Shown piece after piece: positions 1-64,000 of a stretch of 64,000 nt of DNA. This DNA is from an uncultured Bryobacteraceae bacterium. GTDB taxonomy: Bacteria > Acidobacteriota > Terriglobia > Bryobacterales > Bryobacteraceae. Both the position numbers and the translations under genes were made by a program. Location: NCBI GenBank assembly GCA_937924525.1, contig CALDSU010000007.1, positions 1-64,000 of the forward strand. Reading direction: 5' to 3'. Positions within the stretch are counted from its first letter, which is position 1. Each line of letters begins with the position of its first letter. The notes below the pieces were generated by a model. The model was not told the DNA's origin and searched no databases. It saw only the letters and a list, made by a program, of their open reading frames with translations.

Positions 1-128
1 TGCGGATCACCAACGGCCAGAGCCCGACCATCTACGGGTCGAGCCTGGAGCAAAACCCGACCGATCCGCTCAGCTTGCTGACCCGCGGCCAGATGGCGAC
101 GTTCATCGTCCGCGCGTTCCACTTCTAA
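1..128 (+). CDS. SLH-domain (S-layer homology) protein, C-terminal fragment
   Basis: Only the last 41 codons are inside the window, in the frame that starts at base 3 and stops with TAA at 126-128. The final residues, LTRGQMATFIVRAFHF, match the end of an S-layer homology repeat, where a conserved 'R..ma..i.raf' helix closes the domain. SLH repeats usually attach exported proteins to the cell surface; in Gram-negative acidobacteria they occur on large secreted proteins whose anchoring is less clear. The rest of the protein lies upstream of the window, so its full architecture cannot be given. A strong intrinsic terminator follows directly, so this is the last gene of its transcript. Confidence 0.6.
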   Translation, partial: RITNGQSPTIYGSSLEQNPTDPLSLLTRGQMATFIVRAFHF

Positions 129-146
129 TCACTGAAGTTGCGAGCG

Positions 147-186
147 AGCCGGCGTCTCCCCCACCGGGGGGACGCCGGCTTTTTTC
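147..186 (+). terminator. Rho-independent terminator after the SLH-protein gene
   Basis: A perfect 10-bp stem (AGCCGGCGTC at 147-156 paired with GACGCCGGCT at 171-180) is extended by a C-run/G-run inner pairing and followed by a run of T up to 185. It begins 19 bases after the stop codon. This is the clearest intrinsic terminator in the window. Confidence 0.9.
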
Positions 187-321
187 GTTTATGAGGCGCC
201 CGCCCTGCCAGAGATCTGGGTACGCCCTGCTTTTAAAATCGAGCGAACCGCCGACGGCCTTCGCGCCGGGCAAGACGTAGGATGGGTCTATCAGCAACTT
301 CGCTCGAAGGAGGCCGCCGCC

Positions 322-2123
322 GTGCTCCTCAGAATCTTCATCCCTCTCAGCCTGGCATGGGCAGCATTCCCGGCGGCCGCCCAGACGCCAGGGAGCAGCC
401 ACACCCTCGACGCCCCGTCGCCGCAAGGGTCTTCCGTCACGCGCTACAAGTGGGCGTCCTGGAGCCAGGGGGCAACCGCTTTCAGACCATCACGACGCCG
501 GGCGCGGCGGTCTCCTACACCGCCACTTTCCAGACGCAACACCGGCTGACCACCTCCGTGGATCCCCTCGCGGGCGGTTCCCTCACGGTGACGCCCGTCT
601 CCGCCGATGGTTTCTACAACGCCGGAATACAGGTGAGCGTCGCGGCGCAGGCGAATGCAGGTTATCAGTTCAGCGGCTTCAGCGGGGACCTGACCGGCGA
701 GGCGTCCCCGCAGCCGCTGACGATGCATGCGCCCAGGATTGTAACTGCGAATTTCTCCAGCGCGGCCGTGGCCATCACCGTCACCTCACAACCCGCCGGA
801 CTGAACGTCCTGGTGGATGGCGCGATGGTGCTGACGCCCGCCACCTTCCATTCGATCCCGGCGAGCGCGCATACCCTGGAGGCACCCTCCGCGCAGCCGG
901 GCACGACCGGGACCCGGTACGCCTACCAATCCTGGTCGAACCAGGGCGCGCGGGTCCAGACAATCGTCACACCGCAATCGGCAACCAGCTATGCCGCAGC
1001 CTATCAAACGCAGTACCTGCTCACCCGCGCGGCCGTGCCCGCCCATGGGGGTACGCTGGCCGCGAACCCGCCACCGGCGGACGGCTACTACGCCGCTGGC
1101 GCCCAGGTGCAGTTGACCGCCTCGGCCGCGGCGGGCTTCCAGTTCGCCGGTTTTCAGGGAGCGTTGACGGGAACGGCGAACCCCCAGGCCCTCCTTCTCC
1201 AGGGGCCGGCGGCCGTTACCGCCCACTTTTCCTCGGCCGCGGCGGTCATTACGACCATCGCGAGCCAACCCGCCGGAATTCCGGTGCTGGTGGACGGCGC
1301 TACCTTCACCACTCCCGCGGCCTTCTCCTGGACGCCAGCCAGCACCCATACGATCGAAGCGCCAGTGTCGGTCACCAACGGTGGGACGCGCCACGTCTTC
1401 GTCAACTGGTCGCAGGGCGGCGCCCGAGCGCAGACTTTGACGGCGCCTTCCATAACCACCCAATACGTCGCTCTCTATGACGTGCACTATCTGCTCACGG
1501 CGCTGGTGAACCCGCCGGGAGCCGGTTCCGTTCTCCTGACGCCGGCCGGGCCGGACGGCTTCTATCCGGCCAACACGAATGTCTTGGTCAGCGCGTCGCC
1601 CGGGGCTGGCTTCACGTTCAGCGGATTCACCGGCGCGCTGGCGGGTCTGTTGAATCCGCAGAGTCTGACGATGACCGCGCCGCAAAGCGTAACGGCGAAT
1701 TTCGCGGGCTCCGGCCAACCGCCGGGCCCCATCGGCGGCCAGCCCTTGCGCTTCGTGGCGGTCACGCCCTGCCGGATCGCGGATACGCGCTACGGGGAAG
1801 GGAAAACCGGCGCGTTCGGTCCGCCCGCATTGGGCTCGCGCGAGACGCGGACCATGCCCATTCCTTCCGGTTCCTGCGGCGTCCCCTCGGGCGCGGCGGC
1901 CTTTTCGTTGAATGTCACGGTCGTCCCCGCGGGACCGCTGGGATACCTGACCGTCTGGCCGGCCGTCGTGGCGCAACCCCTCGTCTCAACTTTGAACTCG
2001 TTTGACGGGAGGGTGGTCGCCAATGCCGCAATCGTGCCCGCAGGGGCCAATGGCGCCGTGAGCGTCTTTGTCACGGACCGCACCGACGTGATTGTGGATA
2101 TTAACGGTTACTTTGCGCCGTGA
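322..2123 (+). CDS. secreted repeat protein with InlB/BIG-like repeats and 'CRIADTR' C-terminal module; one-base frameshift near 468-472
   Basis: The start is GTG at 322, eight bases after AAGGAGG (307-313), and opens a signal peptide (MLLRIFIPLSLAWAAFPAAA, then Q). The body holds three copies of a unit of about 157 residues: HTL/IEAP, then SW/NWSQGGA..QT, then DGFYxAGxxVxxxAxAxAGFQFSGF. The unit starts lie near 400, 870 and 1347. The C-terminal 130 residues (CRIADTR, SLNVTVVP, NAAIVPAG, DINGYF) are a module I recognise from many acidobacterial secreted proteins. The signal peptide and first repeat are in one frame and everything after about 472 is in another. A five-G run at 468-472 reads in register with the repeats only if a sixth G is added (SQGGN). 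The repaired protein would be 600 residues. It could be a surface adhesin or structural protein; no enzyme motif is visible. Confidence 0.7.
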
Positions 2124-2137
2124 GGTCCAGGCCGCGC

Positions 2138-2626
2138 TTATTTCTTGAACAAACGGTCAAAGGCCAGCCGCGCGTCGCTGGCGTTGCGCGGTTCGTCTAC
2201 CAGGGGCAGTGCGGGCCGCGCCGAGGGACCCGCCGAACCAGCGCCGGTGGCGGCGTCGCGCGCGACGGTGACCCGGGGCGAGAACAGCGAGCATTCGTTC
2301 GCTTTGTCCTTCACCGGAATTCGCGCGGGCACAGGTTTCAGACACTGGAACCGCGTGGAAGGTTCAAAGTAGGCGCACTGTTTGCAGCAGTGCAGTTCCG
2401 CGTTGCACTTCGGACAAGCGCCCCGGAAATCGATGTCCTGGGGAAGCGTGGCGGAGCAGTTGTAACAGCGTGAGGCCGTCACGGTCTGCACCAGACGCGG
2501 CAAGCGCGGCCCCGTCACGTCAAGGGGGGGCTTCGGCCCCGGGGCCTTCGGCCGGTCGTCACGCCGCGGGTCGCCGTTGTAGGACTCCATATACCCGCGT
2601 TGTTTGTATTTTCGATCCCCGTCCAT
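2138..2626 (-). CDS. Cys-rich zinc-ribbon-like protein of unknown function
   Basis: 162 residues. The centre carries three closely spaced cysteine pairs, CYNC, CPKC and CCKQC, followed by a further Cys in FQCLKP and one in NECSLF, a pattern typical of a zinc ribbon that folds around one or two metals. The N-terminal 45 residues are polar and proline rich and the C-terminus ends in a basic helix (LAFDRLFKK). There is no signal peptide or membrane segment, so it is probably cytoplasmic. The ATG at 2626 has AGGAG about 12 bases upstream on its strand. It converges on the secreted repeat protein with only 14 bases between stop codons. Function not recognised. Confidence 0.65.
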   Translation of the reverse strand: MDGDRKYKQRGYMESYNGDPRRDDRPKAPGPKPPLDVTGPRLPRLVQTVTASRCYNCSATLPQDIDFRGACPKCNAELHCCKQCAYFEPSTRFQCLKPVPARIPVKDKANECSLFSPRVTVARDAATGAGSAGPSARPALPLVDEPRNASDARLAFDRLFKK

Positions 2627-3165
2627 GAGGTTCTACTGCTCCTAAGATCGGTTGGATGAACCCTATCCTGTAGCCTGCCTGGCGCCGGAACGGGCAAGAA
2701 CGGCAGGGTCCGCTTTTCTACGAGAGATCCCGGATGCTTCAGGTAGCGGCCGAATCACCGCGCCTACCGTTCCACGCCGAGCGCCACGGCCGCGAGGGTA
2801 GGATTCCCGGTAGGGTTCTGCGGAAATGCCGAAGCACCTCACACACGCGGGCTTCGCACCCGAATGCGCTGTCAGTACCTGTTTACCACGGATTGACTCC
2901 CGACGCCACTCATGATTCGGGCGCCCGCTCCAAAAATCTTCGCACCGGCAGGCGCTGGCGGTCCCTGCCCCGGGCCCGTGTGTGTTTCTCCGGCGCCGGT
3001 CCGCCTGTCGCCATAGACGCCGTGTTCTGGAGGGAGGTTGCCGGAATCGGAATCTTGCGCGGGCGGCCGGGTTAATCCCTTGTGACACCATCAGAGGCCG
3101 GCTCTGTACTCCACGGCGCAGGATGTGTACTCTATAGGCTAGACCATGAACAGCTCGGACCATTT
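2627..3165. other. 539-base intergenic region without a supported gene
   Basis: Open frames here (for example 2734-3075 on + and 2663-3163 on -) have no recognisable motifs and low-complexity Arg-rich translations. The region holds the promoter of the Cys-rich protein (reading left) and of the TadZ-like gene (reading right). I looked for RNase P RNA, SRP RNA, 6S RNA and riboswitch signatures and did not recognise any, although the length would allow a structured RNA. Confidence 0.4.
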
Positions 3166-4326
3166 ATGATTCGTGGGGTCATTATCAGTCCGGATCGCGA
3201 CTTGGCCGACCGTCTGCAAAACGCGCTCACCAACTCGCACCGCGTCGCCATCGCCCGGCGCAGCGATGCGTACCTGGAGGAGACGGAGTTGAGCCGCATG
3301 CTGCGGGCAGCCGCCCCGGAGGTCGTGTTCGTGTGCGTCGACGCACTCGACCGTGCCGTCGCCACGGCGCACGCCATCGATCAGCAAAGCCCGGGGACGC
3401 AAGTGGTCGCCATCAGCCGCACCTGCGACGCGCAGACGCTGCTCGAGGCCATGCGCGCCGGCATGCGCGAGTTTCTCTCTCCGCCTTTTGAGCCCGGCCT
3501 GATCAGCCAGACGCTGGATCGGATCGAGGTGCTGCTGGCGCAACGCCCTCCCGCGCTGGAGACGACCGAGGCGATCTATGCGTTCCTGCCGGCCAAGCCG
3601 GGCGCGGGGGCGACCACCATCGCCGTGAACACGGCCCTGGCGCTTTCCGCCCTGCCTGGCAACGACACCCTGCTGTTGGACCTTGACCTGAACGGCGGAC
3701 TGGTCGGCTTTATGCTGTTGTTGCAGCCGCAGTTCTCCATTCTCGACGCGGCCGAGAACGCCCTGGAGATGGACGAGAACCTGTGGGCCAAACTGGTCTC
3801 CAAGGTCGGCAAACTCCATGTGATTCCCACCGGGCGGATCAATCCTGGTTTCCGCATCGAACCGCCCCAGATCCGCCATCTGCTGGCCTTTGCCCAGCGC
3901 AATTACAAGACCGTGTGCCTGGACTTATCCGGCATGATGGAGAAGTACTCGGTCGAGGTGCTGTACGAGTGCAAGCGGATCTTCCTGGTCTCCACCCCCG
4001 AGTTGCCGAGCCTGCACCTGGCGCGGGAGAAGATCAACTATTTCCGCTCTCTCGATCTGACCAGCCGGATCAGCATCCTGTTGAACCGCGCGCACAAGCG
4101 GTCCCAGATCAGCATTGAAGAAATGGAGAACCTGTTCGGGCTGCCAATCCACATGACGTTCCCGAACGATTACACGGGCGTCCACAAGGCGCTCACCGCG
4201 GGCAAGCCGGTGGACTCCGGTTCCGAGCTGGGCAGAAAGTACCGGGAATTGGCGGAGACGATGGCGCCTTCGCCGGCTCCAGACCGCGAGAGCCGCAAGT
4301 CCGGCATCTTTGGCCTGCTGAAATAG
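3166..4326 (+). CDS. TadZ/CpaE-like pilus-assembly ATPase (MinD/ParA superfamily)
   Basis: Taking the ATG at 3166 gives 386 residues. The first 125 form an atypical receiver-like domain (ISPDRDLADRLQNAL; VVFVCVDALD), the rest a MinD/ParA fold. The deviant Walker A reads AKPGAGATT from about residue 144: the signature lysine is kept but the P-loop lysine is Ala, as is usual in TadZ/CpaE proteins. Walker A' is LLDLDLNGG and the later DLSG region supplies the magnesium-side aspartate. Family members sit at the pole and position the Tad/Flp pilus machine. No other tad/cpa gene is in the window, so this copy is isolated. An upstream extension to 3082 in the same frame has no support; the region just before 3166 lacks a strong ribosome-binding site. 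Confidence 0.75.
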   Translation: MIRGVIISPDRDLADRLQNALTNSHRVAIARRSDAYLEETELSRMLRAAAPEVVFVCVDALDRAVATAHAIDQQSPGTQVVAISRTCDAQTLLEAMRAGMREFLSPPFEPGLISQTLDRIEVLLAQRPPALETTEAIYAFLPAKPGAGATTIAVNTALALSALPGNDTLLLDLDLNGGLVGFMLLLQPQFSILDAAENALEMDENLWAKLVSKVGKLHVIPTGRINPGFRIEPPQIRHLLAFAQRNYKTVCLDLSGMMEKYSVEVLYECKRIFLVSTPELPSLHLAREKINYFRSLDLTSRISILLNRAHKRSQISIEEMENLFGLPIHMTFPNDYTGVHKALTAGKPVDSGSELGRKYRELAETMAPSPAPDRESRKSGIFGLLK

Positions 4327-4438
4327 CCGCTGTGCTTGCCACCCGCGCGGGCGTTGCGTCATATTGAAAACACCGGCCGGGATCGACGAGTGCGGCCCCA
4401 GTTCCGCGTTCGTCCAGGCAAGGAAGCGAGTATGGGCG

Positions 4439-5698
4439 ATGGCGGACCAGCTTCTGTTCCTCACCGAACTGATGGGGTTGCCGGTCTACGATCTGCGGAA
4501 GCGGCGGATCGGGCGGGTGCGCGACGCGGCCATTGTCCCGCTGGCTGATCCGTTCCGCGTGGACCGCTTCCTCGTCGGCGGGGGCTGGGCTTGGCTGACG
4601 GTCCGCTACGACCAGGTGGAATCCATCAGCCTGGAGGGCATCCAGCTTTCCGACGAGAACCTGACGCCTTATCACGACGACGAATACCTCCTCCGCTTGG
4701 TGCGCGATTTGCTGGATCAGCAGATCATTGACGTCGACGGACGGAAAGTGGTCCGGGTGAACGACGTCACCTTCGAAATCCGCCAGGAGCGTGGCAACGG
4801 AGTACGCCCCCACACATGGCTGCGGGTCCTCGAAGTCGACATCGGCGTCCGCAGTATCGTGCGCCGGCTGCTTCAGGGGCTGCTGCCGGCGCGCTGGATC
4901 CGCTGGCTGCAACAGCCGGTGCCGCCGAACTCCATCCGCTGGGAGGTCTGCAATATCGTGGAGCCCGACCCCCAGCGCCGGGTCCGCCTCAACATCTCGC
5001 ACGCCAGCCTGGAGGAAATGCATCCCGCCGACCTCGCCGATATCGTCGAGGAACTCAGTCCCGAGGACCGCGGCGCCATCTTCCAGACGCTCGACAGCGA
5101 AGTGGCCGCCGACGCGCTCTCCGAGGTGGAGGATCCCAAGATGCAGGCGCAGATCCTGGAATCGCTGGAACCGGAGAAAGCCGCGGAGATTGTCGAAGAG
5201 ATGGCGCCCGACGAGGCCGCGGACGTGCTGGGGGAACTCGAAGAGGCCGCCTCCGAGGAGATTCTGGACGAAATGGACGAGGCGCCCGAGTCCGAAGTGC
5301 GCGAACTCTTGGAATTCCGGGAGGACTCGGCGGGCGGCCTGATGAACACCGAATTCGTCGCCCTGCCCGTCTCCGCCACCGTGGCGGACGCCATCGCCGC
5401 GCTGCGCTCGGCGGACGATCTGGCGGAGAACCTGAACACGGTCTTCCTGACCGACGAGCACGGCCGCCTTGCCGGCGCGGTGCCCCTGGGGCGCCTGTTC
5501 GTGGCGCGCGAGAACTCCCTCTTGCGCGAGGCCGCGGCAGACACATTGATCTCCGTGTCCGTCCACGAGCGTCAGGACCGCATCACCGAACTGTTCGACA
5601 AATACAATCTGCTCACCCTGCCGGTGGTCGACGAAGAGGGCCGGCTGCAAGGTGTGATTACCGCCGACGACATCATCACCGTGCTGAGGGAGAAGTGA
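4439..5698 (+). CDS. PRC-barrel / MgtE N-domain / CBS-pair cytoplasmic sensor (no membrane domain)
   Basis: 419 residues from the ATG at 4439 (AAGGAAG 12 bases upstream). Domain order: PRC-barrel (about 1-75, LTELMGLPVYDL), linker, a second barrel-like stretch, MgtE N-terminal superhelical domain (about 185-285, HPADLADIVEEL repeats rich in Glu/Asp/Ala), then a CBS pair (about 290-419, ending VITADDIITVL). In MgtE magnesium channels these two cytosolic domains bind Mg2+ and close the pore; here the transmembrane domain is absent. The next gene, 10 bases downstream, is an Nramp-related transporter with magnesium-type site residues, so this protein is best read as its soluble regulatory partner. 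The earlier in-frame ATG at 4364 lacks support. Confidence 0.85.
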   Translation: MADQLLFLTELMGLPVYDLRKRRIGRVRDAAIVPLADPFRVDRFLVGGGWAWLTVRYDQVESISLEGIQLSDENLTPYHDDEYLLRLVRDLLDQQIIDVDGRKVVRVNDVTFEIRQERGNGVRPHTWLRVLEVDIGVRSIVRRLLQGLLPARWIRWLQQPVPPNSIRWEVCNIVEPDPQRRVRLNISHASLEEMHPADLADIVEELSPEDRGAIFQTLDSEVAADALSEVEDPKMQAQILESLEPEKAAEIVEEMAPDEAADVLGELEEAASEEILDEMDEAPESEVRELLEFREDSAGGLMNTEFVALPVSATVADAIAALRSADDLAENLNTVFLTDEHGRLAGAVPLGRLFVARENSLLREAAADTLISVSVHERQDRITELFDKYNLLTLPVVDEEGRLQGVITADDIITVLREK

Positions 5699-5708
5699 CG
5701 CAACCTGC

Positions 5709-6953
5709 ATGCTGACCCTGCTGCGCCGGTTCCGCTACCGCCTGGCGATTTTCTTTGCCGTCTTAGGGCCCGGCTTCATCACGGCCGTCGTCGACAATGA
5801 CGCCGGCGGCTTGATCACCTACTCGCAGGCGGGCGCCCGCTGGGGATACCTCCCGCTCTGGACGCTGCTGCCGATCACGCTGGTGCTGATCATCACCCAG
5901 GAAATGTGCTCCCGCATGGGGGCGGTGACCGGCAAAGGGCTTTCCGACCTGATCCGCGAAGAATTCGGCCTGCGCGTCACGTTCCTGGTGATGGCTCTGC
6001 TCGTGTTGGTGAATCTGGCCAACATCATGGCCAACTTCGCCGGCATCGCGAGCGCTTTGGGCTTGTTTCAAGTGCCCCACTGGGTTTCCGTGCCGCTGGG
6101 CGCGCTCGCCGTGTGGGTGCTGGTGGTGAAGGGAAACTACGCCAACGTCGAGAAGATCTTCCTGTTTGCCTGCGCCGTATACGTTTGTTACATCATTTCC
6201 GGCGTGCTGGTGGAGCCCAACTGGAAAGAAGCGGCCATTTCGAGCCTGCGCCCCACCCTGATGCTGGACAGCGCCTACATCGAAATGCTCATCGGCATGG
6301 TGGGCACCACCATCGCGCCCTGGATGCAGTTCTATTTGCAGGCTGCCGTAGTGGAAAAAGGCGTCAGCACCAAAGAGTACGCCGAATCGCGGCTGGAAGT
6401 GATCGCGGGGTGCATCATGACGGTGGTGATCGCTTTCTTCATCATCGTGGCGTGCGCCGGCGCCATCTGGAAGTCCGGTCCGCGGGATATTCAGGACGCG
6501 GCGGAGGCGGCGATGGGGTTGCGCCCGTTCGGCGAGTACGCGTTCCTGCTGTTCGCGGCGGGGCTGTTCAACGCTTCGTTGTTCGCGGCCTGCATCCTGC
6601 CGCTATCCACCGCGTTTTCCGTCTGCGAAGGGCTGGGCTTCGAATCGGGCGTCAACAAGCGCTTTCGCGAAGCGCCCGTCTTTTACTGGTTGTACACGCT
6701 GCTGATCGTGGTGGGCGCGGGCGTGGTCCTGATTCCGGGTTTCCCGCTGATCCGGATGATTCTCCTCTCCCAGGTGATCAACGGCGTGCTGCTGCCGATC
6801 GTGCTGATCTACATGATCCTGCTCATCAACAACCGGAACCTGATGAAAGAGTGGGTGAACTCCTCGTTTTACAACTGGGTGTGCTGGATCACGGTCGTGG
6901 TGATGATCGGACTGTCGCTGGCGCTGATGGCGATCAGCCTGCGGGGATTGTAG
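5709..6953 (+). CDS. Nramp-related divalent metal transporter, predicted Mg2+ (NRMT) type
   Basis: 414 residues, about 11 membrane helices. In helix 1 the Nramp metal motif DPGN is replaced by DAGG (residues 31-34, within VVDNDAGG), keeping the aspartate but changing Asn to Gly. In helix 6 the motif A.xMPH is replaced by TTIAPWMQ, with Ala203 where classical Nramps have the metal-selecting Met. From the literature on Nramp-related magnesium transporters, this Asp/Gly/Ala pattern marks proteins that carry Mg2+ (and Mn2+) rather than iron. It is co-transcribed with the MgtE-N/CBS protein ending 10 bases upstream, which fits magnesium as substrate. No riboswitch was recognised upstream. Annotation pipelines would probably call it a plain Nramp or Mn/Fe transporter. 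Confidence 0.85.
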   Translation: MLTLLRRFRYRLAIFFAVLGPGFITAVVDNDAGGLITYSQAGARWGYLPLWTLLPITLVLIITQEMCSRMGAVTGKGLSDLIREEFGLRVTFLVMALLVLVNLANIMANFAGIASALGLFQVPHWVSVPLGALAVWVLVVKGNYANVEKIFLFACAVYVCYIISGVLVEPNWKEAAISSLRPTLMLDSAYIEMLIGMVGTTIAPWMQFYLQAAVVEKGVSTKEYAESRLEVIAGCIMTVVIAFFIIVACAGAIWKSGPRDIQDAAEAAMGLRPFGEYAFLLFAAGLFNASLFAACILPLSTAFSVCEGLGFESGVNKRFREAPVFYWLYTLLIVVGAGVVLIPGFPLIRMILLSQVINGVLLPIVLIYMILLINNRNLMKEWVNSSFYNWVCWITVVVMIGLSLALMAISLRGL

Positions 6954-7218
6954 TTAGCAAATTTAGGATCGGTGGCGGGATACTTGGGCGCCTTGATCCG
7001 ACAACTCGGGCCGGCTTCCTTTCCGTGGAGACCACCCTTTCATGTCGTGTCGATATGGAACGTCAGCTTCTTCCGGCACCAGACTGCGGGCGCCGCAACA
7101 TCGCGACGGGCCGGATTTTCGATCCTTCGGCCTCTTTGCGCTCGGAGCCGGGTCCTGCTTGAGAAAGCGTGCGCTGCGGGGCGAGGTTTGCCGGAGGTCG
7201 CTCCCGTCTCTCGAGAGC

Positions 7219-7570
7219 TGGTGGAGGCGGCGGGAGTCGAACCCGCGTCCGAGAAAGCCCTCTCTGAAGAGCCTACGTGCGTAGCCGATTCCCAAGTTTC
7301 GGACCCAGCCTCAGAACCGGCAAGACGAACTGAATCCTAGCCCGATTGATCTCAGCCTGCTGCTCCGGACCGAAGCTCTCGGCCTATCCCGCAAGCATGA
7401 CGCTCGCTCGCCGCCGCGCGGGCTCGGACAGCGGGAGCGGCTACCTAGCGATTAGGCAGCGTATGCAAACTGCGTATTGGCAGTTATGGTTTTCCGATCG
7501 TTTAACGGGAGCTCGGAACCCGGCACGCCTCTCCAAACAGAATCCATCCCGTCGAATCCGTTACGCCCCC
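7219..7570 (-). ncRNA. ssrA: tmRNA (transfer-messenger RNA)
   Basis: On the minus strand the 5' end (GGGGGCG at 7570-7564) pairs with CGCCTCC next to the 3' ACCA (7219-7222), forming the tRNA-like acceptor stem; the T-arm GGGTTCGACTCCC precedes it. The tag frame at 7481-7452 reads GCC AAT ACG CAG TTT GCA TAC GCT GCC TAA, giving the proteolysis tag ANTQFAYAA after the tRNA-borne alanine. Length 352 nt is normal for one-piece tmRNA. It rescues stalled ribosomes with SmpB and marks products for ClpXP-type degradation. The 5' conserved box GGATTCGACGGGAT is also present. Confidence 0.95.
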
Positions 7571-7581
7571 TTTCCCTTACG

Positions 7582-7587
7582 ATTATA
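7582..7587 (-). promoter_or_regulatory. -10 element of the tmRNA promoter
   Basis: TATAAT read on the minus strand lies 11 bases before the mature 5' end, leaving room for a few leader bases removed by RNase P. No convincing -35 hexamer is seen 16-18 bases upstream. Confidence 0.6.
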
Positions 7588-7682
7588 GTACGCAGCGTGG
7601 CCCGCGGCCGTTGCGGCGCGCGGCAGAGCGCCCCTTCCTCCGGAGAGTGGGCAAGGTGGCCAGCTGACGACGGGAGAGCGTG

Positions 7683-8132
7683 ATGACGGACGACGATTTC
7701 ATGACAGAAGCCGTGCGGCTGGCGCGGGAAGCCGGCGCCGCGGGCGAAGTGCCGGTCGGCGCCGTCGTAGCGCGCTGCGGACGCATTCTGGGCCGCGGCC
7801 GCAACTCGCCCATCGCGCATTGCGACCCCACCGCCCACGCTGAAATCCTGGCCTTGCGCGAGGCCGCCGCCGCGGCGGGCAACTACCGCCTGGACGGCGC
7901 CTGCCTGTATGTCACTCTGGAACCTTGCGTCATGTGCGCGGGCGCGCTGGTGCAAGCGCGGGTGAGCCGGCTGGTCTTCGGCTGCCGCGACCTGCGCTTT
8001 GGCGGCGTTCGCAGCAAGTTCTCCCTGGCGGACTCGGATTTACTGAATCACCGGCTAGAGGTGGTCGAGGGAGTCCAGGCCGCCGCGTGCGTCGCCCTGT
8101 TGCAGGAGTTCTTCGCCGCCCGCCGTTCGTGA
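7683..8132 (+). CDS. tadA: tRNA-specific adenosine-34 deaminase TadA
   Basis: 149 residues. The zinc-dependent deaminase motif HAE is at 52-54 and PCVMC at 81-85, with the proton-shuttling Glu in HAE. TadA converts A34 to inosine in tRNA-Arg(ACG). Length and motif spacing are normal for the family; the tail LLNHRLEV..GV...C..LLQEFF is also typical of TadA rather than other cytidine/guanine deaminases. A GTG at 7680 lies directly before the ATG at 7683; GGGAG six bases before the ATG favours the latter. It stands alone, between tmRNA and a convergent oxidoreductase gene. Confidence 0.95.
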   Translation: MTDDDFMTEAVRLAREAGAAGEVPVGAVVARCGRILGRGRNSPIAHCDPTAHAEILALREAAAAAGNYRLDGACLYVTLEPCVMCAGALVQARVSRLVFGCRDLRFGGVRSKFSLADSDLLNHRLEVVEGVQAAACVALLQEFFAARRS

Positions 8133-8145
8133 GCAGCGCGCCCGC

Positions 8146-8781
8146 TCACCGCCGCAGGACGGCCCAGACCATGTGGGGCGAATGGCCCTGCGCGCGCACC
8201 ATCCGCACCCAGAGCAGCGTCATGTGCTCCAGATGCAGCGCCTGCTCGAGGCCGCCCACCTCGAGCGGTTCCCAGCCGAGCTGGGCGATCAGTTCGCCCA
8301 CCGCCTGCTTCGCCACGGCATCGCGCCCGCAATACATCATCACCGGCTTCACGTGGCAGGCCGGATATGCGTTGTCTTCCAGATTCTCGAATCCGTAGAT
8401 GGTGAAGGCCTTCACCACGTGCGACTCGGGCGCCAGCGACTGCACCATCTCCGCGCCGGACTGCCGGTTCTGAAGCCCGTGACTCAGCCCCGGGCCCACC
8501 GGGTTGGTGCAATCGACCAGGATCTTTCCCTTCAGTTCTTCCGTCACCGCCTCCAGCGCCGCGGCGGCGGCCTGAAACGGCGTGGCCAGAAACACAACCT
8601 CCGCGGCTCGCACCGCTTCGCGGGGCGCCGCCACCGCCAGGCCCGGATTGCGGGTCAGCGCCTTTCGCACACTCGCCGACTCCGGATCCGCCGCCGCGAG
8701 CGTGACTTCATGGCCTAAATGCTGGAGGCGGGAAGCCAGCGGCGCACCGACGTTCCCGTAGCCGATAAACGCGATTTTCAT
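8146..8781 (-). CDS. NADP-binding F420-dependent-oxidoreductase-like protein
   Basis: 211 residues. The N-terminus MKIAFIGYGNVGAPLA is a Rossmann dinucleotide fold (GxGxVG) of the F420-NADP reductase / 'NADP oxidoreductase coenzyme F420-dependent' family. Further family features are VVFLATPF, KILVDCTNPVG and a C-terminal LEALLxLW-like helix (LEHMTLLWV). Many bacterial members act on unknown substrates and do not use F420; no F420 biosynthesis genes are in this window. It is divergent from a TetR regulator with a strong palindrome between them, so it is probably the regulator's target. Confidence 0.8.
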   Translation of the reverse strand: MKIAFIGYGNVGAPLASRLQHLGHEVTLAAADPESASVRKALTRNPGLAVAAPREAVRAAEVVFLATPFQAAAAALEAVTEELKGKILVDCTNPVGPGLSHGLQNRQSGAEMVQSLAPESHVVKAFTIYGFENLEDNAYPACHVKPVMMYCGRDAVAKQAVGELIAQLGWEPLEVGGLEQALHLEHMTLLWVRMVRAQGHSPHMVWAVLRR

Positions 8782-8824
8782 GGAGCATCTCCTCGGGGCC
8801 GGTTGTCGGCGCCCGGACTTTCCA

Positions 8825-8869
8825 ATAACGATACTGTATCGTATCTATATTCATTGTCAACATCGTTAT
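8825..8869. promoter_or_regulatory. TetR-type operator in the divergent promoter region
   Basis: A perfect 15-base palindrome, ACGATAC-T-GTATCGT (8828-8842), lies between the F420-reductase-like gene and the TetR gene. A second nested inverted repeat, ATAACGAT (8825-8832) with ATCGTTAT (8862-8869), brackets the same AT-rich block, which stands out in the GC-rich surroundings. Size and symmetry fit a TetR dimer site; binding is inferred. Confidence 0.7.
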
Positions 8870-8887
8870 CCGTTGGATTCTCGTGTC

Positions 8888-9592
8888 ATGAAACTCGCCT
8901 TCCCTTCCGCCCCATCACCGGGCCGCGCGCCGGGTCGGCCGCGCAGCCGCGAGACGGAATCCCGGATTCTCGAGGCCGCCCTGCGGCTGCTGGCCGAGGA
9001 AGGTTACCGCCGCATGTCGCTCGACCAAGTGGCCGCCGAGGCGGGCGCGAGCAAGCCCACCCTGTACCGCCGGTGGCCGTCCAAAGCGGACCTGGCGACC
9101 GCCGCGCTGCGAACCATCCAGTTGGCGGAACCGCCGGTCGACACCGGTTCGACGCTGGGGGATCTCACCGGCACGCTCGAGAACTTCCGCCGCTCTCTGC
9201 TGCGCCCGCACGGCATGACGTTGATTGGGACCGTGCTCGCGGAAGAATTCCAAACCCCCGAGTTGCTGCGTCTGTTTCGGGAGCGGATCGTTGCCCCGCG
9301 GCGCGCCATGCTGCGCGCGATTCTGGAGCGCGCGGAACAGAGAAAGGAACTGCGTCCGGGAGCCGACCTGGACGCCGCGGTCAACCTGCTGGTGGGAGCC
9401 TTCTATGCCAGATACCTGGCCGCCTCGGAGATTCCGCTTTCTTTTGCCGGCGACGTGGCCGGGATTGTCTGGAACGGAATCGCGGCGCAGCGCGGGGAAG
9501 CACCAGCGGGACGGCGTCCCGCCGGGAAGGGCGCATCGGCTTCGCGGCGGGGGCGTGCGGGCGGCTTACCCGGAAGGACGGATGCCCGCTAG
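8888..9592 (+). CDS. TetR-family transcriptional regulator
   Basis: 234 residues from the ATG at 8888. A helix-turn-helix of the TetR type runs from about 22 to 68 (RILEAALRLLAEEGY, then VAAEAGASKPTLYRRWPSK), followed by a helical ligand-binding domain resembling the TetR C-terminal families used by AcrR/YxaF-like repressors. It faces the F420-reductase-like gene across a palindromic operator and probably represses both itself and that gene. A longer in-frame reading from 8780 crosses the operator and is not supported. The last 25 residues are Arg/Gly/Ala rich and unlike a folded domain. Confidence 0.9.
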   Translation: MKLAFPSAPSPGRAPGRPRSRETESRILEAALRLLAEEGYRRMSLDQVAAEAGASKPTLYRRWPSKADLATAALRTIQLAEPPVDTGSTLGDLTGTLENFRRSLLRPHGMTLIGTVLAEEFQTPELLRLFRERIVAPRRAMLRAILERAEQRKELRPGADLDAAVNLLVGAFYARYLAASEIPLSFAGDVAGIVWNGIAAQRGEAPAGRRPAGKGASASRRGRAGGLPGRTDAR

Positions 9593-9603
9593 GGGCGGCG
9601 CGG

Positions 9604-10386
9604 TCAGATCGTCATTGCGCCAAATCCGCCGTCCACGCGGAGGATCGCGCCGGTAACAAAAGACGCGGCGTTCTCCGAGGCCAGAAAGATGGCGGCGGCG
9701 ACCAGTTCGCTGGCGTCCCCGAAGCGGCCCATCGGCGTGTGATTCAGGATCTGCGCGGTGCGTTCCGGGGTCAGCAGTTTGCGGTTCTGCTCGGCCGGGA
9801 AAAAGCCGGGCAGCAGCGCGTTGACGCGCACCCGGTATGGCGCCCACTCGCGCGCTAGAAACTGGGTGATCTGGTTCACCCCCGCCTTGGCCACCCCATA
9901 GGTAAACACCTTGGAAAGCGGAGGGCCGGAAGAGGCGGAGCTGATGTTGATGATCGCACCGCCGTTTCCCGCCTGGACCATCCGTTCGCCGAACACCTGA
10001 CAGGCGAGGAACACGCTCCGGAGGTTGATGTCCAGCAGTTTCTGCCACTCGGCTTCGGTGATCTCGAGGAAGGGCGTGCCGGAGTTGACTCCCGCCGCGT
10101 TCAAGAGAATCTCTACGCCGCCGAACTCCGCCACCGCCCGCTGCCGCGCGTCCAGCAGGGCGGACTTTACGGTGGCGTCGCAGGCGACGGCCATGGCTTG
10201 GCCGCCCGCCGCGCGAATCGCCTCCGCGCGGGTTTCAGCTTGCGCCAGGTTCAGGTCGGCGACCACAACGCGGGCGCCGGCGCCGGCGAACCCCATCGCC
10301 ATCTCGCCGGCGAGCACGCCGCCCCCGCCCACTACCACCGCTGTCTTGCCGGACAAGGAGAACAGATTTTGAATGCTGGGTAACAT
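9604..10386 (-). CDS. short-chain dehydrogenase/reductase (SDR)
   Basis: 260 residues of a classical SDR. The nucleotide-binding motif is GGGGVLAG (family TGxxxGxG, here VVGGGGVLAGEMA), followed by NAAG at about 95-98, the catalytic Ser in NISSASS, and YGVAK (Tyr/Lys) near 164-168. The end FVTGAILRVDGGFGAM is characteristic of the 3-oxoacyl-ACP reductase/sugar-acid oxidoreductase group. Asp in VADLN suggests NAD rather than NADP preference. Substrate unknown; similar proteins oxidise sugar acids such as mannonate. A perfect 12-base palindrome GAAAGGCCTTTC (10388-10399) covers its ribosome-binding region. Convergent with the TetR gene, 11 bases apart. Confidence 0.85.
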   Translation of the reverse strand: MLPSIQNLFSLSGKTAVVVGGGGVLAGEMAMGFAGAGARVVVADLNLAQAETRAEAIRAAGGQAMAVACDATVKSALLDARQRAVAEFGGVEILLNAAGVNSGTPFLEITEAEWQKLLDINLRSVFLACQVFGERMVQAGNGGAIINISSASSGPPLSKVFTYGVAKAGVNQITQFLAREWAPYRVRVNALLPGFFPAEQNRKLLTPERTAQILNHTPMGRFGDASELVAAAIFLASENAASFVTGAILRVDGGFGAMTI

Positions 10387-10457
10387 GGAAAGGCCTTTCG
10401 GGGAGCTTCCGGGACTCGGCCTGCCAGGCGTACACTGGAGACGGAAAGGAGTAGGTC

Positions 10458-10646
10458 ATGGATCGTCCTCGTCATCCCCACGTGGTTCGCACTTGGGCCG
10501 TGGAACGTTTGCGTATCCGCCCGGGACATTCAAACACGCCGCGCATCCCTCCTTCACCGTACCGTAACCCGTTACCGGGAGCCGAGCCGCGCACGCCGCC
10601 CCCCGGGAATTCGCGGAGACAGCGTCCGGAAACCCAGACCGACTGA
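10458..10646 (+). CDS. possible small Arg/Pro-rich protein
   Basis: A 62-codon frame whose main support is a good ribosome-binding site (AAAGGAG about 7 bases before ATG) and a perfect hairpin one base after its TGA. The product is rich in Arg, Pro and Thr with no hydrophobic segment and no recognisable motif. It is divergent from the SDR gene. Amino acid composition is what random frames give in this GC-rich DNA, so it may not be real. Confidence 0.25.
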   Translation: MDRPRHPHVVRTWAVERLRIRPGHSNTPRIPPSPYRNPLPGAEPRTPPPGNSRRQRPETQTD

Positions 10647-10647
10647 G

Positions 10648-10667
10648 GCGTCCTGCTCCCAGGACGC
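10648..10667. other. hairpin GCGTCCTG-CTCC-CAGGACGC
   Basis: Perfect 8-bp stem with a four-base loop, followed within 70 bases by a second hairpin (CCCGGCG...CGCCGGG near 10707-10727). There is no T-run on either strand, so this is not a standard intrinsic terminator. It lies downstream of the ABC-importer operon (minus strand) and of the small frame (plus strand) and may slow transcription or protect 3' ends. The rest of 10387-10761 shows nothing else. Confidence 0.4.
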
Positions 10668-10761
10668 GGTCCTCTTTGGAGGGCTCCCTGCACGGAGCAG
10701 GCCCGGCGGCGGCAACGCCGGGAGGGGAAATTGTATGCGCGCTGAAGGCGGTCGCTGCTAC

Positions 10762-11820
10762 CTACTCGGCCACGCCTGAGTTGGGCACGTATTTCCAGGG
10801 AGTCTGGCGCCGCGCGCCTTCGGCGAACCGCGTGTCGACGTAGTCCTGAAACTCGATGCGCCGGTCGAGTACCCCTGTTTCGATCATGAGGTCGCGGACC
10901 AGGTCGAAATCCTCCTTGTAGGGGGTCAGCGCCGTATAGACGACGCGGTCCAGGGGGTTGGTGAGCGCCCAGCGAAGCAGTTTCGGGTCCTGATTGTAGT
11001 AGTAACGGCCGACGAAGTCGGCCGCATGCTCGCGATGGGGGCGTCCGTCGTCTAACCAGAGACCCGATCGGGCGATGCCATCGACGAGGGCTTGAACGGT
11101 TTCCGGACGCCGGTCGATCAGATCCTGCCGCACCACCAGCACGCAGGACATGTAATCCGGCCAGTGCTCCCGAGCGTGGAACAAGACCCGGCCGAAACCG
11201 CCCATCTCCGCTTGGGAAGGAAATGGTTCGCCCATCGAAAACGCGTCGATCGCCCGCGCCGCCAGCGCTCCGGCCACATCCGGCGGCGCCATTTCCACCA
11301 TTTTCAGGTCAGCGGCCGTCATGTTGAATTTCTTCATGACCCGGAAGACAATCAGCCGCTCGTCGGAGAAGCGGCTGGGAATCGCGATCGTCTTCCCCTT
11401 GAGGTCGGCAAAGGTGCGCACGCCGCCGTCCTTGTGCACGACCACGCCGCTACCGTATCGGTGCCCGAGATAAACAATTTTGACAGGGACGCCTTGGGAC
11501 CACAGGGCCATGGCCATCGGCGCAACCATAAATGCGGCCTGCATCTTGTTCGAGATCAATGCCTCTTTGATCTCGGGAAATCCCTGAAACATTTTCGGGA
11601 GGAAGAGGTTTCCAGTCTTCGTGAATCGCGTAATGTAATCGGTCACCGGGCAGGCCAAGTGACAAGTGACCGGGATGTAGGCGACGTTGATCTTCCGGCG
11701 ATGCTCGGGCAGACGGTCATTGAGAATCGGCGCCCAGTCCACGTTGAAATGCAGATGCAGGGCGCTCACCACACTCGTCCATGCCAGCACCCCGAGGGCA
11801 ACCTTTTTCGCGTCAGTCAT
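10762..11820 (-). CDS. ABC importer substrate-binding protein, NrtA/SsuA/TauA type
   Basis: 352 residues. An uncleaved-looking N-terminal hydrophobic segment (about 5-25) is followed by a periplasmic binding fold of the nitrate/sulfonate/taurine/thiamine-precursor group: INVAYIPVTCHLACP, AAFMVAPMAMALW, LKGKTIAIPSR, FSMGEPFPSQA. The CHLAC pair near the first strand is unusual for sulfonate binders and may contact the ligand or a metal. Substrate not assignable. The ATG overlaps the end of the upstream permease gene by 8 bases, so it is the last gene of a four-gene operon read leftwards. Confidence 0.85.
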   Translation of the reverse strand: MTDAKKVALGVLAWTSVVSALHLHFNVDWAPILNDRLPEHRRKINVAYIPVTCHLACPVTDYITRFTKTGNLFLPKMFQGFPEIKEALISNKMQAAFMVAPMAMALWSQGVPVKIVYLGHRYGSGVVVHKDGGVRTFADLKGKTIAIPSRFSDERLIVFRVMKKFNMTAADLKMVEMAPPDVAGALAARAIDAFSMGEPFPSQAEMGGFGRVLFHAREHWPDYMSCVLVVRQDLIDRRPETVQALVDGIARSGLWLDDGRPHREHAADFVGRYYYNQDPKLLRWALTNPLDRVVYTALTPYKEDFDLVRDLMIETGVLDRRIEFQDYVDTRFAEGARRQTPWKYVPNSGVAE

Positions 11821-12580
11821 TTAAGAAACCCCAGCGAACCGATTTCAGCCGTTCGAGGCGGCGCATGCCAATGTCCAGTCCCAAGCCGATGAGGCCGATC
11901 AGGATCATGCCCGCGATCACCAGATCGTAACGCTTGCCCGCGTTGCGAGAGTCGATCACGAGATAGCCCAACCCGGAATCGACCGCGATCATCTCGGCCG
12001 CCACCACCACCAGCCACGCGATGCCGAGCGCAATCCGCAGCCCAACGATCATGTGGGGCAGCGCCGCCGGGAACACCACCCGTCTGAGCAGGGCGGCAAT
12101 CGACAGTCCGAAGTTCGCCCCGGCCAGCCGGAACATGGGCGGCACGCCGCGCACCCCGGTCATGGTGGACACGAGGATAGGAAAGAACGAGGCCAGGAAG
12201 ATGAGGAATACGGCCGACTCATTCCCTACCCCGAACAGCACGATCGCCACCGGGATCCACGCCAGCGGAGAAATCGGACGCAGCATCTGGATGAGCGGGT
12301 TAGCGGCCCGGGCCGCGAGCGGATACCAGCCCAGCGCCAACCCCAGGGGAATGCCCACTAGAATCGCCAGCAGGTAGCCGCTGCCCACGCGCAGCAGGGA
12401 ATCCGCGGTGTAGCGCCAAAGCAATCCCTTACGGAGTAATTCTTCCAAGCCCCTGCCTACCTCGGCGGGGGAGGGAAAGACTTTGGTGCCGGAAACGCGA
12501 ACGCCTATTTCCCATACCGCCAAGACCGCGAGCGCGGTCAATAGCGGGAGTACGGTGGGTTCCCAACGCCTGAGTTGCAT
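11813..12580 (-). CDS. ABC importer permease (NrtB/SsuC family), second copy
   Basis: 255 residues, six predicted membrane helices, with the binding-protein-dependent transport (EAA) loop around GLRIALGIAWLVVVAAEM. Its end RRLERLKSVRWGFLND closely parallels that of the other permease (RRLEKLKSLRWGYASE), showing that the two arose by duplication. With one ATPase gene between them, they could form a heterodimeric channel. Start ATG 12580 follows the ATPase stop by 5 bases. Confidence 0.85.
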   Translation of the reverse strand: MQLRRWEPTVLPLLTALAVLAVWEIGVRVSGTKVFPSPAEVGRGLEELLRKGLLWRYTADSLLRVGSGYLLAILVGIPLGLALGWYPLAARAANPLIQMLRPISPLAWIPVAIVLFGVGNESAVFLIFLASFFPILVSTMTGVRGVPPMFRLAGANFGLSIAALLRRVVFPAALPHMIVGLRIALGIAWLVVVAAEMIAVDSGLGYLVIDSRNAGKRYDLVIAGMILIGLIGLGLDIGMRRLERLKSVRWGFLND

Positions 12581-12585
12581 CGCCG

Positions 12586-13380
12586 TCAGACTTTATGCGC
12601 GAGGCCGATTTCCTCGAAGATGCCGTCGCGCAGTTTCAGGTAGCGAGGGGAACTGATGTCGCGAGGATGCGGGATGTCGATCTCGACCACGCGTTGAATC
12701 TTAGCCGGCCGGGCCGACATGACCACCACGCGGTCCGCCAGTTGCACCGACTCCTCAATATCATGGGTCACAAACAGAATGGTTTTCTTCTCGGCTTCCC
12801 AAATCCGGAGCAATTCGCTGCGCATCAGCAGGCGGGTAATCGAATCGAGCGCGCCGAACGGCTCGTCAAGGAAGAGCATGTCCGGGTTCACCGCCAGCGC
12901 CCGCGCCACCTCCAGGCGCTGCTTCATGCCGCCGGACAGCTCCGCCGGATATGCCTGCTCGAAACCGGACAGGCCTACCAGCTTTACGTAGTGCGCAATC
13001 CGGCGGGCTTTCTCTTTCGGCGGCAGGCGGAACAAGCCAAAGCCGATATTCCCTTCCACCGTTAGCCAGGGGAAGACGCCGCGTTCCTGGAAAACGAAAA
13101 TCCGCCGCGGATCGGGTCCGGTCACCGGTTCACCATCGATGTAGACCTGGCCGCTGGTGGGGGGGGTGAACCCGGCCACAATGTTCAACAACGTCGATTT
13201 TCCACAACCGGAGGGGCCCAGCAGGCACACGAACTCGCCGTCGCGAATCTCCAGGTCGATGTCTTCGAGCACGTTGACCGACTTCCCGTCGCGGGTGAAT
13301 ACCTTGTTCACCCCTTGCACCCGGAGTTTGGTCTCGCGGGCCGTTGTCCGGGAAGGCGGGGTCATCAGGGGTTGACTCAT
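12586..13380 (-). CDS. ABC importer ATPase (NrtC/SsuB/TauB type)
   Basis: 264 residues from the ATG at 13380, which overlaps the upstream permease stop as ATGA. Walker A GPSGCGKST, Q-loop VFQERGVFPWLTV, signature LSGGMKQR, Walker B MLFLDEPFGALD and the switch His in VTHDIEES are all intact. It energises the importer encoded on both sides. A longer form starting at 13398 would overlap more and lacks support. Confidence 0.9.
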   Translation of the reverse strand: MSQPLMTPPSRTTARETKLRVQGVNKVFTRDGKSVNVLEDIDLEIRDGEFVCLLGPSGCGKSTLLNIVAGFTPPTSGQVYIDGEPVTGPDPRRIFVFQERGVFPWLTVEGNIGFGLFRLPPKEKARRIAHYVKLVGLSGFEQAYPAELSGGMKQRLEVARALAVNPDMLFLDEPFGALDSITRLLMRSELLRIWEAEKKTILFVTHDIEESVQLADRVVVMSARPAKIQRVVEIDIPHPRDISSPRYLKLRDGIFEEIGLAHKV

Positions 13381-14159
13381 TCGCTTGCGTAACCCCAACG
13401 GAGCGATTTCAGCTTTTCCAGCCGGCGCATTCCCAGGTCCAGCACCAGCCCGATCAGCCCGATCATCACCATCCCGGCCACAACGAGATCATAGCGGTTG
13501 CCCGCATTGCGGGCGTCGATAATCAGAAAGCCCAGTCCCGAATTGACCGCAATCATCTCCGCCGCCACCACCACCAGCCAGGCGATCCCCAGCGTGATCC
13601 GAAGTCCCGCGATGAGCTGCGGCATCACCGAGGGATAGATGACTTTCAGGACGATTTGCGCCGGGGAGAGCCCGAAGTTCCGCCCCGCATTCAGATGCGT
13701 CGGCAGGATGTTCTTCACCGCGTTCATCGCAGTGACGGTCAACGGCAAAAACGAAGCCATAAAGATCAGAAAGAGCGCCGCTACATCCCCGACCCCAAAC
13801 CAGAGGATCGAGATCGGGATCCAGGCCAGCGGCGAAATTGGCCGCAAAATCTGGATCAGCGGGTTCAGGGCTAATTCTCCGCGCCGGTGCCACCCCAGCA
13901 TCAATCCGAAAGGAATGGCGAGTACAGCAGCGGCTACATAGCCCCAAGTCACGCGGAACAGGGACGCGACGATGTACTTGAACAACAGCCCTTTCTGGGC
14001 GAGTTCGGTCAGGCCCTGCACCACCTCCCACGGCCGGGGCAGCAGGCCTCCTGGGCTCCAGCGGATCAGGATGTCCCAAGCCAGCACTGCCGCTCCCACC
14101 GCAAACCAAGGAAGATAACGCATGAACACGATTTTGAGGCGCTCCGCCCGAGCCTTCAC
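13377..14159 (-). CDS. ABC importer permease (NrtB/SsuC family), first copy
   Basis: 260 residues with six predicted helices and the EAA-type loop near GLRITLGIAWLVVVAAEM. First gene of the operon permease-ATPase-permease-binding protein, all joined by overlaps or 5-base gaps, so translation is probably coupled. The promoter should lie in 14160-14261, shared with the divergent DUF58 gene. No regulator is adjacent. Confidence 0.85.
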   Translation of the reverse strand: MKARAERLKIVFMRYLPWFAVGAAVLAWDILIRWSPGGLLPRPWEVVQGLTELAQKGLLFKYIVASLFRVTWGYVAAAVLAIPFGLMLGWHRRGELALNPLIQILRPISPLAWIPISILWFGVGDVAALFLIFMASFLPLTVTAMNAVKNILPTHLNAGRNFGLSPAQIVLKVIYPSVMPQLIAGLRITLGIAWLVVVAAEMIAVNSGLGFLIIDARNAGNRYDLVVAGMVMIGLIGLVLDLGMRRLEKLKSLRWGYASE

Positions 14160-14261
14160 TATTTAGCACGATGGGCCAATGTCGGACAATAGTGGGATCG
14201 GATTAGGCGCTGGCAGGGCGCCAACCCTCCGGCGGGCTCAGCCGGAGGCAGGGATCCAACG

Positions 14262-15386
14262 ATGCTGCCCTCAATGATAACGCACTGGCGGGCCGCCTTG
14301 CGGCGTTCGCTGGAGATTCAGATCACGCTTGCTGGTTTTCTCTACAGCGTCGCCATGGGCGTCGTCGGCGCCACTGCGGTGCTCTCGGCCAACAACCTGC
14401 TGTTTTTGATCCTGGCGGCGATGCTGGCGTTGTTGCTGATTTCCGGGTTTCTCAGCCGGCTCAGCCTGTCGGGGCTGGAGATCGATTTCGCGGCGCCGGA
14501 GCACATCACCGCGCGCCGTACCTTCCGCGCGACGCTGGCCTTGCGAAACTCGAAGGGATGGTTCCCCTCCTTCTCGATCCGCGTGGAAGGAGCGGCGGAT
14601 CCCGGTTCGGACCACCCGTCCATCCTGCGTAGGGCGGTCTACCTGCCGGTGGTGCCCGGCGGCAGGACGGTCGCCGAACAGGTCGAGATTGAGTTCCCGC
14701 GCCGCGGCGCTTACCGGCAACGCGGGTTCCGGCTCGCTACCCGTTTCCCGTTTGGATTCCGGGAAAAGACCGCCCAGGTGGAACTGACTCGCGAAGTGCT
14801 GGTCTACCCCTCGATTGATGCCCAGCCGGGCTTCGAGGAGTTGATCGCGGCCATTCGCGGGGAACTCGAGGGCTTGCATGCGGGCCCGGGGCAGGATTTC
14901 TATCGCATCCGGCCTTACCAGGCCTCTGAAAGCGCCCGCTACGTAGACTGGAAGACTTCCGCTCACACTGGAGAGTTGCAAGTGCGCGAGTTCGCCCGCG
15001 AAGAGGACCGCCAGGCGGAGATTTTTCTCGACCGGATGGTGGCGCCGGACAGCGCGGGCGAGGCTTGGCTCGAGAAGGCCATTGATTTGGCTGCCTATCT
15101 GACCTGGAGCCTTGCGGAGCGGGGTTTGACCTTCGAGTTTCGTTCGCAGGGATTTTCCCGGCGGGTCCCCGGCGAGGCGGATGTGTATACTATCCTGAGA
15201 TTTTTGGCCCTGGCTACCAGGCTTCCGGAAGCGTCTCCCGATCCCCCGCATGGCGAAAACGCGTTTCAAGTCGTCATCTCGACCCGCCCCGCGGCCTTCG
15301 AGGCGGCGGGTTGGACGCCGGTGGTCGTGTTGGATCGCGCTGCTCTCCTGCTGGAGCCTCGCGGCGCAAACCCCTCCGGCCGCTGA
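14262..15386 (+). CDS. DUF58-domain membrane-associated protein
   Basis: 374 residues. Two hydrophobic segments (about 20-62) precede a cytosolic domain with the DUF58 signature DFYRIRPYQASESARYVDWK (about 210-230), where the R-Y-x-D-W-K core is diagnostic. DUF58 proteins have a von-Willebrand-A-like end and usually sit beside MoxR ATPases and transglutaminase proteins; none of those is next to it here. The last 137 bases are also coding, in another frame, for the start of the TonB receptor. The C-terminal residues (VVISTRPAAFEAAGWTPVVVLD) still look like a folded strand, so the overlap appears genuine. Confidence 0.85.
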   Translation: MLPSMITHWRAALRRSLEIQITLAGFLYSVAMGVVGATAVLSANNLLFLILAAMLALLLISGFLSRLSLSGLEIDFAAPEHITARRTFRATLALRNSKGWFPSFSIRVEGAADPGSDHPSILRRAVYLPVVPGGRTVAEQVEIEFPRRGAYRQRGFRLATRFPFGFREKTAQVELTREVLVYPSIDAQPGFEELIAAIRGELEGLHAGPGQDFYRIRPYQASESARYVDWKTSAHTGELQVREFAREEDRQAEIFLDRMVAPDSAGEAWLEKAIDLAAYLTWSLAERGLTFEFRSQGFSRRVPGEADVYTILRFLALATRLPEASPDPPHGENAFQVVISTRPAAFEAAGWTPVVVLDRAALLLEPRGANPSGR

Positions 15387-17229
15387 CCCGCCGCTGGCGC
15401 CGGTGCGAACTGCCATCACGGTGGTGGAAAACGTGGAGAGTGAGGCTCCGGCCTCGATTACTGCCGTGAGCCCGGAGCAAGTGAAGACCATTCCCGGCAT
15501 CAACCTGGACGACCGCCTGCGCAACGTACCCGGCTTCAGCCTGTTCCGGCGCTCTTCGAGCGTCGTCGCCAACCCGACCACCCAGGGGGTCTCCCTGCGC
15601 GGAATCGGTTCGTCCGGCGCCAGCCGCACCCTGGTGCTCTGGGACGGCATTCCGGTGAACGATGTCTTTGGAGGCTGGGTGTACTGGACGCGATTCGCGC
15701 CGGAAGAACTGGCCCTGGTGGAGATCTCGCGCGGAGCCTCGACCAGCGTTTTTGGCGACCGCGCCATGGGCGGAGTGATCCACCTGTTTTCCCGGGAGCC
15801 GGAGCCGAAACGCGTCACGGCGCGATACGAGGCCGGCAATCGGGAAACCCACGACCTGGGAGCGGGCTTTTCCCACGTGCTGCGCGGCGGGCCCTGGGCG
15901 TTGTCCGGCGCCGGCCGGGCTTTTTCGACAGACGGCTATTTCGTCGTGCCTCGCGACGTGCGCGGAGCAGCCGACAGACCGGCCGGAGTACGTTTCGTCT
16001 CCGGCGAGGCGCGCGCCGACTGGCTGGGAAGCCGGGACCGGTTTTTCCTCAAGGCGGACCTGCTGGCGGAAGACCGCGCCAACGGCACCGCCGCCCAGCG
16101 CAATTCGACCTCGCTGGGCACGCTGTCCGGGCGTTACTTCCGCCAGTTCGGCGCACAGTCGTTGTCGGTGCTGGGTTTTCATAACCGACAGGAGTTCCGG
16201 GCGGTGTTTTCGGCGCTGGCCGCGAACCGGGAGACCGAGCGCGTCACGTTTCGGCAATCCGTTCCCGCCGAAGGAGCCGGCGGGGCTGGCGTGTGGTCTC
16301 TGCGCCGGGGCGCCTGGAACCTGCACGGGGGCGGGGACGCGTTCCGGGTGGAAGGCTACAGCCGCGATTACCTGGTCCCCTCCGGCCTGCGCCTGGGAGG
16401 CGGAACGCTCCTCCAGCACGGGGTATTCGTGCAAGCAGATGCCGCCGCCGGGCCGGTCCGACTCTATTTCGGCGCCCGGCGGCAGGTCACTGGCCAGCGG
16501 CAGACTTTCTTCAGCCCCAGCGCCGGCATCGCCGCCGGGCGGAAGCGGCTGCGCGCGCGGGCCTCCGCGTACCGGAGTTTCCGGGCGCCAAGCCTGAACG
16601 AACTCTACCGGGAATTCCGGGTGGGAAACGCGGTCACGCTGGCCAACGCCTCGCTGCGGCCGGAAACGCTCACCGGCGTGGAGACCGGCCTCGATTGGGT
16701 AGGGGAGTCCAGCCGCGTACGTGTGACGTTTTTTCGCAACCGGCTCGAAGATTTGATTACCAACGTAACCTTACGGGTTTCCGCCAACGAGATCACGCGG
16801 CAACGCCAGAACGCGGCGGCGGCCTTGAACCGGGGGGTCGAGTTGGAAACCTTGGGCCGCTGGCGGTGGCTGCGCGGCGAGGCGGCCTATCTGCTGGCGG
16901 ACTCCCGCTTTTCCACCGGAGAACGGGCGCCGCAGATCCCTCGCCACCAGGGATCGCTCCAGATCACCGCCGAGCGCGGGGGGACGCTGATGAGCGCTGG
17001 CGTGCGCAGTTTCGCGATGCAATTCGAGGACGAACGGAATCTGTTCCGCCTGCCTGGTTTCGCGACGGCCCAGGCGGTGGTGCGCCGCCGGATCCGCGGG
17101 GGGCTCAGCGCCGTCGCGGCGGTGGAAAACCTGCTGGACCGGGAGTTTTTTACCGGGTTCACCCCCACGCCGCTCATTGGCGCCCCCCGGCTTTGGCGCG
17201 TCGGTTTGCGCTGGGACGGACGCCTGTGA
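15250..17229 (+). CDS. TonB-dependent outer-membrane receptor (BtuB/FepA-like)
   Basis: 659 residues. Signal sequence with a long basic N-region then WIALLSCWSLAAQ; no later start codon exists that would keep this signal, so ATG 15250 is probably correct even though it overlaps the DUF58 gene by 137 bases. Plug domain about 55-180 (GVSLRGIGSSGASRTLVLWD, then VEISRGASTSVFGDRAMGGV), followed by a 22-strand-type barrel ending LWRVGLRWDGRL. It imports a scarce ligand such as cobalamin, siderophore or glycan; the sequence does not say which. Unlike the two larger receptors in the window, it lacks the carboxypeptidase-regulatory domain. Confidence 0.85.
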   Translation: MAKTRFKSSSRPAPRPSRRRVGRRWSCWIALLSCWSLAAQTPPAADPPLAPVRTAITVVENVESEAPASITAVSPEQVKTIPGINLDDRLRNVPGFSLFRRSSSVVANPTTQGVSLRGIGSSGASRTLVLWDGIPVNDVFGGWVYWTRFAPEELALVEISRGASTSVFGDRAMGGVIHLFSREPEPKRVTARYEAGNRETHDLGAGFSHVLRGGPWALSGAGRAFSTDGYFVVPRDVRGAADRPAGVRFVSGEARADWLGSRDRFFLKADLLAEDRANGTAAQRNSTSLGTLSGRYFRQFGAQSLSVLGFHNRQEFRAVFSALAANRETERVTFRQSVPAEGAGGAGVWSLRRGAWNLHGGGDAFRVEGYSRDYLVPSGLRLGGGTLLQHGVFVQADAAAGPVRLYFGARRQVTGQRQTFFSPSAGIAAGRKRLRARASAYRSFRAPSLNELYREFRVGNAVTLANASLRPETLTGVETGLDWVGESSRVRVTFFRNRLEDLITNVTLRVSANEITRQRQNAAAALNRGVELETLGRWRWLRGEAAYLLADSRFSTGERAPQIPRHQGSLQITAERGGTLMSAGVRSFAMQFEDERNLFRLPGFATAQAVVRRRIRGGLSAVAAVENLLDREFFTGFTPTPLIGAPRLWRVGLRWDGRL

Positions 17230-17346
17230 GCGATTGAGCCCGCGATGGATAACGAGAGCGAAAAGCAGACAGCGCTCCGGAATCGCCAAACTGGTAAGCT
17301 GGTTGCACGTAGACCAAGCGGAAAGAGACCCACCAGGAGGACAAGG

Positions 17347-18177
17347 ATGAGAATGCATTGGATGATATGCCTGGCCGCGGCGATGCTGCTGGCGGGTTCG
17401 GCGTGCAGCCGCGCGCCGGAGACGCCGCGGACCGAACAGACGGACAGCGCGGCGATGCCGGCGGTTCCCGAGGAGTCCGCGCCGGCGAATCAGTTGGCGC
17501 CTCCGCCGGGCGGCACGCCCTCGGCGCCCGCCCGTGGTCAGGCGGCGCGTCCCGGGTCCCGTACGCCGGCAGGGTCCCAAGCGGCAGGCTCCCAAGCGGC
17601 CGTCTCCGGCGGCGCTCCGGCGCGCAGCGTGACGCCCACCGCGCCGGCCGCGCCTCCGCCACTTCCTCCGGTGACGGTGGAGGCGGGCGCCCGGCTGGTG
17701 GTCAGGACCACGAACACGCTCTCGACGAAAGACCTGAAATCCGGCGAAACCTTCGTTGCGACCCTCGAGGAAGACCTGCAAGAGGGCGGGCGGCTGATCG
17801 CCAGGAAGGGCGCCAATGTTCAGGGCAGGATTGTCGAATCCGATCCCGGCGGACGGGTGAAGGGCGTGGCTTCGCTGACGTTGCAGCTAACCGGCCTGGA
17901 ACTAGCCAACGGAAAGCACATCGACATTGTGACGGGCACGGTTACCCGTGACGCGCCCAAAAGCACCAAAAAGGACGCGTTGAAGGTAGGGGTCGCCACG
18001 GGCGTCGGCGCGGCCATTGGCGCGATCGCCGGCGGCGGCCGGGGCGCCGCGATCGGCGCGGGCGCGGGCGCGGCGGGCGGAACTGGCGCGGTGATGGCCA
18101 CCCGGGGCGATCCCGCCACGGTGCCGGCGGAATCCGTACTCACCTTTACCCTCCGGACGCCGTTCACGGTGCAGTAA
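17347..18177 (+). CDS. secreted lipoprotein-like protein with Pro/Ala linker and glycine-zipper tail
   Basis: 276 residues from ATG 17347, placed by AGGAGG six bases upstream (17335-17340). A short hydrophobic segment (WMICLAAAMLLAGSAC) looks like a lipoprotein or secretion signal with an imperfect lipobox. A Pro/Ala/Gly-rich linker to about residue 115 is followed by a beta-rich domain (GARLVVRTTNTLSTKDLKSG; VQGRIVESDPGGRVKG) and a glycine-zipper stretch (GVGAAIGAIAGGGRGAAIGA). Such tails occur in outer-membrane-associated small proteins. Function not known. An upstream in-frame ATG at 17245 would place 34 polar residues before the signal and is unlikely. Confidence 0.7.
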   Translation: MRMHWMICLAAAMLLAGSACSRAPETPRTEQTDSAAMPAVPEESAPANQLAPPPGGTPSAPARGQAARPGSRTPAGSQAAGSQAAVSGGAPARSVTPTAPAAPPPLPPVTVEAGARLVVRTTNTLSTKDLKSGETFVATLEEDLQEGGRLIARKGANVQGRIVESDPGGRVKGVASLTLQLTGLELANGKHIDIVTGTVTRDAPKSTKKDALKVGVATGVGAAIGAIAGGGRGAAIGAGAGAAGGTGAVMATRGDPATVPAESVLTFTLRTPFTVQ

Positions 18178-18197
18178 TCTTCCGGCGCACGGGCGGA

Positions 18198-18224
18198 CGG
18201 CGACGCCGCGCGGGACCGTCGCCG
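18198..18224. terminator. hairpin between convergent genes, possible bidirectional terminator
   Basis: Perfect 8-bp stem CGGCGACG / CGTCGCCG with an 11-base loop, placed between the stop codons of the lipoprotein-like gene (+) and the FtsB-like gene (-). There is no T-run, so its efficiency as an intrinsic terminator is doubtful. Confidence 0.4.
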
Positions 18225-18243
18225 CCCCCGGGGACGCCACGGG

Positions 18244-18552
18244 CTACTGGGTGATGACGTATACCTTGTCGTTCGGTTTGACCAGCTTGAGCCGCTTGCG
18301 GATCTCGAGTTCCTGCGCCGGGCCATACCAGCCCAGCACGTCGATGCCTTCCCGTTTCAGCGCCAGTTGGCGGGCCAGTTCGCGGTTTCGCTCCTCCAGT
18401 TGCTGAATCAACTGGCGCTTCTGCATCCAGGCCTGGAAGCCATGCGGTCCGCGCAAATTGTAGAACGCCCAGCCGGCCGCCAGCGCGATGATCAACAAGT
18501 AGCCGATGCGGGAAACCGGTTTGCGCACGTTGCCATCTCCTCGTTGACTCAT
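18244..18552 (-). CDS. FtsB/DivIC-like septum-formation initiator protein
   Basis: 102 residues from ATG 18552. A single membrane helix (about 15-31, IGYLLIIALAAGWAFY) is followed by a coiled coil (about 42-66, KRQLIQQLEERNRELARQL) and a basic, Tyr-containing end. This is the architecture of FtsB/DivIC, the bitopic divisome protein that joins FtsL and FtsQ and acts in the periplasm or at the cell surface. The sequence after the coiled coil, GPAQELEIRKRLKLVKPND, resembles the conserved 'Ar.. ..mv.pgE' segment of FtsB. A longer frame from 18624 would start in the divergent promoter and overlap cutA. Confidence 0.65.
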   Translation of the reverse strand: MSQRGDGNVRKPVSRIGYLLIIALAAGWAFYNLRGPHGFQAWMQKRQLIQQLEERNRELARQLALKREGIDVLGWYGPAQELEIRKRLKLVKPNDKVYVITQ

Positions 18553-18595
18553 AATCGTATCATTGCTGGACGTAAAATTCACGAGAATTAGAATA

Positions 18596-18931
18596 ATGAC
18601 CGACAAAATTGTGGTGTTGAGCACCTGCGGCAGCCGGGACGAGGCGCGGCGCCTCGCCCGGCGCTTGGTGGAACAGCGCGTGGCGGCGTGCGTTTCCGTC
18701 GCGCCGGCAGTCGAGAGCGTCTACCGGTGGCAGGGAAACGTGGAGACCTCCGAGGAGTGGCTGCTCATCATCAAGAGCACGCGGGAGTCCTGGGAATCGC
18801 TGGTTGCGGAACTGCGCGCCGGCCACAGCTACGAGGTTCCTGAGGTTCTCGCCCTGCCCGTCCTCGACGGATTCCCGCCCTATCTTGAGTGGATTACGCA
18901 GCAGGTTTCTAAGGAGAAGGCGGGGGAGTGA
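18596..18931 (+). CDS. cutA: CutA-type divalent-cation tolerance protein
   Basis: 111 residues, the usual size. Family marks are the opening VVLSTCGSRDEA, VAACVSV, the SVYRWQG loop, and E/H residues in HSYEVPEVLALPV. CutA forms a ferredoxin-like trimer, cytoplasmic in most bacteria, linked to copper tolerance although its exact role is unsettled. The stop overlaps the next start as GTGA (18928-18931), so it opens a coupled four-gene run. Confidence 0.9.
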   Translation: MTDKIVVLSTCGSRDEARRLARRLVEQRVAACVSVAPAVESVYRWQGNVETSEEWLLIIKSTRESWESLVAELRAGHSYEVPEVLALPVLDGFPPYLEWITQQVSKEKAGE

Positions 18932-19608
18932 AGCCGGACGCTTGTGGTATGATCCAGTCGGGTTTGGCGGTGGTCCTGGACATGGACGGCGTGATCATCC
19001 ACTCCAATCCGGTGCATCGCGTGGCCTGGGAGCGGTTTAACGCCCGCTATGGCCTCGCCACGAGCGAGGCGATGCACGAACGCATGTACGGGAAGCGGAA
19101 CGACGAGATCATCCGCGACTTCTACGGCGATCTCGGCGAGGAGGAGATCCGGCGGCGCGGCGCCGCCAAGGAGGAACTGTACCGTTCCCTGGTGGCGGGC
19201 GACCTGGAAAGCCACCTGGTTCCGGGCTTGCGAAAATTCCTGCAAAAATTGGGAAACACTCCGGTGGGTCTTGGCACGAATGCCGAGCGGCCCAACGTGG
19301 ATTTCCTTTTGGATGGCGCGGGAATTCGCCGTTTTTTTTGCGCCGTGGTGGACGGCGGGCAGGTGGCGGCGCCCAAGCCGTCGCCCGAGGTATACCTGCG
19401 GGTGGCGGAACGGATGGGGGTGGATCCGCGCAACTGCATCGTGTTTGAGGATTCCTACTCCGGCGTGGCGGCGGCCCGGGCGGCGGGCGCCAGAGTCGTT
19501 GGGGTCCGCACCACGCATCGGGAATTGCCGGGCGTCGATTTGGCGATAGACGATTTTGAGAGCAGCGAGTTGTGGCCGTGGCTAACCAGACAACAGCCTC
19601 GCGCGTGA
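18928..19608 (+). CDS. HAD-superfamily phosphatase / beta-phosphoglucomutase-like protein
   Basis: 226 residues. Motif I VLDMDGVI (catalytic Asp18 and Asp20), a helical cap domain, motif II near GLGTNAE, the Lys of motif III in APKPSP, and motif IV in VFEDSYSGV. This is the beta-phosphoglucomutase / phosphatase branch (subclass I cap). Substrate could be a sugar phosphate or a phosphoglycolate-like compound. GTG start at 18928 overlaps the cutA stop; AAGGAG lies just upstream. Its own stop overlaps the next gene as GTGA (19605-19608). Confidence 0.8.
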   Translation: MKPDACGMIQSGLAVVLDMDGVIIHSNPVHRVAWERFNARYGLATSEAMHERMYGKRNDEIIRDFYGDLGEEEIRRRGAAKEELYRSLVAGDLESHLVPGLRKFLQKLGNTPVGLGTNAERPNVDFLLDGAGIRRFFCAVVDGGQVAAPKPSPEVYLRVAERMGVDPRNCIVFEDSYSGVAAARAAGARVVGVRTTHRELPGVDLAIDDFESSELWPWLTRQQPRA

Positions 19609-21983
19609 CCGGATGGGCAGGGGCCATCTTGGCCCTGAGCGCCGTCCCGCTGGCGGCGCAGCACCTGGTGACGCTGGAAGCGGCGTCCTCCCGCGTGCCG
19701 CCCTCCTACGCCGCCGCGCTCGAAAACAAACTGGTGAGCGTCAAAGGCCAGGTTTCGATCCACCCGATCACCGCTTTCGGATACACGCATTTGCCGATCC
19801 AGGATCGGGACCAGGCGATGATCCTGGAAGGGAAGCCGGAAGCCTTCGAGGATCTCACCCCCGGGGATTGGATCGAAGCTCGCGGACGGGTGTTGACCCG
19901 GAATGGGCTGCCGGTGGTGGCGGTGAACCGCATCACCATCGAGTCGGCGGGCTCCCGCCCGCTCCCCCGCCCGGCGCCGGTCGGCGACCTCCAGACCTTC
20001 CGCTACCTGGGCCAGCTGGTCATCACCGAAGACCGCGTGCTCGAAATCGGAGAGAATGGCGAGGGCGTCTTCCTCCGCATCGGCGAGGTGGAGGCGCCGC
20101 TGAAAGTATTCCTTCCTTCCCCGCGAGCGGCCAACCGCGCCCGACTGCCCGAACTGAAAATCGGCGATCGGGTGCGGGTCACCGGCATTGCGTACCAATA
20201 CTGCCCGAAGCCGCCGTACGACCGGTATTTCATGGTCCTGGTGGACCGGCCGGACGCCGTCGAGCGCCTGACCGAGGACTGGAGTCAGGGATTCTGGGCG
20301 TTAAAGCCGCTAGGCGTCTTCCTGGGCGTGGCTACCGTCATCTGGTGGTTTCGCGAGCGCCGCGCCCGCGAACAGCGCGAGACCATCCGCCGCCTGCATT
20401 CGCTCAGCGAGGAGATCCTGGATTCCGGTTCTCCGCTGGATTTGCTGAGCCGGCTCGAAGCGGTGCTGCCGCGGGTGTTGGGAATCACCAGCATCCGGCT
20501 CTACCTATTCGACAAGGGCACCCGCACGCTGACCCCGGTCGAACCCAGCGACGAGCGGGTCGATCCGCCCGTCGCCGTCGACCAGCCCTCCGGGTTCTTC
20601 GAGACCGGGCTGGTGAACTGCTTCCTGAACCGGATCATGGTGAGCATCGCGGACACCAAGCGCAGCGCCTTCAGTCTCCCGGGCCGGGACCGGAATAAAC
20701 TGCTGCTGCCCCGTTCCGTGCTGTACATCCCCATGCTGACCCAGGGGGAGGCCGTGGGCGTGCTCCAGATGGAAAACTCGCGGCAGGCGCGCAGTTTCAC
20801 GGCCGATGAGAAAGCCAGTGCTCAGCACCTGGCCAACCAAGTGGGAGTCGCGGTAAAACTGCTGGCCCAGCGGTCCGTGCGGGAACAGTTGGCCCGCAGC
20901 GAAAAGCTGGCCGCCGTCGGCCGCCTGATTTCCGGCGTGGTGAACGATCTCCGCACCCCGCTGGCGGCGATTCTTGGGATGGCCGAATCCGCGGTGGAGA
21001 AGTACCCCCAGGCCCAGGAAAGGCAGGAGTTGCTGGTGATTGCCTCCGAGGCGAAAAGGGCCTCCGCCATTGTCGAGCGGCTGGTCTCCTTCGCGCAGCC
21101 GGAACAGGTCAAGCCCGAGCCGGTGGAAATCATCTCGCTGGTGCGCGGCCTGATCCGTTTCCGGGAACGGGAGTGGAAAGCCTCCGGCATCCAGGTCCGC
21201 AACCTGCTTAAGGACCAGCGCCTGTTCGTCATGGCGTCGCAAGGCCAGATCGAGCAGGTCTTTCTGAACCTGCTGGTGCATGCCGAGCAATCGCTGGAGG
21301 AAGTCGCCGAGAAGCGTTTGCAGGTCCGCGCGGACGTGCTGGCGCGGAGGATCTTTTTCGAGATCCGTTACTCGGCTCCGCTGCGCCCCAGCGCTGGCCC
21401 CAGTCTCGAGGACGAAGTCAGCGCCCTGGGCCTCGATGTTTGTAAGACGATTATCACCGGCCACAGCGGGGAATTGCGGCTGGTGCAAGTCTCGGAGCGC
21501 GAAACCTGCTTTGAAGTTGAACTGCCGCTGATGCACGCCGACAAGCCGACGGAAACGGCGTCCGTCCCGGAGGCGCGGGAGTCTTCCAAACGCCTCACCG
21601 TGCTGCTGGTCGAGCCGGAGGAATGGGTGGAGCGCCAGCTCATGGAAGCGCTGGGCGCCCGCGGCTACCGGGTGGTTCCGGTGCACAGTTCCGACGAGGC
21701 GCTGGACCTGGTGGGCCGCATGCGGTTCGACGTGGTGTTTTGTTCCACCCGGATCGAGGGGCTCAACTGGGTCGAATTCTACGACCGCGCCCGCGGCCGC
21801 GTGGGGGCGTTTACGCTGCTGGCGGAGGTTTTCAGTCACGACCTCTCGATGCATTTCCAGGGCGAAGGGCGCTATCTGGTGTTGAAACCCATTGAAAAGC
21901 AACAGTTCGAGAAGACGCTGGACGCCATTGAAGCCCGCTTGGCCCAGGAATCCCGCGCGCCTGAGTTAGAATCGTATTCGTGA
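19605..21983 (+). CDS. membrane sensor pseudokinase: periplasmic domain, GAF, degenerate kinase core, degenerate receiver
   Basis: 792 residues from the GTG at 19605 that overlaps the HAD stop. Order: signal sequence, two OB-like periplasmic repeats (about 20-225, KLVSVKGQVSIHP; GVFLRIGEVEAPL), membrane helix (about 235-255), GAF (about 280-425), kinase core, receiver. The H-box reads VVNDLRTPLAAILG, with Asn (about residue 447) in place of the phosphorylated His. The ATP lid lacks a DxGxG box, keeping only ALGLDVCKTIITGHSGEL. In the receiver the phosphorylated Asp is replaced by Ser (FDVVFCSTRIEG, about residue 714). So neither phosphotransfer step looks possible, and it may act as a scaffold or allosteric sensor. 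An upstream GTG at 19572 would overlap the HAD gene more. Confidence 0.8.
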   Translation: MTGWAGAILALSAVPLAAQHLVTLEAASSRVPPSYAAALENKLVSVKGQVSIHPITAFGYTHLPIQDRDQAMILEGKPEAFEDLTPGDWIEARGRVLTRNGLPVVAVNRITIESAGSRPLPRPAPVGDLQTFRYLGQLVITEDRVLEIGENGEGVFLRIGEVEAPLKVFLPSPRAANRARLPELKIGDRVRVTGIAYQYCPKPPYDRYFMVLVDRPDAVERLTEDWSQGFWALKPLGVFLGVATVIWWFRERRAREQRETIRRLHSLSEEILDSGSPLDLLSRLEAVLPRVLGITSIRLYLFDKGTRTLTPVEPSDERVDPPVAVDQPSGFFETGLVNCFLNRIMVSIADTKRSAFSLPGRDRNKLLLPRSVLYIPMLTQGEAVGVLQMENSRQARSFTADEKASAQHLANQVGVAVKLLAQRSVREQLARSEKLAAVGRLISGVVNDLRTPLAAILGMAESAVEKYPQAQERQELLVIASEAKRASAIVERLVSFAQPEQVKPEPVEIISLVRGLIRFREREWKASGIQVRNLLKDQRLFVMASQGQIEQVFLNLLVHAEQSLEEVAEKRLQVRADVLARRIFFEIRYSAPLRPSAGPSLEDEVSALGLDVCKTIITGHSGELRLVQVSERETCFEVELPLMHADKPTETASVPEARESSKRLTVLLVEPEEWVERQLMEALGARGYRVVPVHSSDEALDLVGRMRFDVVFCSTRIEGLNWVEFYDRARGRVGAFTLLAEVFSHDLSMHFQGEGRYLVLKPIEKQQFEKTLDAIEARLAQESRAPELESYS

Positions 21984-22468
21984 GCCCTCGTCGCGTTGTA
22001 GGCGCGGCGGCCATCGCTCTGGCCGCTGCGGCTCTCCTGTCCGCTCAAAGGTATAAGGGGCCGGTGCCTCCCAAGCCGGACCTCCCCTACCTGGTGCACG
22101 GCGATCAACTCATTGCGCTGGATGTGACGGAGGCCAGAGAGGAAACCCGCAAAGACTGGCGGGTGTATGTGGTGCCGGGCGCGTCGGCCCAGGCCCGGAC
22201 CCCTCTGGCCGGCCCGCTCTTCCTCGTGCAGTCCGAGCGATTAGCCGTCGAGCGGCTGGCGCTGTACCCGTTCGAGGTGAAAGGCGGTCAGCGGGAGGTG
22301 GCGTTCAATCCCAAGAAGCCCAAGGATTCGGCCAAGCCCGCACGGCTCAATTTCACCCGGCTGGGCGAGAACCTGTTTCGGATCGAAGTGGTGGACAGCC
22401 TCCCGGAGGGACAGTATGGTCTATCGCCGGACGGCTCCAATCAGGTGTTCTGCTTCGAGGTTTTCTAG
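21980..22468 (+). CDS. secreted protein of unknown function
   Basis: 162 residues. Signal peptide (VVGAAAIALAAAALLSAQ) then a small beta-rich domain: PYLVHGDQLIALDVTEAREE, RLAVERLALYPFEVKGGQRE, and SLPEGQYGLSPDGSNQVFCFEVF at the end. The GTG start overlaps the stop of the sensor pseudokinase (GTGA), so the two are probably translated together and may act in the same compartment. I recognise the style of short acidobacterial exported proteins but no named family. Confidence 0.65.
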   Translation: MSPRRVVGAAAIALAAAALLSAQRYKGPVPPKPDLPYLVHGDQLIALDVTEAREETRKDWRVYVVPGASAQARTPLAGPLFLVQSERLAVERLALYPFEVKGGQREVAFNPKKPKDSAKPARLNFTRLGENLFRIEVVDSLPEGQYGLSPDGSNQVFCFEVF

Positions 22469-22470
22469 CC

Positions 22471-22935
22471 CTAGAAGGGATTCCCGCCCAGGCGGCCCGC
22501 CCGGCGGCCTCTGAGTGACTTCAGCTTTTCGGCCTTATCCCGCTGGGCGGGCGTGAGCAGGGCGTAAAACTTCGCCTGAGCTTTCGCCCGAATTGCGGCC
22601 AACTGGCCCAGCAGAACGCCCTGCCGGCTGGCGATCCGGTCCAACTCCGCGTCGGGCTGATTGGCCTTCAGCGCAGCCGCCATCTCTTGCCGGCCGGACC
22701 GCAGTTGCGCGACCAGCGGCGCGGCGGAAGCACGCGCAGCCGCAAAGATCTCTTTGGCTTGCGCCTGCTGAGCTTCCGTCAGGTCCAAGGAGACGGCGAG
22801 GAACTGCTGCATGCGGCCCAACCGGGGGGCATCCCCGCCGCCCGCCCCGACGCGGCCTGGCATTGCCTGGGCGTTCAGCATCCCGGCGGCGGCCAGCGCC
22901 GTCCCTGCCAACAAAACCAAGCGGATTCGATTCAT
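22471..22935 (-). CDS. Spy/CpxP-family periplasmic chaperone-like protein (LTxxQ)
   Basis: 154 residues. Signal peptide (VLLAGTALAAAGMLNAQA), then an all-helical domain with two LTxxQ motifs, LTEAQ and LTPAQ, the hallmark of the Spy/CpxP family. E. coli CpxP binds the sensor kinase CpxA and Spy is an ATP-free folding helper; both are induced by envelope stress. It is divergent from a CpxR/CpxA-like pair, and the shared promoter carries a GTAAA-N5-GTAAA box. The C-terminus is Arg/Gly rich (LRGRRAGRLGGNPF). Confidence 0.85.
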   Translation of the reverse strand: MNRIRLVLLAGTALAAAGMLNAQAMPGRVGAGGGDAPRLGRMQQFLAVSLDLTEAQQAQAKEIFAAARASAAPLVAQLRSGRQEMAAALKANQPDAELDRIASRQGVLLGQLAAIRAKAQAKFYALLTPAQRDKAEKLKSLRGRRAGRLGGNPF

Positions 22936-22974
22936 GGGTCTCCATACCTCCTATTTCCACAGTACGTCCGCATC

Positions 22975-23011
22975 GTAAACGGACGATGGGCGGCTCGTAA
23001 ATGTATGTAAA
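22975..23011. promoter_or_regulatory. CpxR box between the Spy/CpxP-like gene and the Cpx-like two-component genes
   Basis: GTAAA at 22997-23001 and 23007-23011 are separated by exactly five bases (TGTAT), matching the E. coli CpxR consensus GTAAA-N5-GTAAA. A third GTAAA lies at 22975-22979, 22 bases or about two helical turns away. The site is 52 bases before the response-regulator start and 62 bases before the Spy/CpxP-like start. Confidence 0.7.
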
Positions 23012-23062
23012 TGTCCCCCTCGCTTCTTTACCCGACGCCGCGGCGGTGGTATCAGTCAAGGC

Positions 23063-23752
23063 GTGCGCATCCTGCTGATCGACGACGACCGGGAACTGTG
23101 CCAATTGCTGGAAGAGTTGCTCAGACGCGAAGGATTCACCGTAGCCATGGAGCACGACGGCCCGAAAGGTTTGGCGCATGCCCACGCCCGCCCGCCGGAT
23201 CTGATCGTGCTCGATGTCATGTTGCCCGGCATCGATGGACTGGAAGTGCTGCGGCAACTGCGCCGGTCGCAGCGCACCCCCGTGCTGATGCTCACGGCCC
23301 GAGGCGAGGACGTCGACCGGATCATCGGTCTGGAGTTGGGCGCCGACGACTACCTGCCCAAGCCTTTTCACCCCCGCGAACTCATCGCCCGGATCCGGGC
23401 CATTCTTCGACGGGTGGAAGAACCGCGCCAGCCGTCGGGCGGCCGGCTGGAGGTGAACGGCGTCGTCCTCGATCCCGAGTCCCGCCAGGTGACGGTAGCC
23501 GGGCGAGAGGTGGAACTGACCACCTTCGAGTTCGAGATTTTGGAGCGCCTGATGCGGGCGGCGGGCCGGGTCCTGTCGCGCGAGGCGTTAACTGAGAGTC
23601 TGTATCGAAGGAAGGCGACGCCGTTTGACCGCGCCATCGACGTGCATGTCAGTCATCTCCGGCGCAAGCTGGGCGACGAGCGGCTGATTCGGACCGTGCG
23701 CGGCGTTGGTTATCAGTTCTGCCGCGCGCGCCAGGAGGAGGACGGCGCATGA
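23063..23752 (+). CDS. OmpR-family response regulator, CpxR-like
   Basis: 229 residues. Receiver with acidic pocket DDD (7-9), phosphorylation site Asp51 (IVLDVMLPG), Thr78 and Lys100 (YLPKPF), then a winged-helix DNA-binding domain (about 130-222) with the typical recognition helix and wing (VHVSHLRRKLGD, IRTVRGVGYQF). Start is GTG. The neighbourhood (kinase overlapping by 4 bases, Spy/CpxP-like gene divergent, CpxR box between) identifies it as a Cpx-type regulator. It probably activates its own operon and the Spy/CpxP-like gene. Confidence 0.9.
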   Translation: MRILLIDDDRELCQLLEELLRREGFTVAMEHDGPKGLAHAHARPPDLIVLDVMLPGIDGLEVLRQLRRSQRTPVLMLTARGEDVDRIIGLELGADDYLPKPFHPRELIARIRAILRRVEEPRQPSGGRLEVNGVVLDPESRQVTVAGREVELTTFEFEILERLMRAAGRVLSREALTESLYRRKATPFDRAIDVHVSHLRRKLGDERLIRTVRGVGYQFCRARQEEDGA

Positions 23753-25098
23753 ATTCGCTGTTCAGCCGCATCCTGCTTTGGTTTCTGGCCACGGTCGCCG
23801 CGATGGCGGCCGGCTTGATCTTCACGACCGCGGTCGCGCTGGAGGCCCGCCAACCGGAGCGCCTGCCCCCGGCGGCGCGGCTCCTGCCTTTCCTGCTGGG
23901 AGAAGCGCGCACAGCCTACGAACGGGGCGGGCAGGCGGAACTGCGCGCCTTTCTCGAACGCGTCCAGACGACCTTGGGGACCTCAGCCTTTCTTGCTGAC
24001 GCACAAGGACGGGATCTGCTGACGGGTGAGGATCGCAACGCGCTGATTGCGGAGGCCGGGCGCCGCCCGGCCAGGCGCCGCCTGGCGCGCTCCCGAAGGT
24101 TTTTTAGCGCGGTGTCCCGAGGGGGCGATTACCTCCTGGTGCTGCTGGCGCCGCCGCCCCGGACGTTCACCTGGGAGGTGCTCACGCCCAATCTGTGGCT
24201 GATTGGTGCGGTGCTGGCGTTCTGTTACGGGCTGGCGCGCTATCTCACGCGGCCCCTGCGGGAATTGCAAGGCGCGCTTGAGCGGTTTGGCAAAGGCGAC
24301 CTCAGCGCTCGCGCGGGTTCGACTCGCCGCGACGAACTCGGCCAGCTTGCCCAGGCTTTCGACCGCATGGCCGGACGGATTCAGACTCTCGTGGAGGCCG
24401 AAAAACGCCTGCTGCTTGATATTTCGCACGAGTTGCGCTCTCCCCTGGCCCGCTTGGCAGTAGCCGTCGAGTTGGCCCGGAATAGCGAGAATCCGGGCCG
24501 CGCGCTGGACCGGATTGAACGCGAGGCCGGGCGGCTGAACGCGCTGGTGACGGAACTGCTGGAGCTCACGCGCGCCGAAGCCGACCCCGCTCAGTTCCGG
24601 CGCGAGCGGGTCTTGTTGCGCGAATTGCTGGAAGCCATCGCCACCGATGTCCGGATCGAGGGCAGCGCGCGGGGGGTCGAGATTGCGCTGGCTGCGCCGG
24701 ACGAGACGGTCTTGGAGGCGGATCCCGAACTGCTCCGCCGCGCGATCGAGAACGTGTTGCGCAATGCCATTCGCTACGCGCCGGAACGTACTGCCGTGGA
24801 GGTGAGTTGGCGCCGCGCGCCGGGATCGGTACGGTTGGAGATCCGGGATTACGGTCCCGGCGTGCCCCCTGGGCAACTGGCGCGCATCTTCGACGCGTTC
24901 TATCGCGTGGACGCGGACCGCGACCGCTCGCGCGGCGGCGCGGGATTGGGCCTGGCCATCGCGCGCCGCGCGGTGGAACTCCATGGCGGCAAGATCGGGG
25001 CTGACCACGCAGATCCGGGATTGCGCGTGTGGATCGAGTTGCCGGAAAAGGCCGCCCCGGGCGGAAACCCGGGGTCCAGGGTGCCGACGTCCCCTTAG
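23749..25098 (+). CDS. sensor histidine kinase, CpxA-like
   Basis: 449 residues. Membrane helix about 8-30, periplasmic region about 31-145, second helix about 148-165, HAMP to about 217, H-box ISHELRSPL with His227, then an ATPase domain with N-box RAIENVLRNAIRYA, G1 DYGPGVP, and G2 GGAGLGLAIA. The periplasmic part is about 115 residues, smaller than in E. coli CpxA. ATG overlaps the regulator's stop (ATGA). Predicted to phosphorylate the adjacent CpxR-like protein in response to envelope stress, with restraint by the Spy/CpxP-like protein as in the E. coli system (inference). Confidence 0.9.
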   Translation: MNSLFSRILLWFLATVAAMAAGLIFTTAVALEARQPERLPPAARLLPFLLGEARTAYERGGQAELRAFLERVQTTLGTSAFLADAQGRDLLTGEDRNALIAEAGRRPARRRLARSRRFFSAVSRGGDYLLVLLAPPPRTFTWEVLTPNLWLIGAVLAFCYGLARYLTRPLRELQGALERFGKGDLSARAGSTRRDELGQLAQAFDRMAGRIQTLVEAEKRLLLDISHELRSPLARLAVAVELARNSENPGRALDRIEREAGRLNALVTELLELTRAEADPAQFRRERVLLRELLEAIATDVRIEGSARGVEIALAAPDETVLEADPELLRRAIENVLRNAIRYAPERTAVEVSWRRAPGSVRLEIRDYGPGVPPGQLARIFDAFYRVDADRDRSRGGAGLGLAIARRAVELHGGKIGADHADPGLRVWIELPEKAAPGGNPGSRVPTSP

Positions 25099-25103
25099 CT
25101 TTG

Positions 25104-26093
25104 TCAGTACGCCCAGCGCCACAGGCTGGCGCCTGCGGTGTAGCCCGCTCCCACCGCAACAAACAGCACCAGGTCGCCCTTCTTCAGGGAACCTTGCGCA
25201 ATCGCGTCCTGCGTCGCCAGTGGAATCGTCGCCGACGTGGTGTTGCCGTACCGGTCGATATTGATCATCACGCGTTCCGGGGGCAGCCCGAGCCGGTCCG
25301 CCGTCGCCGAGATAATTCGCTTGTTGGCCTGATGCGGAATCAGCACCGCGACATCGGCGGCGGTCAGGTGGTTCCGCTTCAGAATCTCCGCGCAAAGCTC
25401 GTACATCTTGCGCACTGCGTACTTGAACACTTGCTGCCCGTCCTGGTGCACGTAGTGCAGCCGCTTGTCGACGGTTTCGTGCGACGGCGGCATGCGGCTG
25501 CCGCCCGCGGGCATTTTCAGGTACTCGCCGCCCGCGCCGTCGATCTCGCCAATGAAATCAATGAGGCCCGCGTCCTCGCCTTCTTCGGCCGGTTCCACGA
25601 TCATGGCGCCGGCGCCGTCGCCGAACAGCACGCAAGTATTCCGGTCCGTGTAGTCGATGATCCGGCTCATGGTGTCCGCGCCAATCACCATGACCCGCCG
25701 GTGCAAACCGCTCTGGACGAACTGCGCGACGGTGTTCAACCCGTAGACAAAGCTGGAACACGCCGCGATCAGGTCGAAGCCCCACGCGCGCGGCGCCCCC
25801 AGATGGTGCTGAATCAGGCACGCGGTGGAGGGGAAGAACATATCCGGCGTAACGGTACACAGCACGATGGCTTCGAGCGATTTGGGATCCACCCCGGCTT
25901 GGGCCAGCGCCTTCCGGGCGGCTTCCGTGCCCATGTCGGAAGTGGCGATGTCGGGATCGGCGATGTGCCGTTCGCGAATGCCGGTCCGCTCCAGAATCCA
26001 TTCGTTGGAAGTGTCCACCAGGTTCTCCAGCTCGTAGTTGGTCAGGATTCGGGGAGGCGTGTAGCACCCCAGGGCGGTGATCTTGGCTCTCAA
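25104..26093 (-). CDS. fabH: beta-ketoacyl-ACP synthase III
   Basis: 329 residues of the FabH thiolase fold. Catalytic Cys112 ([11 protein letters not shown]), His in [10 protein letters not shown] and Asn in [10 protein letters not shown] complete the Cys-His-Asn triad. FabH condenses acetyl-CoA (or branched acyl-CoA) with malonyl-ACP to start fatty acid synthesis in the cytoplasm. It is read leftwards and converges on the CpxA-like gene; no other fab gene is near, which is common in this phylum. Branched-chain substrate preference cannot be judged from sequence alone. Confidence 0.95.
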
Positions 26094-26142
26094 TCAGAGT
26101 CCTTTCGGGTAGGTTGGCGAAAAGCTTATAAACTACCTTGTT

Positions 26143-26910
26143 ATGTTAAATTCGGAGGAAATGCAAGCGCGGCGCGAAGAAGGGGACTTCGAGCTCAGCG
26201 CGCCCGCGCTCGAATCGGCGCTCCTGTTTGAGACTCCTCCGGAGATCTTCGCCCGCGTGTTCCGGACGCTGTGGCCGCGTACGCCCGCGCCGCAGGTGGC
26301 GGTGGAGTTCCGGCCTTACGCCAACGCTCACAGCACGCTGCGGCTGGAAGGAGGCCGGCTGCTCGCCTGGCTGCCAGATGTGCTGGAGGGCGCGCCGGCG
26401 CCGGTGCTGGAGGCGCTGGCGTTCATCCTGCTGGCGAAGCTCTACCGCCGGCCGGTGCCGCCCGCGTACGCGCGCCGGTATCGCCTCTATCTGAACCGGC
26501 GCGACATCCGGGGGCGGCTGGCTCTCCTGCGCCAACTGCGGGGACGAAAACAGCTCAGCGGAGCCCGCGGGCAGCACCACGATCTCGAGGAGATTTTCGA
26601 GGAGCTCAACCGCGCCCATTTCGGGGGATTGCTGGCCCGGCCCGCGCTGAGCTGGAGCCGGCGGCCCAGCCGCTCCATGCTGGGCCACTACGACCCCTCG
26701 CATAACGCCATCATTATCAGCCGCATCTTTGACCAGCCCGGCATCCCGCGGCTGGCCTTGGAGTATGTGGTCTTTCACGAGATGCTGCACCTGCGCTACC
26801 CGGTCGACCACCGGGGCGCGCGCCGGCGGGTGCACACACGGGAATTCCGCGAGGCCGAGAAAGCGTTCCCGCGCCTGGGCGAAGCCAAGGCGCTCTTGAA
26901 GCATCTCTGA
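26143..26910 (+). CDS. SprT-like zinc metallopeptidase-type protein
   Basis: 255 residues. The zinc motif HEMLH (His212-Glu213-His216) sits in LEYVVFHEMLHLRYP, followed by HTREFREAEKAFP, the arrangement of the SprT/Spartan family. Ahead of it is ELNRAHFGG and then SWSRRPSRSMLGHYD, also typical. Bacterial SprT-like proteins are poorly studied; the eukaryotic relative cleaves DNA-protein crosslinks. The N-terminal 120 residues are less conserved. The ATG at 26143 and another at 26161 are both possible starts; the second has GGAGG but only two bases away. Confidence 0.75.
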   Translation: MLNSEEMQARREEGDFELSAPALESALLFETPPEIFARVFRTLWPRTPAPQVAVEFRPYANAHSTLRLEGGRLLAWLPDVLEGAPAPVLEALAFILLAKLYRRPVPPAYARRYRLYLNRRDIRGRLALLRQLRGRKQLSGARGQHHDLEEIFEELNRAHFGGLLARPALSWSRRPSRSMLGHYDPSHNAIIISRIFDQPGIPRLALEYVVFHEMLHLRYPVDHRGARRRVHTREFREAEKAFPRLGEAKALLKHL

Positions 26911-27041
26911 GCCTAGGAGCTGGCTGAAGCGGCTCGGCGTTGGGGTCGCGCGTGCCTCCGGCCCGCTGGCTCCCATGCGCGGCTCGGCGCCTTGCCGCGC
27001 CCGCCTCGCCGGGCGGGCTTGGGGGCCGGCGCGATACACTG

Positions 27042-28370
27042 ATGGTTTCGGTCATGCCTGTACTGAGCCAACAGCTTCGCGCCGGCGGCGTGGTGGGCGC
27101 GGGGGGCGCGGGCTTTCCGGCGTATGTGAAAGCGGAATCCCGGGTCGAGTTCGTCCTCGCCAACGGCGCCGAGTGCGAGCCGCTGCTGCATAAGGACTAC
27201 GAAATCATGAAGGCCCATCCGGCGGAGATTGTCGGAGGCATGCGCCGGATGATGGAAGCGACCGGCGCGTCGCGCGGCAAATTCGGGGTCAAAGAGAAGA
27301 ACCGCGAAGCCGCCGCCGCCATCGAGAGCCAGCTTGGCGGCGCGCCCATCGACATGGTGCTGCTCGGCGATTTCTATCCGTCCGGAGACGAGTATGAGCT
27401 GGTGTACATCGCCACCGGCCGCCTGATTCCGGCGGCGGGCATTCCGCTGCAGGTGGGTTGCGTCGTTTCGAATGTGGAGACGCTCTATAATGTGGAGCTC
27501 GCCGCCCGCGGCGAACCGGTGATCCGCAAGTTTCTCTCGGTCGGAGGGGCGGTTCGGCAGCCCAAGTCCTTCTGGGTTCCCATTGGCGTCACGCTGCGCG
27601 AAGTGCTCGACCTGGCTGGCGGCCCCGAGGTGGAGCCGTTCGCCGTGTTCGTCTCGGGTCTCATGATGGGCACGCTCACCTTCAATCTCGACGAAGTGGT
27701 GACCAAGACCACGGCGGGATTGATTGTATTGCCCCGCGACCATTACCTGGTCGCGCGCCGCGACCGCTCGCTCGAGTCGATGAACCGCATTGGCAAATCG
27801 GCGTGCGACCAGTGCAGCTACTGCACCGAGTTCTGCCCCCGCTACCTGCTCGGTTACGAAGTGCAGCCGCACAAGGTGATGCGCTCGTTGGGCTTTACGG
27901 GCAGCGGCAAGGATTTGTGGAACCAGTGGGCGGAGTTGTGCTGCGCCTGCGGGCTGTGCACGCTGTATGCGTGCCCCGAGGACCTGTATCCGAAGGAAGC
28001 CTGCGACCAGTCCAAGCAGGACTTGCGCGCGGCGGGCATCAAGTTTGTGCAGCAAAAACCGGTGCGGGTCCACCCGATGAAAGATGGGCGGCGCGTGCCG
28101 CAGGCGATGCTGCGCAAGCGTCTGAAGGTGGAGGAATACGAGCGGGAGACGCCGTTTGAGCCGCTCGACTATCAACCTGCCCGCGTCCGCCTGCCGCTCA
28201 AGCAGCACGCCGGCCAGGCCGCGGTTCCCGTGGTGAAGGAAGGCCGCACGGTGAAACGCGGCGACGTCATCGCGCGCGTGCCGGAGGGACAACTGGGCGC
28301 GGACCTCCACGCCAGCATCGGCGGCAAGGTACAGCGGATTACCGCGCAAGAAGTGGAGATTGTAGCGTGA
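27042..28370 (+). CDS. pduS: PduS-like electron-transfer flavoprotein (RnfC-like, SLBB, two Fe-S clusters)
   Basis: 442 residues if started at ATG 27042 (27054 also possible). RnfC/NuoF-like N-terminal nucleotide/flavin region opens with GGVVGAGGAGFPAYVK. An SLBB domain lies in the middle (SVGGAVRQPKSFWVPIG). Two ferredoxin sets follow: CDQCSYCTEFCP (Cys255, 258, 261, 265) and CCACGLCTLYACP (Cys300/301, 303, 306, 311). It ends in a barrel-sandwich (VVKEGRTVKRGDVIARVPEG). This is the architecture of PduS, the cobalamin reductase of propanediol microcompartments, and differs from RnfC in lacking long C-terminal repeats. It is coupled by a GTGA overlap to a PduT-like shell protein. No dehydratase, aldehyde dehydrogenase or other shell genes are nearby. 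Confidence 0.85.
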   Translation: MVSVMPVLSQQLRAGGVVGAGGAGFPAYVKAESRVEFVLANGAECEPLLHKDYEIMKAHPAEIVGGMRRMMEATGASRGKFGVKEKNREAAAAIESQLGGAPIDMVLLGDFYPSGDEYELVYIATGRLIPAAGIPLQVGCVVSNVETLYNVELAARGEPVIRKFLSVGGAVRQPKSFWVPIGVTLREVLDLAGGPEVEPFAVFVSGLMMGTLTFNLDEVVTKTTAGLIVLPRDHYLVARRDRSLESMNRIGKSACDQCSYCTEFCPRYLLGYEVQPHKVMRSLGFTGSGKDLWNQWAELCCACGLCTLYACPEDLYPKEACDQSKQDLRAAGIKFVQQKPVRVHPMKDGRRVPQAMLRKRLKVEEYERETPFEPLDYQPARVRLPLKQHAGQAAVPVVKEGRTVKRGDVIARVPEGQLGADLHASIGGKVQRITAQEVEIVA

Positions 28371-28912
28371 CCGCATTCGGTCTGATTGAATTGACCAGCA
28401 TCGCGGCGGGCTTCGAGGTCTGCGATGCGATGCTGAAGGCGGCGGGCGTCGAGTTGGTGCTGTCCCGCAGCATCTGCTCCGGCAAGTACCTGGTGCTGGT
28501 GCGCGGCAGCGTGGCGCAGGTGCACGCCAGCGTGGCGGCGGGCGTGGCCGCGGGCGATTTTTCGATTATCGACTCGTTCGTAATCCCGAACATTGACGAA
28601 GCGGTGGCGCCGGCGATTCGCGGGGTGAACAAGGTAGAGACCATGGATGCGCTCGGCATCATTGAATCGTTCTCCGTCGCATCCCTCATTGAAGCCGCCG
28701 ATGCCGCGGTGAAAACGGCGAACGTCAAGCTGATCGAAATCCGGCTGGCGATGGCGTTAGGCGGCAAGGCGTTTGTCACCCTTACCGGTTCGGTCGGCGA
28801 CGTGCGCGCCGCGGTGGACGCGGGAGCGGCCGTGGTGGCGGCCAAGGGACTGCTGACCAACAAAGTGGTGATTCCGCACCCGCGGCCTGAGCTTTTGAGC
28901 GAGATGATCTGA
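28367..28912 (+). CDS. pduT: PduT-like tandem BMC-domain shell protein with probable Fe-S site
   Basis: 181 residues made of two BMC domains: AFGLIELTSIAAGFEVCDAM (about 3-90) and ALGIIESFSVASLIEAADAA (about 98-172). BMC-T proteins form pseudohexameric trimers in microcompartment shells. The loop SRSICSGKY places Cys37 where Salmonella PduT has the cysteine that, at the trimer centre, binds a [4Fe-4S] cluster. Salmonella PduS and PduT interact and move electrons across the shell, so the pair here is likely to do the same. GTG start overlaps the pduS stop. Confidence 0.9.
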   Translation: MTAFGLIELTSIAAGFEVCDAMLKAAGVELVLSRSICSGKYLVLVRGSVAQVHASVAAGVAAGDFSIIDSFVIPNIDEAVAPAIRGVNKVETMDALGIIESFSVASLIEAADAAVKTANVKLIEIRLAMALGGKAFVTLTGSVGDVRAAVDAGAAVVAAKGLLTNKVVIPHPRPELLSEMI

Positions 28913-28952
28913 GCCGAGAACGCGAACTCGGCTACCCTGAAGGCAGCCTTCC

Positions 28953-29906
28953 ATGTCCCGTACGGTGCGATTTCAACGGTTCGCCTGGGCGTTCCTCGCC
29001 TACCTGCTGGTCGTGATTCTGTTCGGCGCCTGGGTGCGCATTTCCGGCTCGGGAGACGGCTGCGGCAGCCACTGGCCCACCTGTCACGGGGAAGTGCTTC
29101 CGCCGGCGCCGGAGACCAAGACGGTCATCGAGTTCACGCACCGGCTGACCAGCGGATTGTGCGGCCTCTTCGGTTTGTTGCTGGTCGGGTGGGCGCGGCG
29201 GATCAGCCGGCCGGTTTTTCTCGCGTCCCTTGCCACCCTGTTCTTTCTGCTGGTGGAAGCCTTTATTGGAGCGGTGCTGGTGAAGAAACAGTTGGTTGCC
29301 GGCGACGCTTCCGTGTCGCGCGCGGTGGTGATCGCGCTGCACCTCACCAACACCATGCTGCTGACGGCCAGCGCGGCGACCGCCGCGTGGTGGGCCGCGC
29401 CGGGCGGGAGCCGGCGCCGCCTGCCCGCGCCGCAAGGCCTGCTGGCAGCGGCGCTGGCGATGCTGGTGCTGACCAACATGTCCGGCGCCGTTACCGCCCT
29501 GGGAGACACGCTATTTCCGATACAGCCGGCGTTCGGCGGCGATCTGCTGGCGAAGGTGCGCTCCGATCTTTCGGCGAGCCATCACTTTCTGGTGCGGCTG
29601 CGGATCCTGCATCCGGTGATCGCGGTGGCGGCCGCGGCCCTGGTCCTGGGCGTGTTTGGGCGCTTGTTGCGGAGCGATCGCCGGCCTCTGTTTCGTTGGG
29701 GCGCTTCGCTGGTGGCGGCCGAAGTCGTGCTGGGCGTGGGGAACGTGTGGCTGGCGGCGCCGGGGTGGATGCAGATTCTTCACTTGCTGGCCGCGCAGGC
29801 GCTGTGGATCGCGGTGTGGCTGACCACACTCGAGGTGTGGCCGACGGCGGCTTCCGCGGCGGCCAACTGGTCCGGGACGGCGGCTTCCCGGCAACCGGCG
29901 GCATAA
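28953..29906 (+). CDS. ctaA: heme A synthase (CtaA/Cox15)
   Basis: 317 residues with about eight membrane helices. Conserved features: first-loop cysteines CGSHWPTC, haem-ligand histidines in EFTHRLTSG and ALHLTN in the first half, RILHPVIA and ILHLLAAQ in the second. It oxidises the methyl group of haem O to make haem A for aa3-type cytochrome oxidase. No oxidase genes adjoin it. The C-terminal 20 residues are a polar Ala-rich tail. 40 bases downstream of pduT, possibly on the same transcript although function differs. Confidence 0.9.
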   Translation: MSRTVRFQRFAWAFLAYLLVVILFGAWVRISGSGDGCGSHWPTCHGEVLPPAPETKTVIEFTHRLTSGLCGLFGLLLVGWARRISRPVFLASLATLFFLLVEAFIGAVLVKKQLVAGDASVSRAVVIALHLTNTMLLTASAATAAWWAAPGGSRRRLPAPQGLLAAALAMLVLTNMSGAVTALGDTLFPIQPAFGGDLLAKVRSDLSASHHFLVRLRILHPVIAVAAAALVLGVFGRLLRSDRRPLFRWGASLVAAEVVLGVGNVWLAAPGWMQILHLLAAQALWIAVWLTTLEVWPTAASAAANWSGTAASRQPAA

Positions 29907-30087
29907 GCGCGGAGCCGGCCGCGCTCCCTTGGTAGCCGGCCCTCATAGTGGCGTCGGAACGCACTTCTTGCGCGAAGCAACCGGCTCCAGGTTACGCGCC
30001 GGACGCCCGGTTGCAACGCGCGTTTTGGGGACGCGGTCAAATTCCACGTCCGCCTGCATTTTCGGGCAGGCGAGGTCGCAGGTTCGC

Positions 30088-33000
30088 TCAGAAAGAGTAC
30101 TTCAGCGCAAGCTGAATCACCCGCTGGCCGCTCTCGTGACCCGGTCCCTGGGATGCGGAGGTGATCCGGCCGAAGGTGGCCGGGACGAGCTGACTGCGCC
30201 CGGGCGCGCCCAGGTTAACGTGATTGAAGAAGTTGAACAACTCGGCGCGGAACTGGAAGCGATGCCGTTCGGCGCGTACGAAGTTCTTCGCGGCCAGCAC
30301 GTCCACATTGTTTAACCCCGGCAGGTAAATGGGATGTCGGCTGGCGTTCCCGAAGCGCCCGCCCGGCGGCATGGCGAAAGCGGCTGTGTTGAACCAGCGG
30401 TCGCGGGAACGTTCGCCGCGGGACAGGATCGGATGCGCGATCAGATCGGGACGCGAACTGATGCCGGTCCCAGTAGTGTCGCCAATCCGGTTGACGTTCG
30501 ACGCAAAGCCCGTCTGCTGTGTGACGATCGCGCCGATCTGCCAGCCGCCGAGCCCGCTCCGCAACGCCTTGTGACGGGCATGGTTGAAGAAGGGCAGGTC
30601 GTAGTTCGCCGCCAGGGAGAAGCGGTGGCGGAGATCAAAGGCCGCCGGCGCTTTCTCCCCCCGCAGGTTAAAGATGTCCTGTACGCCGTCGCTATAGAAG
30701 CCGCCGCCCACCGTGCTTTGATCCAGTGTGCTGAGGGCTTTCGACCATGTGTAGGAGGTGACGAAGGTGAGCCCGTTCGTGACGCGCCGCTCGGCCTTCA
30801 TTTGCAGGCTGTGATAGGTCGAGTGCCCGATCGACTTAGCGACGGTCATGCCGCCGAAGCCTTGGAAAGGACGGCGGGCCGCCACCGGCGTCACGCCGGC
30901 GCCGGGCGTCACCAACTGGATCGGCCGGTTGCCGTCGAAGCCAACCGCCAGATTCGTACCCTTGCTGCCGACATACCCGATGTCGAAGAGGACTCCGCGG
31001 GGAAGCTTCTTTTGCACCGTAAGGTTCCACTGCTGCGCGTAGGCGTCGCGCAACCGCGGATCAACCGAGGAAGTGCCGAACTGGCCGCTAACGGCCGTGC
31101 CTTGACCGAGAAACACCCGGTCCACCGCGAGGGGTTTGTCGAAGGTCGTGTCAAAGGTCAGGTTCCGCACGATTGGCGGGTTGAGCGTCAGAACCGTGAA
31201 CGAATTGCTGATCTCCTGCGTGAAGTATAGGCCGTAACCGCCGCGCACTACCAGATTCTGGACTCCGGGCGCCTGCCAGGCAAGACCGAAGCGCGGCCCG
31301 AAGTTGTTCTTGTCGGGGAAAACCAGGCTGCGCACCGGGTAACCCGGCGTGTCCGGCAGGTTGTCACTCGGGGGAAATCCTCCAAAGAGTTGGCGCGAGA
31401 CGGTGAAGCCGGGAACCGCTCCGAGCAGCTCGAAGTTGGTGATTTTGCCCCTCTCGACGGGCGGCTGGAAATAGTCGTAACGCAGCCCCAAATTGAGGGT
31501 CAGGTTCCGGGTGACCTTCCAATCGTCCTGCGCATAGAAGGAGGTCCACCAATGATTCATCCGGTTGGCGAAGGGGTCTGGGCTGAGCGTAGCGTTCGTC
31601 GCGAGGCCGAGCAAGTACGCGGCGAACGCGTGCTCTTGCACTGGCACGGCTCCTCCGGAGGTGGTCCGCCCGTCGAAGGTGAAAGTCCCGCGCGGGTTGA
31701 ACGCCTCGTCGAAGCTGAAGTTCCGGCGGAAAATCAAAGCGCCGAACTTCAGCGAGTGCGCCCCTTTGCTCCAGGACAAATTGTTGCCCACTTGCCAAAT
31801 CTGGTTGTGCTGGTCAGCCGGTCCGATGTATCGGACCTCGGGCAGCGCATAGCCGGTGCTCCAGAAAGTGGGAGGCCCGTAGTACCGCGGGTCCTGGGAA
31901 GCGCCGGGCACGCCCAGCTCGTTGGCGATATCGTACTCCTTGCGGAAGCTCGTCCCGAAGACTTGGCGGGGCCGCCGCCGGTGCCAGCCCAGCCGCAGTT
32001 CGTGCACCAGCGTGGGCGAGAAAACATGCGTATCGGTGAGGCTGGCGTGCTGGGCGCGATTGCGAGAGCCCGTCCAGTCAAATTCGAAGGTCGGCACCGA
32101 CCGGCCCTCCTGATAGTTGTAGGTATAGGTGCCATAAATCGAGTTGCGTTCCGTGAGCCGGTGGTCGATCCGCGCCAGATATTGATTCTGATCGGTCGGA
32201 GCGGACGCCGCCGGACTGATGTAGTTGACTGCCACATCGTTGAAATTGGGTGCGGGCACGTACTTGAGGTAACCACCGGTGATCCGGTTAATGCGGTTTG
32301 CCGGGATGATGTTGTTGGGAAACGGCTGGCCGGTCAGCGGATCGTAGATCGTGACGCGGGCCCCGGAGAAGTCGCCGGTGCGGTAGGGCATAGGCGGAAT
32401 CAGCACGCGGTTTCCCGAGGTTCCGGTGATCAGCCGGCCAAACTCGCTGTTGAAAAAGAAGAACGTGCGGTCCCGCCCGTCGTAGATTCCGGGAAAGCGC
32501 ACTGGCCCGCCCAGGTTTCCGCCAAACTGGTTGCGGTTGAGCCGCGGCGGCTTTGCTCCCGGCCGGAAGGCTTGGAAAGGCTCGAGCGCGGTGAGCCGGT
32601 CATTACGGTTGAACTCCCAAAGCTGGCCATGCCAATCGTTCGAGCCGCTTTTGGTCGTCAAATTGACATGACCACCCGGGGCGGCGCCGACAGCCGCCGA
32701 ATAGGCGCTGGTCTCCACTTTGAACTCCTGCACGGCATCGATGGATAGCGAGAAGGTAAAGCTATACGAACCCAGCGACATCGCTTCCACGCCGTCGTAA
32801 TAATAGCGGTTCTGATTGTCCCGGAATCCATTGGCGTTCATGCCCACAGCTTGGCCCAGGGAACCGCCCGCGCTGCGCGCGCTCAAACTACCCGGCGTTA
32901 CCGGGTTCACGCCTGGGATCAGCAAAGCCAATTGAATAAAGGACCGCCCGTTGAGCGGCAGTTCGGCCACCTTCTGCCGGTCGATCACCGTGCCAAGGGT

Positions 33001-33423
33001 CGCGTTTTCCGTCTGGAGACCGATGGTCGGGGCCTCGACGGTGACCGACTCGAGGACGCTGCCCAACGTGAGTTGGACATTGACCCGCGTGGTTTCCCCA
33101 ACCCGGAGCACGAAGGGCTCGACGGACGCTTTCTGGAAACCCTGCGCTTGCACTTCGAGCACGTACTGGCCGACCGGGAGAAACGGCAATTCATATTCCC
33201 CGATAGGGTTCGTTCGCGCGGTGCGCCGGAAATTGGTTGCCGCATTGACAACAGTGACGGTTGCTCCTGGCACCGCGGCGCCACCAGGATCGGTGATCGC
33301 ACCAACGAGACTGGCAGTCACCACTTGCGCCAGAGCCTTGTGCCGCGGCCATCCTGCGCACAAAAGCAGCGCAACGCCCAGCCAGATACCAGTTCGAAAG
33401 CGGAAACCTGCGATTTGATCCAT
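30088..33423 (-). CDS. Oar-like TonB-dependent outer-membrane receptor with carboxypeptidase-regulatory-like domain
   Basis: 1111 residues. Signal peptide to about 33 (KALAQ), CarboxypepD-reg-like beta domain about 36-120 (GAITDPGGAAVPGATVTVVN), plug domain (LPLNGRSFIQLALLIPGVN), then a large barrel ending in a terminal Phe (ALKYSF), the normal outer-membrane assembly signal. Oar-like receptors are greatly expanded in Solibacter-type acidobacteria and are thought to take up oligosaccharides, though few have been tested. ATG 33423 has AAGGAGG eight bases upstream. The leader carries a three-copy 7-base tandem repeat, and the divergent gene is a putative regulator of a family often found beside such receptors. 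Confidence 0.9.
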   Translation of the reverse strand: MDQIAGFRFRTGIWLGVALLLCAGWPRHKALAQVVTASLVGAITDPGGAAVPGATVTVVNAATNFRRTARTNPIGEYELPFLPVGQYVLEVQAQGFQKASVEPFVLRVGETTRVNVQLTLGSVLESVTVEAPTIGLQTENATLGTVIDRQKVAELPLNGRSFIQLALLIPGVNPVTPGSLSARSAGGSLGQAVGMNANGFRDNQNRYYYDGVEAMSLGSYSFTFSLSIDAVQEFKVETSAYSAAVGAAPGGHVNLTTKSGSNDWHGQLWEFNRNDRLTALEPFQAFRPGAKPPRLNRNQFGGNLGGPVRFPGIYDGRDRTFFFFNSEFGRLITGTSGNRVLIPPMPYRTGDFSGARVTIYDPLTGQPFPNNIIPANRINRITGGYLKYVPAPNFNDVAVNYISPAASAPTDQNQYLARIDHRLTERNSIYGTYTYNYQEGRSVPTFEFDWTGSRNRAQHASLTDTHVFSPTLVHELRLGWHRRRPRQVFGTSFRKEYDIANELGVPGASQDPRYYGPPTFWSTGYALPEVRYIGPADQHNQIWQVGNNLSWSKGAHSLKFGALIFRRNFSFDEAFNPRGTFTFDGRTTSGGAVPVQEHAFAAYLLGLATNATLSPDPFANRMNHWWTSFYAQDDWKVTRNLTLNLGLRYDYFQPPVERGKITNFELLGAVPGFTVSRQLFGGFPPSDNLPDTPGYPVRSLVFPDKNNFGPRFGLAWQAPGVQNLVVRGGYGLYFTQEISNSFTVLTLNPPIVRNLTFDTTFDKPLAVDRVFLGQGTAVSGQFGTSSVDPRLRDAYAQQWNLTVQKKLPRGVLFDIGYVGSKGTNLAVGFDGNRPIQLVTPGAGVTPVAARRPFQGFGGMTVAKSIGHSTYHSLQMKAERRVTNGLTFVTSYTWSKALSTLDQSTVGGGFYSDGVQDIFNLRGEKAPAAFDLRHRFSLAANYDLPFFNHARHKALRSGLGGWQIGAIVTQQTGFASNVNRIGDTTGTGISSRPDLIAHPILSRGERSRDRWFNTAAFAMPPGGRFGNASRHPIYLPGLNNVDVLAAKNFVRAERHRFQFRAELFNFFNHVNLGAPGRSQLVPATFGRITSASQGPGHESGQRVIQLALKYSF

Positions 33424-33443
33424 CAGACGTGCCTCCTTCTTCT

Positions 33444-33464
33444 CCTTCTACCTTCTACCTTCTA
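33444..33464 (-). repeat. three tandem copies of TAGAAGG in the receptor leader
   Basis: On the minus strand TAGAAGG occurs three times head to tail (plus-strand CCTTCTA at 33444, 33451, 33458). It lies 20-40 bases before the start of the Oar-like receptor, directly upstream of its ribosome-binding site. Short tandem repeats like this can change copy number by slippage; at 7 bases a change would alter leader spacing rather than the reading frame. Confidence 0.8.
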
Positions 33465-33491
33465 CATTCTGTCCCGCTGGCGGAACCGGCG

Positions 33492-33611
33492 ACCGTTCGG
33501 AACGGTTACGTTTCTGAGTTTGTATCTTATTGCTATGTAAACAGTTAAAGACCGCAGTGGATCTCAATAGGTTCGTAACCTTTGATTGCCGCGCCGCTGG
33601 CAACTGTTTAT
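33492..33611. promoter_or_regulatory. divergent control region with several inverted repeats
   Basis: Three symmetrical elements occur between the Oar-like receptor and the divergent gene: a perfect 15-base palindrome ACCGTTC-G-GAACGGT (33492-33506), AGGTT-CGT-AACCT (33569-33581), and a spaced pair TAAACAGTT (33537-33545) with AACTGTTTA (33602-33610). The region is AT-richer than its surroundings. These are plausible operators; no protein can be assigned to them from sequence alone. Confidence 0.5.
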
Positions 33612-33639
33612 ACTGTCAAAAAGGCGGGGAGACCGAATT

Positions 33640-34944
33640 TTGTCACCGAGGGGAAGTGCAGTTGGCGTTTCCGGGCGAGTGGCGCAGCCAGGCAGCGGGG
33701 AGCGGGACCGCAAAATCATCGAGGCCTGCCTCAACCGCATTTTGCACTCCCCTTCGTTCCAAGGCAGCAAACGCTGCCAGGAACTGCTCCGGTATGTGGT
33801 GATCCGGAGCCTGGACGAGAATGCAGGCCCTTTGAAGGAGCGGATGATTGGCGCCGAACTGTATAGCCGTGATCCCGCCTATGACACCGCCGCGGACGCG
33901 ATCGTGCGGGTAAAGGCGAATGAGGTTCGCAAGCGCCTTGCCCTTTACTATGGGCAGACCGGTCAAAGCGATCCCGTGCGGATTGAAATGCCGGTCGGCT
34001 CGTACGTCCCTGTATTCCACTGGGCTACGCCCGAGGTGGCGGTAGAAGCCACGGCGGGATCTCCCAACGGCGCGGGGACCGCTTGCGAACAGGAGGCCGC
34101 GCCCGTCGCACGCGAACCCGTGACGCGTCGGCGTCTGCTTGCAATCTCGACCCTGGGGACGGTAGCGGCGGTGGCGGGGTTGCGGTGGATCTTGCGGGAG
34201 GACAGCTCTCCGATGGAGCTTTTCTGGGCTCCCTTCTACCATGCGGACCAACCTGCGCTGCTCTGTATCCCGGCGCGAGACCGTTGGTTCTTTAATCCTG
34301 AGATCTCTCGCGCTCTTGCCGCGGCCGCCCGCCAAGGCTCCGCGAGGCTCGATCTGGACCTCCGGCCCGGCGATATCGCGGTCGTCCCTTCGGGCGAGAT
34401 GTCAATACAGAATTTTCGGGCCGTTTTTCACCTGGCCAGTCACCTGGGACAGCGCCGTGTTCCTGTGGATTTGCGGCTGGTTTCCGAGATATCCACCGAA
34501 GCGCTCCGGCGCCGCCAGATCATTCTGGTCGGCGCTTACCAAAACCCGTGGGCAATGGAGTTGAGCGCCGGGATGCGCTACGTCTTCGAGTCTGAAAACG
34601 AAGGAAGCCGGGAATCGTCCTGGGTGCGCGACCGCGGAGCGGACAGTGCCCCTGCCTGGGTTGTTCCGCGGCTTTGGCCCTACGCAGAGCAAGTCCGCGA
34701 CTATGCCATCATTTCGCGCACGCATGTGCCGGCCGCCGGACAGATCGTGGTTTCCTTAGCGGGCATCAACGGCTTTGGCACGCAGGTGGCGGCTGAGTTT
34801 CTTACGACGCCCAGGCTTCTGGAGGAAATGGTGCGGGTGGCGCCAGCCGGTTGGGAGCGGAAAAACTGCCAGATCGTGCTGGAGACCCGAGTGGTGCACC
34901 AGGTTCCCACACCGCCACAGATCGTTGCGGTTCACGTCTGGTAA
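33640..34944 (+). CDS. putative membrane-bound regulator: acidobacterial winged-helix-like N-domain, membrane helix, solute-binding-like C-domain
   Basis: 434 residues if started at TTG 33640, chosen because GGGGAG lies eight bases upstream; GTG 33679 is an alternative. The N-terminal 120 residues carry ILHSPSF, CQELLRYVV, LKERMIGAELYSRDPAYDT, IVRVKANEVRKRLALYY and VGSYVPVFHW, a signature I associate with a large family of acidobacterial proteins that often have TPR tails. Then comes one membrane helix (RRLLAISTLGTVAAVAGLRWIL) and about 260 residues of alpha/beta structure (ALLCIPARDRWFF; LRRRQIILVGAYQNPWAMEL). It faces an Oar-like receptor across dyad-rich DNA, which suggests regulation of uptake. 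DNA binding by the N-domain is inference. Confidence 0.65.
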   Translation: MSPRGSAVGVSGRVAQPGSGERDRKIIEACLNRILHSPSFQGSKRCQELLRYVVIRSLDENAGPLKERMIGAELYSRDPAYDTAADAIVRVKANEVRKRLALYYGQTGQSDPVRIEMPVGSYVPVFHWATPEVAVEATAGSPNGAGTACEQEAAPVAREPVTRRRLLAISTLGTVAAVAGLRWILREDSSPMELFWAPFYHADQPALLCIPARDRWFFNPEISRALAAAARQGSARLDLDLRPGDIAVVPSGEMSIQNFRAVFHLASHLGQRRVPVDLRLVSEISTEALRRRQIILVGAYQNPWAMELSAGMRYVFESENEGSRESSWVRDRGADSAPAWVVPRLWPYAEQVRDYAIISRTHVPAAGQIVVSLAGINGFGTQVAAEFLTTPRLLEEMVRVAPAGWERKNCQIVLETRVVHQVPTPPQIVAVHVW

Positions 34945-35098
34945 ACTCCAGGCGCCGCCTCCCATGACCAGTAAGCGTTTGAGCCGCCCGCGGCCTGCGT
35001 GCGCGCCGGCCGGCGGATGTCTGAAAACGCTCAACTACGGCGGGCAGGCCCGGGGTTCCCTGCCAGGACATCGTCTCCCCGGCGGCTTTCGCGGCGAC

Positions 35099-36601
35099 CT
35101 ACCAGCCTGCCGCCGGCACGCGGAAGGGCGATGCCGGCAGACCGGCGCTGTTGTACAGGGTCGCGGGCGGATCGTTCGCCCAGGCGTAGCGCACCGCGGC
35201 GGGGACGGGCACCGCCGGGTTGGTCACCAGCACGGTCTCGCCGTCGATACGCGCTTCCGCGGGCATGAAGCGGCCGTCGGGTCCGGCGATCTCAAAGCCC
35301 GCCAGCTCGCGGCCCTTTACTTTCAGTCCGCCTGCGGCGTGGTCAAACCGGACCCGCGCCACGCCTTCGGCTTCCACCGTCATCTGGCGCGCCAGTGGTC
35401 CGGAGTGAGTCACACTTTGCCCGTAGGCAACGGCCCGCGCGGCGAGCGCGAGACGCAACCCGACGTCCTGCTTGTTCGCCGGATGGATGTCCTCGGATTC
35501 GCCGATGTCGATGATCACCGCCATGCCGGTGTTGCGGATCTCGAGGGTCTGGCGCTGCGCCTCGCGGAGTTCGGGCCACGCTCCCCCCTCGGGCACCTTG
35601 GCGTAGTTGGCGAGCTGCACGAACAGGAACGGGAAGTCGCCCTGCCCCCAAGCCAGACGCCAGTTGCGGATCAGCGTTTCGAACAGGTGGCGGTATTTCA
35701 GCCCGTCGCCGCGATGCGCGTTGTTCTCGCCCTGATACCAGATGACGCCGCGCAGCGCGTAAGGCGTCAGCGGCGCGATCATCGCGTTATAAAGCCCGGC
35801 CGGCGTCCACTGGTCGAACGGTTTGCGCGGGGCGTCCGGCTTGGGCACGGACGCCCCGCCGGGCTTGCGGGTGCGCCGTTCCCATTCTTTCAACTTTGCC
35901 TGGTAGGCGCGCTCGTCCTCGCGGTACTTCGCCTGGAGCCGGGTCCAATCGTCGAGGGTGTATTGCAGGCTCGGGTCCTGCTCGAGAACCGTGCGCTCCA
36001 CCCACGCCTCCGCCCGCGATCCGCCCCAGGCGGACTGGATCACTCCCTGCGGGACGCCTTCGCTCGCCAGCAGCGCGCGCGCAAAGAAATACCCGACCGC
36101 GGAGAAGTCTTTTACCGTCTCGGGCGAGCAGACCATCCATTCGCCCTCGACATCGTCCTGGGGAGCGGCGGCGCTGGCTTGCTTGACCTTGAACAGGCGC
36201 AAGCGGGGATTGCCGGCCGCGGCAATCTCGGTCTGCGCATTGGCCGCGCGTCCCACGTTCCACACCATGTTGGACTGGCCCGACGCCACCCAGACGTCGC
36301 CCACCAGCACGTCCTGAATGGCCACTGTATTGGAGGCGAGAATCGACAGCGTATGCGGTCCGCCCTCCGGCGAAGGCGGCAGGAACGCCTGCCACGCCCC
36401 GCCGGCATCCGCCTTGGTGCTGATGTTCAGTCCCCGAAACGAGACGTTGATCGTCTCTCCGGGGTCGGCGCGGCCCCAGATCCGCACCGGTGCGTCACGC
36501 TGGATCAGCATGTGGTCGGAGATAAGCGCGGGCAACTTCACCGCGCTCCACAGGCAAGTGTGGACAACGAGCAGCAGCGGCAGCAAACGGATGGACAACA
36601 T
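35099..36601 (-). CDS. sialate O-acetylesterase-like secreted esterase
   Basis: 500 residues. Signal peptide (LLPLLLVVHTCLWSA), then an N-terminal beta domain (LISDHMLIQRDAPVRIWG) and an SGNH-type esterase: nucleophile Ser in GQSNM, oxyanion AWGGSRAEAW, and GVIWYQGENNAH, which are diagnostic of the sialate O-acetylesterase (SASA) family. The catalytic Asp/His lie in IDIGESEDIHPANKQD. Bacterial members act on acetylated glycans such as xylan, pectin or sialic acid. It sits between two Oar-like receptors and reads in the same direction as both, which fits a glycan-use locus. Confidence 0.85.
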   Translation of the reverse strand: MLSIRLLPLLLVVHTCLWSAVKLPALISDHMLIQRDAPVRIWGRADPGETINVSFRGLNISTKADAGGAWQAFLPPSPEGGPHTLSILASNTVAIQDVLVGDVWVASGQSNMVWNVGRAANAQTEIAAAGNPRLRLFKVKQASAAAPQDDVEGEWMVCSPETVKDFSAVGYFFARALLASEGVPQGVIQSAWGGSRAEAWVERTVLEQDPSLQYTLDDWTRLQAKYREDERAYQAKLKEWERRTRKPGGASVPKPDAPRKPFDQWTPAGLYNAMIAPLTPYALRGVIWYQGENNAHRGDGLKYRHLFETLIRNWRLAWGQGDFPFLFVQLANYAKVPEGGAWPELREAQRQTLEIRNTGMAVIIDIGESEDIHPANKQDVGLRLALAARAVAYGQSVTHSGPLARQMTVEAEGVARVRFDHAAGGLKVKGRELAGFEIAGPDGRFMPAEARIDGETVLVTNPAVPVPAAVRYAWANDPPATLYNSAGLPASPFRVPAAGW

Positions 36602-36769
36602 TGTTCTCCCCCAATGACCGTTTCCGGCCTTCCCCTATCGAGTCTACTAACTGGCGGGCGGCGCCGGGTAAACGCGCCCGCCAGTTCGGAAAATGGGAGA
36701 AGAGGAGCTTCCGGGCTGGTTGCAGAAAACCGGAACCGGCAACCCGGGCATCGCGCGCACTCAGCTCGC

Positions 36770-39700
36770 TTAGAACATCATCCGCAAGCCGATCTGGGCC
36801 CGGCGGGCGTTGGTGCCGTCCGGGAAGCCCGCCGACTGGGTCCCTTCTCCCAGCCGCGGCGTGACGTTCAGCACGCCGCCCACCGCCTGGTAGGCTTGGG
36901 TCCGAACGGCTGTATCGAATTGGGAATTGGTCACGTTGAACGCTTCAAACAGGAACATCATGCGGACCCGCTCGGTAAGGGAAAAGATCTTCGACAGCCT
37001 GAGATCCGCCCGGTTGATGTCGTCCACGCGGATCGAGCTGCGGGGCAGGAACGGCGCCCGTGTCGAACCGCCGAGCCCGTTCAGCGTGTTGTTGAAGGCG
37101 GCGCCGCTGAACGGCGATCCGGAGACAAACACCACGGGCGTGGCGTAAGGGCCGTTGGCGTAGTTGTAGATTCCCGAAAGCTGCCAGTTGTCCACCGCCA
37201 CCCGCCAGAACCGGTGCTTGATGCCGAACGCCAGATCGCTGACGAAGTTCACGACCAGCCGGTGCCGCTGGTCGATTCCGCTAGTGCCCTTCTCGTTGCG
37301 GAAAGCCCCGTTGAAGACCGTGCGCGGCACATTGCCGAAGAACAGGTTGTCCCCGGTAACGCCAAGGTTAAAGTCGAGCGCGTGGGACCAGGTGTAGGAA
37401 AGCTGCGTTTCCAGCCACTTGGACTGTTTGCGCCGCAACTGCACGGCCATCGCATTGTAGTAAGTATTACCGTTGGGTTCGAGCACGCCCACGCGCTGAT
37501 AGTTTGGATCGACGCGGTTGGCCCGCAGGTAGGTGGGCGTGGTGTAGGAGCCCACCTGGTTCCCCGCCGCGTCGTTGATGCGATAGGTGACGGCGGGCCC
37601 GAGTGGCCCGATGTTGGCGTCCCGGATGGTCGTGAAAGCCAGGCCGCGGCTCCAGATATAGCTGACGGTGAGCAGCGTGTCGCGTAAGATCTGCTGCTCG
37701 ATGCCGATATCCGCCTGCTGCGTGTACGGGATGCGGAAGTCGTCACCCGCAATGGTGATCGAGGTGGTGCCCGGCGCCGGGCGTCGCCCGGTGTCGGGAA
37801 TCCGGTTCGGAAACACCGGCCCGATCGCCAGATCTTGCGGAGCGTTTCCCTGGAGATTGATCGAGAACTGGAAGTTGGAGTTGTCGCGGTGCAGCCAGTT
37901 GACGAGGCCTCCGGGAATGCGGGCATAGAACAGTCCGTAGCCGCCACGGATCACCGTGCGGTTTCCAAAAGGCGACCAGGCGATGCCGAAGCGCGGCGCC
38001 GCGTTCAGGCCTTGCTCTGGGATCCGGCCTGTTTCGCGGTAATCCGGGTTGGGTGTCGCCGGCTGCGCGTAGCGCGCGGCTTCCAGCCGCAGCCCCAGGT
38101 TCAACGTCAGTTGGGGAGTCACCCGGAACTGATCCTGGACGAACATGATGTAGTCGCGGATCCAAGTGTCCACTTTGGGCGGTCCGAAGCCTTGGGAGTA
38201 GCTCTGCCACCGTTTGGCTCCGGTCGTGTTTCCCGAAAGATCCAGCGCAAAGTTCGTGAAGTTCGCGTAGTTGTAACTGCCGTTGCCGTTGAAGACCTGG
38301 TCCTGGACATCGCGCACGTGTGAGAAATCGAATCCCGCCTTTACCAGATGTTTTCCCTGCGTCCAGGACAGGGTGTTGGCGAACTGAAACCGGTCTTCGG
38401 TGGGAAACACACGCGGCAGGTAGTTCGCCCCACCCAGGTTGGAGACCCCTTGTACGGAGATCGTCACCGCGCCAGTGGGCGGCAGCAGTTCGGGATTGAC
38501 GTCATCGAACAAGCGGTCTTTCATCCAGCCAAACCTCGCCTCGTTGACGAGGGTGGGCCGGAGAATGCTGGTCCAGGCGGCGCGGCCGTAGCGCGTCTTT
38601 ACGGTGGAGATGCCATTGCTGCCCAACGCGGCGCCGCTGTTCAGGACCGCCCCGGTCTGGATGCCATTCGGCGACGCCCAGTTGAGCAGGTTGAAAGAGA
38701 ACGACAAGCTATGGCGGTCCGTCGGGCGATAATCCAGCTTGCCGAAGCCCAGATTGTTGTTCGCCCTGCGCGGCACGATCCGATTGAAGCGCGAGACAAA
38801 GGCGATGGCGGTCTGGCACTGCTGCGGGGTCGCCGGCGCGGCGCACTGGCCCACAAAGTTGCCCTGCGCGTCGAATAAGGGTGGGGTATTCAAGCTGGAA
38901 ACAATCGGGAAATTCCGCCGGGTGAACTCCGCATTGCCGAAGTAGAACAGGCGGTTGCGCACCATGGGTCCGCCGACGGCTCCGCCGAACTGCTGCCGGC
39001 GTTCTTCCGGATTCGGCTGACCAAGCGCTTTGGCGTAGCGATCCAGCGCGTTGAAATCCTGATTGCGAAAGAACCAGAAGCCCGTCCCGTGCACTTCGTT
39101 ATCCCCGGAACGGGTAACGGTGTTGACGACGCCTCCTGCCGCGCGGCCGAATTCGGCCGAGTAACTGCTCGAGAGCACCTGAAATTCCTGCACGGCGTCC
39201 TGTGAGATGTTCGACGCGATGCGCGTCCGCCCCGCATTCTCGTTCCAAAGCTGATTGGTGGTGTCGTTTCCGTCGATCAGAAAGGCGTTGCCGCCCGGAA
39301 TGCCGCGGAAGGAGAGCAGACCAAAGTTGCCTTCGGGCACGACCGCCGGGGTGAGCAACACGAACGAGTCCACCCGCCGGCCATTGATCGGCAGGTTCAG
39401 GATCTGGTTGGAGTTCACCACGTCGGAGACCCCCGTTTTCGTCTGGTCGGGGCTCAGCGCTTCGGCGACCACATCGATCGTTTGTTGCGACTGCGCCACT
39501 TCCAATCGCACGCGCACATTGGCGATCTGCCCCACCACCACCTGCACGCCGGTGACTTCGTAACTGGCGAAGCCAGCCTTGGTGACCGTGACACGGTAGT
39601 TGGGCGCCGGCGTCAAGGAAAGGGCATGGAAGATGCCGGCGCTCGAAGTCGTCAATTCGCGCCGGATGCCCAGCGTTTCATTCGTCACCCGCACCACCGC

Positions 39701-39838
39701 ATCCGCCACGGCCGAACCGGTCGCGTCCAGCACCGTGCCGGAGATCGCGCCCAGACCGGAGACCGATTGCGCGGGCAGGGAAGAGGGTCGCCAAAGACAG
39801 AAAAGAGCGAGCAAAGACCAAGGAAGGAGGATGCGCAT
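36770..39838 (-). CDS. Oar-like TonB-dependent receptor with carboxypeptidase-regulatory-like domain (second copy)
   Basis: 1022 residues. Signal peptide ending LPAQ, then a CarboxypepD-reg-like domain (GTVLDATGSAVADAVVRVTN), a plug (LPINGRRVDSFVLLTPAVVPEG; FLIDGNDTTNQLW) and a barrel ending RAQIGLRMMF. Same architecture as the receptor at 30-33 kb but clearly diverged, so the two are old paralogues rather than a recent duplication. Upstream of the sialate esterase (read leftwards), 168 bases apart, so the two could be co-transcribed. Ligand unknown. Confidence 0.9.
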   Translation of the reverse strand: MRILLPWSLLALFCLWRPSSLPAQSVSGLGAISGTVLDATGSAVADAVVRVTNETLGIRRELTTSSAGIFHALSLTPAPNYRVTVTKAGFASYEVTGVQVVVGQIANVRVRLEVAQSQQTIDVVAEALSPDQTKTGVSDVVNSNQILNLPINGRRVDSFVLLTPAVVPEGNFGLLSFRGIPGGNAFLIDGNDTTNQLWNENAGRTRIASNISQDAVQEFQVLSSSYSAEFGRAAGGVVNTVTRSGDNEVHGTGFWFFRNQDFNALDRYAKALGQPNPEERRQQFGGAVGGPMVRNRLFYFGNAEFTRRNFPIVSSLNTPPLFDAQGNFVGQCAAPATPQQCQTAIAFVSRFNRIVPRRANNNLGFGKLDYRPTDRHSLSFSFNLLNWASPNGIQTGAVLNSGAALGSNGISTVKTRYGRAAWTSILRPTLVNEARFGWMKDRLFDDVNPELLPPTGAVTISVQGVSNLGGANYLPRVFPTEDRFQFANTLSWTQGKHLVKAGFDFSHVRDVQDQVFNGNGSYNYANFTNFALDLSGNTTGAKRWQSYSQGFGPPKVDTWIRDYIMFVQDQFRVTPQLTLNLGLRLEAARYAQPATPNPDYRETGRIPEQGLNAAPRFGIAWSPFGNRTVIRGGYGLFYARIPGGLVNWLHRDNSNFQFSINLQGNAPQDLAIGPVFPNRIPDTGRRPAPGTTSITIAGDDFRIPYTQQADIGIEQQILRDTLLTVSYIWSRGLAFTTIRDANIGPLGPAVTYRINDAAGNQVGSYTTPTYLRANRVDPNYQRVGVLEPNGNTYYNAMAVQLRRKQSKWLETQLSYTWSHALDFNLGVTGDNLFFGNVPRTVFNGAFRNEKGTSGIDQRHRLVVNFVSDLAFGIKHRFWRVAVDNWQLSGIYNYANGPYATPVVFVSGSPFSGAAFNNTLNGLGGSTRAPFLPRSSIRVDDINRADLRLSKIFSLTERVRMMFLFEAFNVTNSQFDTAVRTQAYQAVGGVLNVTPRLGEGTQSAGFPDGTNARRAQIGLRMMF

Positions 39839-39870
39839 AAAAGTTAAGCCCGTGCTTCTATGATCAGGGC

Positions 39871-40656
39871 TTAACGTTGCAACCGCGTGTCAATTTGGAG
39901 AATTGCCTGTGAACGCCGGCCGCCACCCAGCGCGCGGACTTCCTCCGGCGTCAGGTCCCGCCACCTGCCGATCGGCAGGTCGCCGATGCGGAGTGGTCCG
40001 ATCGCGATCCGGACCAGTTTCAGCACCTTGCTGCCCACGGCTTCCAGCATCCGCCGCACCTGGCGGTTGCGGCCTTCGGTGATGGTCAGTTCGAGATGGG
40101 TATAGCGGGCCGAGTCGCGCACGCGCCGCACGCGGGCAGGAAGCGTGGGTCCATCGCTCAACTCGACACCCTGGCGCAGCGCGGCCAGTTGTTCCTCCGT
40201 AAGCAGGGTAGCAGCTTTCACCAAATAGGTCTTCGGCACCTTGTGTTTCGGGTTGGTGAGCAGTTCGCCGAAGTCCGTGTCGTTGGTCAGGATCAGCAGT
40301 CCGCTGGTGTCCAGGTCCAGGCGGCCCACCGGGACCACCCACTCGTCCACGCCGGCCAGCAGGTCGTAGACGGTCGGGCGCTTCTCGGGGTCTTTATAAG
40401 TGGTCAGATAGCCGGTGGGTTTATAGAGCAGCAGGTAGCGTTTGCGGGCGGCGCGCAGGGGGCGCCCGTCCAGGGTGACCCGGTCGCGCTCGGGATCGAC
40501 CCAGTGGTCCGGCGTCCGGATCACCCTGCCATTGACCGCGACGCGCCCGGCGCCGATCCACCGCCGCGCTTCGGTCCGCGACCCGGCCCCGGCGCGCGAC
40601 AGCACCCGGTCCAGCGTCTTGACCCGGCGCTCCCCGCCGGCGGGCTTCTTCTTCAA
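39871..40656 (-). CDS. RsuA/RluB-family rRNA pseudouridine synthase
   Basis: 261 residues from a TTG at 40656; ATG codons at 40770 and 40740 in the same frame give longer forms, but these would add an unstructured stretch and overlap the start of the divergent ABC gene, so the start is uncertain. S4 RNA-binding domain (about 12-60, LDRVLSRAGAGSRTEARRWI; VNGRV), then the catalytic motif GRLDLDTSGLLILTND with the essential Asp. ITEGRNRQVRRMLEA is a second family mark. RluB, RluF and RsuA cannot be told apart here; the enzyme modifies ribosomal RNA in the cytoplasm. Confidence 0.85.
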   Translation of the reverse strand: MKKKPAGGERRVKTLDRVLSRAGAGSRTEARRWIGAGRVAVNGRVIRTPDHWVDPERDRVTLDGRPLRAARKRYLLLYKPTGYLTTYKDPEKRPTVYDLLAGVDEWVVPVGRLDLDTSGLLILTNDTDFGELLTNPKHKVPKTYLVKAATLLTEEQLAALRQGVELSDGPTLPARVRRVRDSARYTHLELTITEGRNRQVRRMLEAVGSKVLKLVRIAIGPLRIGDLPIGRWRDLTPEEVRALGGGRRSQAILQIDTRLQR

Positions 40657-40738
40657 AACACTACTCTGGCACGGCCCGCCAAGCGGGGCCAAGCGCGCTG
40701 GTACACTGTGGAAAGCTTGTTGCGGGCGTCGGATCGCC

Positions 40739-42052
40739 ATGCCGCAAATCGTCTTCGACCAGGTCTCCAAGAGCTATCCCATCTACGAGTCGCCCGGCGA
40801 CCGCCTGAAGGAACTCCTCACGCCCCGCGGCTTCAAGTTTCACAAGGACTTCTGGGCGCTGCGCGACGTCAGCTTCGAGGTTCAGCACGGAGAGACATTT
40901 TGTCTCGTCGGCGAGAACGGCTCGGGAAAGAGCACCTCCCTCCAAATCATCGCCGGCATCCTCCAGCCGACCTCGGGCAAGGTCGAGGTCCAGGGGCGCG
41001 TGTCCGCGCTGCTGGAGTTGGGGGCGGGATTTAATCCGGAGTTTACGGGCCGCGACAACGTTTATCTCAACGCGTCCATCCTCGGCTTTTCCACGCGGGA
41101 GATCGACCGGCGGTTCCGGCAAATCGAGGAGTTCGCTGAGATTGGCGGTTTCATCGATCAGCCGGTGAAGACGTATTCGAGCGGCATGGTGGTGCGCCTG
41201 GCCTTCGCCGTAGCCATTCACGTCGACCCCGAAGTGCTGCTGGTGGACGAGGCGCTGGCGGTGGGCGACATCTATTTTCGCCAGCGCTGCTTGCGGAAAG
41301 TACACGAGATGCGCTCGCGTGGCGTCACCATTGTGTTCGTGTCGCACGCCGCGGGTGACGTCAAAGCCATCGGCGACCGGGCGATGTGGCTGGATCAGGG
41401 GCAAGTGGTGGACATCGGACCGCCGGACCGCATCATCGCCCGCTACCTAGCCGCGATGGTGGAGAAGGACTCGCGTTACCTCACGCACAAGCACGCGGTC
41501 CGGGCCGCGCCCGCCGGGCCCGTGGAGGCCCCCGAGGTGATCGAAGGCGTGCCGAACGTCGACCATCGCTACGGCGACGGGCGGGCGCAAGTGATCGGCA
41601 TCGCCGTTTACAACGAACACGGGCAGCGCATCGAAACGCTGGAACCCGAGGCGAAAATCATCGTGCGGATCTCCGTCCGCGCCCTGGGCGACGTGGCGCT
41701 CCCCATCGTCGGCTTCATGATGCGCAATCACCTGGGGATCGATTTCGCGGGCACCAATACCGCGCGCGAGGGTCACGAACTGCCGCCCCTGCGCGCGGGC
41801 GACACCCTCACCGTGGATTTCCACCTGGAACTGCCGGAATTGTACCCGGCGTCGTTTTCGTTTTCGCCCGCCATCGCCGATGGGACGCTGCTGGGCTACA
41901 CCATGTGCGACTGGATCGACAACGCGGTCGCCCTGCAAATGAGCCCGCCCGACGGTCCGGTGTACGGTTACCTGCACCTGCCGTGCCGCGTGGCAGTGAA
42001 TGCGCGCCTGAGCCCGCAGGAAGAGCCGGTCGCGGAGCAATCCCTTGGCTGA
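40739..42052 (+). CDS. polysaccharide-export ABC ATPase with C-terminal glycan-binding domain (Wzt-like)
   Basis: 437 residues. ATPase about 1-245 with Walker A GENGSGKST, a signature YSSGMVVRLAFA typical of the KpsT/TagH/Wzt branch, Walker B VLLVDEALAVGD and switch VSHAAGDV. The C-terminal half (about 290-425, IVRISVRALGDVALPIVGF; SFSFSPAIADGT) resembles the Wzt carbohydrate-binding domain that checks the terminal modification of an O-antigen before export. A partner permease (Wzm) is not in the window. The following methyltransferase overlaps it by 8 bases, matching the logic of E. coli O8/O9a export. Confidence 0.85.
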   Translation: MPQIVFDQVSKSYPIYESPGDRLKELLTPRGFKFHKDFWALRDVSFEVQHGETFCLVGENGSGKSTSLQIIAGILQPTSGKVEVQGRVSALLELGAGFNPEFTGRDNVYLNASILGFSTREIDRRFRQIEEFAEIGGFIDQPVKTYSSGMVVRLAFAVAIHVDPEVLLVDEALAVGDIYFRQRCLRKVHEMRSRGVTIVFVSHAAGDVKAIGDRAMWLDQGQVVDIGPPDRIIARYLAAMVEKDSRYLTHKHAVRAAPAGPVEAPEVIEGVPNVDHRYGDGRAQVIGIAVYNEHGQRIETLEPEAKIIVRISVRALGDVALPIVGFMMRNHLGIDFAGTNTAREGHELPPLRAGDTLTVDFHLELPELYPASFSFSPAIADGTLLGYTMCDWIDNAVALQMSPPDGPVYGYLHLPCRVAVNARLSPQEEPVAEQSLG

Positions 42053-43328
42053 ATTTACCGGTGAACGCGTCATCCCCGGCCAGGTGGACGCCGACCTGTG
42101 GAATGAGCACCTGGCCCGTTACGCCTTCGCCGCCCGGTTGAGCCGCCGCAAACGCGTGCTGGACGCCGGCTGCGGGGCGGGCTACGGCAGCGCCGAACTG
42201 GCCCGCGCGGCGGGGCACGTCACCGGCGTGGACAACGCCGCCGAAGCCATCGCCTTCGCCCGCGAGCATTACCCGCTGCCGAACCTGACGTTTGAACAGG
42301 CGGACGTCGCCGCCTTGCCGTTCGCCGATGCCTCTTTTGATCTGGTGACCGCCTTCGAAGTGATCGAACATCTCGAGAACCCGCCCGGTTTCCTGCGCGA
42401 GGCGCGGCGGGTGCTGGCCGGCGACGGCCAGTTGATCGTGTCGACGCCCAACCGGCTCTGCTACGCCGAGTCGCGCGCCGAGGCGGGGCCGAATCCGTTC
42501 CACGTGCGCGAGTTCGAATTCGACGAGTTCGTCGCCGCGCTGCGCGAGGTGTTCCCTGACGTGCGCGTCTTCCTCGAAAATCATGCCGAGGGCGTCGTCT
42601 TTCAGCCCGCGGGCGGCGAGTCCGGCCAGTCGGCCGAAGTCCGGGTGGAAGGGGCCGCCGTTCCCGGCGAGTCGCATTTCTTTGTCGCCGTGTGCGCGCT
42701 GCGGCCGCAAATGGGCGCGCCGACGTTTGTGTTTGTGCCGCGCGCCGCCAACATCCTGCGCGAGCGGGAACGCCACATCGCGGCCCTGGCAGGCGAACTA
42801 CAGCTCAAGGAAGGCTGGCTGGAGGCGGCCAAGAGCGAGCTGGCCGCGCTGAATCAGGAGCATCAGAAACTGCTGGCGATGTTCCGCGCCCTGCAGGAGG
42901 ACCTGGAAGCTCGCAACCGGTGGGCCGCCCGGCTGAACGACGAACTAAACGCCGCCGGCGAACGGGTCGCCCGGTTGCAGGAGGAACTCGCCGCTGAGCA
43001 AGCGGGAGCCAGAGAGATGGCTGCCGCCTATGAGGCGCAGGTCGCCCACCTGGAGGCCGAGAACCGCGCCAAGACCGAGTGGGCGCAGCAAACCGAAACC
43101 CGCCTGACGGGCGAACTCGCAGAGCGCGGCGCCGAGCTGGCTGCCTGCGTCGAGGCGCTGCACGCCGCCGAGGCCGTGGTCGAAGAACGCACGCGGTGGG
43201 CCCAGGGTCTTCAGGCGCAGCTTGAGCAGTTGGAAGCGCAAGTGTCCGCGGTGCGCGCCTCGCGCTGGGTCCAGCTTGGCCGCCGGATCGGGCTGGGACC
43301 GCCGCTGGCGCCCGGCGGCAGCGTCTGA
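42045..43328 (+). CDS. SAM-dependent methyltransferase with long C-terminal coiled coil
   Basis: 427 residues from TTG 42045, overlapping the Wzt-like gene. Methyltransferase fold about 25-190: motif I VLDAGCGAGYGSAEL, acidic strand end GVDNA, then ADVAALPFADASFDLV and EVIEHLENP. Residues about 235-420 are a Glu/Ala/Leu-rich heptad coiled coil (RERERHIAALAGELQLKEGW, LQEELAAEQAGAREMAA). In E. coli O9a, WbdD joins a methyltransferase, a kinase and a coiled coil that sets chain length and caps the glycan read by Wzt. Here the kinase is absent but methyltransferase, coiled coil and Wzt neighbour are present. Confidence 0.8.
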   Translation: MAEFTGERVIPGQVDADLWNEHLARYAFAARLSRRKRVLDAGCGAGYGSAELARAAGHVTGVDNAAEAIAFAREHYPLPNLTFEQADVAALPFADASFDLVTAFEVIEHLENPPGFLREARRVLAGDGQLIVSTPNRLCYAESRAEAGPNPFHVREFEFDEFVAALREVFPDVRVFLENHAEGVVFQPAGGESGQSAEVRVEGAAVPGESHFFVAVCALRPQMGAPTFVFVPRAANILRERERHIAALAGELQLKEGWLEAAKSELAALNQEHQKLLAMFRALQEDLEARNRWAARLNDELNAAGERVARLQEELAAEQAGAREMAAAYEAQVAHLEAENRAKTEWAQQTETRLTGELAERGAELAACVEALHAAEAVVEERTRWAQGLQAQLEQLEAQVSAVRASRWVQLGRRIGLGPPLAPGGSV

Positions 43329-43337
43329 TCCCGGCCC

Positions 43338-45698
43338 ATGGCGTTCTTGCTGCGTCTGCTCAAATCGCTGCCGTTACTCATCATCTCGCCGCTCGTGGTG
43401 GCGGGCGCGGCGCTGGCGCTGGCCCTCGGCGACCTGGCGTGGGCATTGTTCGGACGCCGGCGTCCCCCTTCGTCGGCCGCACCCCGGCGCGACGCCGTCA
43501 GCATCGTCATTCCGAACTGGAACGGTCGCGATCTGCTCGAAAAGTATCTGCCCTCCGTGGTGGAGGCCGCGCGCCGTCATCATCCGGCGAGCGAAGTGGT
43601 CGTGGTCGACAACGCCTCGACCGACGGCAGCCGGGAACTGCTGCGCGAGCGCTTTCCGCAGGTGCGCGTGGTGGCGCTCGACCGCAACCTGGGTTTCGGC
43701 GGCGGCTCCAACGCCGGTTTTCGCGCCGCCGCTCACGACATCGTCGTACTGCTCAACAGCGACATGCGCGTCGAGCCCGCCTTCTTGACCCCGCTGGTGG
43801 AAGGGTTCGCGGACCCGGACGTGTTCGCCGTCTCCTGCCAGATTTTCTTCAGCGATCCGGGGAAGAAGCGCGAAGAGACCGGGCTGACGCAAGGCTGGTG
43901 GGAGGATGGTTCGCTCCGCGTCCGCCACCGCATCGATCCCGCGATCACGGGGCGTTATCCCTGTTTTTATGGCGGCGGCGGCTCCTGCGCGTTCGACCGC
44001 CGCAAATTCCTCGCATTGGGCGGCTTCGACCCGCTGTTCGAACCGTTTTACCTCGAAGACACCGACCTGGGTTATCTGGCCTGGAAGCGCGGCTGGAAGG
44101 TCTACTACGAACCGCGCAGCGTGGTCTATCACGAACATCGCGGCACCATTGGCAAAAGGTTCAGCGAAGCGTATATCCAATCGGTGCTGAAGAAGAACTT
44201 CCTGCTGTTCGCCTGGAAAAACATCCACGAGTGGCCCCGCCTGGGGGGCAGTCTCTTCTCCAACTACGCTGCGGCGTTGATCAGCGTGGCGTTCGGCGAT
44301 GAGCCCACCCGCGCGAACCTGGCCGCTTGGCTGCGGGCCGCGCGGCAGTTGCCCCGGGCGCTCAGTTCGCGCTGGCGGGCGCGGCGCCTGGCGGTGATTG
44401 ACGATACGGAGGCGTTCCGCCGCCCGCTGGGCGGATGGTTTCGCGACCGGTTTGGGGATCTGCCCGCCGAGCCCTCGCGGCTCCGCGTGCTCTTCGTCTC
44501 GCCTTACCCGATCAACCCGCCGGTGCATGGCGGCGGCGTGTTCATGTACCAGACGCTCCGCCAACTGGCCCGCCACGCGGAAACACACGTGATTGCGCTG
44601 CTGGATCATCCCGACCAGATCCCCGCCCACCAGGACCTCGGCGAGTTCTGCGCTTCCACCGCATACCTGGTGCGCATGGAAGGCCGCGTCAAGACGTTCG
44701 GATCCGCCGTGCCTCACGCGGTGCACGAGTTCGCCAGCGACGATCTGGCCTGGCTGATCCATCGCCAGATCTACCTGGCGGGAATCGACGTGGTGCAACT
44801 CGAGTACATGCCGCTGGGCCAATACGCATACCCTTTCGGCCGGATTGCGTCGATGCTGTTCGAACACGATGTCTACTTTCAGTCCGTAGCGCGCGGCCTG
44901 GAGCACATGCGCGGGGCGTTCGCGCGCCTGGCGGGGCGCTTCGAGTATCTGCGCGCGCTCCGCTACGAACTCGCGCTGCTGCCCCGCTGTGACCGGGTGC
45001 AGGTCTGCACGCGCGAGAACCGGGACTTTTTGCTGTCGTTCCTGCCGGAACTGGCCGACCGGATCGACCACGATGCCCGCGCCGGGATCGACACGTCGCG
45101 GTACGATTTCGCCCGCGCCTGCTCCGCCGCGCGCGAGCCGGACACCATGCTGTTCCTGGGCAGCTTCCGCCATACGCCGAACCAGGTGGCGCTCGACTGG
45201 TTTGTGCAGCGCGTGCTGCCTCACGTGTTGGAGCGGCGCCCGCGCGCGCGCCTGGTGGTGATCGGTCCGGATCAGCCGCCGGCGCACGCCTATGCCGACT
45301 TCGGTGAGTCGGTTCAATTGGCTGGATACGTGGAAGATGTCCGAACCGCTTTGGGCCGGTACGCCGTGTTCGTCTGTCCGATCCTGTCCGGCTCCGGGGT
45401 GCGGGTGAAATTGTTGGAGGCGTTCTCGGCGGGCATACCGGTGGTGTCCACCCGCGTCGGGGCGGAAGGACTGGCGCGGCAGGACGGCGAGTTCTGCCGT
45501 TTGGCCGACGACCCGCGCGAATTCGCCGCCCGCGTCGCCGAGGTGCTGGAGAACCCGGCGGCGGCGGCCGGCATGGCGGAACGCGCCCGCCGGGAGGTGG
45601 AGACCAACTGGGACATGGCCATCCTGACGCGGCGGCTGGTGGAAAGCTACCGGCGCACCGTACGGGAGAAGCGCACCCGCCCGCGCCCGCCCGCCTGA
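43338..45698 (+). CDS. bifunctional glycosyltransferase, GT2 fused to GT4-like domain
   Basis: 786 residues. Hydrophobic N-terminal segment (about 8-38), GT2 domain about 52-300 (VSIVIPNWNGRDLLEKYL; VVDNASTDGS; LLNSDMRVEP; YLEDTDLGYLAWKRGW), then a GT-B domain from about 385 (RVLFVSPYPINPPVHGGG) ending with the GT4 donor motif GSGVRVKLLEAFSAGIPVVS. Two activities on one chain suggest it adds two successive sugars. It follows the methyltransferase by 10 bases and completes a three-gene polysaccharide unit. Inverting GT2 plus retaining GT4 chemistry is expected from the families; the sugars are unknown. Confidence 0.85.
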   Translation: MAFLLRLLKSLPLLIISPLVVAGAALALALGDLAWALFGRRRPPSSAAPRRDAVSIVIPNWNGRDLLEKYLPSVVEAARRHHPASEVVVVDNASTDGSRELLRERFPQVRVVALDRNLGFGGGSNAGFRAAAHDIVVLLNSDMRVEPAFLTPLVEGFADPDVFAVSCQIFFSDPGKKREETGLTQGWWEDGSLRVRHRIDPAITGRYPCFYGGGGSCAFDRRKFLALGGFDPLFEPFYLEDTDLGYLAWKRGWKVYYEPRSVVYHEHRGTIGKRFSEAYIQSVLKKNFLLFAWKNIHEWPRLGGSLFSNYAAALISVAFGDEPTRANLAAWLRAARQLPRALSSRWRARRLAVIDDTEAFRRPLGGWFRDRFGDLPAEPSRLRVLFVSPYPINPPVHGGGVFMYQTLRQLARHAETHVIALLDHPDQIPAHQDLGEFCASTAYLVRMEGRVKTFGSAVPHAVHEFASDDLAWLIHRQIYLAGIDVVQLEYMPLGQYAYPFGRIASMLFEHDVYFQSVARGLEHMRGAFARLAGRFEYLRALRYELALLPRCDRVQVCTRENRDFLLSFLPELADRIDHDARAGIDTSRYDFARACSAAREPDTMLFLGSFRHTPNQVALDWFVQRVLPHVLERRPRARLVVIGPDQPPAHAYADFGESVQLAGYVEDVRTALGRYAVFVCPILSGSGVRVKLLEAFSAGIPVVSTRVGAEGLARQDGEFCRLADDPREFAARVAEVLENPAAAAGMAERARREVETNWDMAILTRRLVESYRRTVREKRTRPRPPA

Positions 45699-45759
45699 GT
45701 CGGCGGGGCGGAAGGCCGCGTCCGGATACTTCCCTTTGTTACCATGACAGTTCCCGGCC

Positions 45760-46569
45760 ATGGCCTCTCGCATCACCGCCCTGTTCGACCGTCTGCGCGC
45801 GCAAGGACGCAAGGGGCTCATCACCTATCTGACGGCGGGCGACCCCTGTCCGGAGCGGACCGCCTCCCTGGTAGCTGCGCTCGAACGTGGCGGGGCGGAC
45901 CTGATCGAGTTGGGCATGCCGTTTTCCGATCCCATCGCCGACGGTCCGGTGATCCAGCGCGCCGGCTACCGCGCCCTGGCCGCCGGCGCCACGCTGCCGC
46001 GCGTGCTCGAGATCGCCGCCCAGATCCGCCTCACTTCCGCGATTCCGCTGCTCCTGTTCACGTACCTCAACCCCGTGATGCGGTACGGCTTCGAGCGGTT
46101 GGCGCGCGACGCGCAGGCGGCGGGGCTGGACGGCGTCCTGCTGACCGACGCCAGCGTCGAGGAAGCGGGCGCCTACGTGCAGGTCATGCGCGCCGCCGGG
46201 TTGGACACCGTCTTCCTGGCGGCGCCCACCAGCACGCCGCGCCGCCTGCAACTGGTCGCCGAGTATGCGAGCGGGTTCGTCTATCTGGTGTCCCGCACGG
46301 GCGTCACCGGGGAGCAGCAGACGGTCTCCGCCGCCATCGGTCCGCTGGTGCAGGCGATGCGCGCGGCGACCACGCTCCCCCTCGCCGTGGGGTTCGGTAT
46401 TTCGACTCCCGAACAGGTGGCTGCCGCCGGGCGCGAGGCTGACGCCGTGGTCGTGGGCAGCGCTCTGGTGCGTCTCATCGAACAGCATGGCGCGGATCCC
46501 GCTCTCGAATCCCGGCTCGAAGCGTTCACCCGCGCCCTGAAACAAGCTCTCATGCCGGAGCGGTCATGA
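45760..46569 (+). CDS. trpA: tryptophan synthase alpha chain
   Basis: 269 residues. Catalytic Glu in ELGMPFSDPIADGP (with Asp in the same motif) and the phosphate loop SRTGVTG are conserved. TrpA splits indole-3-glycerol phosphate to indole and glyceraldehyde 3-phosphate, normally in a channel with TrpB. trpB is not adjacent; it must be elsewhere, which is uncommon. It starts an operon with chorismate mutase, DAHP synthase and prephenate dehydrogenase; the next ATG overlaps its stop (ATGA). Confidence 0.95.
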   Translation: MASRITALFDRLRAQGRKGLITYLTAGDPCPERTASLVAALERGGADLIELGMPFSDPIADGPVIQRAGYRALAAGATLPRVLEIAAQIRLTSAIPLLLFTYLNPVMRYGFERLARDAQAAGLDGVLLTDASVEEAGAYVQVMRAAGLDTVFLAAPTSTPRRLQLVAEYASGFVYLVSRTGVTGEQQTVSAAIGPLVQAMRAATTLPLAVGFGISTPEQVAAAGREADAVVVGSALVRLIEQHGADPALESRLEAFTRALKQALMPERS

Positions 46570-46856
46570 CGCAGGAAGAAGCCAGGAAATCCTTGGCGAT
46601 TTGCCGCCAGCGCATCGATGAAGTAGACCTGCGCATCCTGGCGCTGCTGAACGAGCGAACGCGCATCGTCGAGGAAATCGGGCGCATCAAACAGTTGGTG
46701 AACCTGCCCATTTACGAGCCGTCGCGCGAGGACGAGGTATTCCGCAACGTCACGGGGAACAACCCGGGTCCCCTGTCGGCGGAGGCCGTGCGCCGCGTCT
46801 TCGAACGCATCATCGACGAAGCGCGCTCCGTGCAGCGCCAACGGATGGGCGGTTAG
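46566..46856 (+). CDS. AroQ-type chorismate mutase
   Basis: 96 residues, all helical. Family residues: R in RQRIDEVDLRILALLNER, K in IGRIKQ, then SREDEVFRN and AVRRVFERIIDEARS. The enzyme turns chorismate into prephenate, the branch leading to Phe and Tyr. It overlaps trpA by 4 bases and lies 16 bases before the DAHP synthase gene. A separate mutase of this size is usual in organisms where it teams with a Thermotoga-type DAHP synthase. Confidence 0.9.
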   Translation: MTQEEARKSLAICRQRIDEVDLRILALLNERTRIVEEIGRIKQLVNLPIYEPSREDEVFRNVTGNNPGPLSAEAVRRVFERIIDEARSVQRQRMGG

Positions 46857-46872
46857 GAGCGAACCGCGAAAC

Positions 46873-47883
46873 ATGCTGGTCGTGATGCAGGAAGGCGCTA
46901 CCGAAGCGCAGATTCAAAAAGTGATTGACAAGTTGATCAGCCTGGGCTTTGACGTGCATCGTTCCACGGGAGCGCTGCACACGCTGCTGGGGGGTGTCGG
47001 GGCGAAGGACTGGGATCCGGCCGATTTCGAGGTGATGGAGGGCGTCAAGGAAGCCCATCGCATCGCGTCGCCCTACAAGCTCGCCAGCCGCCACTTCCGG
47101 CCGCAGGGTTCAGTGGTCCGGGTACGGGGCGTCGAATTTGGCGGCGCCTCGGTCGTGGTGGTGGCCGGGCCGTGCAGCGTGGAAACCGCGGAGCAGATCG
47201 AACGCACGGCCGCCCTGGTGGCCGAAGGCGGCGCGCGCGGCATTCGTGGCGGCGCGTTCAAACCTCGCAGTTCCCCTTACAGTTTTCAAGGGCTGGGCGA
47301 AGAAGGATTACGGCTGCTCCGCGAGGCCGCCGACCGCCATGGCCTCTTCGTGGTCAGCGAGGTGATGGACCGCGCGCAGATCCCGCTGATGGAGCCCTAC
47401 GTCGACGTCTTCCAGGTGGGCGCCCGCAACATGCAGAACTTCAACCTGCTGCGCGAACTCGGCCAGCAGCGCAAACCTGTGTTGCTCAAACGCGGCATCG
47501 CGGCGACCATTGAAGAATTGCTGCTCTCGGCGGAATACATCCTGGCGGGCGGCAATTACGACGTGCTGCTCTGCGAACGCGGCATCCGCACGTTTGAAAC
47601 CTACACGCGGAACACCCTCGATATCTCCGCGATTCCGGTGGTGAAGAAGCTTTCCCACCTGCCCATTCTGGCGGATCCGTCGCACGGCACCGGGCGGCGG
47701 GACAAGGTGATCCCCATGGCGCGCGCCGCCGTGGCGGCCGGCGCGGATGGACTCCTGATTGAGGTTCACCCCGACCCGGACCATGCCTGGAGCGACGCGG
47801 CCCAGACCATCGGGCCGGGCCAGTACGCGCAGCTCATGGGCCAACTGCGCCTGATCGCGTCGGCGGTGGGACGGAGTCTCTAA
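46873..47883 (+). CDS. aroF: 3-deoxy-7-phosphoheptulonate (DAHP) synthase, type I-beta with N-terminal regulatory domain
   Basis: 336 residues. The N-terminal 65 residues (MLVVMQEGATEAQIQKVIDK; LGFDVHRSTG) form the ferredoxin-like domain that gives Tyr/Phe feedback control in Thermotoga-type enzymes. The barrel has AGPCSVET, GGAFKPRSSPYSFQG, LLKRG and DPSHGTGRR (metal and phosphate ligands). It makes the first intermediate of aromatic biosynthesis from PEP and erythrose 4-phosphate. AGGAG precedes ATG 46873; the tyrA GTG follows 1 base after its stop. Confidence 0.95.
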   Translation: MLVVMQEGATEAQIQKVIDKLISLGFDVHRSTGALHTLLGGVGAKDWDPADFEVMEGVKEAHRIASPYKLASRHFRPQGSVVRVRGVEFGGASVVVVAGPCSVETAEQIERTAALVAEGGARGIRGGAFKPRSSPYSFQGLGEEGLRLLREAADRHGLFVVSEVMDRAQIPLMEPYVDVFQVGARNMQNFNLLRELGQQRKPVLLKRGIAATIEELLLSAEYILAGGNYDVLLCERGIRTFETYTRNTLDISAIPVVKKLSHLPILADPSHGTGRRDKVIPMARAAVAAGADGLLIEVHPDPDHAWSDAAQTIGPGQYAQLMGQLRLIASAVGRSL

Positions 47884-47884
47884 C

Positions 47885-48727
47885 GTGCAAACGGTGGTGA
47901 TCGCGGGAGTCGGGCTGATCGGTGGGTCCTTCGCGCTCGCCTTGCGCCAGGCGGGGTTCGAAGGGCGGATTTGGGGGGTCAGCTCTCCTCACACCATTCG
48001 GGAGGCGCTCCGGCTGGGAGTGATTGACGAAGGCCTGCCGCTCGATCAGGCCGTGCCGCAAGCGGACCTGGTCTACCTGGCCCAGCCGATCGGGCGCATC
48101 CTCGATACGCTCCACCATCTCGATCCGCTGGTCAAGCCTGAGGCCCTGGTCACCGACGCGGGCAGCACCAAAGGGCAGATTGTCGCGACGGCGCACCGGC
48201 ATTTGCGCCGCTGCGCTTTCCTCGGCGGCCACCCGATGGCGGGCAAGGAGTCGCGCGGCGTGGCGGCCGCCGATGGGGCGCTGTTCCGGGACCGGACGTA
48301 CGTGCTGACGCCCGCCGCGCAGCAGGATCTGGAATCGGCGCAGGCCCGGGAGTTTTGGCGGTGGATCGAACGCATCGGCGCGCGGCCGGTCGTCATTGGC
48401 CCGGACGAGCACGACCGGGTGGTCTCGCTCACCTCCCACCTGCCGCAACTGGCCTCCACCGCGCTGGCGGCGGTGGTCGCCGAGGGCATCGAGTTCGACG
48501 AGCAACTCGCCATCTCCGGCCCCGGTCTGATCGATTCCACGCGCCTTGCGTTGAGCGCTTACGAACTGTGGCGCGACATCCTGGCCACCAACGCGGACGC
48601 CATCGAGCAGGCGCTCGGCGCCTACATCGCCCGCCTCGAACACCTCCGCGAGAATCTTCGTTCCCGTCAGCTTCAGGAAGAATTCACGGCCGCCGCGACG
48701 CTGGCGCAGCGTCTGCGGAGCTCGTAG
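47885..48727 (+). CDS. tyrA: prephenate dehydrogenase
   Basis: 280 residues. NAD-binding GVGLIGGSFALALRQAG at the N-terminus, then TDAGSTKG, and GGHPMAGKESRG, the substrate-binding His motif of TyrA. GTG start. It oxidatively decarboxylates prephenate to 4-hydroxyphenylpyruvate for tyrosine. There is no ACT domain, so feedback is probably exercised on the DAHP synthase instead. Last gene of the aromatic operon. Confidence 0.9.
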   Translation: MQTVVIAGVGLIGGSFALALRQAGFEGRIWGVSSPHTIREALRLGVIDEGLPLDQAVPQADLVYLAQPIGRILDTLHHLDPLVKPEALVTDAGSTKGQIVATAHRHLRRCAFLGGHPMAGKESRGVAAADGALFRDRTYVLTPAAQQDLESAQAREFWRWIERIGARPVVIGPDEHDRVVSLTSHLPQLASTALAAVVAEGIEFDEQLAISGPGLIDSTRLALSAYELWRDILATNADAIEQALGAYIARLEHLRENLRSRQLQEEFTAAATLAQRLRSS

Positions 48728-48781
48728 CAACGGACCTGCGGGTTGGATCGGCCCGTCCCCCCAGCGCACAATGGGAAAGCC

Positions 48782-50266
48782 ATGCGATTGCTTCAACGCC
48801 GACAGCTCCTGGCCACGCCGGCGATCCTGGCGCGCAGAACGCTTGCCGCCGCGCCACCGCCGAACATCGTCCTGATCGTCTCGGAGGACAACGGGCCCCA
48901 CCTGGGCTGTTACGGCGACCGCACGGTTCCTACGCCTCACCTGGACGCGCTCGCCGCCGAGGGCGTCCGCTGGGAGAACGCGTACGCGACCCAGGCGGTG
49001 TGCAGCCCTTCGCGGGCGTCGATCTTCACGGGGCTGTATCCGCACCAGCACGGACAGATCGGACTGGCCACCCACGCCTTTACGATGGTCCGCCGTTGGC
49101 CTTCCCTCCCGGGCTTGCTGAAACAGGCGGGATACCGCACCGGGCTCATCGGCAAACTCCACGTCAATCCGGAGCCCGCGTTCGACTTCGATTTTCGCTG
49201 GGCGGATGCCCGGTTTCTCAGCTTTAAGCACCGCGACGTGGCCCGCACGGCCGAAGTAGCCGGCGAGTTCTTCGAACGGGGAGGGCCGTTTTTCCTGGTC
49301 GTTTCGTATGCCGATGCGCACCTGCCGTTTTTGCGGCAGGATGCGGGTTTGCCGGCGCGGCCGCTGTCCGGAGACGACGTCCGCGGGTTTCCGGCCGTTG
49401 GCGTCGACACGCCCCGGTTGCGCCGGCACGTGGCCGACTATTACAACTGCCTTAGCCGGCTGGACACCGGAGTCGGCATGCTGCTGGCGAGGCTCCAGGA
49501 CGCGGGCCACGAAGACCATACGCTGGTCGCCTATGCCGGCGACCATGGGCCCCAGTTCTCGCGGGGCAAGACCACCTGCTACGAGTTCGCGCTTCGCGTC
49601 CCTTTGATCCTGCGGTGGCCGGGGAGGGCTCCGGCGGGCGAAGTGCGGCGGGAACTGGTCTCTCTGGTGGATCTGCTGCCCACCCTGGCGGAGGCAGCGG
49701 GAGCGCCGGTTCCGCGCGATCTGCCGGCGCGATCCCTGTGGCCGCCCGGGCCCGGGCGCGCGGAACTGTTTTGCGAGTGGAACTCCAGCCATCCGGCGCC
49801 CGCTCCTTCGCTGTTCTATCCGCAGCGCAGCGTAAGGGATCGCCGGTACAAACTGATTCACAACCTGCTGGCCGGTCGTCCGAACCCGGCCGAGCTGTAC
49901 TACACCTCGCAGGCCCTGGTGGATACTGGCGCGAACCAGCAGGAGATCGACGCCGCGCCGCCCCCCGTCCGCGCCGCTTATCAGACGTGGCGGCAGCCGC
50001 CGCGCCTGGAACTTTACGACCTCGAGCGGGACCCTCACGAGTTCGAGAACCTCGCGGAACGCCCTGAACTGGCCACGGTGCGGGAGCGGTTGCTGGCCCG
50101 GTTGGAAGAGTGGCAGCGCCGTACGCGAGATCCGCTGGCGGACCCGCGCAAGCTGGCGCGCCTGGAGGCCGAACACCGCGCCGCCGCCGCCCTGCCGGCC
50201 GGCGCGCAGACGCCCGGCTTCCGCTGGCGCTATCCGGAATACCTCTACCGAGGAACGGCGCAGTAG
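48782..50266 (+). CDS. secreted family S1 sulfatase
   Basis: 494 residues from ATG 48782. RRQLL then a weak hydrophobic stretch suggests a Tat-type signal. The sulfatase signature CSPSR carries Cys74, converted to formylglycine in active enzymes, and PNIVLIVSEDNGPHLGCYG supplies the calcium-binding acidic pair. GDHGPQFSRGK is the second metal/substrate motif. Such heparan/N-sulphoglucosamine-type sulfatases are abundant in Solibacter-like and planctomycete genomes and remove sulphate from glycans. The dedicated activating enzyme is not in the window. Confidence 0.9.
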   Translation: MRLLQRRQLLATPAILARRTLAAAPPPNIVLIVSEDNGPHLGCYGDRTVPTPHLDALAAEGVRWENAYATQAVCSPSRASIFTGLYPHQHGQIGLATHAFTMVRRWPSLPGLLKQAGYRTGLIGKLHVNPEPAFDFDFRWADARFLSFKHRDVARTAEVAGEFFERGGPFFLVVSYADAHLPFLRQDAGLPARPLSGDDVRGFPAVGVDTPRLRRHVADYYNCLSRLDTGVGMLLARLQDAGHEDHTLVAYAGDHGPQFSRGKTTCYEFALRVPLILRWPGRAPAGEVRRELVSLVDLLPTLAEAAGAPVPRDLPARSLWPPGPGRAELFCEWNSSHPAPAPSLFYPQRSVRDRRYKLIHNLLAGRPNPAELYYTSQALVDTGANQQEIDAAPPPVRAAYQTWRQPPRLELYDLERDPHEFENLAERPELATVRERLLARLEEWQRRTRDPLADPRKLARLEAEHRAAAALPAGAQTPGFRWRYPEYLYRGTAQ

Positions 50267-50353
50267 CCGGCGCCGCACGTCCTAAGCCCGGCATCGCGGA
50301 GACCCGCGCGTATTTGAGACCGTGGGGAGCGCACCCGATCGGGACGCTGGGGC

Positions 50354-52300
50354 CTAAGCGTAACACCGGATCTCAAAGATGCGCGCCAGCGGGTCGCCAT
50401 GGGTCGCTTGGACCAGCACCCGCAGTTCCCGAATCTGCTCCGCGCTCACCGGCACGCGGCGCAGGCGCTGATAATTGCCCCGGATTTTCGCCACACTTCG
50501 CCAGGGCTCCTGCGGCGTCTCCCGCACGAGGATGACGAAGTCCCGCACGGTTTCCGGCTGAGGACCGCGGATCATCTTCTGGTGATACGAGTTCTGCGCG
50601 GTCAGGGTGAGTTCCCGCTGGAAGCCGGTGTCAAAGGTCAGTTGCGCCTCGCGCACCGTCCGCGGCTGGTCCCAGGCAAGTTGAATCCACGCCCCTTGCT
50701 CTCCGAGCGGGGCGGACCAGCGGTGGATCTTGCCATGGGGGATGTCGCGCACTTCACCATCCAGCACGTTCTCGGGCGGCGCTCCCTCGGCCGACGAAGC
50801 CGTCACCCGCGCCTGGCGAGCCAGATCTTCCGGGTCCTGATTCACCGGTCCGCGCAGCGTCTGGTCGTCGCGCAACAACATCTGCTGGAGGCGGGCGACC
50901 AGCCGCGGATCGCGCGCCAGTTCCGCGGGCAGCAGTCCGCGGGCGGCGCACAACGCCGCGGCGGTCCCCACCGCCTGGCCGACGACTCCGCACGTCGCCA
51001 TCACGCGGGTCGAAGTGAACGCCACGTGCGATGCGCTGATATTCCGCCCCGCCATGAACAGATGGGCCACGTTGCGGCTGTAGCAGCAGCGCAGGGGGAT
51101 GTTATAAGCGCTGGGACTTTGGATCTGTCGCGCCGGCTTCAACTCGGGCCGGTCAAAGCCTTGCGGCGGGTGGTCGTCCATGGGCCACCCTCCGATGGCG
51201 ACGGCGTCGGGAAACCGTCCGCCGCCCTCGATGTCGTGCTGGGTCAACACGTGGTCGCCCATCAGCCGGCGGCCGCCCCGCTTGCCGGGCAGCATTCCCA
51301 CCCAGTCCAGCGCGTAGTAATCGCTGTCGCGATGTTCACCGGAGTTCTTGATGTAATCCCAGACCCCCATCACGATGGACAGCAGTTCGAAGCGGATGCG
51401 TTCATTTTGCCGGATGGGATCGCGGTCGCCGCCCCACTCGATCCACCAGTAGCCGTACTCCCACGAAGAGACGCCCCGGAAACGCAGATGCTCCTTGGTG
51501 ACCTTGCGCGCCCAGGACGGCGCCTGGAAGGGCATCCGGCGGGGATACAGCCGGGAGGTGAACAGGATGCTGGAGCCCAGCGTATGTTGGTCGGGTGCTT
51601 CCATCGCGAGGGACTCGCCGAACTCGGCGCGCGACTCGCGGCCGGTGCGCATTTCGGCGCCGCTTTCCAGGCCCAGCCGCCAGTCGCCCGTACAATCGCA
51701 GTAGAGCTTGGCCTGGATGCGGTAGAGGTGCTCGGTCCGGTCGGAGCGCGCCATCACCCGGTGGATGCGGCCGCCCTGACATTCGGCGGCGTACACGGCG
51801 GTGTCGAGCAACAGCAGGATGCGCGGCTCGCTGACGATCTTGTCGTACAGGAGTAGATCCCACATCTCAAAGGAGCGCTGCGGATTGCGCACTGCGTCCT
51901 CGACGCGCAGCTCATCGACGATACCGCCCTCCCGCCAGCCGGCGTGGTGGCCGCTGGCGCTCGCTCCGACCACGTGCATCTTGACTTCGCTGGACGAGTT
52001 GCCGCCCAGGCGGGAGCGGTCCTGCACCAGGATGACCTGCGCGCCGTGACGCGCGGCAGCCAGCGCCGCGCAAACGCCGGCGAGGCCCCCGCCCGCGACT
52101 AGGACATCACACGAGAGGTCTACCAGCGTCATGTGGGGATCGGCGGGTACAACGGCGCTGAGCCGCCGCGGCGGGGCCGCGCGTTCGAATTGGCGTCCGA
52201 TTTCCTCGGGAATCGGCGGCGGCGCCGCGGGCAACCGGTCGGCCAGCACCACCAACGAATAGCCGAGCGAAAAGTCGGCGACGAAATCGCGCCGTTTCAT
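50354..52300 (-). CDS. FAD-dependent oxidoreductase with C-terminal discoidin-like domain, exported
   Basis: 648 residues. N-terminus MKRRDF with a hydrophobic run suggests Tat export. FAD fold (PF12831-like) from about 62: DVLVAGGGLAGVCAALAAARHG, then DRSRLGGNSSSEVKMHVVG and CDCTGDW, and near the end of the fold LFMAGRNISASHVA. The last 150 residues (ARVTASSAEGAPPENVLDGE; WIQLAWDQPRTVREAQLTFD) look like an F5/8-type carbohydrate-binding domain. Family members are common near glycan-use genes; substrate unknown, possibly a sugar or sugar acid. Confidence 0.8.
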   Translation of the reverse strand: MKRRDFVADFSLGYSLVVLADRLPAAPPPIPEEIGRQFERAAPPRRLSAVVPADPHMTLVDLSCDVLVAGGGLAGVCAALAAARHGAQVILVQDRSRLGGNSSSEVKMHVVGASASGHHAGWREGGIVDELRVEDAVRNPQRSFEMWDLLLYDKIVSEPRILLLLDTAVYAAECQGGRIHRVMARSDRTEHLYRIQAKLYCDCTGDWRLGLESGAEMRTGRESRAEFGESLAMEAPDQHTLGSSILFTSRLYPRRMPFQAPSWARKVTKEHLRFRGVSSWEYGYWWIEWGGDRDPIRQNERIRFELLSIVMGVWDYIKNSGEHRDSDYYALDWVGMLPGKRGGRRLMGDHVLTQHDIEGGGRFPDAVAIGGWPMDDHPPQGFDRPELKPARQIQSPSAYNIPLRCCYSRNVAHLFMAGRNISASHVAFTSTRVMATCGVVGQAVGTAAALCAARGLLPAELARDPRLVARLQQMLLRDDQTLRGPVNQDPEDLARQARVTASSAEGAPPENVLDGEVRDIPHGKIHRWSAPLGEQGAWIQLAWDQPRTVREAQLTFDTGFQRELTLTAQNSYHQKMIRGPQPETVRDFVILVRETPQEPWRSVAKIRGNYQRLRRVPVSAEQIRELRVLVQATHGDPLARIFEIRCYA

Positions 52301-52376
52301 GAGGTCCTCCCGCGGATGCCGCTTGCGGCGCGCATGCTCTCTTTGCTGAAGATCGAGCCGCAGCCGGACGGCCCGA

Positions 52377-53723
52377 TTATAGCGGGCGCAGCCGCGCGGA
52401 GAAATGGCGGAGGAAGGGGGGCTGTTCCACGATCTCCAACCCGCGCAACTCGTGTTTCCGCTGGTTGATCTCGAGCAGGGACTCGACGACGTAATCGATG
52501 TGGCTCTGGGTGTAGACGCGGCGCGGAATGGCCAGCCGCAGCAGTTCGTGCCGCGCGTGCTCGCCGAACATCAGCGAACCGATTTCCACCGCCCGGATGC
52601 CCGCGTGACGGTACAATTCCACGGCCAACGCCTGCGCCGGAAACTCGCTCCGCGGAATCTGCGGGAGCATGCGCGCGGCGTCGATATAAATGGCGTGTCC
52701 GCCGGGCGGCTCGACAATTGGCACGCCGCCGTCGGCCAGGCGCCGCCCCAGATAACCCACCGAGGCGATCCGGTAGCGCAGATAATCGAGCTCCAGCACC
52801 TCCTCCAGACCTACCGCGATGGCGTCCAGGTCGCGCCCCGCCAACCCGCCGTACGTGGGAAAGCCCTCGGTGAGAATCAGCAGGTTGGTCTCCTGCGCCG
52901 CCAGGCGGTCGTCGTTGGTGCAGAGCAGCCCGCCGATATTCGCGAACGCGTCCTTCTTGGCCGAAAAAGTGCAGCCGTCGGCGTAGGCGAACATGCGCTG
53001 CGCGATTTGTTTCGGGCTCAGCGCGTGGCAGCCCGGCTCCCGCTCGCGGATGAAGTACGCGTTCTCGGCGAAGCGGCAGGCGTCCAGGTAAAGCGGCACG
53101 CCGTGCCGGACGCAAACCCGCCTCACCGCCGCGATGTTGTCCAGGGAAACGGGCTGTCCCCCGCCGGAGTTGTTGGTCACGGTCACCATGACCAGCGGGA
53201 CGCGGCCGGGCGGCGCTTCCTCCAGGAGCTTTTCGAGCGCGGCGACGTCCATGTTGCCCTTGAAATCCATCCGCAGTTGCGTGTCCGCGGCTTCCGGCAG
53301 CGGCAGGTCCACGGCTTCCGCCCCGGTGGCCTCGATATTGGCGCGCGTGGTGTCGAAGTGAGTGTTGTTGGGAACCAGATGCCCGGGCCGGCACATGACG
53401 GCGAACAGGATGCGCTCCGCCGCGCGGCCCTGGTGCGTCGGAATCACGTGCCGGAACCCGGTGAGTTCCTGCACCACAGCTCTCATCCGGTGAAAACTCT
53501 CGCTGCCCGCGTACGATTCGTCGCCGCGCATCATGGCCGCCCACTGCTCGGTGGACATGGCGCTGGTGCCGGAATCAGTCAGCAGATCGATCAGGATGTT
53601 CTTGGCGTCGATGAGGAACAGGTTGTAGGATGCCTGGCGGAGGCATTCCTCGCGCTCGGCGGTTGTGGTCCGCCGGATCGGCTCCACCGACTTGATGCGG
53701 AAGGGCTCAATGATGGTCTGCAT
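52377..53723 (-). CDS. tryptophanase / tyrosine phenol-lyase family beta-eliminating lyase, tryptophanase-like active site
   Basis: 448 residues, PLP-dependent. PLP lysine in CTFSAKKDA (Lys257 by alignment to tyrosine phenol-lyase, TPL), Tyr71 in ESYAGSESF, IPTHQGR and DACRFAENAYF. Overall sequence resembles TPL in places (GGLAGRDLDA; YADGCT), but the two residues that hold the phenol in TPL, Thr124 and Arg381, are Asp124 (FDTT) and Ile381 (AVEIG), as in tryptophanase. The loop after AVEIG is about ten residues shorter than in either reference. Predicted to break tryptophan to indole, pyruvate and ammonia. Read leftwards, upstream of the FAD oxidoreductase. Confidence 0.85.
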   Translation of the reverse strand: MQTIIEPFRIKSVEPIRRTTTAEREECLRQASYNLFLIDAKNILIDLLTDSGTSAMSTEQWAAMMRGDESYAGSESFHRMRAVVQELTGFRHVIPTHQGRAAERILFAVMCRPGHLVPNNTHFDTTRANIEATGAEAVDLPLPEAADTQLRMDFKGNMDVAALEKLLEEAPPGRVPLVMVTVTNNSGGGQPVSLDNIAAVRRVCVRHGVPLYLDACRFAENAYFIREREPGCHALSPKQIAQRMFAYADGCTFSAKKDAFANIGGLLCTNDDRLAAQETNLLILTEGFPTYGGLAGRDLDAIAVGLEEVLELDYLRYRIASVGYLGRRLADGGVPIVEPPGGHAIYIDAARMLPQIPRSEFPAQALAVELYRHAGIRAVEIGSLMFGEHARHELLRLAIPRRVYTQSHIDYVVESLLEINQRKHELRGLEIVEQPPFLRHFSARLRPL

Positions 53724-53774
53724 GCGCCTGTTCCCAGCATCCGGCAGCGCCGCGCGCCTGTAAAGCGGTCCCGC

Positions 53775-54365
53775 CTAGAGCAGGAAGGAGATGCCCGCCG
53801 AGACTTCGATCTGGTTCAGCCAGCCTGACGCGCCGGGGAAATCAAATGGCTTGGGCACCGCGTAGTTCCGGACATCGAGGCGCACGCCCCAAATCGGCGC
53901 CACCTTCACCTTGAGTCCGGCGCCATAGTTCAGGCCGAATTTCGTTACGCCATTGCCGAAACCGACGGAGGTGCCGGGAGGGTAAAACGTGGTGAAATGT
54001 CCGCCGCCCGCGACGAACGGCCGGACCGGGAAGCCCTCCGGCGTCGGGTACAGCAGAAAGCTATACATGCCCTGGTGGGTTGTCATGCTGATCTTCTCGC
54101 TCAGCCCTGCTTCCTCGTACCGCAGCTTGCTGCGATTGTACGAGTAGCCAACTTCGTGCCCCATGAACCGCCGGTTGTTGAAGGTCATCCGGAACGCCGT
54201 GCGGAATCCGTCATCCACGAAATAGTTGAAGGTGGTAAAGTCTTTGGCCGTGAGCCGGTTGTTGCGGAACACCGACTGGCCGAAGTTCAGCGAAAACTCG
54301 GTGGTCTGGGCGATGGCGGAGATCGAAAAAGTAAAAAGGAGGGGGAGAGCGAGGAATGGAACCAT
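53775..54365 (-). CDS. small outer-membrane beta-barrel protein
   Basis: 196 residues from ATG 54365. Signal peptide (VPFLALPLLFTFSISAIAQ), then alternating amphipathic strands with frequent Tyr/Phe and a final FLL, as in eight-stranded OmpA/OmpW-like barrels: GVRLDVRNYAVPKPFDFPG near the end. It follows the YHS protein by 7 bases and is probably co-transcribed. A longer in-frame extension to 54518 reads through that upstream gene and lacks a signal, so it is rejected. Confidence 0.7.
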   Translation of the reverse strand: MVPFLALPLLFTFSISAIAQTTEFSLNFGQSVFRNNRLTAKDFTTFNYFVDDGFRTAFRMTFNNRRFMGHEVGYSYNRSKLRYEEAGLSEKISMTTHQGMYSFLLYPTPEGFPVRPFVAGGGHFTTFYPPGTSVGFGNGVTKFGLNYGAGLKVKVAPIWGVRLDVRNYAVPKPFDFPGASGWLNQIEVSAGISFLL

Positions 54366-54372
54366 GGTTTCG

Positions 54373-54651
54373 TCAGCCTTGCTGCCGGTAGCGGTCCCGG
54401 CAAGCGGTCGAACAGAAATGGACGACGGCGCCACCGACCGTCTCCTTGACGGATGCCGCTTCCGCGACAAACGTTCCACAAACCGGATCCTGGCGCAGCG
54501 TCCCCTCGGTGGGCACACTCCCCGGCCGCCGCCCGGCCGGAGGCTGGGGGCGGCGCGAAGCGGTGAGGGCGTTGCGGATGGCCACTACCAGATAACGCAC
54601 CGCCAGCAGCACGAACGCAATCAGCAGAAACCGCAGCAGGTTCCTCAGCAT
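54373..54651 (-). CDS. membrane-anchored YHS-like cysteine-motif protein
   Basis: 92 residues. One membrane helix (LLRFLLIAFVLLAVRYLVVA), a Pro/Arg linker, then QDPVCGTFVAEAASVKET and VHFCSTACRDRYRQQG. The DPVCG...FCSxxCRDRY pattern is that of a YHS domain, a small metal-binding unit found in metal-transport and oxygenase contexts. It precedes the outer-membrane barrel gene by 7 bases. Exact metal and role unknown. Confidence 0.7.
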   Translation of the reverse strand: MLRNLLRFLLIAFVLLAVRYLVVAIRNALTASRRPQPPAGRRPGSVPTEGTLRQDPVCGTFVAEAASVKETVGGAVVHFCSTACRDRYRQQG

Positions 54652-54725
54652 GCGGAATGTCCTTTCGCTCCTGCCGCCGCTGCGCGCCAGCAGTCAGTAC
54701 CGGGCAAGAATCTAGCTAACGCGCG

Positions 54726-55889
54726 CTAGCGCTTCTTCTTCGCCTTCTGCTTCTCGGCTGCTTTGGCCGCTTCCGGACTTACGTATTCGGTAGCCACCGT
54801 CGTCTCGAAACTGGCGATCATGCCCCGCGCGGATTCGGCGAAGGGACCGTCGGGTTTCAGCCGGAGATAAGCCTCAAAGGCTTCCCGCGTGCCCGGAGCG
54901 GGATTCACCTTGCCGCTCGCATCCACCTGCGCCTTCGACACCAGGTAGATCCCGTATTGATAGTGGGAATCGGCGTGGTTGGGGTCCGCTTCAATCGCTT
55001 TCTTGAAAGCCTCGCCGGCGGGCTCCAACTGCTGGTTGTTCACCAGCAACGCGCCGAGGTTGTAATAGTATTTGCCAGCGTTGGGCGGATCCACCTGTGC
55101 GGCCTTGGTTAGTTCCTGCTGCGCTTCGTCGAACCGCTTGGCGCGCGCCAGCGCCAGGGCGAAATTGTTCAGATAGCCGGCATCGTCCGGCTTCAGTTCG
55201 ATCGCCTTGCGGTAAGCCTCAAAAGCCTTTTCGAAGGCTGCGTTCTGCTCGTCGCCCGTTTTCGTCTGGGCCAAGCCGCTGTAGGCTTCTGCGAGTTGGC
55301 CCCAGATCACGTGCTGCTTCGGGTCCAATTCCGCCGCTTTCATCAGCGACTGCGTGGCGGCCTCGAAATTCCTGGTCTTGAGCGCTTCCATGCCGGCATT
55401 GTAGGCGTCGTTCAGTTCCTTATTCTTCGCCAGCTGCCGTTCACGCTGCTTGATGGCCTCCTCCATCTGCTTGCGCTGCTCGGGCGTCATGTCGCGGGCG
55501 ATTTCCTTGGTTACCTGGCCGGTCTGCGCGGCGGCGTTCATCGCTTCCTGCCGCTTGCGGATCGCCTCCAGGTCGAAGTTCACCTCCACCGGGTCGCCCA
55601 GTGTGGTGCGCACGCCCTGCACGCGGTCTCGTACCTGCCCCTCCACTTCCACGCTGATGTTGTAGGCGCCCAGCGGGAGACCGGCGTGGATCCACTCGCC
55701 CTTCTTATTGGTCTTAGTCTTGTAGTTGCCTCTGATGTCCTGCCGCTCGATCTTGATGATGGCGTCCTTCAGGGGCTTACCGTCCTCCCCTTTTACCTGG
55801 CCAGCCAGGGCTCCGGTCTGGGCGTACAGGCCGGAAGTGAAGAGGAGACCCGCGGCTAGCGCCGGGATAAGACGGAGTCTTCTATTCAT
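54726..55889 (-). CDS. TPR-repeat protein with N-terminal carboxypeptidase-regulatory-like domain, secreted
   Basis: 387 residues. Signal peptide to about 23 (LAAGLLFTSGLYAQ), beta-sandwich domain about 26-110 (LAGQVKGEDGKPLKDAIIKIE; GAYNISVEVEG), a charged helical linker, then four or more TPR units (about 165-345; for example LDPKQHVIWGQLAEAYSGL, KPDDAGYLNNFALALARAKRF, ADPNHADSHYQYGIYL). The end is Lys/Ala rich (EKQKAKKKR). A periplasmic interaction protein is likely. It reads leftwards, separate from the zinc-ribbon protein. Confidence 0.8.
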   Translation of the reverse strand: MNRRLRLIPALAAGLLFTSGLYAQTGALAGQVKGEDGKPLKDAIIKIERQDIRGNYKTKTNKKGEWIHAGLPLGAYNISVEVEGQVRDRVQGVRTTLGDPVEVNFDLEAIRKRQEAMNAAAQTGQVTKEIARDMTPEQRKQMEEAIKQRERQLAKNKELNDAYNAGMEALKTRNFEAATQSLMKAAELDPKQHVIWGQLAEAYSGLAQTKTGDEQNAAFEKAFEAYRKAIELKPDDAGYLNNFALALARAKRFDEAQQELTKAAQVDPPNAGKYYYNLGALLVNNQQLEPAGEAFKKAIEADPNHADSHYQYGIYLVSKAQVDASGKVNPAPGTREAFEAYLRLKPDGPFAESARGMIASFETTVATEYVSPEAAKAAEKQKAKKKR

Positions 55890-55961
55890 CGCACACCTCT
55901 ATTGGAGATACGTATTCTCAACTCCCCAGGATACTACTACGCTCTTTGCAGCAGAACCCCA

Positions 55962-56819
55962 TCACTTGTCCTCGTACAGCAAGTTGACCTGCGTGCCGCG
56001 GTCGCCGCCGGTGATGGTCACGTTCACCTGCCGGCCGGCGTGCTTGGCCGCCAGATTGACCATCGAGCCGCCGGCTGCCGAGAGCGTGGACTTCTCGACC
56101 GTCAATCCCGCCTGCTTGAGGGCGGATTCGTAGAACTCCGCCACTTTCTGCGCGCTGTCCGGGGTGGTCAGGGTCACGGCAGCGGTATCGGACCCGGCGC
56201 CCCGCATCGTGAAAGCGGCCTGCGGCGTGGTGCCCGGGTAAACAGGCAGCCAGGAGGGAAGCTTCGCGGCGGCGCCGCCGCCGATCCGCGCCCGTCCCTC
56301 TGGCGTGGTGATTTCCAGGCCTCCCTGCCCGTCCGCGCCTTGGGTCTGCACTTCCACCTGCTTACCGGTCTCGTCCTCGAAGACGATGCGGCCTTTCTTT
56401 AGGTCCTCGAAGTTCACCGTGACGGTCTTGTTGGTCTTTTTGTCGCGGATGGTCACCGTGCCTTTGGCCGAGTCGGAGGAAACCAGCTCGAGTTCGGGGT
56501 TCAGAGCGGTCAGCAGCTTGGCGGCGGCCACGGCGGGATTCTTCACGTCATCCCCTTCGCCGACCACTTCTTTTACCTTGCTGGCGACAAACAGGCCGGT
56601 CATGGTGGCCACCGCGCCGCCCACCACCAGCACCCCGAGACAACCCAGCAGAACCCACTTGAGGGCGCCACCGGACTTGGCGGGCGGAGGCAGCGGGTCG
56701 CCGCCCGCGGGCGGCGTCGTCGAGGAGGGAAACGAAGGACGAGCCGGGCCCACCGGTTTGCCGCATTGCGGGCAGAACGCCCCGCTGGCTTGCGCCCCGC
56801 AGTTGGTGCAGAAAGGCAT
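55962..56819 (-). CDS. zinc-ribbon membrane protein with DUF-type extracytoplasmic domain
   Basis: 285 residues. An N-terminal zinc ribbon (FCTNCG...FCPQCG) is followed by a Pro-rich linker, one membrane helix (about 53-78, WVLLGCLGVLVVGGAVATM) and an outer domain with repeats of beta structure (KGTVTIRDKKTNKTVTVNFE; WLPVYPGTTPQAAFTMRG). The C-terminal part (SAQKVAEFYESALKQAGLTV) resembles a family of acidobacterial membrane proteins of unknown role. Function not recognised. Confidence 0.7.
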   Translation of the reverse strand: MPFCTNCGAQASGAFCPQCGKPVGPARPSFPSSTTPPAGGDPLPPPAKSGGALKWVLLGCLGVLVVGGAVATMTGLFVASKVKEVVGEGDDVKNPAVAAAKLLTALNPELELVSSDSAKGTVTIRDKKTNKTVTVNFEDLKKGRIVFEDETGKQVEVQTQGADGQGGLEITTPEGRARIGGGAAAKLPSWLPVYPGTTPQAAFTMRGAGSDTAAVTLTTPDSAQKVAEFYESALKQAGLTVEKSTLSAAGGSMVNLAAKHAGRQVNVTITGGDRGTQVNLLYEDK

Positions 56820-56894
56820 GAACGATTATAGGCCCGTTCGGGGTGCCGCGACACGCCCGGAAGGACGCTCGGGCCGCGCCGGTAGAATAGAGCT

Positions 56895-58070
56895 GTGACT
56901 CCTCACGTCGCCGCATCGGCGGAGGCCGTGCGCTATTCCCGGATCCGCGAGCTCGCCGAAACCGCGATGCGCCGGCCGGGAGTGCTGAAACTGTACTTCG
57001 GCGAATCCTCGCGGCCCACGCCGGACTACCTCAAGCGGGCCGCCGCCGAGGCGATCGCCGGCGGCTTCACCTTCTACACCGAGAACGCCGGCTTGCCGTC
57101 GCTGCGGGAGGCGATTGCCGCGCACTACGCGAAGTGGCATCACGTTTCCCTCGACTGGCGGGACGAGGTGGTGGTCACCGCTTCCGGCGTGCAGGCGATC
57201 CTGGTGGGCGTCCGCTGCGTGCTGGATCCGGGTGACGAAGCGCTGGTGCTCACGCCGGCGTGGCCGAACGGCTCCGCGATCGTCACCATGTGCAACGCGA
57301 CGCCCCGGCAGGTGGCGCATCCGCTGTGCGGCGGGCGCTACACGGTAGATTTCGACGCCCTGGAGCGCGCCGTGACCCCGCGTACCCGGCTGCTCCTCTA
57401 TACTTCGCCTTCGAATCCGCTCGGCTGGGTCGCCACGGTGGACGAGCAGCGGCGCCTGCTCAATTTCGCCCGCCGCCACCGCCTCTGGCTGATCGCCGAC
57501 GAGGTTTACGACCGCCTCTACTATGCCGGAGCGCGCCTGGGCGAACCGGCGCCGTCGATCTTGCGCCTGGCTACCCGGGACGACGCGGTGATGGTGGTGC
57601 ACTCCTTTTCGAAAAGCTATTGCATGACCGGGTGGCGGCTGGGCTACCTGATCGCGCGGCGCGACGTGGCGCGGAAGGCGGCGCAACTGAACGAGTTCGT
57701 GGTTTCCCACGCCGCCTCCTTCGTACAGAAGGCCGGCGAAACCGCGCTCCGCGACGGGGAAGCGGAACTGCTCCGGCAACTCGAGGAACTCAGGGCCAGC
57801 CGTGATTTCTGCCTGGATGCGCTGCGCGGCATGCCGGGCGTGGCCGTCCCGCAACCGGACGGAGCCTTCTACCTGTTTCCCCGCCTCGCAGGCGTGACCG
57901 ACTCGTTCGCCTTCTGCCGCGCTTTGCTCGACGCGCAGAACGTGGGCTTGGCGCCCGGCGTCGCGTTTGGGGAGGGCGGTGAAGGCTCCATCCGGATTTG
58001 CTACGCCGCAGAGCGGTCCGTGCTGGAGCCGGCCATGGAGAGGCTGGCGGCGTTCCTCCGGCAACGCTGA
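56895..58070 (+). CDS. class I/II pyridoxal-phosphate aminotransferase
   Basis: 391 residues, GTG start. The PLP lysine is Lys240 in VHSFSKSYCMTGWRLGYL; GFTFYTENAGLPSLREAI and TSPSNPLGWVA are substrate and cofactor loops, and the Asp of ADEVYDRLYY holds the pyridine nitrogen. It belongs to the aspartate aminotransferase fold type I; substrate is not predictable, but aromatic or alanine/valine-type amino acids are common. It is divergent from the zinc-ribbon membrane protein. Confidence 0.9.
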   Translation: MTPHVAASAEAVRYSRIRELAETAMRRPGVLKLYFGESSRPTPDYLKRAAAEAIAGGFTFYTENAGLPSLREAIAAHYAKWHHVSLDWRDEVVVTASGVQAILVGVRCVLDPGDEALVLTPAWPNGSAIVTMCNATPRQVAHPLCGGRYTVDFDALERAVTPRTRLLLYTSPSNPLGWVATVDEQRRLLNFARRHRLWLIADEVYDRLYYAGARLGEPAPSILRLATRDDAVMVVHSFSKSYCMTGWRLGYLIARRDVARKAAQLNEFVVSHAASFVQKAGETALRDGEAELLRQLEELRASRDFCLDALRGMPGVAVPQPDGAFYLFPRLAGVTDSFAFCRALLDAQNVGLAPGVAFGEGGEGSIRICYAAERSVLEPAMERLAAFLRQR

Positions 58071-58107
58071 AGCAAAGGCGCGGGCGTGCGACAATTCTCG
58101 TCAACTC

Positions 58108-59574
58108 ATGAACCGCCGCCAGTTTCTGTCTGTCCCGCTCGCCGCCCGCCTGGCGCCGGCCGCCGAGCCATTCCGGGATCCCGCCCCGCCGGCGGTCCAG
58201 GACCCGCCCGCGCTGCCGCCTCCCGCGCCGCGACCGCATCCGGCGGTCCGGGTGTATGGCAAGCCCAAACCGCTCCCGGCCGGCGCGGCGACTCACGACT
58301 GGCCCGCGTTCCTGGGCCCGGCGCACAACGCCGTCTCGACGGAAACGAAGCTCTTGCGCGACTGGCCTGCCGGCGGGCCGCCCCTGGTGTGGGAAATGCG
58401 GAAGGGCGCCGGCTACAGTTCGCCCGCGATCGTCGGCGCCCGGCTGGTCTACTTCCACCGCCTGGAAGACCGCGAAACGGTCGAATGTCTCCACCCGGAG
58501 TCCGGCGCCCGCTACTGGGAGTTTCACTATCCAACCCGGTTCGAAGACCGCTACGGGTATAACAACGGCCCGCGCTCGAGTCCCGTCATCGACGGCGGCC
58601 GCGTCTATACCTACGGTGCGGAGGGCAAACTCCACTGCCTGAAGCTCGAGACCGGACAACTCTATTGGAAGCGCGATCTGGCGCGGGAATTCAAGACGCC
58701 GCAGGACTTCTTCGGCGCCGCCACCACGCCGCTGGTGGAGGGCGACCTGCTGATCATCAACGTTGGCGCGCCGGGCGGCCCTTGCGTGGCCGCGTTCCAC
58801 AAGCTCACCGGCAAACTGGTCTGGGGCGCGGGAAGCGAATGGGGGCCCAGCTATGCATCGCCTGTGCCCGCGGTGATCCACGGCAAACGCCGGGTGTTCG
58901 TGTTCGCCGGCGGCGAGAGCAATCCGCCCACCGGCGGCCTGCTGTCCCTCGACCCCGCCAACGGTCAGGTCGACTTCCGCTTCCCCTGGCGGAGCCGGAG
59001 TTATGAATCGGTCAACGCCGCCTCGCCCGTTGTCGTGGGCAACCAGGTGTTCATCTCGGCCAGCTACCGCACGGGCGGAGCGCTGCTGGAGATCCAGCCC
59101 GGCGGCCAGCCGCGCACCGTCTGGACCTCCGCGGAGATCGGCACACACTTCAACACCGCGGTCCACCGCGACGGCTGCCTGTACGCGTTCGATGGGCGGA
59201 ACGAGCCGGATGCCTCGCTGGTCTGCGTGGATCTGAAAAGCGGCAAGGCCCTGTGGCGTGAGGTCCTGGAATGGGACGAAACGCTGACGGTGAACGGCGT
59301 CGAGCGCAAACAGCGGATGAGCCCCTATCGCGGCACGCTGCTGGCGGTGGACGGCCGGTTCCTCTGCCTGGGCGAATTCGGCCACCTGCTGTGGCTGGAC
59401 CTGTCTCCCAAGGGGTGCCGGGTGCTCCAGCGCGCCTGGCTGTTCGCGGCGAGGGAAACCTGGTCACTGCCCGTGCTCAGCCGGGGATTGCTCTACATCA
59501 GCCAGCACGCGCGCGACCTGCTGCGCCGCGACCCGCCGCGCCTGCTCTGCTACGACCTGCGGGCTCCAGAGTGA
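58108..59574 (+). CDS. exported PQQ-fold (BamB-like) beta-propeller protein
   Basis: 488 residues from ATG 58108. MNRRQFL suggests a Tat signal, followed by a Pro-rich stretch. The propeller repeats contain W-docking motifs such as ESGARYWEFHYPT, GQLYWKRDLA, LTGKLVWGAG and SGKALWREVLE. There are no PQQ-dehydrogenase catalytic residues or Cys pair that I can identify, so it is probably a binding or scaffold propeller rather than an enzyme. It converges on the PQQ-dehydrogenase gene 36 bases away. Confidence 0.75.
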   Translation: MNRRQFLSVPLAARLAPAAEPFRDPAPPAVQDPPALPPPAPRPHPAVRVYGKPKPLPAGAATHDWPAFLGPAHNAVSTETKLLRDWPAGGPPLVWEMRKGAGYSSPAIVGARLVYFHRLEDRETVECLHPESGARYWEFHYPTRFEDRYGYNNGPRSSPVIDGGRVYTYGAEGKLHCLKLETGQLYWKRDLAREFKTPQDFFGAATTPLVEGDLLIINVGAPGGPCVAAFHKLTGKLVWGAGSEWGPSYASPVPAVIHGKRRVFVFAGGESNPPTGGLLSLDPANGQVDFRFPWRSRSYESVNAASPVVVGNQVFISASYRTGGALLEIQPGGQPRTVWTSAEIGTHFNTAVHRDGCLYAFDGRNEPDASLVCVDLKSGKALWREVLEWDETLTVNGVERKQRMSPYRGTLLAVDGRFLCLGEFGHLLWLDLSPKGCRVLQRAWLFAARETWSLPVLSRGLLYISQHARDLLRRDPPRLLCYDLRAPE

Positions 59575-59610
59575 AGCGGAGCGGTGGGGTGGCGCCGGGA
59601 GGCCGCGGCG

Positions 59611-61731
59611 TCACCGGCGCTCTACGCGCGGGGGGAGCGCGAACGCCACGTAGACGCCGCCCGAGGGCGCGCCGCTCTTGCCTCCGCCGCACGCGATCAC
59701 TACATACTGCCGGCCCTCGATCGCGTAAGTGGCCGGTGTAGCGTTCCCCGCGAAAGGCAGCGTGGTTTCCCACAACAGTTCGCCGGTGAGTTTGTCGAAG
59801 GCGCGGAACTTCCGGTCGTGGTTGGTCGCGCCGATGAACAACAACCCGCCTTTGGTCACCAGCGGCCCGCCGTAGTTTTCCGTGCCGGTGTTCTTGAGCC
59901 CTTTCTCCGCCAGTTCGGGGAATTCGCCCAGCGGGATCCGCCAGGCGAATTCGCCTTTGCTCAGGTCGATGGCGGTGAGCGTCCCCCAAGGCGGTTTTAC
60001 CGCCGGGTAACCGTCGGGGTCGAGAAACTTCACGTACCCGTCCAGGCGGTACTTGAGGAAGGCGGGATCGCCGGGGAGCATTTCCACGGTCTCGTCGCGC
60101 CCGGTCAGCAGGTAGCCGGCGATCGCGTTGATGGCGGACCCGGGCAGGTTGGCGAACGCCGGCATGCGCCCCGCGCCTTCGCGCGTAATCTGCCGGAGTT
60201 CGTTGGCCGAGAGCCGCGCGCCGATGTTCACCAAGGACGGGAACTCCGGCGGCGTGCCGCTGCGGTCGTCCTTGTGGCAGGAGGCGCAGTGCTGGCGATA
60301 GAGCGCCGACCCGCTCATGCGTTTCTCAGGGACAGGGCGGGGCACCAGGCGCATGATCCACGCCATCTCGTTGGCGTTGACGTAATAGAGCCCGGTCTCG
60401 GGGTCGAAAGCCTGCCCGCCCCATTCCGCGCCTCCGTCGAAACCGGGAAACACGATGGTCCCCTCCAGGCTGGGCGGCATCCACTGGCCCGCGCTGCGCA
60501 GCTTGCGGAACTGCTCCAGCACCGCCCGGCGGGCTTCCGGGGTGCGGTAGGTAAGCTGATCTTCCGTGAGCACCTGACGCGAAAACGGCGGCGGGCGCAC
60601 CGGCAGCCGTTGCGTCGGCGCGGTCCACTCGCCGTCAATGTCGGAGGAAGGCGCGGCGCGCTCTTCCAGCGGAAAGAGCGGCTTGCCGGTCTCGCGCTCG
60701 AAAACGAACACGTGCCCGGACTTGGTGGCCTGGGCCACGGCGTCCACCGGCCGGCCGCCGAGGCGCAGCGTCAACAGCGACGGCGGCGTGGGAAAATCCC
60801 GATCCCACAGATCATGCCGGACCGCCTGGAAATGCCACACCCGCTCGCCGGTCGCGGCCCGCAACGCCAGCAGCGTATTGGCGAACAGATTGTCGCCCGC
60901 CCGGTTGGCCCCATAGAAATCCGACGACGCCGAACCGGTGGGAACAAAGACCAGCCCCCGCTTTTCATCCAGCGCCATGCCCGCCCAATTGTTCGCTCCG
61001 CCCGCGTACTTCCAGGCGTCCGGGGGCCACGTTTCGTAGCCGAACTCACCCGGGCGCGGGATCGTGTGGAATGTCCAGCGCACCTGCCCGGTGCGCACAT
61101 CAAACGCCCGGATGTCCCCGGGGGCGGAGGGCAAGTCCTCAGACACCAGCGTGGGCAGGATCAGCAGGTCGCGATAGACCACCCCCGGCGTGGTCGAGAT
61201 CACGTTCAGCGTGTGCGGGTCCCGGCCGAGGCCTTCGCGCAGATCCACCTTGCCGCCTGTGCCGAATGAGGGGATCGGGCGCCCTGTCCGGGCGTCCAGC
61301 GCATACAGGTACGACCGCGCGGAAAATAGGATGCGCGCTTCCCGCCCGTCCTCCGCCGCCCAATACGTGACGCCGCGGTTCCGCCCTCGGCCCCCCTTGG
61401 CCTGCCCGGCAAACGGATCGAACGACCAGATCAGCTTTCCGCTAGCGGCGTCCAGGCCGATAGCCCGCAATTTTGGTGTGGTGGCGTACAGCACCCCATC
61501 TACCACAATCGGGTTGCACTGCATTTCCGAGCCCGGAAGCGCATCGCCCGTATCGAACGTCCACGCGGTTTGCATCTGCCGCACGTTGGAACGATTGATC
61601 TGATCGAGCGCCGAGTAGCGGATGGAGTCCGGACCGCCTCCGTAGTGGCGCCACTCCCGGTAGCGGACTTCTCCAAGGCCAGCATTCCGGCAGAGGAGCC
61701 CCAACACGCAAGCCAATAAGCGGAAAGACAT
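59611..61731 (-). CDS. PQQ-dependent dehydrogenase with an inserted cytochrome c domain, periplasmic
   Basis: 706 residues from ATG 61731 (GTG 61752 is also possible; GGAGG lies two bases before it). Signal-like [11 protein letters not shown], then W-motif propeller repeats ([49 protein letters not shown]). Haem-binding CASCH at about 482-486, with Met ligand probably in GRMPAF, lies inside the propeller before its last blades ([38 protein letters not shown]). Such quinohaemoprotein-type enzymes oxidise alcohols or sugars and pass electrons to the respiratory chain. Substrate unknown. Confidence 0.85.
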
Positions 61732-61807
61732 CTGGAGGCGAAGGTAGCACACGCCTCCGTCGGGCGGCGCGCGGAGGCCTCACGAAACGGCGGAAAGGCG
61801 AAAGAAG

Positions 61808-61836
61808 TTGACCAGTCGTGATCAGCTTGTTACGAT
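61808..61836 (+). promoter_or_regulatory. sigma-70-type promoter of initiator tRNA-Met
   Basis: TTGACC (61808-61813), 17-base spacer, TACGAT (61831-61836). Transcription would start about five bases later, at the mature tRNA 5' end. It is the best consensus-like promoter in the window. Confidence 0.8.
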
Positions 61837-61841
61837 ACAAA

Positions 61842-61918
<77 letters not shown>

Positions 61919-62248
61919 ACCTCATCCCACCAGTTTCGCCTGATCGATCACTTCCTGGGATGTTCAAAGCAACCAGGCGCGCGTTTGTTGCCAGGCCTTA
62001 TGCGGCAGAACAGGCCCGTTGAGAGCGTAGCCCGGTCGGACAATTTCGCACGCGTGAGTATCGATTGACAGAGGCAGACAGCGGGCCAGGGTGCGAAGCG
62101 GAAGCCCTGGTGGGCCGGAAGGACCGGGACCCATGGATCTCCGAGATCGCACAACCTGCGATGCCTTCGCCGCGGTGCATCGGCACGTGAGCGGGAACGG
62201 GCCAGCAGGACCCTGCCGGGTTCCCCGCGCGGTTGCTACCTTAGCGTC
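61919..62248. other. 330-base intergenic region without a supported gene
   Basis: Lies between the initiator tRNA and the GH172-like gene. Open frames on both strands are short or are extensions of shadows and have no motif. It should hold the promoter of the downstream gene; no T-run hairpin or obvious dyad was seen. Confidence 0.5.
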
Positions 62249-63445
62249 ATGTCTCAGCTCTTTCGACGCACCTTCTTGGGGGCCGGCGTGACCGCGTCCC
62301 TGGCCGGCGGCGCCGCGGCGGCGGCTTCCCCGGCCGCGCACCCGGTGGACGTGCCGGGCGGACTCAGCCATCTCTTCTACAAGCGCAAAGCGCGCCGGCG
62401 GCGCGCCTCGTCCACCGATCCGACCGGCGGCAACACCGACGGTTTTCCCCTGGCAGCGGGCGCCAGCCACGACCTGGCGCGCATCGAGGGCGCCGGCTGC
62501 GTCCGGCACATCTTTCTTACGCTGCACAGCCTGGAGGAGCAGTACCTGCGCAAGTGCGTGCTGCGGGCCTGGTGGGACGGGGAACCGCACCCGTCCATCG
62601 AAGCGCCGATCGCGGATTTCTTCGGCGTCGGCCACGGCGCCATCGCCAACTACTGGTCCCTGCCGATGAACACGAACACCGGCGGCGACTCGATCGAACG
62701 GCACCGCATGGGCATGAACTGCTTCTTCCCGATGCCGTTCGCCAAAGGCGCGCGGTTCCAGGTGGAGAACCAGGGCGAAAGGCCGCTGCGGGGCTTGTAT
62801 TGGTACATCGACTACGAGGAGTATCCCAACCTGCCCGATCACGCCTTGCGGTTCCACGCGTGCTGGAAGCGCGAGAATCCTTTCCGCGCGGCCTACGACA
62901 TCGCCAGTCCCCCGCCGGGTCCCATCGTCAACCAGGACGGCAAGAACAACTACGTCATTCTGGAGGCGCGCGGCGAAGGGCACTACGTCGGTTGCAACCT
63001 GTCGGTGGACAATCTGAACCCACACCGCGGTTTCAGTTGGTTCGGCGAGGGCGATGACATGATCTTCATCGACGGAGAGGAGAAACCATCGCTGACGGGC
63101 ACCGGCACGGAAGATTATTTCTGCTACGCGTGGGGTTACCCGGGCGGATTGAGTTCGACGCCCTACCATGGCGTTACCGTGGTGGGGACGCTGGAGGGCA
63201 AAGCGATCTACTCCGGCAAGTGGACCATGTTCCGCTTCCATGTGGAAGATCCGATCCAGTTTGAGAAATCGATCAAAGTCACCATCGAGATCGGGCACGC
63301 CAACGCGCATGCCAACGATATCGCCTCCACCGCGTACTGGTATCAGGGGGAGCCGCACGCGCCGTTTCCACCCTTCCCGGACGTGAAGGCGCGGCTGCCG
63401 GTGCCCGAGTGGGACAGCTTGCGCAGCTTTTGGAAGACCCTGTAA
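62249..63445 (+). CDS. DUF2961 (GH172-family) secreted glycoside-hydrolase-like protein
   Basis: 398 residues. Tat-type signal FRRTFLGAGVTASLAGGAAAA. The DUF2961 core is present: FPLAAGASHDLARIEGAG, LRAWWDGEPHPSIEAPIADFF, FPMPFAKGARFQVENQG and the active-site region GTGTEDYFCYAWGYPG, in which the Glu is a catalytic residue in characterised GH172 enzymes. Members split fructose or arabinose linkages, some making difructose anhydrides. Full length relative to known members. Stands alone, followed by a 20-bp inverted repeat and valS. Confidence 0.85.
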   Translation: MSQLFRRTFLGAGVTASLAGGAAAAASPAAHPVDVPGGLSHLFYKRKARRRRASSTDPTGGNTDGFPLAAGASHDLARIEGAGCVRHIFLTLHSLEEQYLRKCVLRAWWDGEPHPSIEAPIADFFGVGHGAIANYWSLPMNTNTGGDSIERHRMGMNCFFPMPFAKGARFQVENQGERPLRGLYWYIDYEEYPNLPDHALRFHACWKRENPFRAAYDIASPPPGPIVNQDGKNNYVILEARGEGHYVGCNLSVDNLNPHRGFSWFGEGDDMIFIDGEEKPSLTGTGTEDYFCYAWGYPGGLSSTPYHGVTVVGTLEGKAIYSGKWTMFRFHVEDPIQFEKSIKVTIEIGHANAHANDIASTAYWYQGEPHAPFPPFPDVKARLPVPEWDSLRSFWKTL

Positions 63446-63451
63446 GAGAGA

Positions 63452-63537
63452 AAAACCGGGGACAGACACCTGATTTCGATCCGCGAGCAGTGCAGCATCC
63501 GCGATGGGTGGCGAAAGAGGTGTCTGTCCCCGGTTTT
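63452..63537. repeat. 20-bp perfect inverted repeat with 46-base loop (GGGGACAGACACC type)
   Basis: Arm 1 (63452-63471) begins AAAACCGGGGACAG; arm 2 (63518-63537) is its exact complement. The loop contains an 8-base direct repeat ATCCGCGA (63479-63486 and 63497-63504). The GGGGACAGACACC core resembles REP-type repeats I have seen scattered in unrelated genomes, often linked to REP-associated transposases; the second claim is from memory and unverified. It can also fold as a large hairpin between the GH172-like gene and valS. Confidence 0.75.
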
Positions 63538-63658
63538 ACACGGCCCGCGCGGGCTCGTTCGGCTCAGGGTCGATCGTTCCGTGACTCCGCGCGCTCCAGG
63601 GCCGGCTCTGGCTGGTGCGGCTCCCCCCGCGACGCGCCTGCTATCATGAAAATTCCCC

Positions 63659-64000
63659 ATGCAGCTTGAGAAAGTGTATGAACCCCAGCGGTTTGAGCCG
63701 CGCTGGGCCCAATGGTGGATTGACCAGAGAATCTTCGAAGCGCGGGCCAAGAGCCCGGGGCCCGTCTTTTCGCTAGTGATTCCGCCGCCCAACGTCACGG
63801 GCTCTTTACACATGGGGCACATGCTGGACCACACGGAAATCGACGTGGTGGTGCGCTGGCACCGGATGCGCGGGTATAACGCGCTTTGGGTTCCTGGCAC
63901 GGATCATGCGGGCATCGCCACCCAGATGGTGGTGGAGCGGCAACTGGCCGCGGAGAATCTGACCCGCCACGATCTCGGGCGCGAGAAGTTCGAAGAGCGG
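63659..64000 (+). CDS. valS: valyl-tRNA synthetase, N-terminal part (cut by window end)
   Basis: 114 codons visible from ATG 63659. Begins [18 protein letters not shown], then the class I HIGH motif as [15 protein letters not shown], and [18 protein letters not shown]. These are the opening hallmarks of ValS, and the Thr-Asp-His-Ala-Gly-Ile-Ala motif separates it from IleS and LeuS. It charges tRNA-Val in the cytoplasm. No T-box-like leader was recognised upstream; the 20-bp inverted repeat lies about 120 bases before it. Confidence 0.95.

Follow-up and report, generated by a model that had tools for sequence, protein, structure and literature searches.

Within the stretch of DNA analysed here (the window; 64,000 nucleotides of contig CALDSU010000007.1 from an uncultured Bryobacteraceae bacterium), a gene for a soluble protein resembling the cytosolic part of MgtE adjoins a gene for a Nramp-related magnesium transporter (NRMT or NrmT). 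The best reading, which we hold with somewhat more confidence than doubt, is that the first protein (the sensor) is a regulatory subunit giving Mg2+ feedback on the second, an uncoupled NRMT importer. The pairing itself is already known. According to Shin et al. (2014, PMC4072509), most NrmT genes adjoin a homologue of the cytosolic N-terminal part of MgtE, for which these authors speculated on a role in cytoplasmic feedback regulation or as a metal chaperone. When the partner gene of Acidobacterium capsulatum was co-expressed with its transporter, no added complementation effect was seen, and its function was left open (PMC4072509). The window shows the arrangement of the operons of Shin et al., a stand-alone gene for the MgtE cytosolic domains adjoining an NrmT gene, and its pair is a further member of this published pairing. 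A preliminary description of this DNA had proposed a separate MgtE cassette that gates an unrelated transporter, and had considered this design undescribed; the sensor as a subunit is still the best-supported reading, but the novelty has to be given up, since the pairing, the feedback proposal and the test of an acidobacterial pair had all been published (PMC4072509). The interest therefore lies in a sharper test and not in the discovery of the pairing. What is new here is the co-occurrence survey, the M-box link in Acidobacteriota, the analysis of kept and lost site residues and the comparison of AlphaFold chains. In the open-access literature we found no later work on the sensor partner, subscription journals being mostly outside this coverage, and no paper in which both "PRC-barrel" and "MgtE" occur.

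Both genes lie on the forward strand, with a 10-base spacer from the sensor stop to the transporter ATG (Table 1). The sensor protein matches the Pfam families PRC (E 9.8e-7), MgtE_N (2.5e-26) and CBS (1.5e-13, in two stretches). Its hydropathy maximum over 19-residue windows is 1.45, and since none of these windows reaches 1.6, no membrane helix is predicted, in agreement with the domain content and lack of membrane helices described before. The closest solved structure for residues 192-419 is the cytosolic domain of MgtE (2YVY). The transmembrane domain and the plug helix of MgtE are not present in the sensor (it has no hydrophobic segment, and its second CBS domain is terminal), so that the protein is not an MgtE channel, although it is homologous in the N/CBS part. 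Within the PRC-barrel-like part, the second half (LLDxQIIDxxGRKVVRVNDV...RR) ranks among the best-conserved stretches of the sensor, and Pfam finds PRC in 35 of 37 sensors; we propose that this part may serve as a docking module. As the partner is annotated merely as "CBS domain-containing protein" or "magnesium transporter", its link to NRMTs is easily overlooked.

Table 1. Coordinates of the sensor-transporter operon and its features in the window
Feature	Position	Strand	Remarks
Promoter-like site TTGCCA-18-CATATT	4336..4365	+	upstream of sensor gene; consensus match
Sensor gene, soluble PRC / MgtE_N / CBS-pair protein, 419 aa	4439..5698	+	ATG 4439, stop 5698
PRC-barrel-like part of sensor	4445..4867	+	missing from MgtE
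MgtE_N domain	5018..5326	+	carries D260 (5210-5212) and D264 (5222-5224)
CBS pair	5336..5689	+	carries D413 (5669-5671); stops where MgtE plug helix would start
NRMT-clade Nramp-related transporter, 414 aa	5709..6953	+	ATG 5709, stop 6953
DAGG, helix 1 (DxxG of NRMT signature)	5799..5810	+	signature from PMC8806188
TTIAPW, helix 6 (TxxA of NRMT signature)	6306..6323	+	signature from PMC8806188; TTIAPWMQ 6306-6329

The sole Pfam match of the transporter is Nramp (6.3e-91). For NRMTs, Ramanadane et al. (2022, PMC8806188) defined the signature DxxG-TxxA/T, which the window transporter carries as DAGG and TTIA. The canonical Nramp motifs DPGN (helix 1) and MPH (helix 6) are not found in the window transporter; in our alignment the MntH of the same genome places DPGN and ATVMPH opposite DAGG and TTIAPWMQ, which bears out the motif replacements reported in the preliminary description. 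The best solved match, over the whole length, is EleNRMT (7QIA, E 1.6e-104). In our tree, a 99/99 branch splits MntH and DraNramp from the NRMT side, with the window transporter among the NRMT rows; EleNRMT is without firm placement inside this side. The earlier assignment to the magnesium-type (NRMT) Nramp clade is right. EleNRMT transports Mg2+ without coupling and Mn2+ as well, the latter with an apparent Km of 119 uM (PMC8806188). A triple mutant of EcoDMT into which the signature residues had been put showed no Mg2+ transport (PMC8806188), so the signature alone is not sufficient for Mg2+ transport.

Besides MntH and a full MgtE, the genome encodes a further, distant Nramp-like protein; for CorA there is a partial match. 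Deriving the metal of the window transporter by exclusion was rejected because both MntH and a full MgtE are present, and the full MgtE also implies that the sensor-NRMT unit is not the sole Mg2+ route. The mntH gene (L001 1312-3246, contig C4) encodes a fusion to a C-terminal universal-stress-protein-like domain, and long MntH frames similar to it occur in other Acidobacteriota. The distant third Nramp-like protein (C1:89786-90880, L003) scores 82.6 bits, and its place in the tree is unreliable.

Our survey covered 247 Acidobacteriota genomes; its counts are those among the matches listed, so that weak sensors of genomes lacking an NRMT may have escaped. Among the matches listed, an NRMT of the two sensor-linked clades occurs in 76 genomes, and each of them carries a sensor too. 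Clade 1 comprises 64 strong NRMT matches in 63 genomes, and a full-length sensor is found in each of the 63 (again among the matches listed). Of the 64 matches listed, 27 have the sensor directly upstream, 19 have it on the same strand within 10 kb, and for 18 it lies elsewhere; co-presence thus holds without adjacency. Clade 2, 35-38% identical to the window transporter and with DAGG and TTI(A/T)PW in the nine loci read, adds 13 further genomes, in 12 of which the gene order is reversed, the sensor following directly downstream; one sensor (L069) was recovered by reading the locus, and one pair is split over two contig ends. No sensor lies within ~3 kb in 11 loci of the DPSG/SPYLFF outgroup clade, and none adjoins three further PW-motif paralogues, whose genomes hold a clade-1 pair. 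Of 80 named GTDB loci, 46 have an adjacent sensor, 12 have it upstream beyond a gap and 22 are without it (7 of these cut by a contig end), with pairs spanning Acidobacteriota, Desulfobacterota, Nitrospirota and Omnitrophota. The pair was also found on an Alicyclobacillus plasmid and, in clade-2 order, on the conjugative Citrobacter freundii plasmid pPSV (L166 2530-5242). In several relatives the stop and start codons overlap or the spacers are short, the overlap being seen in the closest relative, L168 (transporter 87% identical).

Given a sensor in 76 of 76 genomes with an NRMT of these two clades, out of 247, the pairing is far beyond chance. The surveys of the 247 genomes and of the 80 GTDB loci exclude an adjacency restricted to this genome, which the preliminary description had taken into account. 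We attach practically no probability to a chance adjacency of genes without functional link: nothing was found in its favour, and it is refuted by the complete co-occurrence, seen in both gene orders, in several phyla and on plasmids.

Some loci show additional features. Tandem NRMT genes were found in L052 3176-5811 (G237) and in G415:C209. The pair on pPSV adjoins a heavy-metal P-type ATPase and an ArsR/SmtB-type regulator, and a further match lies on a Serratia marcescens plasmid. Some Acidobacteriaceae carry, between sensor and transporter, a gene that reads as a CgeB-like glycosyltransferase (L117 3828-4871, L130 3955-5004 and others); it was rejected as a third component of the unit, as it occurs in some loci only. 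No natural sensor-NRMT fusion was found; long frames such as those at G129 and G160 are GC-rich DNA free of stops, in which the sensor uses a different frame.

In MgtE, the cytosolic Mg2+ sites include Mg4, formed by D91 and D247, and Mg6 with D95 (PMC5882242). We mapped the MgtE residues onto the sensor via a sensor-MgtE alignment and scored their conservation in 66 clade-1 sensors. D91 corresponds to D260 of the window sensor (Asp in 56 of the 66), D247 to D413 (61 of 66) and D95 to D264 (65 of 66), and the position of E59 (Mg7) is occupied by E or D in 53. The Mg5 residues D226 and D250, on the other hand, are lost, being N392 and T416 in the window and mostly N and S/A across the clade-1 sensors. 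The ATP pocket of MgtE, whose residues include F227 and R187 (PMC5529423), is changed as well: Y170, R187, D188 and F227 are replaced by T336, G353, R354 and L393 in the window sensor, and across clade 1 F227 is mostly L and R187 mostly A or G. In five clade-2 sequences D247 is kept, D91 is not and D95 is kept in part, so that the argument from kept sites is valid for clade 1.

A complex prediction had been suggested beforehand as a check on the pair. We applied AlphaFold to single chains in which the sensor stop codon, read as serine, joins sensor and transporter; 43 of 89 adjacent pairs share one reading frame, and such a read-through chain can therefore be obtained from unaltered DNA. For L171, whose transporter is 79% identical to that of the window, the predicted chain (alignment of 98 rows, 35 of them joined, two plasmid-record rows excluded) reached a mean pLDDT of 90.2 and a pTM of 0.73, and the model matches 7QIA with a TM of 0.90 and 2YVY with a TM of 0.85 (normalised to targets). 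The control, a sensor-glycosyltransferase read-through from L117 (51 rows, 3 joined), gave a pLDDT of 88.6 and a pTM of 0.51, which is about the value due to two well-folded halves without fixed placement. Judged from pTM only, and for one target and one control with unequal alignments and a short artificial linker, the gap favours a defined sensor-transporter arrangement, and hence an interface as looked for earlier; the sensor was modelled as a monomer, though MgtE domains pair. A physical complex is thus suggested by a predicted model.

These results also bear on the question if the sensor acts on something other than transport itself, as a metal chaperone, as a factor in transporter assembly or stability, or as a relay of the Mg2+ signal to another target. 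The chaperone alternative was named by Shin et al. (PMC4072509), roughly one in four strong cases (among the matches listed) has the two genes far apart, and a gating effect has been measured by no one. However, the sensor has the domains and metal-site residues of the gating apparatus of MgtE, and the predicted chain places sensor and transporter more confidently than the control. We regard such a role without gating as quite improbable.

Upstream of the sensor gene, the promoter-like consensus has one match, against 0.3 expected in shuffles, and CATA(G/T)TG elements similar to the window site precede the sensor in many relatives. Neither an Rfam riboswitch nor any other Rfam element, including the M-box, was found at the window operon. 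An M-box directly upstream of the operon is present in Alicyclobacillus, in the delta-proteobacterial loci L147 and L159 and in the acidobacterium L107, and among the 247 Acidobacteriota genomes a single M-box was found, 78 bases upstream of a sensor match (G246). Both acidobacterial M-box cases fall, together with the window transporter, into one 100/100 tree group of nine rows. These cases argue that close relatives act in Mg2+ homeostasis, the evidence coming from the relatives; M-box control was found for a subset of the NRMT clade and is not required for membership.

Alternatively, the pair could be, physiologically, a Mn2+ uptake unit, the sensor answering to Mn2+ or to the balance of Mg2+ and Mn2+ and not to Mg2+ alone. 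With the transporter of A. capsulatum the rescue of Mn2+ uptake was complete, whereas that of Mg2+ uptake was seen only at low millimolar Mg2+, and Shin et al. judged this protein a likely Mn2+ transporter (PMC4072509). The Mn2+ transport of EleNRMT (PMC8806188) and the lack of a Mg2+ riboswitch in the window point in the same direction. Against this stand the canonical DPGN/MPH MntH that the genome already has, the upstream M-box in two acidobacterial relatives of the same supported tree group, the match of the sensor residues to the Mg2+ sites of MgtE, and the result that no Mn2+ riboswitch (RF00080) was found in the 247 Acidobacteriota genomes. On balance we consider a Mn2+ unit unlikely.

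In Bryobacterales we also observed a leader, (A/G)TGTAGAGCGCAC ... GCGCTCG, that follows CATA(G/T)TG some 70-90 bases upstream of the sensor start. It is kept in about a third of the sensor operons of this order (L085-L089, L093, L096, L170-L176, L191, L198, L207, L232 and others), and leader-type matches elsewhere in the same genomes look different, belonging mostly to one recurring unrelated sequence. This leader is not present in the window. A structured RNA is not supported, as the leader folds no more strongly than shuffles (mean z -0.28, n=30); an operator or other signal is possible. The transporter gene is directly followed by a tmRNA gene on the reverse strand (window 7219-7570), and a tmRNA is likewise found near the operon in L147.

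In the preferred reading, regulation by Mg2+ feedback, the operon of the two genes would encode a single Mg2+ uptake unit. Its Nramp-related member would be a proton-uncoupled importer carrying mainly Mg2+ and probably also passing Mn2+, and the PRC/MgtE_N/CBS protein its separate cytosolic regulatory subunit. The latter may bind Mg2+ at sites that match Mg4 and Mg6 of MgtE and lie between the N and CBS domains, and may dock on the transporter with its strongly conserved PRC part as the likely anchor; at high cytosolic Mg2+ it would lower transport, and an uncoupled importer of an abundant ion should need such a brake. This reading draws on the near-complete co-occurrence in both gene orders, on the close or overlapping gene junctions and the upstream M-boxes of relatives, on the kept Mg4 and Mg6 residues and on the higher pTM of the sensor-transporter chain. 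Some findings speak against it. Complementation was unchanged when the A. capsulatum partner was co-expressed, and the transporter rescued Mn2+ better than Mg2+ uptake (PMC4072509), although this assay would not show inhibition at high Mg2+. In addition, the NRMTs of C. acetobutylicum (PMC4072509) and Eggerthella lenta (PMC8806188) function without a partner, the window has no M-box, no natural fusion was found, and the full MgtE gives the genome a further Mg2+ route.

How NRMTs, as uncoupled importers of an abundant cation, are restrained is a question standing since 2014, and a near-obligate partner with kept Mg2+-site residues offers a concrete, testable answer. A broader proposal, to which we give even chances, is that a transporter of the LeuT fold has the detached MgtE cassette, with its PRC docking domain, as its near-obligate regulatory subunit. 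One Mg2+-sensing module would then control two unrelated folds, acting in cis in MgtE and, with the plug helix and the ATP-linked parts lost, in trans in NRMTs. This would mean that a regulatory module, in the form of a free subunit, has passed from one transporter fold to another that is unrelated to it.

Among known systems, MgtE (2YVY) shares with the sensor the N and CBS domains, which align over residues 192-419, and the Mg4 and Mg6 residues; it differs by its channel, plug helix, Mg5 and ATP-pocket residues, which the sensor lacks, and by the absence of the PRC part. MntH of the same genome and DraNramp belong to the same Pfam family as the window transporter and have the same LeuT-type fold, but carry DPGN and ATVMPH and stand on the opposite side of the 99/99 branch. 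EleNRMT has the DxxG-TxxA signature and is homologous over the whole length, but was characterised without any partner. The pairs described by Shin et al. (the Ca_c0685 operon of C. acetobutylicum and ACP2976/2977 of A. capsulatum) likewise consist of two genes with the sensor first; as differences, the window operon is without an M-box, and a PRC part is not mentioned in PMC4072509. In C. acetobutylicum the sensor is divided over two genes, whereas that of the window is a single gene; the A. capsulatum pair comes from the same phylum as the window, and ACP2977 is likened here by its description, not by its sequence.
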